A DNA stretch of 64,000 nucleotides, from NCBI GenBank assembly GCA_015179025.1, contig WHUX01000186.1, forward strand, positions 39,489 to 103,488, in the 5' to 3' direction. Shown piece after piece: positions 1 through 64,000 of this stretch (the first letter of the stretch is position 1; each line of letters begins with the position of its first letter). This DNA is from Terfezia claveryi. Lineage: Eukaryota > Ascomycota > Pezizomycetes > Pezizales > Pezizaceae. The translations under genes and the position numbers were made by a program. Under the pieces are notes generated by a model. That model saw only the letters and a program-made list of their open reading frames with translations, did not search any database and had not been told where the DNA came from.

Positions 1-421
1 GTAGTCAAGTTGTCCGATGAGCCTACAGTCTTAAACACAGTACGTTGGTTTTGCCCTTATTATTCTCACCGTCCTATTCGCGTTTACTGTCGTAAATACA
101 GTTACTATCTAATACCACTACCGTATTTTTTTTTTTTTGTTTTGAAATCTGTACGTCTATGGAGCAAAAGGCTATGAGACGTTCGCCGTTCTCTCATCTT
201 AAAAGACTCGATCCATCCACGGACTGTATAAACGCCCAGCCTCCCAAACAAAAGATATGCAGCCGAAATAACCCCTAGCCTCCCCAGCACGCCCCTGTTC
301 AGGCCCATCCCCAAAGAAAATGTCCTCCTCCGCCACGCCCCCTCCCGGCCCTCCCCTACCCCTGAGCATCCTACTCATACCAGGTCCAGGTTGGCGAAGA
401 AGGTCTCAGCCAGGTCCACTA
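1..421. other. Left edge, no supported gene
   Basis: I see only short, low-complexity reading frames here, with no recognisable domain on either strand. A run of ten or more T lies near 130. The last five bases (CACTA, 417-421) are the probable target duplication of the repeat that follows. Confidence 0.5.
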
Positions 422-861
422 TGTTAGTGATTGAATGCAGAACATTCATTCATTCCGCTCATGCCTTGCTATTCCATACGCAGCAACCTTCGGCCTGCAG
501 ATCATATGGCAAGCAACGGCCTTCACAGGTATTGCGTGCTTCGGCCCTGCCTGCAGATCATATGGCAAGCAACGGCCTTCGTAGGCATTGCGTGCTTCGG
601 CCTTCACAGGTATTGCGTGCTACTCACATGTTCTTCTTCTTCTTCTTCTTCTTATGTACGTTCATTCATGTATATATATCTCGTTCGTTTCCTGTTGGAT
701 AGAGAGATAATAATTACAGAACAACACATCTCTTCACTTCTATATACTCTTCTCTACGTGACAATCTCACTTCGCTCATTCGTATTATCCTTCAGTGGAC
801 TTTTGGATCTCACTGCTGCCTATACCTCCCTCCTTTATCTCTTATACCTTTATCTCTTATA
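422..861 (+). repeat. Short interspersed LTR-like repeat, family C copy 1
   Basis: The copy begins TGTTAGTGATTGAATG and ends in a pyrimidine-rich tail with a duplicated TTATCTCTTATACC segment. CACTA occurs immediately before (417-421) and after (862-866), consistent with a 5-bp target duplication. Most of its length matches, in the opposite orientation, the insertion at 20219-20713. Inside is a small tandem array around the phrase GGTATTGCGTGCTTCGGCC. There is no coding capacity. The TGTT start suggests a solo LTR or TRIM-like element, but it lacks a clear CA end, so the class is uncertain. More diverged relatives lie at 8420-8964, 11404-11515 and 34598-34940. Confidence 0.65.
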
Positions 862-1335
862 CACTATAGCCACCTTCACCCCGTCCTTCACCTTCTTTAC
901 CCACCTCTCCCTTTCATCCACCTCTTCCCAGGTTAGTGTGCGCGTCGGCCCGAGTCGAGGCGAGTTTCCCAAGTATTTTTCCTACTCGGTACCGACTCGC
1001 GCCGGTGCCAATCTGTAAGAAGCCAACTCGCACCGACTCGCTGGCTACTCGCAGGGTCTTGGCATGAGACGGCGATTACTCGCCAAGCCTTTCTACTAGC
1101 TGAAGCCTACATTCGCACCTCACATACAGTTGTTGGAATGACCAGTAAGGGGCAGCAACACTAGCGAGCGGATAAGATAGCTAATGATCAACGAAGAGTC
1201 ACTTCACCAGTATGAGAACGTATGAGTTGTATGAGAACGTATGAGTTGCTTAACCACTACCTCCAAAGAAGAGGCAGTCAGGCCAGCTCTATATACACTT
1301 AAGGGATAATGCTTAAGACTAAGTATTGCTGGAAA
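862..1335. other. Intergenic, one short tandem duplication
   Basis: No gene is supported. An exact 19-bp unit is duplicated head to tail at 1210-1228 and 1229-1247. The stretch 940-1080 is rich in ACTCG/CGAGT words with weak internal symmetry and may be a decayed miniature element. Confidence 0.4.
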
Positions 1336-1416
1336 GCAGGAAATGCTGGAGATACGTGAGTGAGTGTCGAAATGACATGAGTGGCCGACATGTATGAGCT
1401 CACGTGCTTTTCAACA
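1336..1416 (-). repeat. Ty1/copia LTR fragment (5' end)
   Basis: Read on the minus strand from 1416, this starts TGTTGAAAAGCACGTGAG, the same start as the copia-type LTR ending at 29937, and stays similar for about 80 bp before diverging. No internal copia sequence follows. Confidence 0.5.
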
Positions 1417-2387
1417 ACAGTTAGGTGGCAATGAATTTGGTACCCCCCTTGCCTTAGCTAAGTATGTACATGGAAATCATGCATTCGCGGCTAAGATATA
1501 TGAAAGGTGTTAAGCATATTCACGTGCACTCTCATATGTTACCAGCTCACACCTCTGTAGACTCACATGGACCGACTCACATGCTTCACGTTCATGACGT
1601 TATTCTTGCTATTTCATGTAGGTATATATAGCTGCGATCTTCGCTCTACTTGACAATCATCACTTCAAGCAATTCAGTCAAGTCGCTCTCTCTCTCTCCC
1701 CCTCGTGGTTTTAGTGAAGTCTTCTTACTTGAACCTAGTGATTCACCGCTGCCTCACCTTCAATAAAAGGAAATCATGCATTCGCATGCTATATGCAAAT
1801 TCATGGTGCACGGACGACAATCTTTTCTACCTCTCTGCATCCAGATGCCAGGTGTTGGATCAGGCGTCAAGTGTCCACCCCCTCTGCCTCCGGACACAGG
1901 TGTCCACGTTGCCCGGATCTCTAACCATTCCTTCGTTATTCAGTCCAGAACGGGACACCAGTAAACAAGCATAATAAATGTCAACTGTATTTGGAAACCT
2001 TTCATACATAAAAGCTAATCCTATCCCCCTTCCCATGAGACTCGACAACCCCAGTCCATAGCACCTTCCCCTAATGTACACCAGCGAACGATGGATCTAA
2101 AACGTCCTAGACCTGCCTCGCTCCTGACAACTAGGGGCTGATCCAGAACATGAAAGGGATGGTAGTGTAGATATCAGAGGTACGGCAGCGCTCATATGTC
2201 AGGAATGGATGTGCTAATATCGCGGGCAGGGCAATGCTCCTGCTTATAGCAACCGAACCTGCGTACTCTCCTGGATAATCCTGTAAGACCGGTCAGCAAT
2301 GCTTGTCATTACCGGTATAGGAGGCCTGGCAATGTAATCACTGATATGAAATGAACGTACTGGGTCGCACGGAGCCCTGACATTAGG
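1417..2387. other. Intergenic with repeat debris
   Basis: About 1560-1760 resembles the 3' part of the family C repeats (a 'TTCATGTAGGTATATATAG' stretch followed by 'ACTTGACAATCATCACTTC') and ends in a CTCTCTCT run. The small reading frames at 1705-2081 overlap one another on both strands and match nothing I recognise. Confidence 0.4.
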
Positions 2388-2575
2388 GACTTCGCAGGCG
2401 TGGCGTTGGGGACTTCGGAGGCATGGTATTGGGGACTTCGGAGACTTAACATTGGGGATTTCGGAGGCCTGGCATTGGAGACGTCGGGGGCCTGGCATTG
2501 GGGAGTGCGGAGACCTAACATTGGGGACGTCGGGGGCCTGGCATTGGGGACTTCGGAGGCATCGCAGTCCTCGCA
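2388..2575. repeat. 23-bp minisatellite, about 8 units
   Basis: The unit is close to TTCGGAGGCCTGGCATTGGG plus GAC, with a variant unit containing AACATTG. The array decays gradually to about 2840, where single GGAGGCCTGGCA words recur. The long overlapping frames across it on both strands are produced by the repeat, because 23 bp cycles through all three frames. They should not be read as genes. Confidence 0.8.
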
Positions 2576-2840
2576 TCGCAGGCATCGCAATCCTCATATC
2601 GGAGGTATGGCAGTGCTTTCATTGCAGGCAAGACAATTTTCCTGCCTGTGCAAATCGAATTTGCCGAATTGCCTAAATAATCTTGTTGGACCTGTCATCT
2701 ATGCTTACACATTTCGGAGGCCTGGCAATGCTCTCACGGTCTCACCTATATCACTAGACTTGCTGGCGTTTTTGAAGAATCCTATGAGCTATGTTAGCTG
2801 TGCGTGCACATATCGGAGGCCTGGCAGTGTGCTCTTACCC

Positions 2841-4112
2841 AGATCGCAGTTCCTGAGGTTCGTTGACTTGTGTTGGGGATGATCAGAATATTGAGAGGTG
2901 TACCCGCGCCAGCCGCCGTATTGAACATTGGGTGGCATGCCGACTAGGCGTATGCTTCTCCACCCGAGTTGGTATGATCAACCCCGCTTGGCAGGCCTGT
3001 AGCAGCCCACGGCTCGGGAATGTCTGCTTAGACTGGTAATTTCTGCAAGGTGGTTTCACAGCCGCGCTGTTCCTGTGCTGGCAATAGTCATATTTGGCTA
3101 GTATCTCCCCCGGCCTGCGTACTTTGGTAGGGACGGAACTCCACCGTTCGCAAGCTCGATATATGTCATGAATGCGCCGCTGGTATATATTGTAGAAAGG
3201 CATGCTTTAGGGCGTGTAGTTAGTCCTAGTTTGGTTGGCACTAGGTCTGGTTCAAGACTCTCGTTGCATAACTGGATGTGCATAACATTTCATATATGTA
3301 CAGTTAGTGGACACAAGTCTTGGTAAAACACCAAAACACACCAAAAGTAGCTATCGTGTGAAAAATATGAAAAAACTGAGCCCGGCAAATCATCACATAA
3401 AAAAAATTGTAGATTTAGGAGCAAAGCACACGGACTTTCCTCTGATTTCTTCAGCCTGCTTAAAGGTCTCGGACAGGCACAGCAGTCGGTAGAACTGAAG
3501 CCAATTCCAGAATCGTGGGAATAGCGCGTTCTCTCAGCTCTTCAGTTTGCGACGACTTCACAAACTCACCAGGGCAACTGAAGAACTTCAATAGGCCTAA
3601 GTATATATTTGGATTCTGAAACTTCATATCAAGCTCACCTCATCTCTCGAAAATTCTCTCTCCCCACACTCCATTGCTCTCCACCACTCTCCATCACGAC
3701 ATATTGACTTCATTGGCCCTGATTGCTGCAGGAGAATCTCCTCCTACATGCCCACAAGACCCGCAGAAGCTGACACGCACCGGCACCACCCCCCCCCGGG
3801 TAGAGCCGTCAACTGCCATGCCTAACCCGTCGGCGCATCCTGCTACACGTAGGACTCGCGTGACAGCAGTAAGGGGCGCACCCTCTCAGAGATCACAGCG
3901 ACTCTGATCCGCTTCTGGCATCCGCCTCACCCGCTTCATCTACAGTCCTTACACCAACCACTACCCCGATCAAAACGACTGGCCTACAACACACATCCCA
4001 TGCCTAACTTTGCGACCACGCTGTCCTGCCCCACAAACTTCACTTCCGATGCACCTTTTTCCTCCTCCACCACAGGCTAAACCACAACACCCTCCCCCCC
4101 CCCCCCTCCCAG
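2841..4112. other. No confident gene; region upstream of nuclease-fold copy 1
   Basis: No domain is recognisable. A 77-codon frame at 3674-3907 is Pro/Ser/Thr-rich and could be the remnant of a disordered N-terminus for the gene relic starting near 4113, but it is in another frame and carries no other signal. A C-tract lies at 4092-4107. Confidence 0.4.
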
Positions 4113-5722
4113 GATATCCTGGATCTTACTCCCGATCTTTTGCGCCGGCTGGCGTATAACTCTTCCTCTGCGCATACTATCCCATGCCCTCCAGGCGAAT
4201 TTCTCGACTGGCATCACCGATACTTCAACCTCCTGGAGAGGGAATCTGACAAAACCCTTTCTAGCCTTTGGGAATATAGCGAGCGGAATGGATCATTCAT
4301 TATCCGATGCATGCCTACACCCGTTCATGAGAGCTTCTGTCAGTATGCGTCATGGTTCATTCACGACGCTGTGCAGAACTACACCAAATTAAATCCCGTA
4401 CGAAGTGGAATTTCCGTACCTGTAGTTTAGCTCCAGAATAGTCTATTGTCTAATTCACGTCACTCTATAAATGTCTAATTCACATCACTCTATAGATATC
4501 AAAGGACTTGGTCCACAACAATTCTCTAACTGGTGCCCGGATTTGTGCATCAGGGTTAAATCCGCACGGCCAAAGATGTTTATCCCCGGGATAGTTGTAG
4601 AGGTCGGGTTCAGTCAGAGTCTGGCTTCTCTGCGTCAGAAGGCATTTGATTGGTTTGAGGATATATCAGAGTTGCATATGTGCATCCTAATCGATATTGC
4701 GGAACAGGCTCGGGAGCGTATGGACTCTACAGGGAAGAAAATCTCAAATCAAAGGCAAAAAGCTCAAGAATGAGTGGTCGGACTGGCTCATGCGCAATAA
4801 TAATGATGACCGCAATGATGGCAATGACGGCAACGCTCATAATAATGGTAATAATGATGGCGATGGCAGTCAAGACACTGGTGGAGCACTGGAGGAGGAT
4901 ATTATTCGGAGTATGGGAGGGAGAATGGTAGAGACGAAAACGGAGGGGCAGGAGGTGTTGATGGGAGTTACGCAGGATTTGAAAACATGGTTGTTGGAGC
5001 AGGATGAACAGGGGGTATTGATCAGCACATTGGTTGAGTCGATGGATGCGACTATATATGTCTATGCAAGAGCAGGCAATGACGAGCGGGAGAAACTTGA
5101 TGGGGATGGTCGGGGTGGCGGCGCCGTCGCTGCGCAGCCATCAGCGAGTGATGCAGGGTGCGGGGCGAGTGAAGAATATCCTGCTGGCCATGCTGACGAC
5201 TTCAACAATGGCAGCACTAGCTCTGACAATAGCTTTGACCCTTCGAAGATATGTTCAGACTCCGAGACAGAAAACACCGGTCTCCCAATCTCTTTCATCT
5301 TCTCCGCCCCCCTCCTCGCATCCTCAAAACCGATCGCCCCTTCCCCTCATAGGTAAATGCATCTTGCCTTTACAATCGCCGAACTCTATGGTCCTCTCCC
5401 GGAGCCCACACGCAGCCGTATGAATAATAACCCCCCGCCTACCATACCCACCGTCCCGTCAAGCCTGTTGGAGCTCATCCCACCCATGATCCGACCTCAC
5501 GCGCACCACACGATTGCCATTCCATTGGATGATCCAGCACGGTTGGTAATTGACGCAAGTGAGGAGCTGAGGGAGGAGCGGGCAATGTCGAGGGTGGTAA
5601 ACATGGTAGAGCGGGAGTGGGCAAAGGTGTGGGAGGCCGTGATCAAGGCGAGAGAGATAAAGCAGAGGGGAGAACGCAAAAATGAGAGAGTAGAGAGGCT
5701 GGTAGAGAGGCGAAAGAGGTAG
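4113..5722 (+). pseudogene. PD-(D/E)XK (Uma2-like) nuclease-fold gene, broken (copy 1)
   Basis: This is a relic of a protein with an N-terminal alpha/beta region (motif FIIRCMPTPVHE), then the nuclease core with PDLCIRVK (about 4534) and IVVEVGFSQSLASLR (about 4591), an acidic Asn/Asp-rich linker, and a C-terminal module containing AELYGPL and IRPHAHHTIAIPLD. The order matches the paralogue at 26275-27880, and the core matches the intact gene at 31840-33270. It is disrupted. The first part ends at a stop near 4428, where a 26-bp segment is tandemly duplicated (about 4450-4500). The frame shifts at least twice between 4680 and 4790. An in-frame stop at 5354-5356 precedes the C-terminal module. 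An intron could explain one interruption but not all. The molecular function of this fungal family is unknown; the fold assignment rests on the spacing of the PD and ExG/SQS motifs. Confidence 0.7.
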
Positions 5723-6149
5723 TTACAGGACCGGGATGTTGAGGTGGGCTTTCGGGACACAGAGGAGGAGTAAGTGCATACTCATGGAGACACCTTTATG
5801 AGTTCTCCGGCGGTTAATATCTTTTTCTGCAATGGATATTAATATTGGGTTTGCGGCATTTATTCAATTCACTCATTATACTTGTAGCCACTGTTTATTT
5901 TCATCGTACTGAGTGAGTGACTTACGTGAATTTCCTAGAAAATTGGCAGATATGGATTGTTCAACGAAGGCACACCATGGACGCGGGGAAGAAAGAAGCC
6001 TTACTTTGAGCTGAGCTGGCTAACGATCTAGGGAACTGCTCGTGGATGTGTAGCAGGTCCCCGCCAGGATCTAATCTAGAGAACGCTGCGATTTGATCTA
6101 GGTAGCTAGAAATTGGGTACTGTATACGACGGGGAAGTGGATCACGATA
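5723..6149. other. Spacer between nuclease relic and pogo element
   Basis: No coding signal. It contains AT-rich sequence and a first copy of the word GGGAAGTGGATCAC (6132-6145), which is repeated at 6150-6163 as the end of the neighbouring transposon. Confidence 0.4.
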
Positions 6150-8292
6150 GGGAAGTGGATCACTTTCGGCTAAATACATGGAAGTAGAAAAACAATAAAA
6201 AAATTCACTTCTGGCGTGGCCTCAATACTCGTAGCTTCTGAGTGGGCTTTGGTGATATCTCAGGGAGTCTAGGATCAGGTGTAGGGGTGAGGGGCAGAGT
6301 GCTAGGGGTGCTTTGGCCATGAATAGTCCCTGGGGTCCGCACATAAATGGTGCTGCCTTCAGAGCCACTATGGATGCTCTCAAATTCGCTGTCGCTATCC
6401 CGAAAACTTGGACCTGATTCAGATGGTGAGGAAGATGAGCTGACCGATATGTGGGTAGCTGTAGAAGAACGCTGGGACCTGCGAGTGAATGAGACATGTT
6501 TCACATAGCGTTTTCTTGTTGCTTGCTGTGCCTGCTGCGCCAAATGTAGCTGCAATAACTCCGCACCGGTGATGGCTTTTGAGGTGGTAAGCCTTGTTCG
6601 CTTCCTTGCCTGCTTTGCTTCCTCTGCTCTGGCGGCTAACACTACTTCAAGCTGTTTTGCTCGATCCTCTCCTAGAAATGCTTTTATTAAACCACCTATA
6701 GCTACATTTGCCATTTTATTGACCAAAGCTTGCAGAATAGGGTCGTCCACATTTTTGAGGTGCTCTTGTACTTGCTGGTGAAGATAGCGAACTGCTCGAG
6801 TATTGGCTGGAGTAGTTGGAATGGTAGAATTACTGGTAGAATTAATTGATCGCTTAGGATCAGCTGTAGCAGTACCAGTATATTGACCTAGAATCCTTTA
6901 TGGATTGAATGGATGAATGCTAGTGGTTTCAAATGCAGATTTAATATTTTTGGATGTATATGCAGCCTTGCGAGCTTCTCGGAAGTGTCTAATAGATTTT
7001 AATGAATTGCCAAATAGGGAAGAAAAAGATAACTTATAGAAGAAAATTTCTCTTAGTAATTGCTTCCCTACTTAGACATAGATGATCCTCTACTCGATGC
7101 CCATAATACTTCTATAATAGTCCAAATAATCCAATATCTAGTAGTTGCAAAATATGTATTATATATGAAAGTAGACAAAATAGCTTAATATAATTCTGAC
7201 TACAGAATTGTACAAAATCTATATAAAAATGTGAGTTATAACCATTTATAACTAATAATTACTTCTCCCTAGAATCCTTCATTCTTATAGATTATTAGTA
7301 TCTGTTTTTATTTTCAATTATATATAGATTATACTGCTTGTATATAAGAGGCTCAAATAGTAGTCATAAATATTCTAGTCCCAGAACTTGATTGGTCCAT
7401 CCTTTAGGTAAAATAGAGAAGACAGTATCTTTATCTTCCTCATTGAGGTAGTTATACTATTGAGCTAACTGTGCTTTCCCTTTATATATAATCATTAGTA
7501 GTAGAAATATTCCATCAGCTGCAATTGTCTCAATTGTAGTAATTAATTCCCAGTTACTATTTTTCATCAAAGGTGGACTCTTTCTACCTCATACACATAT
7601 AACCTTCACTCAAGCTGACTTTCCCATTTGCAACCCCTTTTCATCCATATTATATAGGTAGTATAGCTGGATCTTATTCTACTTAATTATTGGCCCCAAA
7701 ACATCGAAGAACTGCTTGAGTATTTGTAGATTGGAGGAGACAATTGATTGCTTGTGAACTTGAGTACTGAATTTAGATGCAAGATGTGGGTGGTGATTAA
7801 GAAACCAGCTTATCCAATGCTCTCCTAACTTTACTGTTCTATTTTTTGGCCCCTCTCGCTCCCATAAAATTCTCAAAGCAGTCTTCCGCACACTATCTAC
7901 TCTCATCGGAAAACCACAACAATCTATATCTTCAATTTGCTTACCTACAGAGTACTTCTCTATCTCTTCCAATATTTTTTCCAGCTCATGGGCCTTTTGT
8001 CTTACTTTACGGCCTTTTAACTGGCCTTGTAGTATGGTATAGGGTAATCCTTGGCTCTCTGCAGCTTGACGGATACTGGGATACTTTCCTATATTATATC
8101 CCTGAATTGCCTTAGCAATGGACCCTTCCTTCTCTGATTCTTTAACTTGATATGGTTTAACTCACCCCATTGTAACTATTGTTGTCCTTGTAGTTGATCA
8201 CAAGTTGATTGCCAGGTTGCTCGTTGCGCAGTGGGGCTACAAATGCAGGGCAACACTAAAAAAGCAATGTGAAACATAGTGATCCACTTCCC
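6150..8292 (-). mobile_element. pogo/Fot1-like DNA transposon (family A), about 2.1 kb
   Basis: GGGAAGTGGATCAC at 6150-6163 is exactly inverted at 8279-8292, giving 14-bp terminal inverted repeats around a decayed transposase on the minus strand. The length suits pogo/Fot1 elements. TA precedes the left end, but TG rather than TA follows the right end, so the target duplication is not intact or the true ends lie slightly further out. The left end word is itself duplicated 18 bp upstream. Confidence 0.7.
6205..8160 (-). pseudogene. pogo-like transposase, decayed
   Basis: Reading leftwards from about 8160, the order fits a Tc1/mariner-pogo transposase. First comes a psq-type helix-turn-helix (IRQAAESQGLP, near 8050), then a CENP-B/Tc5-type DNA-binding domain (about 7690-7960) with GEHWISWFLNHHP. 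The start of the DDE domain follows, with LYNMDEKG (first catalytic Asp) near 7660 and TTIETIAADG near 7550. After a badly decayed middle comes the C-terminal TSKNIKSAFETTSIHPFNP signature (about 6900-6960), then a 181-residue Ser-rich frame from 6750 to 6205 with an Arg/Lys-rich end. Several stops and frame changes between 6900 and 7680 make it inactive. The 181-codon frame is the best preserved part. Confidence 0.8.
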
Positions 8293-8419
8293 TGTCATGT
8301 ACAGTATATATAAATACATGTAAGGAAGGATACAAGCCAGATTTCCAACCCCACCCTCCAAGCCCCCCCCCGCCACTGCTGCTGTTCCTAGTTGCAGTTG
8401 TGTTTGAGTGGGGGGGGAA
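8293..8419. other. Spacer
   Basis: AT-rich sequence, then C-rich and G-rich runs (8365-8375, 8411-8417). No gene is visible. Confidence 0.4.
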
Positions 8420-8964
8420 TGTTATGTATGTATGTATGTATGTATGTATGAATGTATATATGCTAGGTAGCTATATGGCTCGCAGTGGCTTGCACATCAT
8501 ATTGCGTACTTCACACCTTGCTCGCACTCATATCATTGCTTCATGCCTAGCTATACGGCTTGCTAGGAATAGCAACAGGCGAGCGGAGAGATCAAAGTGT
8601 CTACTGAAGGAAGGTACGAATAGACCGAGTTGGTCACTGGAGAGAGGAATATGAAGAGAAGAAGATGTTCGCATACACAGTGAGTGCATGTATTGTATTG
8701 AGTGAAGTTATCTCGAGCAAGTAGAAACATAAACGAGATATATAATTATATACATGTATGAGCGTACATCTAAAGCATGAAGAAGAATAAGAAGGAAAAG
8801 CACATGTCCATTGCAAGCCGTATAGCTAGGCATGAAGCAACGATATGAGTGTGAGCAAGGTGTGAAGTACGCAATATGATGTGCAAGCCGCTGACGGCTA
8901 CATATGGTATAGGTAGCAAGGCATGGGCGGAATGAACGGAATGTACTACATTCATTTTAACAGG
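8420..8964 (-). repeat. LTR-like repeat (family C, diverged) with internal foldback
   Basis: The ends are TGTTA (8420) and TAACA (8964). Minus-strand reading starts TGTTAAAATGAATG and continues with CATTCCGCCCATGCCTTGCTA, clearly related to the start of the 422-861 repeat. A (TATG)n microsatellite lies at 8424-8460. The segment around 8490-8565 is inverted around 8815-8890 (ATATTGCGTACTTCACACC and its complement), giving a long stem. No target duplication was found. It interrupts the gag relic to its right. Confidence 0.55.
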
Positions 8965-8984
8965 TTGTCGAGACCGCAAGGGTT

Positions 8985-9410
8985 GCTAGGGCATGACTGA
9001 GATTCTAGCGTTCATTGGCAAGTGCTGTGATTGCGTCATCGAGGTCTTTCTCAAGGACATTTAACTTCTCATTGGCCAATGTTAGTCGGTGTTGAGTGTC
9101 CTGGAGGTCTTGTTAGACTTGGGCTAGGCTGTTGCCAAGCTCTGCCCCCATAGTGTCTGCCTCTTCAAATATGTCTAGTATTTCTCGATGGTAGGCATTG
9201 AGTTCATGGGGAGTTGAAGGGATCATGCAAGACCTCCAGGTCTGGAACTAGGCCTGGGCACGAGTCGAGCCCGACCGGGGAAAAGCTCGAGCCGGCTCGT
9301 GCCCAGGCCTATCTGGAACCCGACACCTAGCAGTGGGAGGGCTTGTCCCAGTGGTGGGGGAGCTTGTGCTTCTATTTCTTGATCAAACATACCAGTTGGT
9401 CAGAATGATC
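8985..9410 (-). pseudogene. LTR-retrotransposon gag relic (coiled coil)
   Basis: Minus-strand translation from about 9400 gives FDQEIEAQAPPP, then across the miniature insertion a helical, heptad-like stretch (NAYHREILDIFEEAD, TLANEKLNVLEKDLDDA). One in-frame stop interrupts it near 9115. Its position directly inside the LTR that starts at 9419 and its coiled-coil character suggest the N-terminus of a gag protein. No zinc knuckle is present. The left part is cut off at the repeat ending at 8964. Confidence 0.5.
9241..9319. mobile_element. 63-bp hAT-type miniature element with 8-bp target duplication
   Basis: TCTGGAAC is present at 9241-9248 and 9312-9319. Between them lies a 63-bp near-palindrome starting TAGGCCTGGGCACGAG and ending in its inverted form CTCGTGCCCAGGCCTA. 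An 8-bp duplication and a TAG-GCCTGGGC-type end are characteristic of hAT transposons. The element sits inside the gag relic, so it arrived after that retroelement. It has almost no interior (about 30 bp of CG-rich sequence), so it depends on a transposase supplied from elsewhere. Confidence 0.85.
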
Positions 9411-9418
9411 CAACATAG

Positions 9419-9720
9419 TGTAACGCAGGGGCTCAGGGAACTTGGCGACCAAGGGGTACGTCTAAAATGGAGGAGCAGGGGATATCGCATACGTAGGAGG
9501 AACTACGTGTGTGATGAGTAACTCGGCGAGGCAAGACAAGGCAAGAGGGGTGCACGAGGAAGGTGCACTAGTGTAGGGGGAAGCAAGGTCTGTATTTGGT
9601 ATACAAGACGCTGGATGGGGTTCCAATGTAAGTGCGAGATCAAGATATATATATACATCATGAGTAGGGGAGCCAAGACTTGACAAGGAAATAGACTTCC
9701 CGAGATAGGGATGAGAGTCA
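9419..9720 (-). repeat. LTR family B, copy 1
   Basis: It starts (plus strand) TGTAACGCAGGGGCTC and aligns over about 300 bp with the copy beginning at 38321. Shared words include AAGGGGTACG, GTATACAAGACG and TGGATGGGG, and there is a TATATATATACAT stretch near 9650. The gag relic lies immediately outside its TGTAACG end on the minus strand, so this is the 5' LTR of a minus-strand element. The far boundary is unclear and may reach about 9960. Confidence 0.55.
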
Positions 9721-10078
9721 GACGGATCCCGCCGTATGACTCTCAAAAGGCACAACAATGACAATTAGTCTCATGCCGGCCGAGCCCCCGTATGACTCTC
9801 AAAAGGCAACAATGACTAGTCTGGTTGGCACAACAATTACAACAACAATGACAATAACGAGAGTCATACGGATTCCTCCGTATGACTCTGAAAAGTGCCA
9901 AGTAGAGACGGTTGTCACAGCAACATCGTTTTCCTGTATATATACAGAGGACTCTCGATACAAGCATATCGTTCGGACCGGGAGAAGTATGCTTGTAACC
10001 AATATATGCTTATAGCAAGAGAAAATAGGTAACTATAAAATGAAGTTAACTAGCGCTAGGAAATGTTGTGGAATAGGC
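9721..10078. repeat. CCGTATGACTCT repeats and LTR debris
   Basis: The phrase CGTATGACTCTCAAAAGGCA occurs at about 9733 and 9789, with a further variant at 9880 and an inverted GAGAGTCATACGG at about 9858. An AAC/ACA-rich stretch lies between. The segment 9960-10020, with TATGCTTGTAACCAATATATG, recurs at about 11075-11100. There is no gene. Confidence 0.5.
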
Positions 10079-10417
10079 TTATGAATCCAAGCACAGCATA
10101 TAAACAAGAAATATCCAAACGAGAGTAGTAGGTGTGGAAGCGGGCATGGAAAGGAGAGGAGGCACCAGAAAGTCAGTGATCCTGCGCTGAACATGCAGAC
10201 GCCTGCATTGAATTTCTAGAGTCTCAATACTTTTCTCCTCATGCTGTAGAACATCTTGTAGGTCCCTGATATTGGCTGTAGGTTCAGCTTGAAGAGAAAA
10301 GGGGAGTAATCCTTCAATATGCGCGGGCGCTACCCTGAGGTGTAACCGGTCAAGCTCCGTCCATTCCTGATGCTGTTGGACAACCGAAGATTTGGAAGAA
10401 GAGGCCATTGTTTTCAC
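10079..10417 (-). CDS. Hypothetical small protein, 112 codons
   Basis: I do not recognise this. The frame opens MKTMASSSKSSVVQQH, is Gln/Leu/Arg-rich with a predicted helical middle (DVLQHEEKSIETLEIQCRR), and ends in a hydrophobic stretch (TTLVWIFLVYMLCL). It is uninterrupted but short, and it lies between an LTR and a 5S gene in transposon-rich sequence. It may be a small gag-like or orphan fragment. I see no promoter or splice evidence. Confidence 0.25.
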   Translation of the reverse strand: MKTMASSSKSSVVQQHQEWTELDRLHLRVAPAHIEGLLPFSLQAEPTANIRDLQDVLQHEEKSIETLEIQCRRLHVQRRITDFLVPPLLSMPASTPTTLVWIFLVYMLCLDS

Positions 10418-10521
10418 AGTCAGTATGTATACATCATCGGATCACTCGGTCTGATACAAAACCAAGTAAGTTAATTTGACAGTGAACAGGTGACATGAAA
10501 TCGAGAGTGCATCATCATTTG

Positions 10522-10642
10522 ACATCTACGACCATAGACTGAAGAAAACGAGGCATCCCGTCCGCTCTGCCATATCTAAGCTTCAGATCGCCAGGCTAGT
10601 ACTGCAGTGGGTGACCATGCGGGAATCCCTGGTGTTGTAGAT
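10522..10642 (+). rRNA. 5S ribosomal RNA gene
   Basis: The sequence follows the fungal 5S pattern: CTACGACCATAGA near the start, CATCCCGTCCGCTCT (10553-10567), an AAGCTTCAG box A region, then AGTGGGTGACCATGCGGGAATCCC in the box C region, and GTTGTAGAT at the end. The terminal helix pairs ATCTACGACC with GGTGTTGTAGAT (one G-U pair). Length is about 121 nt, as usual. In many filamentous ascomycetes 5S genes are dispersed as single copies transcribed by RNA polymerase III, and this arrangement fits. Whether it is a functional copy or a 5S pseudogene cannot be settled here, but the internal promoter region looks intact. Confidence 0.85.
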
Positions 10643-10648
10643 TTTTTT
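10642..10648 (+). terminator. RNA polymerase III terminator (T7 run)
   Basis: Seven T residues directly follow the 3' end of the 5S gene, the standard termination signal for this polymerase. Confidence 0.8.
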
Positions 10649-11069
10649 GACTTCCGTTTTGTCTATGTCCACCACGATGATTGTAATGGTACTCCCATCC
10701 CAATGCCGATATTCCCCAAATCCCGAAACCATAGCATCTCTTGAAATTCCTCGTAAGTCAATAAGCAAGCCAGACTAGTCAATAAGTACGAATAGGGGTA
10801 TTCAATCTTAAAATAATCAAACGATTAAATTGAAAATTGTACTTAATCGACGTTATTCGTTCAAGATTGAGCGACCCTCGATCATAGGATTCAGTTGTTA
10901 TCGCATTAAGATTGTTCTCAGGAGATGCTATTCTGCGGGGTAATTTCTTATCGATAAGAACCTATTTGTGGTTTAGGTAGCGCTTCTCTCAACACAAGCA
11001 TATGTATGGTGACTAAGCCAAAAAAATAAGAATATTCTTGTATCCAAAATATGCTAATTTACTATGTGG
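10649..11069. other. Intergenic, AT-rich
   Basis: No gene. It contains a small palindrome, TTCTTATCGATAAGAA (about 10947-10962). Confidence 0.4.
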
Positions 11070-11407
11070 GACCGGCGAATGTATGCTTGTAACCAATATA
11101 TGCTTATATCCGGTATGCTTGTATCGAGAGACCTCTGAACTTCCATTCCCCGCGCTTTTTCCCTTCGACATTTCCCAGCATATTGTAGCTAGTATTAGAG
11201 ACAGGATTAAGCGAGTATTAGAGCAAGCATTAAAGCGTGTATTAGAGCGAGTGTTGGCGCACGTATGTTCCGTGTATATAACTATTCCTGAATACTTCTG
11301 TGCATATAATAATTGGCGAATACAATCAATATTTCTCTGCATGCATACTTTTCAAAGGTTGCAATCGCGGGTACAAAGCTGGCTGCTGTAAGAACGTAGC
11401 AGATACA
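11070..11407 (-). repeat. LTR family A, copy 1
   Basis: On the minus strand this starts TGTATCTGCTACGTTC (11407). It shares with the 53040-53507 copy the order of an AATATT..CTGCATGCATA segment, AATACTTCTG, a CGAGTATTAGAG array and CCCCGCGC..TTTTCCCTTCG. It is a solo LTR or LTR end; no internal sequence is attached. The left boundary is uncertain. Confidence 0.55.
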
Positions 11408-11515
11408 AGACGTAAATACTATGGCTAAGCAGGAAGCATGCTATATGCATATGGTATATCAAGGCATGGGCGGAATGAACGGAATGTACTACATTCATTC
11501 TAACATATTTAAAAA
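11404..11515 (-). repeat. Family C repeat, truncated
   Basis: The minus strand from 11515 reads TGTTAGAATGAATG and then CATTCCGCCCATGCCTTG, as in the 8964 copy, but it stops after about 110 bp. Confidence 0.5.
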
Positions 11516-11561
11516 ATGAAAAAAAAAAGACAAGTCATATATCTAGTTCATGGTAATGTCT

Positions 11562-11711
11562 ACATTATCGAAATTATCAAGATACTTGTAAACATTACTT
11601 TTCTCATACTCGTGGGTGGCCTAGACATTCCGTATTCTCTCATAGGGCTTTAGGCCTTCTAGAAGGTTAATCTTTTGCCGGGAGGCCTGGAACATGTTGT
11701 CAGAAATTGTT
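11562..11711. repeat. 150-bp target duplication, left copy
   Basis: This stretch (ACATTATCGAAATTATC ... TCAGAAATTGTT) is repeated at 16366-16515 with only about two base differences, flanking the Penelope-like element exactly. On the minus strand it contains an open segment (QKINLLEGLKPYERIRNV, one stop), so the target was probably a decayed coding sequence, perhaps a gag. Confidence 0.85.
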
Positions 11712-12191
11712 GGGGGGAGGAAGAAAATTTGTTAGAATTCCTGAAGAGTATCACGAAGGACAACTTGACTTGTAGGTCACTGTTGGTTTCGTCTGGATTG
11801 ACTCTTCAGTGCTTGATACTTATACCTTTTCCTACCTCTAGTGTGACTCACGGTAATTGTGATTATTTCCATGGTGTGGGTGGGCTGACCACCCTCTTCT
11901 AAAAATCTAAATTAAAAGTGTGACTCGTTCATGCTAATAGTGTGACTCATTAAACATGATTGCGTCATGCAGTCAGCAATACTAATTTGGGGGCGGTATG
12001 CTAATCTTACCTGCATGCATGACGCATGTGCGACGGGTGTGACTCCGACATGCATGTGCATGCATGATGACTGCATTGCGCTAATGCAGGGTAAGCGCTA
12101 GTAATATACCCTTGCTAGCGGCTATGTTTCAGTGTGGCACACTAAAAACATAACCGAATTCACCCAGAGTGAGCCGCAACGAGAGCGGTTA
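11712..12191 (-). repeat. PLE terminal repeat 1
   Basis: It matches 15422-15880 in direct orientation and 15881-16365 in inverted orientation. It includes a CTGCATTGCGCTAATGCAG hairpin and a degenerate hammerhead (11747-11820). It lies downstream of the reverse transcriptase. Confidence 0.85.
11747..11820 (-). ncRNA. Hammerhead ribozyme, degenerate copy in repeat 1
   Basis: The minus strand has the CTGAAGA core, the GTC/GAC stem II and GAAAC as in the intact copy, but after the GTC cleavage triplet it reads CTTCG instead of TGCTTCG. The 2-nt deletion destroys the first pairs of stem I next to the cleavage site, so activity should be weak or absent. Confidence 0.65.
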
Positions 12192-12478
12192 CCCGGAGGG
12201 CGAGCGAAGCGAGTAGCGGAAGTGGAGGGGAACAGAGGGTGAAGTCTTCGTTTCCCGTTTCCTGGTATTAGCGTATAGCCCAAACTAGTATTCTGACTCA
12301 CTTATCCTGAAGTGGGAACTTACAGGTTATGTTTTTAGAACACGCCACCATATTATTTTTACAGATGTAGACTTTGAATAAGTCTCCGAGGGTGGTATCA
12401 TCTGGAAATGTTTCAAGAAATTTAGCATTGAATCTTTGCACAAATCGCCGAAGTTAATAGTTTTTTTACGACTAATAA
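12192..12478 (-). other. PLE 3' region downstream of the RT
   Basis: GC-rich 12192-12240, then a less ordered stretch. A short frame at 12327-12572 overlaps the end of the RT region and has no domain. A GGTTATGTTTTTAG word (12333-12346) echoes the terminal repeat. Confidence 0.45.
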
Positions 12479-14240
12479 TCAATGTTGCTTCGAGAAGTTT
12501 AGGAGGGATTTGCTTCCCTGCCAGACTTCTTGAATTCCTTGTTGTACATTTCGTACATCTATAAAATCCCATATTGGATTAAGAACGGATTTAACTACCA
12601 TGATGTTATCCACTCCCGCTGGTTTGACCATACGGTACCGGTTTTCCCATCTTGTATTGTAGTTACGGGTAATCCATTCTTTAACCAAAAAGTGGGTACT
12701 CTCGGCTGAGGTAAATAGAGGCTAGTTCCTCAACCGATTGCTTGTATATGTCTGCATTAGACGACAAGGCAGCGAGCCGACTCATCTCTCCGAGGAAAGT
12801 TCCTTTTTTCATCCACTTTGGATGCCCCGAAGAGAATGGGATTCGTTCGAAATGGTTTAGGGTTTCCTGTATGGTCTGAAGTCGAACTTCCCTGTAGACG
12901 GGAGTGCATGACTTCTAGATCCAAGAATACCATACGGTATTTATCCACTTCCCATTTGAGCTTAAGACCTGGGAATTTCAGGTGCTCTTTGGCATATTCC
13001 AGCGCTAAACTCTCGTTCGGCACAAGGATTATAGTAAATATGTCATCGATATACCTTTTGTACAGAAGTACTTGAGGATCTTTGATCATATGTTGTTCAT
13101 ATTTAGCCGCGTATAAATTAGCAATATGTGGAGAACTTGCGACTCCCATTGCTAATCCATCTGTTTGCAAGAACAGGTTACTACCATACCGGAAAACAAG
13201 GTAGTTGTTCGCAATTGAACAGAGTTCTCGGGCAAGTTTGCCTTTGATCTCTCCGTGATGTTTAGAAGCCGCAGCTTCGACCACATCGTGAATGGCATTA
13301 AGCGGGACATTCGAGTAGAATGCTTCTACATCCGCCAAAAGCATGAAAGCTTTCAAACCAAATGGAACTTTAACCTTTAATAGTTCTTGGGCTAACGTTC
13401 TACTATTAAGTAGAATCGTAGGTGATGTTTTGACTTCATCTTCCAAGAGGTTACACAACATAGACGCAGCAGTTTCACCCGTGAAACTGTGGCAAGGAAT
13501 AATTGGTCTAAACTTGGTCGGTTTTTTATGGATTTTCGGAAGTCCACTAAAGCGTGGCAGCTTCCGAATATCTTCGTTCCAAGCATTAGCCAGTAGGAAA
13601 TTTTCCTCTTGTTCAGTCAGGGAATAGGTATCTGACTGAACAATCTGGTCTAAGTGTGTTTGCAAGTTTTTCATAACTTCATGACACTTATCAACGTTGA
13701 TCTTGGTTATCGATCTATCGTTGGCTAAGTAATCGTTACATGCATAATGTACCATGTTCGGGATACTACAGCCATACCAATATTCTTGTCCGTACTTGTT
13801 ACGAATAAATCGTGTTTTTTCAAGTACTCCAGCAGTTTTACTGCATCTTTCATCCCTTGGTGATTGATGCCGGTTGTTTTAGGTGCTTCTTCGATCATTC
13901 GACATAATCGAGAACGTCCCTCGGCCAACCCTGCTTCGACAGGTACTGACGCTTTAGGAGCTGGTATGGGTGTACCGGAACCTAAAGAGTAGCGGTGGTC
14001 ATATGCTTTATTGTTTTTACCATTGAAATGACATTTCCATCTAATAGTATTGCAAAAATGCTCGTATCACGTAAGACAATAGAAGTTTTTATTTCAGTAC
14101 TAAACATAAAGCAGAAACCCTTGCTAATGGAGTTCGCCACGTCATGTGGCAACTCCACTCCTTCCAACAGATGTACTCCTCGCCGAAATCTAAGCGAGTC
14201 CAAGAATGCCAGTGGCATTCGCTGACGAATTTCCATCACT
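12479..14240 (-). pseudogene. PLE reverse transcriptase, frameshifted
   Basis: The best frame (12757-13755, 332 codons) holds the RT core: GLPKIHK (residues 71-77), RPIIPCHSFTGE (83-94), ADVEAFYSNVP with the first catalytic Asp (about 142), TDGLAMGVASSP (198-209) and RYIDDIF with the catalytic Asp pair (about 237-238). The KIHK and GLAMG motifs are typical of Penelope-like enzymes. Upstream, in other frames, are STDKNIGMAVVSRTWY (about 13750-13800) and the N-terminal part to 14240. Downstream, EMSRLAALSSNADIYKQ and KPAGVDNIMVVKSV continue the thumb and C-terminus to 12479. At least three frame changes and no intact single frame mean this copy is inactive unless corrected. No GIY-YIG domain follows. 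Confidence 0.85.
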
Positions 14241-15363
14241 GCTTGGTTGAAAGGGATGTTTAGTAAACGGTCTGGATAAGACGATGGGTTGGACCAGGTT
14301 CACATACCTTCTGAGTCTTTTTCTGACTCTTTTCTTCTTCACTTTCGTTGCGAAGTGGCGCGTTGGATTCGGCTCGCTTCCTCTTCTTCCTGTTTGAAGT
14401 TTTTGAGGAGGTGTTTTTGCCAGCTTTGCTGGCGCTTTGCCCTTTCCGTTGCCTTTTCTCTTCGAATCTATAATTGACACAATTTGAGTTAGATAATGAT
14501 CGCTTTAGCACTTTCGGAGGATCGTACCTTTCTCTTTTCGAAGAGCGTCTTGGACAGCTTTGCGAACCGTGTCAGCCAGACTATCTTGTGTGATAGCTGG
14601 ACCCTGTTGGGGGTCTTTCGCAGCGTCCTTCAACTTCATCTTATTCAGAGCTGTTTCCAGCTCTGCTATTGCCTTGCCTCCGGCAATATCTACTACTCGA
14701 GTAGCATAAGTGAAGATGTCCTGAGAAAGCAGGCCTTTTTCGTTGGCAAGAAATGACGTATTCTTGCCAGTGGCGGTAGTTGAATCCGTGACGTTATGAA
14801 GTGTTAACATTCTTCATAACGTTGATCAATAATATTGATCACTGGTTTTTGGATTGCTGGGCGACGTAGTCTAGTATGGAGGAATGTCACTTCCTGTTCC
14901 CTTGCTGTAATAGCTTGGGAGAGCATTTCCATACGGAAGGCCAACACCTTCGATTCGACTCCTGCTAGGAATACCTTCGCAGTAGAGGTTTGATCGAGTA
15001 GATCATTCCTGTCATCCAAGTCCATTCCCTCACGGAAATCCTCCAAATATTCCTTAGAAAATTGGATTTTCGACATGGATGCCCTGGATTTCGAGGCCAG
15101 GTCCCTCGTGATTTGTGCTCCTCCAACTTTCTCAAAGTAGCTCGAGACCTGTAATAGGTCTGAGCTAACTTGTAGTGTTGGACCAAAAAGGAACGGAGAC
15201 TTTTGCGATAGCTCGTCGGAATGAGGTCAATGACCTCATTCAGCGACGTCGTGAGCGCAGAGTGGTTCGCTCGTTGAACAGATTGGTTTAGCTGAACGAA
15301 GGAGGAAGAGGAGGCGGCGAAGGAGGCCGGAGATGGGGAGCGGATGGCACGAAGAGAAGACAT
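14190..15363 (-). pseudogene. PLE N-terminal region / ORF1-like protein, frameshifted
   Basis: It begins with MSSLRAIRSPSPASFAASS at 15363, just inside terminal repeat 2. It continues through a helical region (TSYRKSLRSFLVQHYKLAQ) and, after a frame change near 15080-15110, YLEDFREGMDLDDRNDLLDQ. A 7-bp overlap (ATGTTAA near 14804-14810) passes to a third frame with an Ala/Lys-rich helix and a basic stretch (SKAGKNTSSKTSNRKKRKR) near 14360-14420. PLEs often carry such an N-terminal extension before the RT. The overlap could be a decayed frameshift or a stop-start overlap; I cannot tell which. Confidence 0.6.
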
Positions 15364-15421
15364 TGTTGTTTCGTGGGTGGGTATGGATCGTTTGTACGAA
15401 AAGAATTCGTCTTTGAAAGTC

Positions 15422-15880
15422 GGGGGGGAGGAAGAAAATTTGTTAGAATTCCTGAAGAGTATCACGAAGGACAACTTGACTTGTAGGTCACTGTTGGTTT
15501 CGTCTGGATTGACTCTTCAGTGCTTGATACTTATATCTTTTCCTACCTCTAGTGTGACTCATGGTAATTGTGATTATTTCCGTGGTGTGGGTGGGCTGAC
15601 CACCCTCTTCTAAAAATCTAAATTATAAGTGTGACTCGTTCATGCATAATGGTATGACTCATTAAACATGATTGTGTCATGCAGTCAGCAATACTAATTT
15701 GGGGGCGTTGTGCTAATCTTACCTGCATGCATGACGCATGTGCGACGGGTGTGACTCTGACGTGCATGTGCATGCATGATGACTGCATTGCGCTAATGCA
15801 GGGTAAGCGCTAGTAATATACCCTTGCTAGCGGCTATGTTTCAGTGTGGTACACTAAAAACATAACCTGCTTCACCCAGA
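15422..15880 (-). repeat. PLE terminal repeat 2
   Basis: A direct copy of repeat 1, placed immediately upstream of the coding region. The hammerhead region (15458-15531) has the same 2-nt deletion as repeat 1. It joins the inverted repeat 3 tail to tail at about 15880. Confidence 0.85.
15458..15531 (-). ncRNA. Hammerhead ribozyme, degenerate copy in repeat 2
   Basis: The core bases are intact, but the same 2-nt loss at the start of stem I as in repeat 1 is present. The orientation is sense with respect to the PLE genes. Confidence 0.65.
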
Positions 15881-16365
15881 TAACCGCTCTCGTTGCGGCT
15901 CACTCTAGGTGAATTCGGTTATGTTTTTAGTGTGCCACACTGAAACATAGCCGCTAGCAAGGGTATATTACTAGCGCTTACCCTGCATTAGCGCAATGCA
16001 GTCATCATGCATGCACATGCACGTCGGAGTCACACCCGTCGCACATGCGTCATGCATGCAGGTAAGATTAGCACACCGCCCCCAAATTAGTATTGCTGAC
16101 TGCATGACGCAATCATGTTTAATAAGTCACACCATTATGCATGAACGAGTCACACTTTTAATTTAGATTTTTAGAAGAGGGTGGTCAGCCCACCCACACT
16201 ACGGAAATAATCACAATTACCGTGAGTCACACTAGAGGTAGGAAAAGGTATAAGTATCAAGCACTGAAGAGTCAATCCAGACGAAACCAACAGTGACCTA
16301 CAAGTCAAGTTGTCTGCTTCGTGATACTCTTCAGGAATTCTAACAAATTTTCTTCCTCCCCCCCG
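15881..16365 (+). repeat. PLE terminal repeat 3, inverted
   Basis: Inverted relative to repeats 1 and 2. With repeat 2 it forms a nearly perfect hairpin of over 400 bp per arm. It is complete to the same outer end as repeat 1, including the GCGGCTCACTCTAGGTGAATT segment missing from repeat 2, so it is not a simple fold-back copy of repeat 2. Confidence 0.85.
16253..16328 (+). ncRNA. Hammerhead ribozyme, complete
   Basis: All conserved parts are present in order. CTGAAGA (CUGANGA core) is at 16264-16270. Stem II is GTC (16271-16273) with GAC (16280-16282) and a 6-nt loop. GAAA is at 16283-16286. Stem III pairs A16286, C16287, A16289-C16291 with G16309-T16313 (C16288 bulged), extended by TGAC/GTCA around a 6-nt loop. 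The cleavage triplet is GTC ending at 16314. Stem I pairs AAGCA (16259-16263) with TGCTT (16315-16319), then after a 3-nt bulge AGTATC (16253-16258) with GATACT (16323-16328). The open helix is stem I, so this is type I. Self-cleavage after C16314 is predicted. Hammerheads are known in PLE terminal repeats, where they are thought to process the transcript. Confidence 0.85.
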
Positions 16366-16515
16366 ACATTATCGAAATTATCAGGATACTTGTAAACATT
16401 ACTTTTCTCATACTCGTGGGTGGCCTAGACATTCCGTATTCTCTCATAGGGCTTTAGGCCTTCTAGAAGGTTAATCCTTTGCCGGGAGGCCTGGAACATG
16501 TTGTCAGAAATTGTT
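16366..16515. repeat. 150-bp target duplication, right copy
   Basis: Nearly identical to 11562-11711 and directly abutting the element's right end. The sequence then continues into unique DNA (TGCTACCAACTATGG). Confidence 0.85.
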
Positions 16516-16885
16516 TGCTACCAACTATGGCGACCTAGGTAGATCTATGTACATTCAGGCAGTAGGGCTTCATCATCAGTAATACCTATGAAACCTTATA
16601 TGCTAAGCCTACGGCAATCTAAAATTCTTAATTGCCCAGTAATCATCGACGGAATGAAATATCAAAACAACGGACTATGTGCACAACAACTAACAAAGAA
16701 TCTGCAGGATGTTTAGGTTGATACCGCTAAAAGCAAAAGCAATTGACTCCTGTTGCTCAGATTAACTTTATGAAATAAGAGAAAGTTCCATGGTAGTCTC
16801 CACTCAACCCCAGTGCCTATGAATCTTAGACACGGCGGCGTTAAGTGCAGATTTTATTTCTTTGTAACACCTACCCGGAGGTACA
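16516..16885. other. 3' flank of the coiled-coil gene
   Basis: No gene is visible. It is AT-rich and probably contains the 3' untranslated region of the minus-strand gene ending at 16886. Confidence 0.4.
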
Positions 16886-18242
16886 TTACAAACCCTGTAG
16901 TTCACCGGTAGCCGGCGTCACTCCATTAGTGAGATTGGCCATCTGGCTCTGCATAATGGCTATATGAGCCATAAACACTGTGATTGTCTCCTTGTGATTA
17001 TCTTCCATTGCCTGCTGCCTATTTTCCATATCCTCTATCTTCTTATTCAACCGTACGTTCTCCACCTTGATTGCTGCGTTCTCCGCCTTGATTGTTGCGT
17101 TCTCCGCCTTGATTGCTGCATTCTCGGTCCGCAACTTATCATTGTCCACTTCCAAGCGCTTCACTCTCTTTTTCAAGCTCTTAACCTCACTTTGTAGGGT
17201 TCGATTCTTGTCTTTGGCCGCATGCATTTCTTTCTCAGAAGCCTCCGCTGTATCTTTTGCGCGTTGTGACTCACTCTCCAGCTCCTTTAGCTGAGTACGG
17301 TGCTTCTCTTGCGGGACAGCCAGTCCGTGAGACTCTGCAACCGCAACTACCTTCCCCCAGTGCTTACCATCCCATGTTGGAACCCAATCGAGTCTGATAC
17401 TCTGCAGTGGCTCCAGGTCCTTGACAGTGGGCAGGGCAGTGTACGCATCGAGAATATCCCCCAGATCTTTATTATGGGTTCGTCTGAGTTCCTCCTCTGT
17501 AGTAACTCCAAGAACGTGTTGTAGTATTGACTCAATTACAGTCAGACACTCCAGAGACGGTGGTGTAAGCGTGGTTGTGATAGGAGTAGTACTAGATTGT
17601 GTATGGTATTTACGGAAAACAGAGATTGCATCGAGGACCTGGTCAATTGAAACTGAGTGAATGACCGTATTGGCTTCGTTGCCGACTTTGCTGAGTTCGG
17701 TCAGTGCTTGGAAGAGTGAAGAACCGGTAATTCTGCCGAAGATGTTACCGAGGTCATCTTGACGATGCTCCAAAAACCGTAGCAGACTCCGGCGGGCGTC
17801 TGCATGCTGCTCACGTATTTTCAGGAGCGTCATATGAACACCCATCGCTCGGAAGACCTATAACAAATTGTACAACATCAATATCTAAGCTAATATTGCT
17901 GGGAAGACGGTGTCTTACCCTAGTCGCAACCTCGCGAAAGACAAAATGTGCCTGGTTCCATTGTCGTAATTCTGCTTCTGCTTTATTGTCTAGGACACGT
18001 TTCCATTTATTCGTAGCTGCCTCAGGAGTGGCACCTACCACGAGGAGCATGGAGTCAACATCAGCAACTTCAGTCAATGTTTGACTAAAGTCGGCAATCT
18101 GGGATGCACTGGGTGCTATACATGGAGTGCAAGACAGGGTAGGAGAACCGGCACCACGCTTGGGGCTTGTTTCCACCACGCGCACCTTGCGGGCAGGCCC
18201 CGTGGATTCTGGAGTTGGTAGACTGGAGCGTTTTGCAGGCAT
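16886..18242 (-). CDS. Coiled-coil protein of unknown function, two exons, 431 aa
   Basis: Exon 1 runs 18242-17919 (start MPAKRSSLPTPES) and exon 2 runs 17857-16886. The 61-bp phase-0 intron (17858-17918) begins GTAAGA and ends TTATAG, and joining keeps the frame (ATR then VFRAMGVHM). The N-terminus (about 60 residues) is basic and Ser/Pro-rich with a possible nuclear-localisation-like KR cluster. Residues about 60-250 are helical with no recognised domain. Residues about 270-400 form a strong coiled coil with a clear heptad repeat (AENATIK, AENAAIK, VENVRLN). The frame is intact, which is unusual in this window. The function is unknown; dimerisation through the coiled coil is the only inference. 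It may belong to the same expanded fungal coiled-coil families as the kinase gene at 35-37 kb, but I see no strict homology. Confidence 0.7.
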
Positions 18243-19559
18243 GCTATAGCAGTAGGTTGAGATGCCTAGGTCTGTGTTTGGATATGTAAACGTATGTGGA
18301 TGGCAAACAGTAGGTAGTTGTTGATTATAAAAACCACTAGATAGCAACGTTGATTGTATAATCCATTTGATGGCAACGGTCTTAATAGCACCATACGTAT
18401 AGTGTCATGCCAAGACCCGAGCGTACGAGCGTAATATGTTCTGACCCATCCAGCAATACGGCCCGGCCCATCATGCTATTCACCCTCGCGGGCATATATT
18501 GTTTGGCGCATAACTCATTTCGTGAGCGGTTTCACGACCGGATTACGAGGTTATCAAGCGGAGGAATCGTGAAGAGTAGAATTCGTATGTTTTAGTCTCA
18601 TGCCAAAAGATATCGCTATACAGCAAGGCTTATTGCTTATGGTCCTACTGTACCTTAGTGCTCTACAGAAGAAATCCATTCTCGGTCCCCCCGGGACTCC
18701 TGCATATCTCGTGATACTTTACCAGGTTCATCCCACATAAGAGTATTCTTACAATTTAATAACGGCACTATCTGCTTATACCTGGCTCCCTTGACACGAC
18801 GAGCGTTTGGTCGGATCTCAACCATCCAGAGCACCTTCCAAAAAGGGGACAGCACCACGGCTCCCCCACAACAAGAATATCTACACTTTTCTCGGGGAAC
18901 CAACTATCGCGACCCTTTCCCCTCCTTTGATGCTTTTCATCTCTTCCTTGTAGCTGTTCTTCCCTGTTATCACTCGCAGTCTTCCTCGACGGGCATTGGT
19001 CCATGACGGGTGATATCACCAATCGGTCCGCCAAATCCCCCACATAGATAACTCCCTCGCTGCAGCCTTGGGCCGCACACCGTCTAGGTAACCAAAAGAC
19101 TCAGAGTTGAGATAACTCCCACACATCCTTACTAACAAGCCAACTAGGTACACACTGACAATGCAAGACAAGGTAAACAGAAAGAGCAACCCTAGAAAGA
19201 ACGATCAACTAAATCCACCACACAAGACACGGCTACCAGTCACTGTCCATCCGCAGCCACCGTCCCTAAAGAGATACCAAAGCGACACAAGCGCGGTCAC
19301 TCTTGCAGATATAAGCACAGAGTCACAGACATAGACCCCAGCTGCTGGTTATACGTCCACCTATAAGAGATAGGACTCACCCCCCACTCCTGACGCTCAT
19401 AAGCACAAGTCCAATAACTGGTGTTTCTACGTCTGCGGCATGTTGGAGATCTTAGCGTTCTTCAATGATGATTTCAATGATCTAGGGGAAGTTGTACCCG
19501 AGGATTTAGCCAAACTAAGAGAAATGTTAGAACAAGAGTGGAGGCTCTGACGGCACAAG
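18243..19559. other. Intergenic and unrecognised sequence
   Basis: Small minus-strand frames near 18655-19043 have no domain. The ends of 18405-18610 carry a related word (TCATGCCAAGACC and CTCATGCCAAAAG), possibly marking a decayed 200-bp insertion. Near 19430-19550 the plus strand reads LAFFNDDFNDLGEVVPEDLAKLREML, which may be coding debris upstream of the LINE. Confidence 0.35.
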
Positions 19560-21378
19560 AAGAGAGGGACACTACGCCGCAGCCTTCTATTCTGAGGACA
19601 GCCGGGAAAGCCCATCAACAACAGGCCAGTCCTACCTTGGAGTGGAATCCACCGTTGCAGACGCGGAGCGCCAAGCTTTGGTTCTTGCAATACAGTCCCA
19701 TATCGATACCTCCATGGTTGTCCTTCTCTCCGATTCAGCTTCCGCTATCTCTTCGACAGTCAATCTCTCCTCTGGTGTTTAGGCACCTAGAAGCGGAATA
19801 GAGGTCAATCTCATCAGACTCCTAGCCGAACGTGACAGCAAGCATTATGACACAACCATCTCGTGGCTCCGTTCCCACATTGGTATCAAAGGGAACGAGG
19901 AGGCTGACAAGCTAGCAGCCTTCATCTCAGCTCTAGGTCAGGTCAAAGTTCAGGAAGGGCTCGTTACCGAGGGAGGAGTTTGACAGCCAGAAGGGCCGGG
20001 ATACACTCGAGCCCTAGCTTCGGAATCCGGAGATCAGCATGGAACCGATACGCCTTATCTGCCTACACCTGGTGCAGAACAAATAAGGGGCCGCAGAAGT
20101 CATGGCTTTTTAAACTAGGCTAATCAAGATTGAGTGGCTGCCCATGCGGCCACCATATACAAGACGGTCGGCACCTCGTCTTCGACTGCCCCCTTCTCTA
20201 TGATCAAAGGCAGGCTTTTAAGAGATAAAGGAGGGAGGTATAGGCAGCAGTGAGATCCAAAAGTCCACTGAAGGATAATACGAATGAGCGAAGTGAGATT
20301 GTCACGTAGAGAAGAGTATATAGAAGTGAAGAGATGTATTGCAGCGAAGAGATGCGTTGTTCTGTGATTATTATCTCTATCCAACAGGAAACGAACGAGA
20401 TATATATACATGAATGAACGTACATAAGAAAGTGAAGAAGAAGAGGGACATATGAGTAGCACGCAATGCCTGTGAAGACCGAAGCACGCAATGCCTGTGA
20501 AGGCCGATGCTTGCCATATGATCTGCAGGCCAGAGCACGCAATGCCTGTGAAGGCCGAAGCACGCAATGCCTGAGAAGGCCGTTGCTTGCCATAAGATCT
20601 GCAGGCCGAAGGTCGCCGTTGCTTGCCATAAGATCTGCAGGCCGAAGGTCGCCGCGTGTGGAATAGCAAGGCATGAGCGGAATGAATGAATGTACGGCAT
20701 TCAATCACTAACAAGGCTTTGGGCAGCGTCAAGGATTGGGAGGATCTCGGCCGCCTCATCTGGGTCAAAGAGGAGGACGAGGATAACTGGGATGCAGTAG
20801 AAGCCTTCTTCGGCTTCCTTTACAGACGGATGGCTGGGAGGGGAGGCAGCCCCTGAGCACGAAAAAATATCCATCCACGTTAGGATGGGCTGGGCTTTAC
20901 TAGCCGATAGCACATCAATGTACAACGAGATGCCATTGCCGTCAGGAGCTGGCAGAGACCTTGGTCGAGTTCAGGGGAGGAAAGTTCGGTCTGGTTTCTT
21001 TTAGATTTTCATCTCTTCATGACACCATCTCTCTTATCTCTTTATGACATTATTTCGATATTTCATCTCAGCCCCAGTCAGGGTTAATATGTCTATTCCC
21101 TTACGACATGATTTCCGTAGCGGACCTCAGTCAGGCCTCTTGAGGTCATCTGGCAACTCGCCGGTTAATGACAGCATGGGGGTTCTACTTTCTTTACCTT
21201 ATTCTTTCTTCACGCTTTTGCTACATTTATTTGTTTTCTGCGCGCCGGACCTGGCAGATTAACTTGCCTTGTCCTGAAACCATCCAGGTTTCTGGGTGGC
21301 TCCTCATGTCCCCCTTACTGGGACCGAATAGGAGTAACAAGTATTTATAAAAAATAAAAAAATAAAAAAATAAAAAAA
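19560..21378 (+). mobile_element. Tad-like LINE, 5'-truncated, 3' end with A-rich tail
   Basis: From about 19560 the plus strand encodes a decayed RNase H domain (ADAERQALVLAIQSH, LLSDSASAISS, then WLRSHIGIKGNEEADKLAAF). Next come the C-terminal cysteine/histidine region (CPCGHHIQDGRHLVFDCPLLYDQRQAF, here spanning about 20140-20218) and, beyond an insertion, the last domain (SVKDWEDLGRLIWVKEED, about 20725-20780). A 3' untranslated region follows, ending GAGTAACAAGTATTTATAAAAAA and a (TAAAAAA)n tail to 21378. Stops and frame changes are present. Endonuclease and reverse transcriptase are missing, as in a 5'-truncated insertion. Confidence 0.75.
20219..20713 (-). repeat. Family C repeat inserted in the LINE
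   Basis: This is a 495-bp insertion splitting the LINE reading frame. AGGCTTT occurs at 20212-20218 and 20714-20720, a 7-bp target duplication. On the minus strand it starts TGTTAGTGATTGAATG and ends ATCTCTTA, the same ends as the 422-861 copy. Internally it has four to five copies of a unit containing GGCCTTCACAGGCATTGCGTGC, and two of a unit with CTGCAGATCTTATGGCAAGC. Confidence 0.8.
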
Positions 21379-22459
21379 TGTACCTGAGGATTGCCGGATA
21401 GGCGCAGCGAAGTTTGAGGAGGAGCGTCGGCAGATATCCCAGCCCACGCCACCACCAACCACAGATACTAGCACTTAGACCATATCGCCAAACTCGGTAC
21501 AGAAGCCGGCGACCAACAGCGTCTCCACTAATAGGGACCGCCTTCAGCTCCCACGTACGCAGAGGCAGCAACGAGCACTGCACCAATATCACTACAAAGT
21601 CCACCACCAAAAGACAAGGGTAAAGGGAAAGTGGAGGTGGCATCTCCCCCGAAGCCTCCGAACGATCCGAAATCCACACGAGCTGCACCACCCTCGAAAG
21701 CGACGTCAGCCCATCGCTCCCGAACTGACCAAGATCCACCCATACGAGCCCGAGCACGAGCCTTGGTACTTGACACGGCCCCCACAAAATTCAAGCCAGG
21801 ACTGATACACCATTGGATCGAGGAGGACAACAAGAGTGCTCAAATTCTGGCATTCGCTGGCTGCTGTATGAGGGCAGAAGGTTCGGGAAGCTAGCATCTT
21901 CTCTTGTAATCTACATGGTGGAGGAAGTTCTCGTCACAGAGGGGCTCAGCATGAGCAGGAGAGTTCCGCACCATAGCATGCGACTTTCAGAGATGAGTGC
22001 TCTTTTGTTACCTGCGAATAGGAGGCGGTTTATTGGGGCTTTGTTTAAAATTTCCTACCAGCGCTTACATACATAATTTTTCCGCCTGCGGGATTTTGAT
22101 GATTTTCCACTTGTGATAGGTTTCTATTCACAGGCCGTAAGGCAAATAGTGGCTTTCTCACCTGCGCGAGGTTATTCGTTCATCTTTGTTCTTACGTTTT
22201 GTTGAAGTTTTTCCACCTGTGAAAGTTCTTGGGGGAGGTTGTCTCTTGGCTCCCATCAGGGCCCTCGGGTTCATCCGGTTCATGACAGAATGGGAGTAAC
22301 CCATTTACGAGTCTCTTATGTGTATCTAGCTTGCGTCGACCTGGCAGATTAAATTGCCTCGTCCTGAATCCACCCGGGTTTCTGGGTGGCTCGTCATGGT
22401 CCCACGTCGGGACCGCATACGAGTAACAAGTATCTTAAAAAAAAATTTAAAAAAAACTA
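21379..22459 (+). mobile_element. Second LINE relic: ORF1 segment joined to 3' tail
   Basis: About 21400-21990 is an ORF1 (gag-like) segment of a Tad-type LINE: a disordered Pro/Lys part (PPPKDKGKGKVEVASPPKP), then WIEEDNKSAQIL, and in the next frame IRWLLYEGRRFGKLASSLVIYM. From about 22250 to 22459 it matches the 3' untranslated region of the neighbouring LINE (CTGGCAGATTAAATTGCCTCGTCCTGAA, the GGTTTCTGGGTGGCTC phrase, GAGTAACAAGTATCTTAAAAA). ORF2 is absent between them. It is either an internally deleted copy or a non-autonomous LINE derivative. Confidence 0.65.
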
Positions 22460-23343
22460 GCTCCCTACAAACAGAGGACCCTTCAACTGCTGGCTATTTA
22501 CCATAAAAAGGACAGACTCACCTTCATGTCCACACTGTAACTATCCGACCGCAGATGGGTATCATACAGAAAACAAACCAGCACGAGAAAGTAGTGCTCA
22601 ATGTCCCTCAACACAGCTACTCGGAACTGAAAAAAGAACACAAGAGAAAACCCCAAGTCAACACACAAGGGAAAAGGAAAACAAGCACCAGATACCTAGG
22701 TGAAAAAGGGACGACCGTTGTTCCCTAACAAACTTCCGCTAAATTGAGGGAAAATAACCAAGAAAAAGAAACAAATCGTACGGATCCACTAGTTGGTACA
22801 ATCGCATAAAAGGGCAGGAAAGCAGGCGGTCGTCCCTGATTATCTACTTAAAACATGAAGGAAGAAATAGACCTCGACCAAGGAACTTCACATGGGATGT
22901 TACTTTTATTGTATCTGGTCTTCTACGTACAAATGGGGCTGCAAACCAGTTCGCAGAATAATACAGCCTGTCAGCCGATTTCTGCAAAAGTTCCATACCA
23001 CTCAGGGTAACTAGGTTATCCTTTTTTTTCCTTGGTTATGCAAAGTAGGGAAGTTAGCTGTCAGAATAATCTAAAACGTTACAACACAAAATCTACTGTG
23101 GTACTGTTCCGGGCCAGCCGCGAGAACTCAATATTCGCGAGAGGTCTGGCTCGCGGATGGCCCGGTCCTGCCGCGAGAACAGTTTGTTGTCTCGCGGGGG
23201 GCCTGGGCCCCGCGGGAGAACACGGGAGCACATAATTACCCAAATAAGTAAAATTTGATATATAGTAGATACAAGATGGAATAAAGCACGCAAGGGAATA
23301 CAAAGTGGGAGTAAATTAAGAAATGAGATTGGACATCAAGCAG
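22460..23343. other. Unrecognised region with a GC-rich palindromic block
   Basis: No gene. At 23108-23225 a GC-rich block with repeated CCGCGAGAAC and inverted CGGGCCA/TGGCCCG words stands out from AT-rich surroundings; it may be a miniature element. Confidence 0.4.
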
Positions 23344-23877
23344 AAGGGCCAGCAACATGTATTGTGTCCTCCTTAGAGGATTCTGGGGAGGACGAACTAG
23401 AACGTGATTTGTTGGTACGTATTAAATTTGCAGGATGACATCGGGTAGTAAATTCTCGGCTTAAACGCAAACGGGAACAGCGGCGGGTTTGACATTTGCC
23501 TTTACATTTACATGTATTTCAGGCTCAGTCAATGTACTTAAGGAAGCGGCTTAGAATTTAAAAATAAAAAAATAAAAAAAAACAGGGAAGCAGCTTCTCT
23601 TGATGATAGGCGGTTTACATTATATGTGGATAATGTGTGCAATTGATCTAAATCAGGATGTGTAAAGCTGCTGTAGTTCACGAGTGGGATAATAGCGGTT
23701 CAGTATGCCATGGAGAGTTAGCAACTGATATCGATCAGGATGGGTTTTAAGGATGATCTTGCAGAAGAGCCTAGGTGCATTGGTTGCATGTCGGTCAATT
23801 CTAGCAATGTAAAGTGATACTAGATCACCAACATGAAATTGCGCAATATCTTGGAGTTTGCTGTATTTTATACTCAT
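23344..23877 (-). pseudogene. GINGER/KRBA2-type integrase, C-terminal fragment 1
   Basis: The minus strand from 23877 gives VGDLVSLYIARIDRHATNAPR, then KTHPDRYQLLTLHGILNRYYPTREL (the post-catalytic domain), and after an A-rich interruption at 23558-23583 the cysteine-rich tail CKCKGKCQTRRC..TTRCHPANL. The same order occurs in the fuller copy at 46289-48222. The zf-H2C2 and DDE regions are missing. The (TAAAAAA)-like interruption looks like a short LINE tail insertion. Confidence 0.75.
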
Positions 23878-24853
23878 TTGGCAAGCATGCCATGTATGGT
23901 CAGCTCACCATATGTCGCAAGCATCTTGTGTAGTAAGCATAGGTACAGCCTAGTCTGATTGCACTTCCACTCGCAGAGGGTAAGGCCAGTGGTAAACAAG
24001 TCTGACTCGCCTGAGGCCTATTGTACACTTGCATAGTGACCCGGTGGACAGTCATGTGTTTAGTTGAGGGTAATGAGCTCACCCGATAGGCACATTATCT
24101 AAATTATCAATCTCTATGGAATTCATGTATCTGCAGCCTCTATATTCATGTATTAGCGGCTTCTACATTCATGCATTTGCGGCCATTATATTCACGCAAT
24201 TGTAGCCTCTATATATCTATGGAGTTCATGCATTTGCGGCCATTATATTCATGCAATTGCAGCCTCTATCTATGGAATTCATGCATTTGCAGCCTCTATG
24301 TATATATCTATGCTAGCGTCATTTATTATGTAACTTAACCATCACGTGCAAAGTTGGCCGCATGTGGCCCTTAATAAGACTGCGGGGACATGGCTATTCC
24401 ATTTCGCTCAGGTTTGTTTCCAGACATTTTTCAGGCGACACCAACAATCCGAAGCTTGGCGAAGGTTTCAGTTGGTGACAAAACGTCTGTAGCGAGACTG
24501 CATACTATATATATCTTAGAATAGAAACAAACTTTGTTTCACTTAAAATTGATATCTAACTTCATTGCCAACTATTTCTAGTATACATAGTATTATATAT
24601 TCCTAAGTTTAGGCTTCATACTCTATTAATACGTGCCAACCTGACTATAGGTCTTAGGAATTAGGCTAAGCTTGTCACAGAGTCAGTGGATCTTGGCATT
24701 GGACTAAGCTAAATTCAATGCTTAGTCAGCAGCTTGGATCGGTCATTTCGGGTCTTGCCAAGGCATGAGACTAATTTTCTTCTTGCCGGCACCATTATCA
24801 TATCCCAAACAAAGACAAACCTCCATTATCCTCTGCCACTACTCGTGCCTAAT
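23878..24853. repeat. Intergenic with a degenerate AT-rich tandem array (24110-24310)
   Basis: About five degenerate units contain ATTCATGCATTTGCGGCC, ATTCATGCAATTGCAGCC and TCTATATATC. No gene is supported in the rest of the interval. Near 24660-24730 there is an inverted pair of AGCTTAG-type words. Confidence 0.5.
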
Positions 24854-24854
24854 A

Positions 24855-25772
24855 GGGGTTCCCCTTGGCGCCTTCGTTCTCACTCCGCCGCCAGCACCCG
24901 CTCTTTGCCAGACAGCCAAACCACAGTTGTAGCCAAACCACAGAATTTTCAACGTTCACACCTGAGATTCACAATGTCGATAACCCCCACACCTCGCAAG
25001 GTTATACAGCCATACAAAAATGTTGAGGCTCGGATACAGGAGGCTATTGCGCCTCTCTCCACCTTAGAAAGATCAAATATTGCTGCTGTGGCGCGAGAAT
25101 TTTTTGTACCAGAGAGAAGGCTTCGTGACCGCTATAACGGAATTCCATCACTAAATGAACGACCACCACACAACAGAAAGCTTACTGAAGCAGAAGAGCT
25201 TGCAGTTTGCAAGTATATTGATCACCTTGATAATATGGGACTTTCTGCTCGCCTTCCTATAATTACTGAGTGCACAAATTCTATTTTAAGACGGAATCAC
25301 ACCAGCGACAATGATCCACCACCGGTAGTAGGAGAACATTGGGACCGGCGTTTTTTATAGCGATATCCAGAGTACTGTACTCGTAAACAAGTATCTCTTG
25401 AGGCTGCACGGAAAAATGTACAAATACCAGAGACCATTATAGAATTTCTTGAAGACTATCAAAGAATATATATGGAAAAGGGTATTGAACCATATGATCA
25501 ATATAATGTACAGTTGTATGTAGTGGTATTTATATAACAGAATGGTAGTATAAACTCGTGTGAAAGAACCGGTCGGAGAGCCTGAAGTGCCTTGAGGGAG
25601 CAGCTGGGAGTAGAGCAGGTCAGAGTGCCTAGGAGTGCGAGTTAGCAAGAGCAAATTAAAGAGAGTCTATACATCAACAACAACAACACAGAGAGTGTAA
25701 GCAGGTAGTACCATTCAATGGAGCAGAAACAGGTGGCGGCGGAGTGAGAACGAAGGCGCCAAGGGGAACCAG
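24855..25772 (+). mobile_element. pogo-like transposon (family B), 918-bp deletion derivative
   Basis: TA dinucleotides at 24853-24854 and 25773-25774 flank a 918-bp segment with about 37-bp inverted ends (GGTTCCCCTTGGCGCCTTCG ... and its complement ending at 25770). It contains the first half of a transposase and no DDE core. TA duplication and this protein type identify the pogo group of Tc1/mariner. The ends are almost identical, suggesting a fairly recent or recently active family. Confidence 0.82.
24974..25536 (+). pseudogene. pogo-like transposase, N-terminal part with nonsense codon
   Basis: It starts MSITPTPRKVIQPYKN. A psq-type helix-turn-helix follows (AAVAREFFVPERRLRDRY), then the CENP-B/Tc5 DNA-binding domain (LTEAEELAVCKYIDHLDNMG ... 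VVGEHWDRRFL). A TAG at 25358-25360 interrupts before RYPEYCTRK, and the protein continues as ETIIEFLEDYQRIYMEKG to YDQYN. There the catalytic domain should begin (usually YN-DE-G), but the sequence diverges. This would be a DNA-binding fragment without catalytic activity. Confidence 0.8.
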
Positions 25773-25774
25773 TA

Positions 25775-26274
25775 CCTCTCCCTACCAATATCTCCTGTCG
25801 AGATATGATATACACCCACACCCCTGCCTGCCAAACTTCCGTCACCCATATCCAAGCAGGCTACCTGTGCCCCGGATCGCGCAGCTCATTCATCCGTTTC
25901 ATAGCACCAAACGCCGATGTGATACGAAAGCGTAGCACTAACACCCCTACCAGCACCTATTGTCAGCCACAATTCTCGCTACGGTCCAACATTCCTATAA
26001 CTCCAAAATTAGAGTGCTCCCATATGCTCGGGAAAGGAAATCCTGGCACGAATATCCCAATTCACCCTACCGATAGCGATTATGATGATACACCAGACAG
26101 AAACAACATGCATCTCCAAACTCTTAAACCGCAAGTCCGAACCCCCGACCGCGGCTTCTTACTAACATCACCGCTCATCACCCCCCCAGGCTCCGTTGAG
26201 CGACCACCAGCACCTATACCATCATTCCCCCAACATGTCTTGCCCCAACATGTCTTCCCCCCATCCCTCGAACA
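25775..26274 (+). other. Possible leader of nuclease-fold copy 2
   Basis: A 227-codon Pro/Thr/Ser-rich frame (25805-26488) overlaps the start of the next gene in another frame. Such disordered N-terminal frames precede two of the three nuclease-fold paralogues, but translation of this one is not supported. Confidence 0.3.
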
Positions 26275-27880
26275 ATGTCTGAACTTACACCCTCCCTCCT
26301 CGGCATTCTCTCTCCCTGCCTCACATACTCCCCCGATTTTCCCCATCAAAACTCCGACCACGCCATCGCTATATCAAACGTCACCACCCAAAGCTTCCAC
26401 AGATGGAAAACCCATTACCAGCGACTCCTGTACTCCAACGAATTCCACTCACTGTGGGAATACTTCCCCGATACGCAAACATTCATAATAAAATGCATGC
26501 CGACGCCAATCCACAACAATATTGCGAATTACGGCACGCAGGTCATACTTGAAGCGATCAGTACGTATACTGGAATGTCCACATATAACCCAGGCATGGT
26601 TGTTAGGGTGTATCATAATAGCGAGATCGAGACTACTGGAGATGATAGCAGTGGTAGCCGGATACCAGATTTATCAATCAAGGTCCGCTTACACCCACCA
26701 GAGGCTGACTTGGTTTTTACGGGAATTGTTTGGGAAATTGGGGTTTCGCAAACCCTGGCAAGTTTAAAGCGGAGAGCAAGGATGTGGTTATGGTGGTTTT
26801 GGTACATGTGTTCGAGGAGGAGGCACCGGAAGAGTATCTAGATGAGAATGGGGAGGTTGTTATGAGTAGGGCTAAAGCAGCGAGGATGAAGTGGGTTGGC
26901 CCAATGAATGGTTTGGAAACAGGGGGCTAGTGGAGGAGGTTAACAGGAGGGGCGGAATGAAAAAGTCGGTTAAGGAGGAATTGAAGAGGGACATTAGGCT
27001 GCGATTGTTGGAAGAGGATGACAGTGGACGGTTGATACCAGGGTTGATGGAGCCGTTGGGGGCAGAGTTGATTGTATATCGGAGGAGAGAGGATGTAGGA
27101 CAGCCTACTGGGGCTACACTTGAGGATGACCAACCCAATATGGATGATGAGACTGTAGGACAGGATCAAGATTCGAGTGAAGAGCACGACTCAGATGGTG
27201 AGCAGGGCTCAAGTGGTGAGCAAGACTCGGACAGGGAACAGGACTCGGTACTTGAGCAGGACTCGAATTCATCGGAGCAATCACTAAACTACCTGGCGAG
27301 AGTAGAATCGTCAAACATTTCCTCCGATTCTCATGCTAGCTTTGCATCTTCCTCAGATTCGGCTGACGAGGAATCCGACGATAGTGACGCAGCACTCGGA
27401 ATTTACCAAATCAACTCAATTCCCCTAATGCATAATGATGCTCCCCTCCGCAGCCTTTCTTCTGCTGCCTTCTCCATTCGCATTTCCGAACTCTATGGTC
27501 CCCTCCATGCTGGATCCCACATTCTAAACAAAATTCCCCCAATCCTTCGTCCCCATGCTAATGAAAAGATTTATTTCCCGCTGGAAATGCTAGTTGAAAC
27601 TGTTTTGCTTGACAGTAAAGCGATGAGGAGTCGGAGGGCGACTGATAGAGCCAGGGGGATTGTGGACCGGGCGTGGGCGGATGAATTTGCGGAGAAGGAA
27701 AGGCTTAAGGCGGAGAGGCAGAGGGTGAGGGTGGTTGCGGACAGGGATGGTAGGCGCGTAGGCAGAGGCGTAAGGAAGATAGCGGAGGTAGGTAGTGGGG
27801 AGGAGGAGGAAGTGGAAGGGGGGAGGGGTGGAGATAGGAGACAGAAGCGAGTTAGGGCACATGGTGTAGGCAGTGTTTAA
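26275..27880 (+). pseudogene. PD-(D/E)XK (Uma2-like) nuclease-fold gene, frameshifted (copy 2)
   Basis: It starts MSELTPSLLGIL. Then come LWEYFPDTQTFIIKCMPTPIH, the core RIPDLSIKVRLHPP (about 26660) and IVWEIGVSQTLASLKR (about 26725-26772), and VVMVVLVHVFEEEAPEEY in another frame. The long last frame (26891-27880) has NEWFGNRG, a strongly acidic Glu/Asp/Ser/Gln repeat (DSDGEQGSSGEQDSDREQ), SELYGPL and ILRPHANEKIYFPLE, and ends basic. Compared with copy 1, a small deletion near 26772 removes the conserved A-x-x-W helix and shifts the frame, and a second shift lies near 26906. The C-terminal 329 codons remain open, so a truncated protein is possible. Homology with copy 1 covers the full length. 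Confidence 0.7.
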
Positions 27881-28432
27881 ATTGGGGGTAAGGAGCTGAG
27901 TGACACAGGACTCTATGTAGTGGAAAGAGCTGCATAAAGATAGGTATTATAGAGCCTTAATAAACGCACAAGAGTCCAGGATTGCTCCTTCTAGAACCAC
28001 TTGATTACCTCCCTCCCTCCCCGATTTGTACTTTATCGATTGTCTCTTAGTCTAGTTATCTTTTGAAGAAGGCTTGCTCGCTTTCTAGAGTTACTTATTT
28101 TCCCTTGGGTACATTATTCGCATATGTGCTCCAACCTGGATGATATGTTTGTAGCGGAGTTGCTCTGTACTCAACCAAATAGGAATCTTGTATGCCTTAC
28201 CACCTGGCACATTAAATAAGAGATGACAGGAGGGCAGATGCCGCAAAAGTCTTAGAAGGGGCACTCTGTTTTGCTCGAGAATATTGCAAGACTCCACCAC
28301 TCAGACTAGACCGATCTGCAGGACCAAGCCGGGGAACCAATCTCAGGGAAGAAGCCCCCAACAGATGCAGGATCGATAAGAATCACAGAGTTAGGATCTA
28401 GCAACTCTATGTGGAGGCATTGCTAATTGCTC
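27881..28432. other. Intergenic
   Basis: No domain was found. A minus-strand 69-codon frame (28091-28300) is unrecognised. Confidence 0.35.
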
Positions 28433-29239
28433 TTAGGACTCCGCAAGTGCACTCCCGAGATATCTTTTATCAATATGCACAGACATAGCTAGGTACGTGG
28501 ATTCGCCGGCAAATCCGCGGACTTTGTGGGACTGCCTAGCTAATTGCTCTACTACTAGGGGTTGCTCATGGCAGTTGATAACTACATCAGCCAGCAATTG
28601 GGTGGCCGTGGATAGGTATTGTCTCGCTATATCAGTGAGGGCGGTTACTACTTTGCAGACAGCTGAGGTCCGGGAACGGCTGGGATTGTGGTAGGCATAT
28701 GTGCAGGACAGAGTCCTTGTGGGATCCATGATGGAATGGTTCGGTGGAAGTGCAAATATGGCTCATCAGTGTATATAGAAGCTCAAGTTCACATAGTGCA
28801 TGCAATTTATTGCTTATACCTGGCTGCCTTTGCCTAACTGCGCCTCTCTGCCTGGCTGCGTTTGCCTGGCTGCTATTACCCTTATTCTCCGTGTGCGCCA
28901 AGTAGAGTGGACATGTTGCCTGTCAGGTAGTTGTGCCAGGGCGCACACCTGCGTTACAGAGGCATACTGCGCTCTTATAGCACCTGGACGTTGCACGACT
29001 ATGGATTGGCGCCTGGGGGCAGAACCAGTATACGGCTTGAGGGTGCGGATGCACAAGATAGGGCGCCAGGGCGCTATTGCACAACGCAGAACCTTAGGGC
29101 GCCGAGCTCCTGAGTATAATAGTGTCGCGGCATGGATCGTATCAACAAGTGGCCGTCGTGGCGCATGGGGCGACCAGGCATCAAGGGGTTGGTACGTTCT
29201 GCCAGGAGGCCTAGAGGGGCGTTGAGGCGAGGAAAAATC
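28433..29239 (-). other. Unrecognised minus-strand frames next to copia gag
   Basis: Frames at 28433-28729, 28632-28901 and 28814-29056 are open but overlapping and match nothing I recognise. 28810-29220 is rich in GCCTGGC/GCGCC words. They may be decayed internal sequence of the copia element whose LTR lies at 29593-29937, or unrelated. Confidence 0.3.
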
Positions 29240-29575
29240 TTTGGTGATGAAGCTTCTTAATAAAGAATGGAATTCGGTTGCTGTTCTTCCCTCAGAAGCT
29301 TACTTGAGAGTATTCCAGGTATCTTTGGTCTTTTCTACTCTAGCAATTTGGCTGTGGACTTGAGCCTCACTATTTTTTAGGATAGTGAGCAGAATGTAGT
29401 AGTTCCCAGCTAACTATTCTTGCGGTTTATCTTGAGGTTTTCTGTATGTTTCTTCGATTATATCCTATGCTTGGTGATCTCCTAGTTGGATCATCTGGAA
29501 GTAGACTTTCATGATTGTGACCCATTCAGGTAAGTGTAGTTATTTTTCAGTCAGGTGATTTATGTGCTTTGGAGC
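29240..29575 (-). pseudogene. Ty1/copia gag relic
   Basis: Minus-strand translation gives a UBN2/gag-type pattern: KVYFQMIQLGDHQA near the start, then ILLTILKNSEAQVHSQIARVEKTKDTW and SEGRTATEFHSLLRSF. Several in-frame stops are present. Its place just inside a primer-binding site and LTR fits the N-terminus of a copia polyprotein. Confidence 0.55.
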
Positions 29576-29578
29576 GCC

Positions 29579-29592
29579 AGGCTCATAACCCG
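29579..29592 (-). promoter_or_regulatory. copia primer-binding site (half-tRNA iMet type)
   Basis: The minus strand reads GGGTTATGAGCCTG directly after the LTR. GGGTTATGAGCCC-type sites pair with the anticodon arm of initiator tRNA-Met and are used by several copia-group elements. A sister site (GGTTATAAGCCTGG) follows the related LTR at 38278. Confidence 0.65.
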
Positions 29593-29937
29593 TAAGGATT
29601 ATGAGACCTTAGGATATGAATGTAGATATTGGAGGCTTGTTTGTGGGAGAGATGTATTGCTTGATTGATCAATATCTTTACCCTAAAGGGTTCTAGTAGT
29701 CTATATCTACAAAGTATCTCTTCTGTACTCACACATGCTTGTCATATGCCTCCTTATCGACATGCCTTTGTGTCAACATGTTGTTGACGTGCTTACATGT
29801 TAAATGCACATGCATTAGTAGAGTATTTCTTACATATGTATCCTCATAGCCCCCAAAAAATATGATGTATGTGTATGACATTAGTAGCATCTCGCCACAA
29901 CATCATAGACTCACGTGCTTTTCAACACTCCTCCTCA
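29593..29937 (-). repeat. Ty1/copia LTR
   Basis: The minus strand starts TGTTGAAAAGCACGTGAG at 29937 and ends near 29593 just before the primer-binding site. It contains CATATGACAAGCATGTG and AGACTACTAGAACCC, which recur in direct sense at 38100-38180. About 345 bp. Confidence 0.65.
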
Positions 29938-30647
29938 GCAGGATACCGTATGTAGGTTGGTTACCATCTATCGCAACTAAGGAATAAGGAAGTGACTTAC
30001 TTTTATCACCCAAAGAGTCTAGCCAGTATATGAGAGCAATGATCGGAAAAAGTACTACAAAACAAATATATAAAAGAAAACAACCCCCCACACCTTCCCC
30101 CCCACCCCCTCACCCCTCCAACCGCCAGCCCTCCACTGCCAGCCCGACCCGCCAGTGTATAGCTATCTTGGCAAGCTGGGTATAAGCATATAGAGGAGGA
30201 CGAGGAGTTAGAGTAGAAGCTTAGCAATGTATGAACATATATTATTACAGCCAGCCCTCCCCTGTCCACTCGCCGCCAGCCCTCCCCTCCCCCCCTACCC
30301 ACGAATACTGTCCTGCCCGGGAATCCAAAAATGGGATTCCTCCGGAGAACAGATCATAGGTCGTCCTCCCCGGGAATGCGATAACCAAATGTAGTAATTT
30401 AGAGAGGGTACCGAAATAGTAATAAGTATTTAATTGAAAAAAAAAAAAAAAAGAAAGAAAAGATGGAAGATGAAATACACCAGTGCTAACGAACATGAAT
30501 TGTAGTAAATAATAAAATATCAGCATGCTAACTAACTTATCAGTACTGTACCAGCGAACATGAATGGTACGTAGTAATGAGATATCACCATGATCCTCAA
30601 CGTCTTCTTCCAAGTCCGCTTCCAAGTCCAACTGCGACTGTGCATCT
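29938..30647. other. Intergenic, C-rich stretch and A-tract
   Basis: Pyrimidine-rich tracts at 30085-30140 and 30240-30300 (CCAGCCCTCCCCT repeats), and an A16 tract at 30437-30452 followed by AG-rich sequence. CCAGCGAACATGAATGGTA near 30551 echoes CAGTGCTAACGAACATGAATTGTA near 30481 and may mark a small duplication. Confidence 0.4.
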
Positions 30648-30985
30648 TAGTTGATACAGCTATGAGATGGATGACAGCGGCTGCTACAATGCAAATCGGA
30701 TTTAACAGAGCTGAATTGTCGAGTTTGACATTTCCCCTTGCACTTGTAGGAATTCCGTAATAAATGTAAGTCTTGGTAGAAAATTAAGATTGAATGCGGA
30801 TGATTTACTCCAGGATATAAACTAATTGCAGTACGGCGAGCAGCTTCACGAAGTTTGATATATTGCCGCGCAATATTACGCCATGCACACTCAGAAGTAT
30901 AGATATTAAATCCTTTTAGAATTCGGATCTTAGGTGCATCTAATGAGTCTGGAGTGCGTAATAGCTCACGAGTTGGATAGTGTCA
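30648..30985 (-). pseudogene. GINGER/KRBA2-type integrase, C-terminal fragment 2
   Basis: The minus strand reads HYPTRELLRTPDSLDAPKI, then CAWRNIARQYIKLREAARRT and, at the end, YKCKGKCQTRQFSSVKSD..SSRCHPSH. The LREAA and CxCKGxC patterns match the tail of KRBA2/GINGER2-type integrases and the other two copies here. It is open over about 110 codons but lacks the catalytic part, and two tail cysteines are lost compared with fragment 1. Confidence 0.7.
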
Positions 30986-31839
30986 TTCCAATAAGCAGCT
31001 AAGCGGGCGCCATACGGAGAGTGTGGCAAGCCTATGTAAATGTATGTTCAGTACCTGGCAGGCATACATTCATTGAGTAGCGAGCCTACTTTAATTGGCC
31101 AGCATACGTATCACGTGGCAAGCCTACCTTAACTGGCCAGAGTGCTTAACTTGGCCTGTATATGCATCCACCGGTGAGTCTACCTTAACTGATCACTATA
31201 CATGTAATGGGACAATTCCCGGGCAGGACAGAACAGAGCTAAACTTCAAGCAAGAATTCAATGAGCTGTTTGTTCTGCGTTCGAGAACAGGGATGGCATA
31301 GATTACGAATAGAATCCCTGAGTTTCGCTTGTCTATGTGGGTGCCGGCGGTGCCAGAGATAGCAGAGATTTATTGCAGGAGTACCTCGACGTTAGTATTT
31401 ATATTGGTTCCTGGGGCATGGGGCGCACTGGTGATCATCGTAGTGCGTTTCTTACTGTTGTGCACTTGGATGGCAAGTCCAAGGTGGTTGCTGCATGGCA
31501 GGTTCATCCGGGATAATTGCATGTAGATAGGACAGGGTTGGCGTAATGTTTTTGGTAACACCAGCTGCAGCCGGTGGGATAACTACTTCCCTTCGGTCAG
31601 GGAGGAGCGTCTTGGATTGGTAGAAGTAGCAGTTTGTAGTATAGAGGAGGAGGAGGCTGCTTGGGCGAATGTTTTCTTCTTGCACTTTGTCTGGACCTCC
31701 GCCCATTCGTCTGCCTGTGTCCACTGGCCAACATGAGAAATAATGCACTCAGACAAGATCATGACAAAAGCACACCATAGTCAACGAAGAGGCTTTAAAT
31801 AATAGCAACCACCATAGGCCTTGTCTCAACTGAAATTAC
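30986..31839. other. No confident gene
   Basis: Short tandem words at 31030-31200 (GGCAAGCCTACCTTAACTGGCCAG and relatives, about four degenerate units). Plus-strand translation near 31370-31500 gives an open but unrecognised stretch. Confidence 0.35.
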
Positions 31840-33270
31840 TCACACTCTTCTGCGTTTCACTGCCCCACTACCCTCCCAATCCTCCTCACCCTGTTCAATC
31901 TCCCTATCCACCTCTAGTCTCATGTTTGCGGCCTTCCTCCTTCTTCCTACAACATCTTCACCTATAAAATTTACCTTCTCCACCAATACCCTTTCCATTG
32001 TTTCCAATGGAGTTACATTCTCTTTACCCGGGTTACCTCTGGGAGGAGGAGCTGGTATGCTCTGCTCCAAATCCACCCTTTCATTCTCCAGATCATCCAT
32101 CCGTATAACAGCCCCCCTTTCCTGTCCAACACTGAGAATATAACTACTGATCGTCTCAACACATTCTCCAAATATCTGCAGTGGCACATCCATATGCATT
32201 CTTCCCGTAGGGTCTTCGAACGAATCACTTCCAACGAAGTCTGTGAGGTAAAAGGTAGCCACTTGAATGCCTTGGTCTGCCGGCGCAAGGGGTGGATAGA
32301 TCTGTAGACGTTGGCACATGTGTGGCTTCGGCTGGAGGCCAGACATCGAACTGCGTGTTTGTCGGCTAGGGGGTAGTGCTGCCATATGTTGTATTGGTTG
32401 TGCAGAACGACAGTATGATGGGTTGCAACAGCGCCATAGCTCAATATATACGTGGGTGAAGTCCTTCCCAGAAGGCTCGGTAGGGTGGCTATGGCCATCC
32501 TCCAGAGGCGGAGCTGCATTGGAGTGCTCTCCACCTTTGCGATTTGCTCCTAGATACTGCACAGTCTGCACTTCCTCCTCCCCGTCGTGGTCACCAACAT
32601 CTTCCTGTGTCCGTCCTCCTTTTGCAAAATCAACTAGAATAACAAGTTCGACCCCTGATGGTTTTTCTCGCTGTCCCAGATTGCGCATATTCAACCCATG
32701 CCCAGTTGTACCAGGAATCTCTAGAGCATGTGCAAACCAAAGTTTCGCCGCCGCACGCAAAGAACGCAACGACTGTGTCTTTCCAACCTCTACCACCACC
32801 GTAGGAAATGGTCGATTACGCATGCGGACGCTGGCATCTGGTACCTTTTCGGCTTTCTTATTCCCTTCGCTGTCGACCATTCTGATAGAGGGTCCACCAC
32901 CGTGCCAAACAATCCTCGAGGTAAGGTTGGCTAGTGTCATGTACCTATTCACCTCTGGCATGAGGTGAGTATCGAAGGATTGTAACAAGGCAGTGATTAT
33001 TGGATCGCTAATTTCGTGGTAGTACGTAGGAAGCCCGTGGATGACAAGTCGCCTACTAGAGTAGTCATATGTGTATCGAGCTTTGGCATCAAGATGTAGA
33101 CAGAGTTCATCAAACACAGTCGGAGTTATGACCAGGCTCAAAGAATCGCCAACCGAACGACCACCGAACACGAATTTATCAACCTGTTCTCGTATAACGA
33201 CTAACGACTGCAGGGAGACGTAGTGTGGTTGGGGATACATCCAGGCTAGGTTTTGACAAAGGACGTGCAT
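31840..33270 (-). CDS. PD-(D/E)XK (Uma2-like) nuclease-fold protein, 476 aa (copy 3)
   Basis: This is an intact single-exon frame from MHVLCQNLAWM at 33270. Residues 1-60 are variable, then ITPTVFDELCLHLD, YDYSSRRLVIHGLPTYYHE, and the core KVPDASVRMRNRPFPTVVVEVGKTQSLRSLR (about residues 142-172), where the PD, VEVG and TQS positions match copies 1 and 2. The strand GVELVILVDF follows. The second half is a low-complexity linker, then VATFYLTDFVGSDSFED, corresponding to the ELYGPL module of the paralogues, and a basic C-terminus (VKRRRV). The Uma2-type fold binds a metal through the Asp/Glu residues and cuts DNA in bacterial relatives. Whether this protein is a nuclease is unknown, because the usual Lys of E-x-K is not obvious. 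It is the only intact member in the window. Confidence 0.75.
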   Translation of the reverse strand: MHVLCQNLAWMYPQPHYVSLQSLVVIREQVDKFVFGGRSVGDSLSLVITPTVFDELCLHLDAKARYTYDYSSRRLVIHGLPTYYHEISDPIITALLQSFDTHLMPEVNRYMTLANLTSRIVWHGGGPSIRMVDSEGNKKAEKVPDASVRMRNRPFPTVVVEVGKTQSLRSLRAAAKLWFAHALEIPGTTGHGLNMRNLGQREKPSGVELVILVDFAKGGRTQEDVGDHDGEEEVQTVQYLGANRKGGEHSNAAPPLEDGHSHPTEPSGKDFTHVYIELWRCCNPSYCRSAQPIQHMAALPPSRQTRSSMSGLQPKPHMCQRLQIYPPLAPADQGIQVATFYLTDFVGSDSFEDPTGRMHMDVPLQIFGECVETISSYILSVGQERGAVIRMDDLENERVDLEQSIPAPPPRGNPGKENVTPLETMERVLVEKVNFIGEDVVGRRRKAANMRLEVDREIEQGEEDWEGSGAVKRRRV

Positions 33271-33898
33271 CCTGCTTCTTGCTAGGCTTGCTGCATCCCC
33301 AGCAAGAGTGGTCAGGGCTTTGGTGGTTGACTGGTGCTATGGTTGGAGTCCGCGGCTCCTGATGTCTGAGGGATAAGGCCCTCGCCGGGAACACTAGCCG
33401 TGTCCGGACGGACAAGCCTCGGTACGAGTCTGTATCTGAATCTGGAGTACAGCACGCCATCAGAGTGTGATTTGTGTACAAGGGAGGGTTGATGAAGGAG
33501 TCAAGAGTTTGTGATGACTTGAACCCAGGATGTAGACTGGTCGCGCTGATTAAGCCAGTGGATGAAGTGGTGCAGCACGCCTCAAGCGAGTAGTGTGGAG
33601 CGGAAATCTGGAATAGCCAAGATTACCAGATGAGGCCACACGAGCTAGCACTTCAAGTATATAGCTACAGTCTATCACGGGGTTATACAACATCACCGGG
33701 TAATGCAACAGCCACTACAGTATCTCTGTCGGCCCTTTCTTGGCAGGGTAACTCAGGCTAAAATGAAAGGAAATATTGCTAGCAAAATGTATACTGACCT
33801 TGGAGATATAGAGATGTATTGGCATATGTTGAGAATACGTAGGATGTGTAATAGGAACTTTCCTTAATGACTGAGCACGGTCAGTTGACTGGGGTGGG
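33271..33898. other. Upstream region of copy 3
   Basis: A 100-codon minus-strand frame (33179-33481) overlaps the 5' part of the gene in another frame and is not supported. No gene is visible in 33482-33898. Confidence 0.35.
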
Positions 33899-34402
33899 GT
33901 GACTTTGAGGATTCCCATAAACGCTGCAACTCCCTTGCTTTCACCACTTGCCATAGCATTTGCATTTACTCACAATTATTCATTTGCTCAATCATTGTTA
34001 CCATCCGTACAAGCGATGTCTCGCTCACCACTCGAGGATCTGTCATCACATCGTGATAGCGATCTACACATGCCCGCCCTGGCTCCACTCCTGGCCGCGT
34101 TATCCCTGCTCACCGGCGCACTGCACCCGCTCACCAGCACACTACCACACGACGATGGTGCAGCTGTATCTGGCCCAGGAGATATTAAACAGGAGCCCAC
34201 CGCATCGCAAACCTGGGCAAAAGTTCTTCACCATATTGTCCAACTTCAGGTTCGACAACACGAAATTGTCGCTGTTCTCTTAAGGTTGCGCCCACGAGTA
34301 ATGAGTTCAAAAAAGAAAAAAAAAAAAAAAAAAAAAAAGGCTCAACCTACCCTACCGATAAGAAGGAAGAGAGATCACCTGATGAAGCTAGCAAAGGAGT
34401 AG
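33899..34402 (+). CDS. Hypothetical protein with poly-lysine run, 167 codons
   Basis: I do not recognise this. The frame has an N-terminal hydrophobic/Ala-rich stretch, a middle Leu/Ala-rich helix (PALAPLLAALSLLTGALH) and a helical segment (TWAKVLHHIVQLQVRQHEIVAVLLRL). An A-tract at 34313-34338 encodes lysines, after which the frame stops within 25 codons. The A-tract may be a retroposition tail or assembly slippage point, in which case the last part is not coding. A real start could be the second Met (MSRSPLEDLSSHRD at 34018). Confidence 0.3.
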   Translation: MTLRIPINAATPLLSPLAIAFAFTHNYSFAQSLLPSVQAMSRSPLEDLSSHRDSDLHMPALAPLLAALSLLTGALHPLTSTLPHDDGAAVSGPGDIKQEPTASQTWAKVLHHIVQLQVRQHEIVAVLLRLRPRVMSSKKKKKKKKKKAQPTLPIRRKRDHLMKLAKE

Positions 34403-34597
34403 TCTCGGAAGAGGTAGTGCAGGGGCTGGATAGGGAGATTGCAATGGGGACAATGAACATGGGATAGCGGTCAATGGAACCACATGAGGTACAAGAAATG
34501 GCAGGAGCGTATTAGAATGATCCAAAAGGAGAATCAAGCGATGGAGAACGGTCGGAATGGATAAGACATCCAAAACAACGGAAGTACAGACACCGAT

Positions 34598-34940
34598 CTG
34601 TTTGAATGCCGTTCTTCATTCATTCCGCTCATACCCGCTATACTTCATGATGTCTTTCACATGCTATACCTTAAAATATAGGTAGTTCACTCACATGTGC
34701 ACACACATGCTAGACTTCATGACGTAGGTACTATTCACCGTCAGATGTGTGTTCATTCATGTATGTATATCTCCTTCATTTCCTGCTTTCTAGAGATCAC
34801 TTCATCACTTCATTACTTCAGATCACTTCAGTACTTTACTGCCTCTTTCTTAGCTGTGACCATCTCGCCCCACTCGTACCCTCCTTCGTTGGACTCGTGA
34901 ACCTCACCGCTCGCCTATCCTTATACGTTCCCCCTATATA
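34598..34940 (+). repeat. Family C repeat, diverged copy
   Basis: Starts TGTTTGAATGCCGTTC and continues with TTCATTCATTCCGCTCATACC, TGTTCATTCATGTATGTATATC, and ends with CTCACCGCTCGCCTATCC. It is aligned in order with the 422-861 copy but with many differences. Confidence 0.5.
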
Positions 34941-35292
34941 TAGAGACAGCAACCGGGACAATCAGCGAACTCGGGAGTGGTGATTCAAGAACTCGAGTTT
35001 TGGCAAAATGCTTCAGGTGCTAAATTTTCCTCGTGCACATCACAGCGTAGGGATTATATTTGCCAAAGTCAGTGTAGCTACTAAGCATCAAAACCCGTTA
35101 ATTAATTGCAAGATACACAGTACTGACAAAACTTCCGCGGCGAATATCTCCCACCGGGGCAGAGCTTGATAGAGTGCCCCAGATAGCCCAGTGTCACTAT
35201 TCCCCCATTCACACATACTAACTTTGATAATGCGGTCAATCACTCTATTCTACCAATTCAATGCCGACCATATAGATAGTTGGGTGATAAAC
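34941..35292. other. 3' flank of the nuclease-kinase gene
   Basis: No coding signal was found. It probably contains the 3' untranslated region of the minus-strand gene ending at 35293. Confidence 0.4.
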
Positions 35293-37629
35293 CTAGTCCT
35301 CCTCAATCCAAAGTATAACACTCGCAAGATCTTGCAGTTCAGATGTGGCTCCCCGCTGTGCCTTGTCCCACAAATGTCCCCACGTTGGATTCACCGCAAG
35401 ATCCTTATGCAACCTACGCAGGGCAGCAAGACAGCTACCGCCGCCGTTGGCCATTCCTCCTTTCCTCGGGAATTTACGGTATTTTTTTGGAAATACCAGC
35501 TCCAGGACGAGTAGTACTAATGCACAGTAGTCATCCTCAATTTGGGGGTTGTAGGTTACGTCAGTAACATGCAGAGATTCCTTAATGGCTTTCTTCACTA
35601 CTCGTGGAGGAACGCAAATGAGCCCCCCGCTATATGTGGTGACCAACGGTGGATCGCTGGCAGCGGGCAACTGAATAGCGCAGTCAAAGTCAATGAGCAC
35701 AGGTTTTGGCGATGATGGAACAAGTACCACATTTGCGACACGCACGTCCCGGTGGATAACGCCTGCTGTATGATGTAACCATTGGAGGGCATCCAACAAT
35801 TCTGAGATACATTCCCGAAAACTCTCCATATTTTGGAAGGCATCCAAGCTAAAGGCTGTTCCGGCGGGACTAAGACCAAATTGGATACGTGGTGTTTGGT
35901 CGATATCGTTAAACTGGTATACGTTTTTGCCGAGGTTCCGAGCAGGATCCCACTGTAGTTTACATACGCCATTAGGGATTTTGGAGCTGATATCCATGCA
36001 TCCTTTAAGGTGCCGCAGAATCTTCAGTTCTTGGGTATGACAATTTTGTACTTCCCCAAGAGAAACCTTCACAACCATCTCTGACCCAGTTCCTGGGACC
36101 GCAAACCGTCCTATACGCCATTTATGACTGCCGCCAATGAGCTCCTCTGCAACTCCCAAAGTCGGCGAAAACGGAAGTGGCTTGCAACCCATGTTGGGTG
36201 TGCTAGTAACGCCACGGATGTAGTGAATCATCTGCACCCATGAAAGTGGACCATATTTCAAAAGGTGATATGAGTTGTCCACCGCTCGGTGGCCCGGCTT
36301 GGTATCCTTCCTCTTGCATTCAACAAGAAAGATTTCGTTAACATTGATAATAAATGCCCAGAAATCGTTTCTCGTCCACTGGGCTAGGAAGAGATCGAGA
36401 AGATAGTCCTTGACCTGTCCAAGCCACTGTGCTGCATCAACATTCTGTTTTCGACTTTTTACTTCAATGATTCCGTGTGTGGCTAGCCTATGGGCCTGCC
36501 GTACCCCCTGGATACAAATCGAAATATCTAGAGATTCTCCTAATAAATAGTTCTTCTTCGAGCTGTTGATTACGGAGCACCCTGGCAAAAGGTGGCTTAA
36601 ACCCTTCTCAATAATTGTGTAGTAAGTTCCTTCCTTGCTTGCAGGTTCGCCCATTAGTTCCTCTACCAGGTTCTTAACAACCCCTTCCTCTGGCACCGTC
36701 AGCGCGTATGTGTCTACAAAATCCGGGCAAAGGAGAGACTCTACCGGCTCACTATTCCAGGCTGTGGCTCTTGTGACTGACCTGCCACGAGTGTGTTGGT
36801 AAACTGAGTGTGAGGCGAGGTACATAGACTTCCTTTGCGCAAGCAGTTCCCGAAGCTCCATATTAAGCGCCTTATATACCCGCACTGAGTCATGGTGCGA
36901 CTCGATTGTGTCTCTGAGCACTTTCTGCTCAGCCTTCAATGCATTCTCAGAAGCCTTGAATGAATTTCCAGAAGCCTTTAATGCATTTTCAGACGAGGCA
37001 AGCTTCTCTTCCCATAGCTCTTTCTCAGCACCCCTTTGCTTTTGCACGGACTCAAATTTCTCCTTCCATAGTTGTTCGTGTAGTATCTTCTCGGTATTCA
37101 AGCTGCCAAGAACTGTATTGTGCCTATCTTCCAACTTTCATATGAATTTTGGAGTTAGCTATTGCTTAGCTAGGCAATCGAGTGTTTACCAACCTTCTCA
37201 CACAATTCCTCGAACTTTCTGAACACCTTTTTTTCGCTTGTTTTCTGAGGGTGCTTCCAAACCCAGTAAACTAACATATTGCAATTTGGTAGTTAGTTAA
37301 TTGTACCAAAGTTGTAAGTGCAAGGAGAATATACCTGTACTCCATAAATCTCGTAATATGTGGCTCGTTAGAAGGCAATTTGGTGCGGCCGCGGAACTGA
37401 GAAACTTGGTGGCTACTGAAACTGGCAGCATATCGTCGTCCTCATCTGGGGCCTCGGCCACCTTTGCTACAGCTGTGTCATAGTTGCTGGGATTCGGAGT
37501 ACACAAATTTAACGCTGCCAATTTGGTTGTGATGTCGCTAGCAACCGGAGGCGTTGGAGAAGAAGGCAAGACAGAGGGGTGCGGCGATGCAGTCGAACTC
37601 ACGGGGGGGGTAGGTAGTGAGATATCCAT
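35293..37629 (-). CDS. Coiled coil / PD-(D/E)XK-like / protein kinase fusion, three exons, about 737 aa
   Basis: Exons: 37629-37335, 37270-37194 and 37134-35293. Intron 1 (37271-37334) is GTATAT...GTTAG with branch site ACTAAC. Intron 2 (37135-37193) is GTTGGT...AAAG with GCTAAC. The joins keep one frame (LWST, VYWVWKHPQK, FEELCEK, LEDRHN). Order: a disordered N-terminus; coiled coil (about 130-225, repeats ASENALKA); a PD-(D/E)XK-like domain with ESLDISI (Asp about 327), HGIIEVKS (Glu about 348, Lys about 350) and a following helix; then a kinase domain with VVKVS (Lys about 480), catalytic loop VIHRDVRVANVV (Asp about 587, Asn about 592) and DFD in place of DFG (606-608), ending at about 730. 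Nuclease-kinase fusions occur in Crinkler-type effectors and FunK1-like fungal kinases. A start 32 codons upstream (37725) is also in frame. Activity and target are unknown. Confidence 0.8.
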
Positions 37630-37725
37630 TGGGGTGGGTATTATGAAGGAATGCTCAAGCTTTGAGGATAGGAGGTGATGGGGTACTTGTAGTAATGGCA
37701 ACCCGGTGTTTGGATGTGTTTGCAT

Positions 37726-38039
37726 ACAGGATGATAAATGGTTTGTTTAGACGCTTACAAACCAATGGTTGCTTATATAATCACTAGAGGAGAATGAAAC
37801 CAATTTTCTTTTTCGTTTCTTTTTTTAAAAAACTGATTACCCAAATGCGGTCCTAGTGAGGGGATCATGATGAGCTACTCAGAAACCCACCTGGATTCAA
37901 GAAAAGGGCAAGTCTATCTGCCCACACTAGTACTATATATATATGACATGGGAAAGAAGGGGGAGCTTCCGTACTGTCATTAACTGACAATGTCAGATGA
38001 GGTCAAGAGCTCTGACTGGAGTCTCCAAAAGAAACTTCT
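37726..38039. other. Upstream region of the kinase gene
   Basis: Likely promoter and 5' leader of the kinase gene. A pyrimidine-rich tract lies at 37805-37825. No further gene. Confidence 0.4.
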
Positions 38040-38290
38040 GTAGGAAATACTCTTCCAATGTATGTGCAAATATATGAGTACATCAACAACGTGTGGATAT
38101 AGAGGTATGTAGATAAGAATGCATATGACAAGCATACGTGAATATGGAGAAGATATATATATATAGACTACCAGAACCCCTTAAAGCAGAGATATAGATC
38201 AATTAAGCAATATATCTTTCTTACAAATCAATTCCTAATATCTATATCCCTATCCTAAATATTCTATAATCCTCATAGGTTATAAGCCTG
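38040..38290 (+). repeat. Ty1/copia LTR fragment with primer-binding site
   Basis: Same family as 29593-29937 but in the opposite orientation. It shares GGAAATACTC, CATATGACAAGCATACGTG and AGACTACCAGAACCCC, and ends before GGTTATAAGCCTGG (38278-38291). The first about 60 bp of the LTR are missing. Confidence 0.55.
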
Positions 38291-38320
38291 GAGCTACAAA
38301 AGTACCACTTTTATATACAA

Positions 38321-38760
38321 TGTAACGTGGGCTCTGGAAATAAGGCGACTAAGGGGTACGCCGGAGCAAGGGCAGGGCTAAGGTAAGATACACGTAGGAA
38401 CACTACGTATGTGACTAGGGGAAGGCTGGGACAAGGCAAAGGCAGGGAGCAAGAAGCAAGGACAAGAGACACGCGGAAGCAGTTGCCGCATGTGTCGGAG
38501 GGAGGCAGTTGTGCTGTCGAGCTGTTCACGAGACAAGGGGGTACACAAGGGAGGTGCACAAGCGCGGGGAGAGGCAAGGTCCTGTATTGGGTATACAAGA
38601 CGTTGGATGGGGATCCAATATGAGTGTGAGGGCGAGCAGATATATATACATGGTAGCTCAAAGAGCCAAGGCTGATGACAGAATAAGATTCCCAAGATCC
38701 CCATCGCGTAGGCCAAGCAAGATAATGATAACCCATCGCCTATGTTGCAGGTGATACCGA
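38321..38760 (-). repeat. LTR family B, copy 2
   Basis: Starts (plus strand) TGTAACGTGGGCTCTGG and matches the 9419 copy. The chromodomain relic on the minus strand to its right makes it the 3' LTR of a minus-strand Ty3/gypsy element. It abuts the copia fragment. Confidence 0.55.
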
Positions 38761-39006
38761 AGGCAATAATAACAATAATCCATCATCACCTGCGATTAAG
38801 ACAACTAAGCACACGGTTGTGATACTATCCCTCCTTTTAGGCTGGAGCTCCAGTGACAAGGGCCTAGGCACGAGAACCGGCAAAATCAACAAAGAAACAA
38901 TAACAAAAGAACAACAACAAGAAAAAGAACCCCAACTCCAAATTATAACAAGAACGAGAGTCGGACAGACCCTCAAAAGGCACGACATCATTCGATGATA
39001 TCATTC

Positions 39007-39165
39007 GACTGGGCGAGGCTTCCTTAGGTATACCTGGTGGAACAGGGTGACCAAATCCTGTACATTCTCCAAGTCCTCTACGGGTTGACAGGTAGCCTCC
39101 TCATCCCCTAACCATTTGACCTTGTACTAGACCCGGCCATAATGCGTCCTGGAATCCAGTACCTC
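39007..39165 (-). pseudogene. Ty3/gypsy chromodomain relic
   Basis: Minus-strand translation gives VLDSRTHYGRV, a stop, then YKVKWLGDEEATCQPVEDLENVQDLVTLF, a clear chromodomain (the usual third aromatic Trp is Cys). It lies between LTR family B and a minisatellite, in the position of the integrase C-terminus of chromoviruses. Confidence 0.75.
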
Positions 39166-39184
39166 CATCAGCAAGAAATCGTGT

Positions 39185-39484
39185 TTGCGTCCTGTGAGTC
39201 CGGACGCATAGGACGCACCGGACACACAGGACGAAAACTCAAGATCAGGACGCCAGTGCTTGGTGCTCGTGCATCATGACGCACTAGCAGTTTGCGCCCG
39301 CGCTTGACGCAACGCACTGTGCTCCAGCTCCTGGGACGCAACACTCGCCCGTGGCAGATGTTCCCGCGCCCAGGACGCAACACAAGTGTGCTTCTGCTCC
39401 TAAAACGCAACACAAGTGTGCTCCCACGCCTGGGACGCAACACTTTTGTTTGGCAGATGCTCCCTCTCCTGGGACGTAACATGT
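39185..39484. repeat. Minisatellite with GGGACGCAACAC core
   Basis: Roughly 7-8 imperfect units with the word GACGCAACAC and spacers such as AAGTGTGCTCC. Directly adjoins the chromodomain relic. A similar GC-rich array with TTGCAACTCAGCCGG and GCGTCC words lies next to the chromodomain-type relic at 53570-53790. Confidence 0.65.
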
Positions 39485-39574
39485 GATGGACTGCTCGTCC
39501 CCAACGCTATAGGTTCTACCGCTGGCGTTGCTAACGGATAGCCCACAATCGCTCTCTTCTACAATGCACCCGCT

Positions 39575-39698
39575 TGTATGTACGACGCTCTAACACCAGC
39601 CAGGTGCGTAGCCACTATTGCAGCAATTGCATATGCACGCAGCGGAAATATCCATTGTATTCGCTAATAATTATATGCACAGAAGTATTGAGTAATAG
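39575..39698 (+). repeat. LTR family A, truncated copy
   Basis: Starts TGTATGTACGACGCTCTAAC and matches the inverse of 53507-53384 very closely (CCAGCCAGGTGCGTAGCC, GGAAATATCCATTGTATTCG). It ends abruptly at 39698 where the large inverted repeat begins. The rest of the LTR is not found on the far side of the palindrome. Confidence 0.75.
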
Positions 39699-40339
39699 AT
39701 GTTCTGTCCCATAGAGCGGTGCGTCCCGCCCACGTGTGGGACGTCCCATACACCTGTGGGACGCTATAGCTGGGTGGGACGACCCACCCAGCTTTGGCAC
39801 TAGTGACCGGCCCATCCAGCAGTGGGCCCAGACTAGCCCAGCCCATTCACCTTTTCACCGTCGCATGCATCAGTCGAACGAAATGCTCTATAAACGTTGC
39901 ATACAAAATAATTATCACCATCCACATTGCATACAAAACAATGACTGCACCAACAAATAAACAACCCCAAAATATGACTTAATTATCACCACACCAGTAA
40001 ACAAACCAATCGAAATAAATTAAAAAACAGAATGCGGCAGGCAAAATATAAATAAAATAAAAAAGAATAGAAAAAACCCTGAACGCAGGCTACGTCTCAT
40101 CGGGATTCACAGTGAATATAGAATATAGGCATACGGATAAGTAGGCTCAAGATAATCTTATTATGAAGGCTTGCTTAATTAACAGAAGGTAGCTAAACTG
40201 GAGAATATATATATACACGGAAGTGCGGCTGGTTCATCCTACTCCTTCCCCTGCCCCTTCCCTCCGCCGCTAAGTTGTGCTGCCCCCTATGCCGCTAGTT
40301 CGTACCTTTCCTCCGCCGCTAGTACGTGCTGCCCCATAT

Positions 40340-40560
40340 GAGCCTGCAATTCGGGGTCTATATTAGCCTAGATATCCATGTCCACATGAGCCTGCAATTG
40401 AGGGCTCCTTAAAGCCTAGATATCTGCACCCACATGTGCCGGCAATCGGGGGGGGGTCCCTATTAGCCTGGATATCCGAGTCTACATGAGCCGGCAATCA
40501 GGGGGTCTATGTTAGCATGTGTATCCGCATCCGTATGTGCCTGCAATTCGGGGTCTATAT
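40340..40560. repeat. About 48-bp tandem repeats, left arm
   Basis: The unit contains GAGCCTGCAATTCGGGGTCT and TTAGCCTAGATATCC. Four to five units are mirrored in the right arm at about 45160-45390. The same words form the 24-bp array at 48615-48780. Confidence 0.65.
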
Positions 40561-40609
40561 TAGACTCTTCCCTCCTACATGAAGTGAGAGAAAGAAGACT
40601 TACATGTTG

Positions 40610-40868
40610 ACGAGATTGGGTATATTGCAGGCGGCACATCAAGCTGGTGAATGCGTGAATATTGGATATATCGGGGTTGGCCAGTTCAGGGTAAATGCGG
40701 TGGATACGCTGCAGGCCGAATATCCAGCTGGAGAAAGGGCAAATATTAGGTATATTGTGGTCGGTACATCAAGCTGGAGAAAGGGCGAATATAGGGTATA
40801 TTGCAGGCCGAATATACAGCTGAGGAAGGAGCGAATATTGCATATACCACAGGCTGAATATCCACCCT
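40610..40868. repeat. About 46-bp tandem repeats, left arm
   Basis: Units contain GAATATTGGGTATATTGCAGG and AATATCCAGCTGGAGAAAGG. The block recurs on the other side of the 29-bp array (42165-42600) and, inverted, at 43290-43715 and 44850-45110. Confidence 0.65.
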
Positions 40869-40869
40869 T

Positions 40870-42167
40870 TCCTCCCCCGCTGGCTAATGCTATCCATTAC
40901 CTCCGCCACTGGCTATTGCTGTCCATTACCTCCCCCGCTGGCTATTGCTATCCGTTACCTCCCCCGCTGGCTAATGCTGTCCGTTACCTCCCCCGCTGGC
41001 TAATACTGTCCATTACCTCCCCCGCTGGCTAATGCTGTCCATTACCTCCCCCGCTGGCTATTGCTATCCGTTACCTCCCCCGCTGGCTAATGCTGTCCAT
41101 TGCCTCCCCCGCTGTCCCTTACCTCCCCTGCTGGCTAATGCTGTCCATTACCTCCTCCGCTGGCTAATGGCTAATGCTGTCCATTACCTCCCCCGCTGGC
41201 TAATGCTGTCCATTGCCTCCCCCGCTGTCCCTTACCTCCCCCGCTTGCTAATGCTGTCCATTACCTCCCCCGCTGGCTAATGCTGTCCATTGCCTCCCCC
41301 GCTGTCCCTTACCTCCCCTGCTGGCTAATGCTGTCCCTTACCTCCCCCGCTGGCTAATGCTGTCCATTACCTCCGCCACTGGCTATTGCTGTCCATTACC
41401 TCCCCCGTTGGCTAATGCTGTCCGTTACCTACCCCGCTGGCTAATGCTGTCCATTGCCTCCCCCGCTAGCTAATGCTGTTCCTTACCTCCCCCGCTGGCT
41501 AATGCTGTCCCTTACCTCCCCCGCTGGCTAATGCTGTCCATTGCCTCCCCCGCTGGCTAATTCTGTCCCTTACCTCCCCCGCTGGCTAATGCTGTCCGTT
41601 ACCTCCCCCGCTGGCTAATGCTGTCCATTGCCTCCCCCGCTGGCTAATGCTGTCCCTTACCTCCCCCGCTGGCTAATGCTGTCCATTGCCTCCCCCGCTA
41701 GCTAATGCTGTCCCTTACCTCCCCCGCTGGCTAATGCTGTCCATTGCCTCCCCCACTGTCCCTTACCTCCCCCACTGGCTAATGCTGTCCATTACCTCCG
41801 CCACTGGCTATTGCTGTCCATTACCTCCCCCGCTGGCTATTGCTGTGCGTTACCTCCCCGCTGGCTAATGCTGTCCGTTACCTCCCCCGCTGGCTAATGC
41901 TGTCCATTGCCTCCCCCGCTAGCTAATGCTGTCCCTTACCTCCCCCGCTGGCTAATGCTGTCCATTGCCTCCCCCGCTGGCTAATGCTGTCCCTTACCTC
42001 CCCCGCTGGCTAATGCTGTCCGTTACCTCCCCCGCTGGCTAATGCTGTCCATTGCCTCCCCCGCTGGCTAATGCTGTCCCTTACCTCCCCCGCTGGCTAA
42101 TGCTGTCCATTGCCTCCCCCGCTAGCTAATGCTGTCCCTTACCTCCCCCGCTGGCTAATGCTGTCCT
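40870..42167 (+). repeat. 29-bp minisatellite, left arm, about 45 units
   Basis: The unit is GCTGGCTAATGCTGTCCATT followed by ACCTCCCCC, with variants CCATTG, CCCTTA and CCGTTA. Some units are shortened by 9-18 bp. Nucleotide variants alternate in runs, suggesting expansion in larger blocks. Confidence 0.85.
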
Positions 42168-42786
42168 AATACTGGATATATCGCAGGCCTGATATCCAGC
42201 TGGAGAAGGGGCGAATATGGGGTATATTGCAGGCCAAATATCTAGCTAGAGAATGGGTGAATATGGGGTATATTGCCGGCGGTACATCAAGCTATGGAAG
42301 GTGTGAATATTGGATATATCGGACGTGGCGAGTTCAGGGTAAACCCAGTGCTCATGCTGCAGGCCGAATATCCAGCTAGAGCAGGGGCGAATATGGGGTA
42401 TATTGCAGGCGGAATATCCATCTAGAGAAGGGGTGAATATTGGGTATATTGCAGGCTGAGTAGGGAAGGCATGAATATTACTGGTTGTTTATCCAGCTTG
42501 AGTCAGCACGAATATTGAGTATACTGCAGGTTGTTTATCCAGCCGGGGAAAGGTACGAATATGGAGTATATTGCAGGCTGAATAAGGAGCTCAGGCAACC
42601 CATGAGTCCGCTGCCTAGATCACACTCCTTTACTTGTCATTATCTCCTGGCATGTCGGCAGTAGCTACCCAAAACAGCTGCTAGCGTGTGCGTGATGCAG
42701 GTTGATCTTGCAGAAGGCACAACTGTTGGTCCCATTTATTCCCAATACAGTAACATGTAATACGGGACTTTCCGTTCGGTAGGGTT

Positions 42787-43106
42787 GTTATTCCAACTGG
42801 CTCTTCGTTGACTTAACTCACTGAGCAGTTACTATTATCTTTCCAAATAATAATACTTATAAGAAGAATCTCACTATACCTAGGTAACATACTCACTACC
42901 AAATATATATGAATATGTATATATTGAAGCCTGCAATATATATATATTTCCTATTATATATGATAGCTAGAAAGGGATATAGGTATATAACCATAGATAG
43001 CAATGGTATGTATTTTGATATGAGCAAGATATATATAACCGGCCGCACAAAATAGGTATGAATCTGGCAATTGCCTCTTTAAGAATTGCAGATTTTTATT
43101 TGAATA
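42787..43106. other. Unique spacer of the palindrome
   Basis: About 320 bp, AT-rich, with TATATATAT tracts and no coding sequence. It is not symmetrical, so the palindrome is not a simple mirror of one strand. Confidence 0.7.
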
Positions 43107-43716
43107 ACAACGGAAAGTCCGTATTACACGTTCCTATATTGGGAATAAATAGGACCAATAGTTGTGCCTTCTGCAAGATCAACCTGCATCACGCACACGC
43201 TAGCAGCTGTTTTGGGTAGCTACTGCCGACATGCCAGGAGATAATGACAAGTAAAGGGGTGTGATCTAGGCAGCGGACTCATGGGTTGCCTGAGCTCCTT
43301 ATTCAGCCTGCAATATACTCCATATTCATACCTTTCCCCGGTTGGATAAACAACCTGCAGTATACTCAATATTCGTGCTGACTCAAGCTGGATAAACAAC
43401 CAGTAATATTCATGCCTTCCCTACTCAGCCTGCAATATACCCAATATTCACTCCTTCTCTAGCTGGATATTCCGCCTGCAATATACCCCATATTCACCCC
43501 TGCTCTAGCTGGATATTCGGCCTGCGGCATGTGCACTGGGTTTACCCTGAACTCACCACGTCCGATATATCCAATATTCACACCTTCTACAGCTTGATGT
43601 ACCGTCGGCAATATACCCCATATTCACCCATTCTCTAGCTAGATATTCGGCCTGCAATATACCCCATATTCGCCCCTTCTCCAGCTGGATATCAGGCCTG
43701 CGATATATCCAGTATT

Positions 43717-44850
43717 AGGACAGCATTAGCTAGCGGGGGAGGTAAAGGACAGCATTAGCCAGCGGGGGAGGCAATGGACAGCATTAGCCAGCGGGGAGGT
43801 AAGGGACAGCATTAGCCAGCGGGGGAGGCAATGGACAGCATTAGCCAGCGGGGGAGGTAACGGACAGCATTAGCCAGCGGGGGAGGTAAGGGACAGCATT
43901 AGCCAGCGGGGGAGGCAATGGACAGTATTAGCCAGCGGGGGAGGTAAGGGACAGCATTAGCTAGCGGGGGAGGTAACGGACAGCATTAGCCAGCGGGGGA
44001 GGTAACGGACAGCAATAGCCAGCGGGGGAGGTAATGGACAGCAATAGCCAGCGGGGGAGGTATGGGACAGCATTAGCTAGCGGGGGAGGCAATGGACAGC
44101 ATTAGCCAGCGGGGGAGGTAAGGGACAGCATTAGCCATTAGCCAGCGGGGGAGGTAAGGGACAGCATTAGCCAGCGGGGGAGGTAATGGACAGCATTAGC
44201 CATTAGCCAGCAGGGGAGGTAATGGACAGCATTAGCCAGCGGGGGAGGTAAGGGACAGCGGGGGAGGCAATGGACAGTATTAGCCAGCGGGGAGGTAACG
44301 GACAGCATTAGCCAGCGGGGGAGGTAACGGACAGCAATAGCCAGTGGCGGAGGTAATGGACAGCATTAGCCAGCGGGGGAGGCAATGGACAGCATTAGCC
44401 AGCGAGGGAGGTAAGGGACAGCATTAGCTCGTGGGGGAGGCAATGGACAGCATTAGCCAGCGGGGAGGTAATGGACAGCATTAGCCATTAGCCAGCGGGG
44501 AGGTAAGGGACAGCATTAGCCAGCGGGGGAGGTAATGGACAGCATTAGCCATTAGCCAGCAGGGGAGGTAATGGACAGCATTAGCCAGCGGGGGAGGTAA
44601 GGGACAGCGGGGGAGGCAATGGACAGTATTAGCCAGCGGGGGAGGTAATGGACAGCATTAGCCAGCAGGGGAGGTAAGGGACAGCGGGGGAGGCAATGGA
44701 CAGCATTAGCCAGCGGGGGAGGTAAGGGACAGCATTAGCCAGCGGGGGAGGTAAGGGACAGCATTAGCTAGCAGGGGAGGCAATGGACAGCATTAGCCAG
44801 CGGGGGAGGTAATGGACAGCATTAGCCATTAGCCAGCGGGGGAGGAAAGG
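43717..44850 (-). repeat. 29-bp minisatellite, right arm, about 39 units
   Basis: Inverse of the left array (GGTAATGGACAGCATTAGCC plus AGCGGGGGA). The order of variants and the number of units differ from the left arm. Several units carry an extra ATTAGCC duplication. Confidence 0.85.
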
Positions 44851-46197
44851 GTGGATATTCAGCCTGCGGTATATGCAATATTCGCTCCTTCCTCAGCTGT
44901 ATATTCGGCCTGCAATATACCCCATATTCGCCCTTTCTCCAGCTTGATGTACCGACCACAATATACCCAATATTTGCCCTTTCTCCAGCTGGATATTCGG
45001 CCTGCAGCGTATCCACCGCATTTACCCTGAACTGGCCAACCCCGATTATATCCAATATTCATGCATTCACCAGCTTGATGTGCCGCCTGCAATATACCCA
45101 ATCTCGTCAACATGTAAGTCTTCTTTCTCTCACTCCATGTAGGAGGGAAGAGTCTAATATAGACCCCGAATTGCAGGCACATGCGGATGCGGATACATAT
45201 GCTAACATAGACCCCCTGATTGCCGGCTCATGTAGACGCGGATATCCAGGCTAATAGAGACCCCCCCCCGATTGCCGGCACATGTGGGTGCAGATATCCA
45301 GGCTTTAAGGATCCCTCAATTGCAGGCTCATGTGGACATGGATATCTAGGCTAATATAGACCCCGAATTGCAGGCTCATATGGGGCAGCACGTACTAGCG
45401 GCGGAGGAAAGGTACGAACTAGCGGCATAGGGGGCAGCACAACTTAGCGGCGGAGGGAAGGGGCAGGGGAAGGAGTAGGATGAACCAGCCGCACTTCTGT
45501 GTATATATATATCCTCTAGTTTAGCTACCTTCTGTTAATTAAGCAAGCCTTTATAATAAGGTTATCTTGAGCTTACTTATCCGTATGCCTATATTCTATA
45601 TTCACTGTGAATCCCGATGAGACGTAGCCTGCGTTCAGGGTTTTTTTTATTCTTTTTTATTTTATTTATATTTTGCCTGTCGCATTCTGTTTTTTAATTT
45701 ATTTCGATTGGTTTGTTTACTGGTGTGGTAATAATTAAGTTATATTTTGGGGTTGTTTATTTGTTGGTGCAGTCATTGTTTTGTATGCAATATGGATGGT
45801 GATAATTATTTTGTATGCAACGTTTATAGAGCATTTCGTTCGACTGATGCATGCGACAGTGAAAAGGTGAATGGGCTGGGCTAGTCTGGGCCCACTGCTG
45901 GATGGGCCGGTCACTAGTGCTAAAGCTGGATGGGTCGTCTCACCCAGCTATAGCGTCCCACAGGTGGGCGGGATGCACTGTTCTATGGGACAGAACAACA
46001 TTTGGTCAAAGAACATTGGAGATAACATAAAATGACCTATCGTAGAAAATACTCAGTAGAGGTATACCCGAAATGAAGGTTATTATGTAGAGAAATATTA
46101 GGTCTAAGAACAAGAGCATGTAGCCCTCATAATAGTAGCCTTTAAAGATCACAATGCTACAGAGTTTTAACTATTGCTTTGCTTGATCACATCTTAC

Positions 46198-46290
46198 TGG
46201 TCTCTACAATATCACACTCTTTTCGGTCTCTACAATATCACACTCTTACCGGTCTCTACAATATCACACTCTTACCAATCTCTACCAATG
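46198..46290. repeat. 26-bp tandem repeat, three units
   Basis: GGTCTCTACAATATCACACT plus CTTACC repeated three times with few differences, immediately upstream of the integrase relic's first Met. Confidence 0.75.
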
Positions 46291-48222
46291 TCTATTGCTG
46301 AAGATTATACTGAGACTGATCTCAACCAGTTTCATCCTCTAGGGTCCGCTCTATCTCCAAGTGCTATTAAAGCATTTTCTAGTACTGCCTGCACCAACTT
46401 TGAAGAGTATTTGTATACAACAAGTAATAAATCTCGCTTGACTTTTGAGAAGTAATAACCCTAAAATTATCTAGTATAATAGTGACTAATAAATGCTATC
46501 TAGGTATCGCAAAATTAAAGCATACCTTCGAGATCCAAATCTAAAGGCTGCTAAAGGCAATACGATAGAAATTAAGCTACGATCAAAGGCACTCAAGGAA
46601 TATAAGCTACGAAATAATACTTTATATTTTATTGCTAGGAAAAATAATCAACAAGTAGTCTTAAAGCATGACATATTTGACGTTATTGCACATACTCATG
46701 ATGTATTAATGCATGCAGGTAAGAACAAAACCTATATAACTATTAGTGAAAAGTACCTTGGAATTAATTGTAAGGAGGTATGGTTAAGTCTGAATCTACT
46801 TAGTATATATTAATATTAATATTTGGTATAGGTTATAGAACTGTTACAGCATTGTCAACTATGTACATATAATAAACCAAGTCAAAGTCATGGTCCACTA
46901 CAACTAATTATTATTAATAATCTTTGAGAACAAGTACAAATTGATCTAATCGATATACGAGCTGATCCAGATGGGAAATACCAATGGATTTTACATATTC
47001 GTGATCATTTTAGTTAATTTTCTAGTGCTTATCCTTTAAAGTCTAAGGAAAATACTGAAGTTACTAATATCCTTCTCATATAGATTGGACAATTTGGTCC
47101 ACCAAAAATTCTTCAATGCGATAATGGTAATGAGTTTAAAGGTGAAGTACTTATTATTATAGAATATCATGGAATTTCTTTAATACGAGGACGTCCATGC
47201 CATCCTCAAACACAAGGATTAATAGAACAAGCAAATGTTGTTCTAAAGCAGAAGATTCGAATGGCCAAAGCTAAATTAGGTGATAATCGATAGGTACAGA
47301 TTTTACCTATTGTAATTTTAGCAATAAATCAATAAGTAAGTAATCATTTCTAATACTCAGGCTGGTCTTTTAATAATGAAACTAATAATATTAGATTCAC
47401 TCGACAACTGGATATAGTCCATATGAAGTTGTATTTAAACAAAAAGTACATCATCTTCTAGGTCGTTTATCTCTAATCCTAGATGCAAATCATGAGGAAG
47501 TAGAGAATGATGATAAGGAAGTAGAAGATGAGGATAATGAAGAGGAGGAGGAGAATGAGGAGGAGGGGAGGAGGAGGAGGAAGAGGAAGAAGATGATGAG
47601 GAAGAGAATGAGTAAGAGGAGGATAATGAGGAGAATGAAGAGAAGGAAAATGACGAGGAAAACAGTTTGATTGAACCTTCGAGTCAATTTACTTCTGTTC
47701 AACTTAAACTTCCCACTAGTAGTACCGATATTATGCTAGCAAAAGTCTGCAAATGTACTGCAACAGCTCAGAAAAAAATAGCAAATCGATATATTCAACA
47801 GCATAAAATAGATACCTTCATAATAGGTGATCTCGTCAGCTTACGAATTCCTGGTATTGATCGAGCTTCTACTGACTATTGCCAAATTTTTTGTAGAGTT
47901 ATCTACAAGCCTCATCCTGACTGACATCAGCTATATAGTGAATATGGCCTGTTAGATCAATACTATCCCACTAGCGAATTGGAGCGGCTTCCTTCCAGTA
48001 TTAGACCAGCCTACCTTGAGTCTATTCTATTAGAATGGCAAAAGTCAAAAACCAAAGTTGCTGTATGAAGTTGCTCGTCTTGCCTTTGCTGGATCTATAG
48101 TTCGCTGCAAATGCAAAGGCCTATGTTCTGACCGTCGCTGCCAATGCAAAAAAGAAGGACGTTCATGTACTGCCCATTATCATACTGGATCAGGGCTACA
48201 CCCATGTACGAATTCAATATAA
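46289..48222 (+). pseudogene. GINGER/KRBA2-type integrase transposase, longest copy
   Basis: Starts MSIAEDYTETDLNQFH. Two small introns are still recognisable: 46452-46503 (GTAATA...CTAG, branch GACTAAT) and 46778-46831 (GTATGG...ATAG); removing them joins FEK-YRKIKAYL and CKE-VIELLQHC. Domains: a zf-H2C2 integrase zinc-binding region (IAHTHDVLMHAGKNKTY ... HCQLC), then a retroviral-type DDE core with VQIDLIDIRAD, CDNGNEFKG and QGLIEQANVVLKQK. An acidic GAG/GAA-encoded stretch follows (47490-47660), then DLVSLRIPGIDRAS, YYPTSELERLP, and the cysteine-rich tail CKCKGLCSDRRCQCKK..CTAHYH. Several stops and frame changes make it inactive. GINGER elements are DNA transposons whose transposase is related to Ty3/gypsy integrases. 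No terminal inverted repeats were found. Confidence 0.8.
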
Positions 48223-48234
48223 GAGCTAGCAGGA

Positions 48235-48435
48235 TGTTAAGCAAGCGGGGGATTGATCAAGTGGGTATGAGGATTGAGCAAGCGGAGGATTGAGCAAGTG
48301 GATATGAAGATTGAGCAAGCGGGGGATTAAGCAAGTGGGTATAAGGATTGAGCAAGCAGGGGATTGAGCAAGTAGGTATAGGGATTGAGCAAGTGGGGGA
48401 TTGGGCAAGCGGAAGATTGAGCAAGCGGAAGATGG
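48235..48435. repeat. GATTGAGCAAGCGGGG minisatellite
   Basis: About ten degenerate units of 18-20 bp alternate between AAGCGGGGGATTGAGC and AAGTGGGTATGAGG forms. Confidence 0.75.
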
Positions 48436-48614
48436 CAGAGCTTTTCTTATGTATATATTCTGATCTGTTAATACAATGCTTAGAGTAGAAGATTTCTTAT
48501 ATTCTCTAAAAATACTAATCATCGAGAATCGCCGAGAATCGCCGCTTCTACAGTGTGCGCTACGAGGTGAGCGAGTTTTTGTGCCATTGACAACTCGTCG
48601 AGCTAGTGTTTATA

Positions 48615-48785
48615 TCCTTGAGCCTACAATCGGGGGTTCCTAGTATTAGCCTGCAATCAGGGGTCTCTATTAGCCTGCAATCAGGGATGCCTATTAGCCT
48701 ATAATCGGGGGTCCCTATTAGCTTGCAATCGGGGGTCCCTATTAGCCTGCAATCGGGGGTCCCTATTAGTCTAGATATCTGCATC
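48615..48785. repeat. 24-bp minisatellite
   Basis: Unit AGCCTGCAATCGGGGGTCCC plus TATT, about six copies, followed by related longer units to about 48900 that match the 48-bp repeats of the palindrome arms. Confidence 0.8.
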
Positions 48786-48954
48786 CATATGAGTATAGAA
48801 TTGAGGTTCTTTCTTAGCTTAGATATCCATATCCATATAAGCCTGCAATCGAGGCCTGCAATCGGGGGTCCTTCTTAGCCTGTATATCCATATCCATATG
48901 AGAAATCATCTGCCTCAGTCTATGTCACTTAGCGTCCACTTCTGTCATACTTCC

Positions 48955-49165
48955 TAGCATGAAACACACCAATATCTAGAGCTAGCAAAAGCATGAAAAA
49001 ACCAATATACAGAGCCAGCGGAAGCATGAAAAACACCAATATATAGCGCCAGTGGAAGTATGCAAAACACCAATATCTAAAGTCAGCGAAAGCATGAAAA
49101 CCACCAATATATAGCGTCAGCGGAAGCAAGCAAAACACTAATATCTAGAGCCAGCGGAAGCATGA
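48955..49165. repeat. 34-bp minisatellite
   Basis: Unit AGCGGAAGCATGAAAAACAC plus CAATATATAGCGCC, six copies with 10-20% differences. Confidence 0.8.
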
Positions 49166-49439
49166 ATTGCATACATATATAGAGGCCGAAAAGCTATCAT
49201 TTCTATGTGTTTGTCTTCTCATTCATTTTCCATATATAGGTATTTCCTCCTTTGTGCTAGGTTTTACCAATTGCAGGAGGAGCCCCACCCAACGCAGTGG
49301 GATGATTGTAGGTAAGACATGTAATCTGGTTTTAAGGCAGTGCCAGTCGATCTGACTGTAATGGCTGGTGGCAAGATACGGCAAGTCCCTATTTCCAAGG
49401 TGTGCCCAGCTAGGACTTAGAGCTTTTCTCCTGTTCATT

Positions 49440-49655
49440 CCTTCCAAATAATTTTGCTCGCTCAATTCTACCCTGGTTTGCTTGCTTATTGTCTCACTCA
49501 TTTGCTCGCTCATTTTCTCACTGATTTGCTTGCTCGATTCTAGGCTGATTTGCTCGCTCGATAGTATACTGATTTGCTGCTCGATTCTAGGCTAATTTGC
49601 TTGCTCGATTATATAATTCAGTGAGCAAATTAGCATATAATCGAGCGAGCAAATC
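49440..49655. repeat. 24-bp TTGCTCGCTCGATTCTAGGC minisatellite, block 1
   Basis: About eight degenerate units. The last two are inverted (GAGCGAGCAAATCAGC). The same unit forms the block at 51270-51455, so the two blocks probably share an origin and were separated by the intervening insertion. Confidence 0.7.
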
Positions 49656-49800
49656 AGCATATGATATCTTATGGACTGCTAATACAAGCTCCATGTGCAT
49701 TGCAGCAGCAACTAAGCCAGAAGCAGTAACAACACCAACAGTTGGTGAGCACTGGCCTCTCAATGGATATACCTATAGCACAACATCCTCTCTTGCACAA
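49656..49800 (+). pseudogene. pogo-like transposase fragment
   Basis: The plus-strand frame gives AYDILWTANTSS, then TPTVGEHWPLNGY, matching the end of the CENP-B/Tc5 DNA-binding domain (VGEHW) of the two larger pogo relics. Only about 45 codons are recognisable. Confidence 0.4.
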
Positions 49801-49895
49801 CATCTTCTATAGTACAATATTCTATAGCTAGAATAATATACATCTACAGAATAATATCCATAACATCCACCCTTAAATGCAATACCTCTATCAAT

Positions 49896-50279
49896 ATGCT
49901 TTACTTTATTATCATCTTCCTTACTATGTTGGCAACTTTGGCCACCACTATAACTACGGCTACTTCTATTAGACAGACGACAATTAATAGTCGGATAGAT
50001 CTTAATACAAAGCTGCAAAGATCTATAGATCTGCAAGTTCTAGTAGAGTTTAAGAAAGAATGTATTTTACGGTATTGCACTGACCAATTGAAGTGTCTAC
50101 GCGTCGAGGAATACTGCCATGAGCAATTGACACGTCTTCAAGAAGAAAACATGCAAATACTACCATTACTAGCCTATCGTCCCCGTTACCCAATTTCTTT
50201 ATTAAAATACAAAAAAGTTAGGTGGGCTGACGGGTGGGTTGACCCTGATTGTGGGTCAACAATGGATGCTGATGAATAG
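49896..50279 (+). CDS. Orphan ORF with N-terminal hydrophobic segment, 127 codons
   Basis: I do not recognise this. It starts MLYFIIIFLTMLATLA (membrane segment or signal-like), followed by a helical, charged region with several Cys (EFKKECILRYCTDQLKCLR) and an Arg/Lys-Trp patch (KYKKVRWADGW). An A-tract follows 22 bp after the stop. It is open but sits among minisatellites next to a pogo fragment, so it may be transposon debris. Confidence 0.3.
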   Translation: MLYFIIIFLTMLATLATTITTATSIRQTTINSRIDLNTKLQRSIDLQVLVEFKKECILRYCTDQLKCLRVEEYCHEQLTRLQEENMQILPLLAYRPRYPISLLKYKKVRWADGWVDPDCGSTMDADE

Positions 50280-50394
50280 GATAGTTGGAAGGGATCATAC
50301 AAAAAAAAAAAAAAAAAAAAAAATACAAAATAAAAAATAAAAAAAAAAGTGGAGTTAGTTCTTTTTCTTTTTTTCTGAGGGGGAGTTATTGTAA

Positions 50395-50945
50395 GAAGAG
50401 CTGGTGGCGGGAGAGCTTGGGGGGGGGGTTATTGTATAAGAGCTGATAGCGGGAGGGACTGGTGACGGAGGCAAGGGCTGGTGGTGGGAGGGACTGGCAG
50501 TGGGAGGAACTAGCGGTGGAAGGGACTAGCGGTAGGAGGGACTGGCAGCGGGGGTTGGGAGGGACTGGTGGCGGGACTGGCAGCGGGAGCAAGGGCTGGC
50601 GGCAAGAGGAACTGGCAGCAGGAGGAACTGGCGATGGGAGGGACTGGCAATGGGAGGGACTGGCAATGGGGGCTGGGAGGGGCTGGCAGTAGGAGGGACT
50701 AGCGGCGGGGGCTGGCGGCGGGAGGGACTGAGGGCTGGGGCAAGGGCTGGTAGCGGGAGGGACTGGTAGTTGGAGGGGATAGCTGGTGGGAAGAGCTAGC
50801 AGTGGGGGCTGGCGGCAGGAGGGGAGGGCTGGCAGTGGGGGCTGGTGGCGGGAGAGGGAGGTGGGGTAGGGGGGATGGGGAGGGGATAGGGTGAGAGGGG
50901 GTAGGGAGTAGGGGGTAGGGGGAGGAGGTAGGGTGGGAGGGGGAG
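50395..50945 (+). repeat. G-rich minisatellite
   Basis: Irregular units of GGGAGGGACTGGCAGCGG type on the plus strand (over 25 units), turning into GGGGTAGGG/GGGAGG at the right end. The strong G strand would support G-quadruplex structures. The open frames in it (Trp/Gly-rich on plus, Pro/Ser-rich on minus) are repeat artefacts. Confidence 0.75.
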
Positions 50946-51269
50946 AGTTTTTTTCTTTGTATTCTTATATGTTTGTTTTTTTCCAATCTTTCTTCTTATA
51001 TATCGTGACTGGCTAGGGCTAGGCTCTTTGGGTGATAAAAGTAAGTACCTTACTCCTTATACCTTTGCTATAGATGCTAACCAACCTATATACTATTATA
51101 GGAAGCAGTAGCAGTGAACTTTAGGTTTGTATCTATTATCTATTTCTATTATCTATTTCTATTATCTATTTCTATAATCTATGTACATAATAAACAATAG
51201 GGAAATTTACAATGAGTGCATGTATAATATGTTCGAGAAGTACAACCACTTGCTTTACAAAATTAATAA
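50946..51269. other. Spacer between minisatellites
   Basis: No gene. CTATTATCTATTT is repeated three times near 51130-51175. GGCTAGGCTCTTTGGGTGATAAAAGTAAGT near 51015 is close to the inverse of 29990-30020 (ACTTACTTTTATCACCCAAAGAG), showing a shared repeat. Confidence 0.5.
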
Positions 51270-51455
51270 GCTGATTTGCTCGCTGGATTTTAGGCTAATT
51301 TCCTAACTCAATTCTAGGCTAATTTCCTCGCTCGATTCTAGGCTGATTTGCTTGCTCAATTCTAGGCTAATTTGCTCGCTCGATCCTAGGCTAATTTGCT
51401 CGCTCGATTTTAGGCTGATTTGCTTGCTCGATTCTAGGCTGATTTGCTTTCTTAA
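51270..51455. repeat. 24-bp TTGCTCGCTCGATTCTAGGC minisatellite, block 2
   Basis: About seven to eight units, closely similar to 49440-49655. Confidence 0.75.
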
Positions 51456-51469
51456 TTCTAGTAGATATC

Positions 51470-52010
51470 TAGGCTAATATATAGAGCGAGTGAATATCTA
51501 AGCTAACATGTAGAGTGAGCAAATATCCAGGCTAACATATAGAGCGAGTGAATATTCAGGCTGGTATATGGAGCGAGCGAATATGCAGGCTGATATCCAG
51601 GGCGAGCTAATATTCAGGCTGATATCTAAGGCAAGTGAATATCTAGGCTAGCATATAGAGCGAGCAAATATCTAGGCTGATATAGGGGGAATATGCAGGC
51701 TCACCGGAGGGGGTTATCCAGGCTAATATCTAGAGCCAACAAATATCCAGGCTGATATCTGGGGCGAGCAAATATCTAGGCTGATATATGGGGTGAGCGA
51801 ATATTCAGGCAGGCATATTGAGTGAGTAAATATCTAGGCTAACATATAGAGCAAGCGAATATTCAGGCTGACATGTAAAGCGAGTGAATATCTAGGCTGA
51901 TATATAGAGCAAACAAATATCTAGGCTGGCATGTAGAACGAGCAAATATCTAAGCTGGTATATAGGGCGAGCAAATATCTAGGCTAGTATATAGAGTGAG
52001 CAAATATCTA
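51470..52010. repeat. 29-bp minisatellite, about 18 units
   Basis: Unit ATATCTAGGCTGATATATAG plus AGCGAGCAA. Same length as the palindrome minisatellite but unrelated in sequence. AATATCCAGGCT is shared with the 46-48-bp repeats of the palindrome. Confidence 0.8.
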
Positions 52011-52089
52011 TGCTACTGTATGTTTCCTGTCGCTGTATGTTTCCTATCTCTATGCACCTGTCTCTACAATTGAATTGGCAAGTAGAAAA

Positions 52090-52410
52090 AGTAACGAGTT
52101 TTAGCAGAATATAGCACTATAGTGTTTGAAACTGACAGTAGGCATAACGCAGTAGTAAGTTCTTTACTTTACAGTTTATGTTTATTTATTGAGGGCCCGA
52201 GTTCGATTCCCAGTGGAGGCAAGAAGTTAATTGCCTTAATATCACTGTCAGCGGACCGGGAGCAGGGTTGTCAGGTATCTATTCCTTAATGCTCCAGTTC
52301 ACTATATCTCCACCAAACTACAAGTCTACAATGAGGGCGACCTAAGAAGTAGTGTGATGGCGCTCGGAGTATAATGAACTGGGGTAACTCGTTTTGCCTT
52401 TTGACATAAA
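52090..52410 (+). repeat. tRNA-derived SINE candidate
   Basis: AACGCAGTAGTAAGT (about 52147) resembles a tRNA box A, and GAGTTCGATTCCC (about 52200) resembles box B, at tRNA-like spacing (about 50 bp). About 200 bp of non-coding tail follow. It does not fold into a full tRNA with correct T-stem pairing. No flanking duplication was found. Confidence 0.4.
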
Positions 52411-52699
52411 AGGGATTATTTCAAAATGCATATAATGCAGGTGAACTACAAGAACAAGTGCGGCTATGCTGGGAGACCATTTGTGTTGGAGTTTGGAATG
52501 GGATGGTGACTGCGTAGAGGGTAGAGGTTAAGGTAGACATGAATCTAGGAATATAGCATCAAATGATTTACGTTGGTTAGGCCAAATGCGTAAGGAAATA
52601 TAAGAAGATATGAATATTTATGCCATCCCGGAACGGCCTGGGTAATCTCGCAATCTCGCAACGGCCCGGTCCATACCGGTATGGCCTGGAATCCCGGAA
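52411..52699. other. Intergenic
   Basis: No gene. ATCCCGGAACGG is repeated at 52624 and 52692, with palindromic CCATACCGGTATGG between. Confidence 0.4.
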
Positions 52700-52935
52700 C
52701 GGACCAGAACATATATATGCGAGAAACTCATGCATTCGCGAGCTTATATATATATATGCGAGAAACTCGTGCTTTGAGAGACTTATATATATAAGCCCGT
52801 AAATGCATGGATTTCTCGCATATATATATGTGTGTCTCCAAAAGCACGAGTTTCTCGCATATATATATAAGCCTGCGAATGCATGGATTTCTCGCATATA
52901 TATATATAAGCCCGCGAATGCATGAATTCCTACGA
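52700..52935. repeat. AT-rich foldback of TATATATATGCGAGAAACTC units
   Basis: Two units point right (ATATGCGAGAAACTCATGCATTCG, then the GTGCTTT variant) and four point left (CGAATGCATGGATTTCTCGCATAT and relatives), giving a long imperfect hairpin with (TA)n at each unit junction. Confidence 0.75.
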
Positions 52936-53039
52936 TATATATCACAAAGCGTGAACTCCGCACATATCGCAGTACCACTCGCAGTACCCCGACTACGATT
53001 CCCCAATAAGACTATTTCCAGGCCAGGCATTGAATAGTA

Positions 53040-53507
53040 CAGCACCCGCGTGCGACAGGGGGCTGATCACTGTCATGCCACTTCTCTTGTTATCCCTTAT
53101 CTCATTGTCTTCGGAAAGTCTATATTGTCGGCCTTAGCAGTCGGCCTTGGCAACTATGGATTTCCTGTATATATACCTCCCTTCCCCGCGCATTTTCCCT
53201 TCGCTCTATATCCTAGAATATTACGGCGAGCATTAGAGTGAGTATTGGAGCGAGTAATAGAGTGAGTATTGGAGCGAGTATTGGAGCGAGTATTAGAGCG
53301 AGTTATTAGAGCGAGTATTGGAGCGAGTATTAGAGCGAGTGTTAGAGCGATTGAAGCAGCGAGTGCATGTTCTATATATATATCTATTACTCAATACTTC
53401 TGTGTATATAATTATTAGCGAATACAATGGATATTTCCGCTGCATGCATATTCAATGGCTGCAATAGTGGCTACGCACCTGGCTGGTATTAGAGCGTCGT
53501 ACATACA
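53040..53507 (-). repeat. LTR family A, copy 2 (3' LTR of gypsy relic 1)
   Basis: The minus strand starts TGTATGTACGACGCTC at 53507. It contains a 12-bp array GAGCGAGTATTG (53222-53350). It follows a minus-strand chromodomain-type integrase tail, as expected for a 3' LTR. The left boundary is approximate. Confidence 0.6.
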
Positions 53508-55580
53508 AGCGGAACTATAGCGATAACAATATGATGATGCCAAGGGAAGGAACTCTAATATCCTGAGATTGAAATATGCCAACCAGCGTCCAGACGGCTT
53601 TGGTTGCCCCAATGGTGTCAAGATTGTGTTGCAACTCAGCCGGGCGTCCAGATTGTATTGCAACTCAGTTGGGCGTCCAGATTGTGTTGCAACTCAGCCA
53701 GGCGTCCTGATTGTGTTGCAACGCAGCCAGGCGTCCAGACGCACAAGACGCACAGGACGCACTCGGGCTAGCTATCGCGTCCGGACGCTGGGCGGTGCGT
53801 CTGGACGCCACTTTTTTCTTGCTGATGTCCTCGACCTCCCACTCCTCTTCTCCTGCAATCACCAAGGGAGAAGATGGAGGTGATCTTTGACCTGGGAGAG
53901 GATTGTTCATGGCTGGTTTGATTTCTGAGACATGAACAACAGGGTGGCACTTGATATTCTTAGGGAACCTCAATCAATAGGCATGAGTGCCCACAGCAGC
54001 CACTACCTCGAATAGACCCAGAAACTTGTGGTCGAGCTTGCGAGATGGCTATTCTATCTGGAAGTGCCTACTGGAGAGCCATACCTTATCTTTTGGCTGA
54101 TATTTGGGGGCTGGCAATCATAATCTATTGTTATATTCGGCTTGCCTAGCTTGTGCATATTCTAGCTCAGCTTTCAGAGTAGAGTGGAGCTCCACAATTT
54201 CAGCTGCGAACTCTTTGGCTGGGGGGTAGATTCTCTTGAGGGGTGCTAGAGCATCCATGAATTAGGGGTGCCAACTGTAATTGGCTAGGAAAGGGGAGGT
54301 TTTCGAGGACTCCGAAAACTAGTTCCTGGCTATGAATTCATAGGTCGCTAGCAATAAAACCTAGTTGTCCTACTGATAATTAACAAAAGCCCTTAAATAC
54401 TGCTTTATGATAGCATTCATCCTCTCCTATTGGCTATCTATCTAGGAGTTATAAGCTATTGACAGATGAACTTTGATCCCTAAAAGTTTGTAGAAGTCTT
54501 GCTAGAATTCTAAGGTAAACTGGGGGCCACAGTTGGAGACAATTGATTCAGGGAGGCCATGGTACCAGAATACATTATTGAGGTACAGGTTGGGTAACTT
54601 TAGAGCAAAGCAGGTATCCCAGCAAGATATAATATGCCTTATCTTCGTCAATCGGTCTACCACTATTAAGGTGGCATTGAACCCAATATCTTCTAGCAAT
54701 CCTGTCACGAAGTCTATGGTCAGGTATAGCCAGGGTCGATCTAGGATGTCCAAAGGTTTCAGGGTCCTATATGGGGCATAGCGAACAGGCTTAGCATGTT
54801 TACAAACATGGCAGTTCCATATATACTATTCCATATCCTTCCATTAGTCGATCTATGTGTATTTCCTAGCTAGCAGCTCCAATATTTTAGCCACTCTTGA
54901 GTAGCCTACTACTGAGATATCATGGTATTCCTTGATTAATTGTAGCTGCAGCTTTACTTCTGGTATATAGAACCATTCAAGGTAATAAAGAAGACCTTTC
55001 TGGATGGTACATTCAGGTAGGAAGATCTTGAAGTAGTAGTACTAGCCAGAATCCACTGCAGTGATAATTTTACTAGCCAGAAGGTCTTCTTCATATGTCT
55101 GTTTTACTAGTTGTTGGAGGTTGGTCTCTGCATTAGCCTCAGTATTGGCCTTTGTACTAGCCTTAGCCCAGGCTTCAGCCAGCACATTGGTTACTAGATT
55201 GAGGTTTTCTGGCTTCAATACCACTTGATTTTGGTATTTTAGTCTTTCATTCCTCCTTTTAGAGAGATCTCCTGGTCAGTGCATTTGGCTTACTGCTGAC
55301 CTTTCTAAACTCATACCTGATTTTGAAGTAAAAACAGGACAGGAATTCTGAGTACCTAGCCTACTGACGATTTAGCAACTTGGTAGTTGTAAAGTATTCT
55401 AGGTTCTTGTTGTCGGAAAGTACTTCAATAATCCCCTTTGCTGACTCTTGGTAGGGCTTTCATTCCTCGAAAGCTCGTATGATGGCTATTAATTCCTTGT
55501 CATAGATCTCATAATTACACTCTGCTAGGGAGTGCTTTTTAGAGAAATAGGCTACTAGATAGAGAATATTACAGGCGGAC
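53508..55580 (-). mobile_element. Ty3/gypsy relic 1 (chromovirus type), 5'-truncated
   Basis: From right to left on the minus strand: RNase H ([20 protein letters not shown], about 55500-55550); the integrase zinc-binding region near 54800; the integrase core (DFVTGLLEDIGFNATLIVVDRL and LPESIVSNCGPQFTL, 54502-54753); and the C-terminal region (FPKNIKCHPVVHVSEIKP, EEEWEVEDI, 53860-53970), where a chromodomain should follow but a GC-rich minisatellite (53570-53790) takes over. The usual integrase motif SDRGPQF reads SNCGPQF here. Gag, protease and most of RT are missing at the 55580 junction with the next LTR. Confidence 0.8.
53570..53790. repeat. Minisatellite at chromodomain position of gypsy relic 1
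   Basis: Units of about 27 bp: GGGCGTCCAGATTGTGTTGC plus AACTCAG (four to five copies), then CGTCCAGACGC/CAGGACGC words. It interrupts or replaces the chromodomain coding sequence. Confidence 0.7.
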
Positions 55581-56180
55581 TGTAACTACAAATATACAAG
55601 TTGGTGGAAAGGATTTAAAAAGGATATCGGTGACCTAGAACAAGTATAAACACAGTAACAACTCAGGTGTAAAGTGGACTTGATAAGAGTAAAGCTATAT
55701 GTAGACTTAGAATACCGCTTGGGTCTTAATGTATTAACTATGTAAAAGCGGTAGGTTATATAGAAGCTTAGATCTGATAATGAGTAATCAGATCTGGATG
55801 ATACTTCCTATAACAGCTTAGTAGCATTAATGTCAGGTTGTTACCCAAATAGGAAGATGCTTCCCAATTAGGAACATTGCAGTCTAATATATATTGATTA
55901 GATAGCCCAAACTACAACGCTTTGCAGTCAGGTTAACAAACAGGAAATAACTTGAATACATCCAATAATAATACATAAATCACATATAATACAATATAAT
56001 GGAAACGAGAAGAGAAATACATACATGAGATCTGATGTCAGAGGCTACACACTTCAAAACGCCAATCTCTTTATCCACACTACCCTATTTGCATAGTTGA
56101 TCAGGCTATATCAGTTAGCATTATAGTAGAGTATTGGTATTAGCCCTTGAAGAGGTAGGTCTCTTACCTGAGCCTTAACA
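55581..56180 (-). repeat. LTR of gypsy relic 2 (3' LTR), 600 bp
   Basis: The minus strand starts TGTTAAGGCTCAGG at 56180, just after a purine-rich AACAGGGAGTAA, and ends GTAGTTACA at 55581, i.e. TG...CA ends. It lies downstream of the chromodomain stop at 56477. No matching 5' LTR was found to the right of the element. Confidence 0.65.
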
Positions 56181-56476
56181 TTACTCCCTGTTGCGAGACA
56201 GCTGTCCTCACCTGAACACAAGTCCTTCCGACCCTAGAGAAGACAAGTGTTAGTAAAAGCTTAGGTAACTATGATGGCGGATATAATACCATTGTTAGTA
56301 AGATACCTCTCTCACTATGGTATGGGGTACCATATGACTGGTGTACCTTCATATGCATGCCATGGCCATTAAAAACCAAACCTATCATTAAAAAACCCAC
56401 AGGGAAAAGGTGACGAGTAGGAGGGTAAAAGGTACTATGTTTTCATCCATAAAGTAACTTGACATAGGTCTAAACC

Positions 56477-59400
56477 TCAGATATCTCTTTCATTATGTGA
56501 CTTATTAGGGAACTTCTTTTGGTACTCTCTAAGCTTCTCTGGACAGTTATCTAACTTGTCAAAGGTCTCCCAAGTATCTTTAAATTCTATATATCCTTCC
56601 CAACGTACCCTGTACTTAACCACTCCTCTATTCTTGTGGGAGTCTATGATAGATTCAACTTTGAAGATATCTGGTTCATCTTTGTCCATATCTCGTGGCT
56701 GTCAAACTTCGAGCCTGTATGCGTATGTATCAATAGCTTCAATGAACCTTGTAGGGTCCTATCTACTTGCTGGTAAGGAAATGGTTGTTCCTAGCTCGTA
56801 TCTGTAGGTTCCGGCAGTCAACCAATACCCAATTATCAATAGCAAACCTGTATGCTTTTTCGAAGTGTAGAGCACTTCTTTTGTAGTTGATTTGCTTGAA
56901 GGTATCATGAATTTGGTTGTGCACTGTTGTCATTCGGTCTAGCCATTCTTCTACAGCGGGAGAGGAGAATTCATGGTTATCTAAGAGGTGGATGATATGA
57001 GGGTGGAAGCCATACAGACTTCGGTAAGGGGAGTATTTATGAGTGGAGTGGGCAGTAGTATTATAGGCAAACTCAACTAAAGGTAGCTATCATTTCCAAC
57101 GAGCTTGTCTATCATAACAGTAGATGCAGAGGTACTGCTTAAGTGTTTGGACTGCTCATTTAGCAAGTCCATTAGTTTAAGGATAGTAGGTAGTAGATAA
57201 GCGAAGGGTTATATTGAGCTTTTGGTTAAGCTCCTTGAGGAATCTAGAGGCGAACTGTAGACCACGGTCAGAGGTAATGTGTTGGGGAAGGCCATAGAGT
57301 CTCTATATCTCGTTAATATAGGTGTCAGCAATATCAGATGCTGTCCATATAGTTTTTACTGGAATATAGTGTTATACTTTCGTGAACTGGTCTGTGATAA
57401 TGAGTATAGCATTAAAACCTTCTGACTCTAGTAGCTCAATAACGAAGTCCATGGCTATTTCCTCAAATAGTCATTCTCAAGTTGGCATTGGTACCAACTT
57501 TGTTTGGCTACTATGTCTATCTGCATTTGCTTTCTGACACTTAGTACATCCTGCCACATAGTTCCCAATATCTTCCTACTACTTATCCTATGTAAAGTTC
57601 CTTGACACTAGCTCTTGAATACGATATCTTCCCCAATGTCCTACTACTTGACTATCATGGTGCTGCCTTAGCACTTCCAACTTAAACTTGGGAAGTACAA
57701 TCCATAGTCCATCCTTCTTTTGCCATCCTACTACGTCTATCCCTTCTACTTCCATGTCTTCTGCTTCCTCTTCATCCTCTTCCCCTAGTACTATAAGCTG
57801 TCCTTCTTTGAAAAATCAGGCATCTATACTTGATTTCTCTTCCCCTGAATGTCTAGACAGGCCATCAGGCTTACCCATATCTGAACCGGGTCTGTAGTGA
57901 ATGTGGTAGATAAACTCGGACATGCGGAGATACCAGGTAGCTTGACGGGAGTTGAGCTTCTACTTGGTGTTGAAATATTGTAACCCTTGGTGGTTTGTAT
58001 AGACGTTCACTACTATGCTAACCAACCAATTATGCTACTTCCGGAAGCAATCTACAATTACAAACAATTCTTTATCATGGATAGGCCAATTGCGTTGAGC
58101 TATGGAGAGGGTTTTTGCATAGTATTCGACAGGGTGGAGCTGCTTTCCTCCATTGACAATATGATATTGAGAAAGAATACTAGTAATAGCCTGATTGCTT
58201 GCATTAGTCTCCATAATTGTCTTGACTTGCCTGTCAAACTGTGTAAGGATTGGTGCTGTGAGGAATCGTTCTCGAAGGTCTTTGAAGGCTTACTATTGTT
58301 CATGCCCCCAACTGAAAGGAACATCTTTTGTTAAGTTGATTAATAGGCATGCCTTTACACTATAGTTGGCAATAAATCGATAATAGTAATTAGCAAAGCC
58401 TAAGAATGCTTGTACCTCTTTCTTCTTAGTAGGAATAGGCCATTGTGACATGGTTTCAAGCTTGGAGGGATCCATTTGGACTTGTTGACTATTGACGATA
58501 TGACTGAGGAATAAGGTCTCTTGAACATGGAATTCAGACTTTGTAAGGTTAACTGCTAGCCCATGCTAAATGTATTACTGAAGAACTTTTTGGACTAGCT
58601 GCTGATGTTCTTCTTCTATCTCACCTCCGTAGATGAGTATGTTATCCGAGTACCAGATATACCCTTCTATATCCTTAAGGATTGTATCCATCATCTCTTG
58701 AAAAGTGGTAGGAGCATTAGTCAATCCGAATGGTATAATAGTATACTCGAATAGTCCCTTCTTTGTTCTGAACACTGTCTTCTACTCATCTCCTGGTGCA
58801 ATTCTGATTAGGTTATACCCATTTTTTGGTCCAATCGTGTAAACCATTTACCTCCACGAGTTTTATCGAGTAACTCTGAAATAAGAGGGAGCGAGTATTT
58901 GTTTGGGATTGTAAGACGGTTGAGGGCTCGATAATCGACACAGAGCCTTAAGGATCTATCTTTCTTTTGAATAAAGAGAATAGGAGCACTAGCGGAGGAG
59001 CGTGAGCATCGAACTTTCGTTGTAGGCAGATTTTCGTCAAGGTACTTCTGGAGAGCTTCATCTTCTTCCCATATAGTCTTATAGATAGCCCTGAATAGTA
59101 TCTTTGCATTTGGATCTTGGAGAAGGATTTTGTGGTCCTATGGCTTATATTTAGGGAGTCTAGCTGCCTGTTCTACAGTAAAGCAATATGCATAACAAGA
59201 GTATTATTCACTTACGTCAATAATAAGCACAATTTTACTATCTTCTAGTGGCTCTTCAACTTCAAGAACAGAAACAGTAGGAATTCATCTAATAGAACAT
59301 GGGATGGTCAAACCTATAGAAACTTGTCTCTGGCACCTGTCCTGAGTATCCACCAAAAATCCATTCTCTATTAACCAAGATAAACCTAAAATAACATCCT

Positions 59401-61140
59401 TCTTCCCAATATCCAAAACTTCGGCATCCATTCTGAACTTACCCAAAAAACAAGATGAGGAATCTAACATATCAAACCTAGTGTTAACTACCTATTTTCC
59501 TCCAAAAATTCAAGATCTATCTTCTTATCTAACTTTAACTTCCCTAGCTCTTTTCCAAATTCCTAACTTAGTTGCCAATCTTTTTCCAACGACTAGAGTA
59601 CTAGTTCCACAGTCTACCACTGCTTCAACCTCTTCCCCAGCAATAAAAATTCGGACCTTCAAAAGAGAAGAGTGTCTAGGAGTACATCCGATGGTAGGTG
59701 ATGTACTCCTTACTCGTTTCCCGACTGTTCTTCTTCTTCAGAGCCTAGCTCTATAATTCTTAATTGTCCCTTATCCATTCGTACTTTCTTATTGGTAGGT
59801 ACTAGTGTCTGACTAGTAGTAGAAGTAGTAGAGGCATTAAATGGAGGGGGGGTTTTAGTAGTTCTTTGGCTTCTGCACTCGTAATATTTTTGAGTGCTTC
59901 TTCCACAGTTAGTATATCTTCCTTCTTTTTATTGTTTGTTAAAGATGGAACTTGGGAGGCATTCTGTTTTTGATGAGCCAGTAGCAGTTGTAGTAGAGTT
60001 TCTTCCTTAAAACTGTACTCATTCATCAAATGTTCGTTTCTTTGAGGCTGGTTGAGATGGAGTAGTATGGCGGTTACGACTCTAGAACTCAGTATTGATA
60101 ATATCCATTTCAATGAGTTTTTGTCTCCATTGATGAGGAAAGGTGCAGAGGTTTTCGTAATGGGCTATTGATTTGCAGAGGTCATGGGGAAGATTAGAGA
60201 TGATAATATTAATAACTTATATCTCGGATAATTTGGTATAATTATTGAGCCTATCTACCTCTGGTAGGTAGTCTAAAACAGAACCAGTCATTTTTAGTCC
60301 TGCTAAGTCATAATATGCTCGGTCTGCCTGGTAGTAATCTCCATAATATAGTTCCATCACCTCTTTAACTTCCTTCCAAGTATGATACTTAATCCGATTT
60401 GCCTTCCACCAATCTAATGCTTTTCCATCCATTAATAACCCAATATATGCCAACTTCTGGTCTTTATTTCGAGTAAGAGTGATAAGAAAGTAATCATCCA
60501 TTTGAAGGATCCAGTCTTCAAGATGTGTTCGGTCCCCCTTGAATTTATTTGTAGGTAGTGCTTTGCCTGCTATTTGCTTACCTTCGAAGATCCTAAGTCC
60601 TACTAGAAGTGGTAGTGGAGGAGTAGGGTCTCTGGGTCGTCATTGTTTTGCTGGTGGTGGAGGAGGTGGTGGTATACCTCCTGCTGCTTGCTCGAGTCTT
60701 TATGCTGTATTTGCTGGAGGATGTATAGGCTGAGGAGCTTGTACTTGATGTTCTACCCTTTCAAGTCAGTCTTGAAAGTTAGAGAATTGTCCTTTTATAC
60801 TACTGATTTGTCCTTCAATACTAGCGAACCGTTGTTGGTATTGGTCATTATAAAAGTTAGCTTGTCTCTTGAGGTATCGAAGGTTGTGGTGAATTATTTG
60901 AAACTTCTTTGTCTGATTCTCTTGTCTCAAAATAATAAGGTTCTGGATTTGAGAAAGTGCACTTTATATATAATTTGATAGTTGTATATGCTTGTTGGCA
61001 GCAGCATTAGCTGTATTCTAGATGTCTGCTGCACTTCGCTAAATAAATTCGGTATGTGCTGTCTGTGTCTGTTGCAGCTGCTATACTTGTGCGAGTGCAG
61101 CTTGCTTTTCTGCTTCTAGTCATTGAACCTGTGCCTTCAT
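56477..61140 (-). pseudogene. Ty3/gypsy chromovirus polyprotein (relic 2)
   Basis: Decoded on the minus strand from about 61140: a Gln-rich coiled-coil gag N-terminus; gag (DWILQMDDYFLITLTRNK, ALDWWKANRI, 60217-60540); a Lys-rich linker; a protease-like region (FRMDAEVLDIGKKDVILGLSWL, 59285-59470); reverse transcriptase (LFEYTIIPFGLTNAPTTFQ and IWYSDNILIYGG, 58575-58775; IPTKKKEVQAFLGFANYYYR, 58293-58475); RNase H (VYTNHQGLQYFNTK, SEFIYHIHYRPGSD, about 57900-58010); integrase (LPQHITSDRGLQFASRFLKE, about 57230-57310); and a well-preserved chromodomain (56477-56689: FKVESIIDSHKNRGVVKYRVRWEGY). Many stops, and the RT catalytic motif reads SDN instead of DD, so it is inactive. The order and the terminal chromodomain define a chromovirus. 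Confidence 0.85.
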
Positions 61141-61289
61141 GTAATGGAGAACGTTAGTTTCATTGCTTATATAATTGATTATATACTTTTGTATTTCCTA
61201 TATTACTACTATGTTATATAACTAAGCCTCCCAGTTGAAGGACTAGTCTTCTACCACCTCCTATTACTTTATAAGCGTCCATAGTACGT
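61141..61289. other. Junction between two LTR retroelements
   Basis: AT-rich, no coding signal. The 5' LTR expected for the minus-strand chromovirus is absent here. Confidence 0.4.
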
Positions 61290-62051
61290 GGAAGTTGCCA
61301 TGGGAACTTCCATGGAACTTACCATATGAGCACACCCTCATTATGGCCGCATGACCTCTGTTTAAAGGTGTGTGAGTCACTACTATGGCCACATGACCAT
61401 TGTTTAAGGCGTGTGACTCATTACCATGGCCACATGACCCCTTTTGTACAGCGCACCACCTTCTGGTGTGCCACCCTTTATTGTATTTATTTCCTTAGTC
61501 ATTAGATCTCAAAGGAGTATAAATAGGCCGCTGGATTCCCTCTGGAATCCACAGAAGAGAAGAAGCAACCAAGCAAGCACACAGAGCAAGCAAGCCTATA
61601 TTCCGATCAGATCAAGATCATATAGCTTAGATAGCACAAATCATATAAGATAGATTAATTCAGTTAATTACTGTTCCCTTTGGGAACGTCCCACATAGTA
61701 ATCTCCCTACCCTTCTAAGGTCTTACCTCAGCAGAACCGAAATACACAAACGTCTGTGCCTACAGATATAGATTGTATAAACGGTACCGAATGAATACTG
61801 TCTAGTACCATTCATTACATTTTTTTTAACTTACTTACCTAATCTTTACTCTTAAATCCAAGGCCTGATCAACCTTCGGATACCTTTATTATACTCACGC
61901 AAGTGTATACAATTTGACACCCAAGTGCACATATAAAATCGATATCGTTATTCAACTAGCTAGCCAACAAAATCCAACAAACGAGACATCAGACTCTCAA
62001 CTGCAGTACATCAACAAAAGACTTAGAAGCAAGCTAAGCAGAGCTCTAACA
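61290..62051 (+). repeat. 5' LTR of a plus-strand LTR retrotransposon
   Basis: Contains three tandem variants of CCACATGACC..TTTAA..GTGTGAGTCA (61345-61445), a probable promoter/transcription region (TATAAATAGG, 61517-61526), and ends CTCTAACA just before a primer-binding-like TGGTATCCC. The left end is approximate (TGGAAGTTGCCATGG). Confidence 0.55.
61517..61526 (+). promoter_or_regulatory. TATA box of the LTR promoter
   Basis: TATAAATAGG, about 230 bp into the LTR and followed by a purine-rich leader, is a good core-promoter candidate for the retrotransposon. Confidence 0.45.
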
Positions 62052-62056
62052 GGCAG

Positions 62057-62072
62057 TGGTATCCCACATTAA
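62057..62072 (+). promoter_or_regulatory. Primer-binding site candidate
   Basis: TGGTATCCCACATTAA, five bases after the LTR end. TGGTATC can pair with the 3' end of a tRNA ending GATACCA. Confidence 0.5.
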
Positions 62073-64000
62073 ACAATCCCACCCTCGTTCACAACACTTT
62101 TCCCAATAAGATCGACAACTCATCTTGTACTCCTGGCAACCGCCATTACATCTGTACCTGTAAATCCAGTACACCATTGAAAAACCGGCCCCCCAGGTCC
62201 CAGGAATAATTGGTCTAAACAACCAAGCGTACAATCCCAAGGCTCAAATCTCGCTGCCTCCACTGCAGCCATTTCCTCCAAAAAAGAATTACCTCCATCA
62301 GAACCTTCCTTAGGCCCAGACATCTCTACCAATACCTCTGCGCCCCCAACGTCTACCTCAACACACCAATCAGAAAAGTGACACTCTTCCGGAAGAACTA
62401 GAACTAGATTCTAACCAGTAGACGAAGAAAAACCAGGACCATAAGAAACATCAGGTCCTACATCCAGCCTCACTAGCCTCGTGAGCCACCGAGCCAACAG
62501 AACCGTCAGTCGAACGGAGATCATAAGGATCATCAGCCACCACACCATCAGCATAGAAAGGTGCCAAAGAAGAAAAGTAACTCGACGATCGTATCGCATA
62601 ACCAGCTGCATTTGGTTGCGACAGATGACGAAATCAGACAAAATGGCGTCTAAACTTAGTAAGAAGACTAAGAGGTCGAGACGGTTAACTATGTTACCTG
62701 AAGATATTAGAAATTAGTAGAAGAAACTCCCAGAAAGACCAGATTTATAGTCCTAACACAGAAGGGGAAATAAATCTGCCCATGGATATAGAAATAGGAG
62801 AACCAGGCAGAGCTGGACCAAACTATATTTTAGTATGGCTCTACCTCTGCACCAGAAGAATTTTGGGATAGACATCTTCCAACAATTGAGGAGATTTTGA
62901 AATATACTCGCTCAATGGGACATGCCCAACAGTATCATCCTGATGATACTCGACTCTTAATGGAAGCCATAGTAAAACACTATTTATGGCTAACACCTTA
63001 CCCATTCAAAGAAAAGGACTTAGAAATGAACGTATTTTTACATAAGGAATTAAAGAAACCTGTTGTTCCACTCTTAAGGAAACCGAATTGGGTAATAAAT
63101 AACTGGGAAGAAATAATGGCATTCATGATGAGCGGCACTCATCTAGAAGAATCAGCACATACCGCGGAGGATTTTTTCAATCCTAGCAAAGAACTTCTAG
63201 GAGCGTTCCTGAGAACACCAAGAGATCAATCGAAAGGCAAAGGTCGAGCACCTGAGACACCAGAAAGGAGGACTGAGTCAGCCAAAGAACCAGACGACAA
63301 AGACCAACCACCAGAAGATATAGAATTACCAGAAGACGATGATGATCTAGATACAGAACTAGACCAACAGAAGCAGAAAACACAAGGAGGAGGACGAGAC
63401 CCCAATAATAGCGGAGATGATAGCTCGGACTCTGATAAGGCATCGTCAGTTGCAAGTCAAACTCTTAAAAGAAAACCCAAATGAGGAAAATCAGTTAAAC
63501 ACCAGCAATGGGAATCTACAACAGGAATGGTTACAACGAGTAACTATAAAGTAACGAATGCTTTAAAAGGAATAAAGATTGATATGCCAGAAAAATTAAG
63601 AGGAGAAGACAAAAAATGGCAAGACTCACAATATTTTGACTCTTGAGCCACAGCAATGCAACGTTGGTTTGTTCTCAAAAGAATAGATTTGGAAGGTGCT
63701 TCAGCTTGGAAATTGTTGGATTCAGAATAGAAGGAAGCACACTTACTACTTATAATCAATTCCTAAGAGAAAAAGAAAAGAATGCGACATTCTTTGGTTT
63801 CATACTAGCGCTAAGGGATTTTCTGATACCATCTACTAGTAAGGACATTTTGTGGAAACGATGGGAGACAGCTACACCATACAAGGACGGATGTCACATG
63901 GGAATCAAACAGTTTGCTAACTAGCTCACTGAAATGCAAATTAAATTGATTGACAAGGATGGCAAACAATCAATATTGCAGGAAGTAAAAAGAAGAAAGT
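62073..64000 (+). pseudogene. gag region of the LTR retrotransposon, truncated by the window
   Basis: Decoded on the plus strand in shifting frames: INLPMDIEIGEPGRAGP (about 62775), then a 195-codon frame (62897-63484) starting MKYTRSMGHAQQYHPDD with EAIVKHYLWLTPYPFKEKD, a helical gag-like core and a highly acidic C-terminus (PEDIELPEDDDDLDTEL). A second gag segment follows to the window end (MPEKLRGEDKKWQDSQYFDS, stop, ATAMQRWF; then SAWKLLDS). Several in-frame stops. Protease and RT would lie beyond 64000. I assign it as gag from position and composition. Confidence 0.55.

Follow-up and report, generated by a model that had tools for sequence, protein, structure and literature searches.

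The window, the whole 64,000-nt stretch of DNA analysed here, comes from the desert truffle Terfezia claveryi (Pezizales) and harbors a Penelope-like element (PLE) whose coding frames lie on the minus strand (Table 1). The body of the element contains a reverse transcriptase match (RVT_1, scoring 37 bits where 29.6 are required), and direct terminal repeats (pLTRs) flank the ORF while a further, inverted pLTR stands at the head, which is the layout of a PLE. A DNA transposon with terminal inverted repeats was ruled out by the reverse transcriptase gene together with the direct pLTRs. The frame that encodes the N-terminal portion of this protein gave no Pfam family above its own cut-off. GIY-YIG was found neither in this N-terminal frame nor in a 939-aa frame belonging to the C8 copy, and the two genome-wide matches (C13 and C440) lie on none of the element contigs examined; since GIY-YIG was not found in the examined frames, the element is assigned to the endonuclease-deficient (EN-deficient) subclass of PLEs. 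The spacer at the palindrome centre is shorter in the window element than in the 10 other elements compared, in which it spans 67-75 nt. Other features of the window include a 5S rRNA gene match (10524-10643; 85.8 bits) about 1 kb from the PLE, a frame coding for a Tc5-type transposase DNA-binding domain (24734-25357), a kinase frame (35296-37134) that matches a T. claveryi protein without a difference along its whole length, and a large inverted tandem-repeat structure (39700-45997) with arms of about 3 kb that are 85% identical.

Table 1. Features of the T. claveryi PLE, its hammerhead-like motifs and its flanks (window positions)
Feature	Position	Strand	Remark
150-bp flanking duplication, left copy	11562..11711	+	
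3' sense pLTR	11712..12168	-	outer end in C-rich tail
Hammerhead copy in 3' sense pLTR	11747..11820	-	same UG deletion as in 5' sense pLTR
Reverse transcriptase reading frame (RVT_1)	12760..13878	-	
Frame with N-terminal part of the element's protein	14968..15516	-	
5' sense pLTR	15420..15880	-	
Hammerhead copy in 5' sense pLTR	15458..15531	-	UG absent right after GUC
Asymmetric spacer at palindrome centre	15881..15903	.	
Head (inverted) pLTR	15904..16366	+	outer end in C-rich tail
Intact hammerhead-like motif in head (inverted) pLTR	16253..16328	+	predicted cut after 16314
C-rich tail, head end	16351..16366	+	~50 nt 3' of predicted cut
150-bp flanking duplication, right copy	16366..16515	+	98.7% identical to left copy

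A sequence-only reading of this locus had described a complete type I hammerhead ribozyme in a PLE terminal repeat, and every letter that it named was found in place and in the order it gave. The core strand CTGAAGA (16264-16270) is followed by a 3-bp stem II (GTC at 16271-16273 with GAC at 16280-16282, closing the loop AATCCA), GAAA (16283-16286), stem III (16287-16312), and the cleavage triplet GTC (16312-16314). Stem III is interrupted: an unpaired C precedes 4 bp (CAAC/GUUG), which an internal loop (AGU/AA) separates from a further 3 bp (GAC/GUC) closed by a loop of 6 nt. Stem I, formed by 16253-16263 with 16315-16328, has the proposed 5 bp, bulge, and 6 bp, the bulge being 3 nt long (CGU). 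The conserved core of a type I hammerhead (CUGANGA - GAAA - UH) is present in order, and its three helices, with II and III closed and I open, are seen both in the pairing and in the best fold obtained with the core held unpaired. The proposed type I architecture is supported by the core, the stems, and the copies described below. The terminal-repeat position was likewise borne out, with one correction: because the reverse transcriptase gene lies on the minus strand, the copy at 16253-16328 belongs to the inverted head repeat and is antisense to the gene, so only an outward (antisense) transcript would carry the active strand.

Rfam models do not recognize the motif. At gathering scores, no Rfam hammerhead was found in the window or in two regions with other copies of the element (L015 and L016); within 4.5 kb, no Rfam hammerhead family matched up to E 5; and RF00163 at E 10 gave no match in the genome among 73 of 8782 candidates scored. 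The RAGATH-1-hammerhead model reached 13.4 bits on 106 nt, against a cut-off of 56.3. The sequence-only reading had proposed a covariance score as its check and had named a score below threshold as evidence against the ribozyme, and on this point the outcome went against it, the Rfam score being below threshold. An atypical stem III combined with narrow Rfam models appears a likelier cause of this miss than the absence of a hammerhead. As Rfam models miss the truffle hammerhead here, Rfam-based surveys may undercount fungal PLE ribozymes.

The minimum-energy fold of the motif region is a different hairpin of -16.2 kcal/mol, with a z of only -1.4. Once pairing of the core is forbidden, a hammerhead comes out as the best fold (-15.3 kcal/mol), with a stem I of 4 bp, bulge, and 7 bp, and one more pair in stem III than in the structure first drawn, which reaches -12.9 kcal/mol exactly as drawn. 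Energy rules omit the tertiary contacts of the hammerhead core, so these energy gaps do not exclude a hammerhead. A strict descriptor (CUGANGA; stem II of at least 3 bp; GAAA; stem III of at least 4 bp, where no more than one base may bulge at the foot; stem I of at least 5 bp) matched the real window once, at 16264-16314 on the plus strand, and none of 100 dinucleotide shuffles of the window on either strand, a contrast that is flattering because the descriptor was written after the motif had been seen. A loose core pattern by itself arises often by chance; it occurs 18 times in the window against 4.8 expected, with 7 of the 18 matches coming from the three hammerhead copies. Genome-wide, there are 34 occurrences of the pattern CTGANGAGTCNNNNNNGACGAAAC and none of its reversed control.

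Both sense pLTRs of the window element carry the motif with a 2-nt deletion (UG). Stem I thereby loses its two innermost pairs, and the score in the family model falls by 15 bits (110.4 bits for the intact form, 95.4 with the deletion), and these two copies are probably crippled by it. Eight alignment columns seemed to be common to the two sense copies as opposed to the head copy; two of these are the UG deletion itself, and the remaining six arise from gap placement in a T run where the raw letters are alike. Across the genome, 31 of the 45 copies examined are intact at all 12 core letters and at each of the 21 pairs, six have a core defect, and eight, including the window's two sense copies, have pair defects only. 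The earlier picture of an intact motif beside two mutated ones is therefore true of the window but does not reflect a family-wide pattern, and a special role of the intact head copy was rejected because most copies are intact. Only the window's two sense copies showed the 2-nt deletion; the C26 copy lacks the same two bases, but inside a 46-nt deletion. That deletion, in the 5' pLTR of C26 (L011:5103-5189), runs cleanly from loop II to stem I and leaves both flanks in place.

The 76-nt motif of the window is identical to that of one other copy (C34_3). Except for the old C34 and C4 copies, the pLTR copies are 94-99% identical to the head pLTR. The copy search scored 40 of 51 candidates, and one of the 41 matches listed is the flanking duplication only; the analysis took in the regions of all those listed. 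The 45-copy table omits C223, which carries the majority sequence by eye; the 5'-truncated copy there (C223:441200-442200) begins about 22 nt before CUGAAGA, retains an intact hammerhead and tail, and continues into the body. Counts based on 41 copies omit the old C34b copies and a truncated C549 copy (L021:6847-6922), which has one core change. An old copy at C34:128001-138000 has the same head-to-head layout with the palindrome centre placed differently. The old C34 copy is RIP-like, with mostly C>T and G>A changes (75 of the 93 substitutions in its 3' pLTR), and core letters are lost in all three of its hammerheads. The old C4 copy gives a match of only 21 bits, with a changed core. Most copies in this young family are intact, and the natural variants, which affect stem I, stem II, and the core, offer a ready-made test series.

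Pair counts and the family model were based on an alignment (A2) of 18 of the 22 distinct rows, leaving out two 75-nt rows, the window's deletion row, and the RIP-like row. Standard pairs make up 98.9% of the counts; 13 of the 21 pairs are invariant, six vary on one side, and two depart only by unpaired cells. None of the 21 pairs is altered on both sides among these 18 distinct sequences, so the pair counts do not prove the structure. The old copies were tried as a source of independent covariation and rejected, as most differences of C34 are C>T or G>A changes and C4 scores only 21 bits with a changed core. Among 41 copies, the core varies at one of 12 positions, with one differing letter against 7.3 expected from composition-matched pLTR positions; neither the varying positions (P 0.12) nor the differing letters (P 0.07) depart significantly from the composition-matched sets, and with P 0.07 selection on the core was not upheld as demonstrated.

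These figures bear directly on a rival reading, in which the motif is a relic, that is, a hammerhead inherited within the pLTR that no longer cuts and is kept only because the copies are young. The high identity of all but the oldest pLTR copies, the non-significant core constraint, the core or pair defects in 14 of the 45 copies, and the greater stability of the alternative hairpin are all consistent with such a relic. It agrees less well with the single core letter that differs in 41 copies where 7.3 were expected, although this is a trend only and the truncated 42nd copy, on C549, adds another, and with the 31 intact copies, whereas the old RIP-like copy has lost core letters in all three hammerheads. 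On balance, a relic seems rather unlikely, and the preferred reading is a hammerhead that would still cut.

The ends of the elements point to the tail just downstream of the motif. All 27 outer ends compared lie in or beside the run CCTCCCCCCC(GA), which follows the predicted cut by about 50 nt, and in the 5' pLTR the run CCTCCCCCCC(GA) reads on into the element body. The flank continues as GA or longer, like the RNA of the element itself, at 7 of 25 ends against 1.6 expected (binomial P 0.0007; the right end of C229 was dropped for its C-rich flank, and the right ends of C167 and C78 were counted once), which may reflect a variable start or a short target match. The window element sits between 150-bp direct duplications; no flanking duplication of at least 15 bp within 400 bp was found in 10 other elements (C341, C26, C173, C398, C8, C167, C78, C34b, C144b, and C229), where the longest, chance-like match was 13 bp, a search that would overlook shorter duplications. 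Apparent target losses amount to 5-8 bp at C398 (four insert-free loci), 79 bp at C229 (two insert-free loci), and 697-705 bp at C8 (two loci; 809 bp in a second alignment, with a left flank that is itself repetitive), but these empty sites are paralogous copies of target repeats rather than alleles, so that the loss may predate the insertion. For C341, none of the 40 candidates scored out of 119 had the two flanks next to each other at another site. The four resolved insertions (C97, C398, C229, and C8) are interstitial. An exact 30-base TTAGGG-type array is present on one contig only, so copies at chromosome ends could be missed. At C167 and C78, the head-side flank is shared and the head repeats are identical while the 3'-side flanks differ, a pattern that suggests recombination between elements.

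The spacer at the palindrome centre was found in both orientations, and the head-to-head centres show two junction forms, GGGTGAATTCGG and GGGTGAAGCAGG (window, L009, L011, L013-L019, and L022). Together, the tail-located ends, the target gains and losses, and the two spacer orientations are suggestive, though no proof, of reverse transcription primed at the tail by each of two DNA ends, with the resulting cDNAs meeting head to head. A tentative extension is that the endonuclease-free PLE inserts at interior DNA breaks, with both broken ends priming at the tail below the hammerhead and the cDNAs joined by a short inverted match. Target gain or loss would then be set by the overlap or gap between the ends, and the hammerhead fold would present the tail, such that ribozyme, start site, and palindrome could act as one machine.

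The inverted head repeat could instead derive from hairpin self-priming rather than from priming at two DNA ends, an origin that we consider somewhat doubtful. The start of the pLTR has GGGTGAA/TTCACCC around the spacer and could fold back, and self-priming is favoured for a rotifer Penelope element in PMC3846280. However, the head repeat has its outer end in the C-rich tail, where the 3' end falls too, and simple self-priming from a long cDNA yields continuity with the reverse transcriptase arm only, whereas the spacer is, by eye, continuous with the short head arm in five of eight short-headed elements (C97, C26, C8, C167, and C78, the last two sharing their head side and both being counted) and with the reverse transcriptase arm in the other three (C398, C173, and C724). 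A later inversion between the arms could mix the spacer orientations, so the spacer evidence is not decisive. The truffle family adds traces of PLE insertion in the form of tail-located ends and varied target-site changes, and its insertion sites bear on how PLEs lacking an endonuclease insert and why inverted head repeats are so frequent.

Collectively, the motif is likely a hammerhead ribozyme of type I that resides in the pLTRs of a T. claveryi PLE in which no endonuclease domain was found. A chance resemblance within a pLTR that folds into another hairpin is very improbable, since the differing minimum-energy fold and the lack of an Rfam call, which would fit it, are set against one strict-descriptor match versus none in 100 shuffles and against the location of the motif at the usual place of a PLE hammerhead, 5' of the reverse-transcription start or a C-rich stretch. 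A pLTR transcript would fold into this ribozyme, perhaps aided by the element's protein as in the anole element discussed below, and would be cut after GUC, with the C-rich tail about 50 nt further downstream. Cleavage could separate the units of read-through transcripts spanning several pLTRs and would create a 5' end a short way upstream of the tail and the ORF, and the hammerhead may also shape the RNA just 5' of a putative reverse-transcription start site. A need of cutting for insertion is doubtful, because it was not needed in the anole system in vitro.

Hammerhead ribozymes of PLEs, including fungal PLEs, were reportedly described by Cervera and De la Pena in 2014, and the fungal PLEs are said to carry monomer-stable forms. 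The hammerheads of that work are reportedly of type I and located in terminal repeats, like the truffle motif. No report of a Terfezia hammerhead is known to us from the open-licence literature, and a search for open-licence papers combining hammerhead ribozymes, fungal genomes, and retrotransposons returned none. In IMG/VR, the exact core pattern had no match, and none of three pattern matches obtained in looking for PLE relatives was confirmed. According to PMC7229834, PLE hammerheads are rare minimal or atypical variants; with its 26-nt stem III and two-part stem I, the truffle motif is longer.

The Poseidon element PAc of Anolis carolinensis is among the closest known systems. Its hammerhead lies, by the positions given in PMC11167929, upstream of an internal reverse-transcription start. 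The same order of hammerhead followed by reverse-transcription start is proposed here for the truffle element. In vitro, both DNA strands were cut and extended from the same start site, and the genomic ends of PAc fall on reverse-transcription start sites; its hammerhead cut only with the protein present, and mutation of the hammerhead did not stop insertion in vitro (PMC11167929). However, PAc is equipped with GIY-YIG, and its start lies in an AC-rich stem loop, whereas GIY-YIG was not found in the truffle element, whose ends lie at a C-run.

Fungal genomes hold only EN-deficient PLEs according to PMC3846280 and PMC6431247, in which the endonuclease domain is absent from Athena/Terminon and other EN-deficient PLEs; none was found in the truffle element either. 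Terminons likewise have a C-rich stretch 3' of the hammerhead (PMC6431247). For EN-deficient PLEs, PMC3846280 describes an apparent use of exposed chromosome termini as primers, whether at telomeres or at double-strand breaks, and a distribution largely limited to chromosome ends, whereas the four resolved truffle insertions are interstitial. In the same source, Pen2a_Av of Adineta vaga resembles the truffle element in having two direct pLTRs, an adjacent inverted pLTR, and a short tail, but differs in its endonuclease and 9-bp duplication, whereas the targets of the truffle elements show a duplication of 150 bp or apparent losses, and an endonuclease was not found. PLE hammerheads and inverted head repeats are already known, and the truffle motif is a new example of them, a longer hammerhead in an ascomycete PLE without a detected endonuclease.
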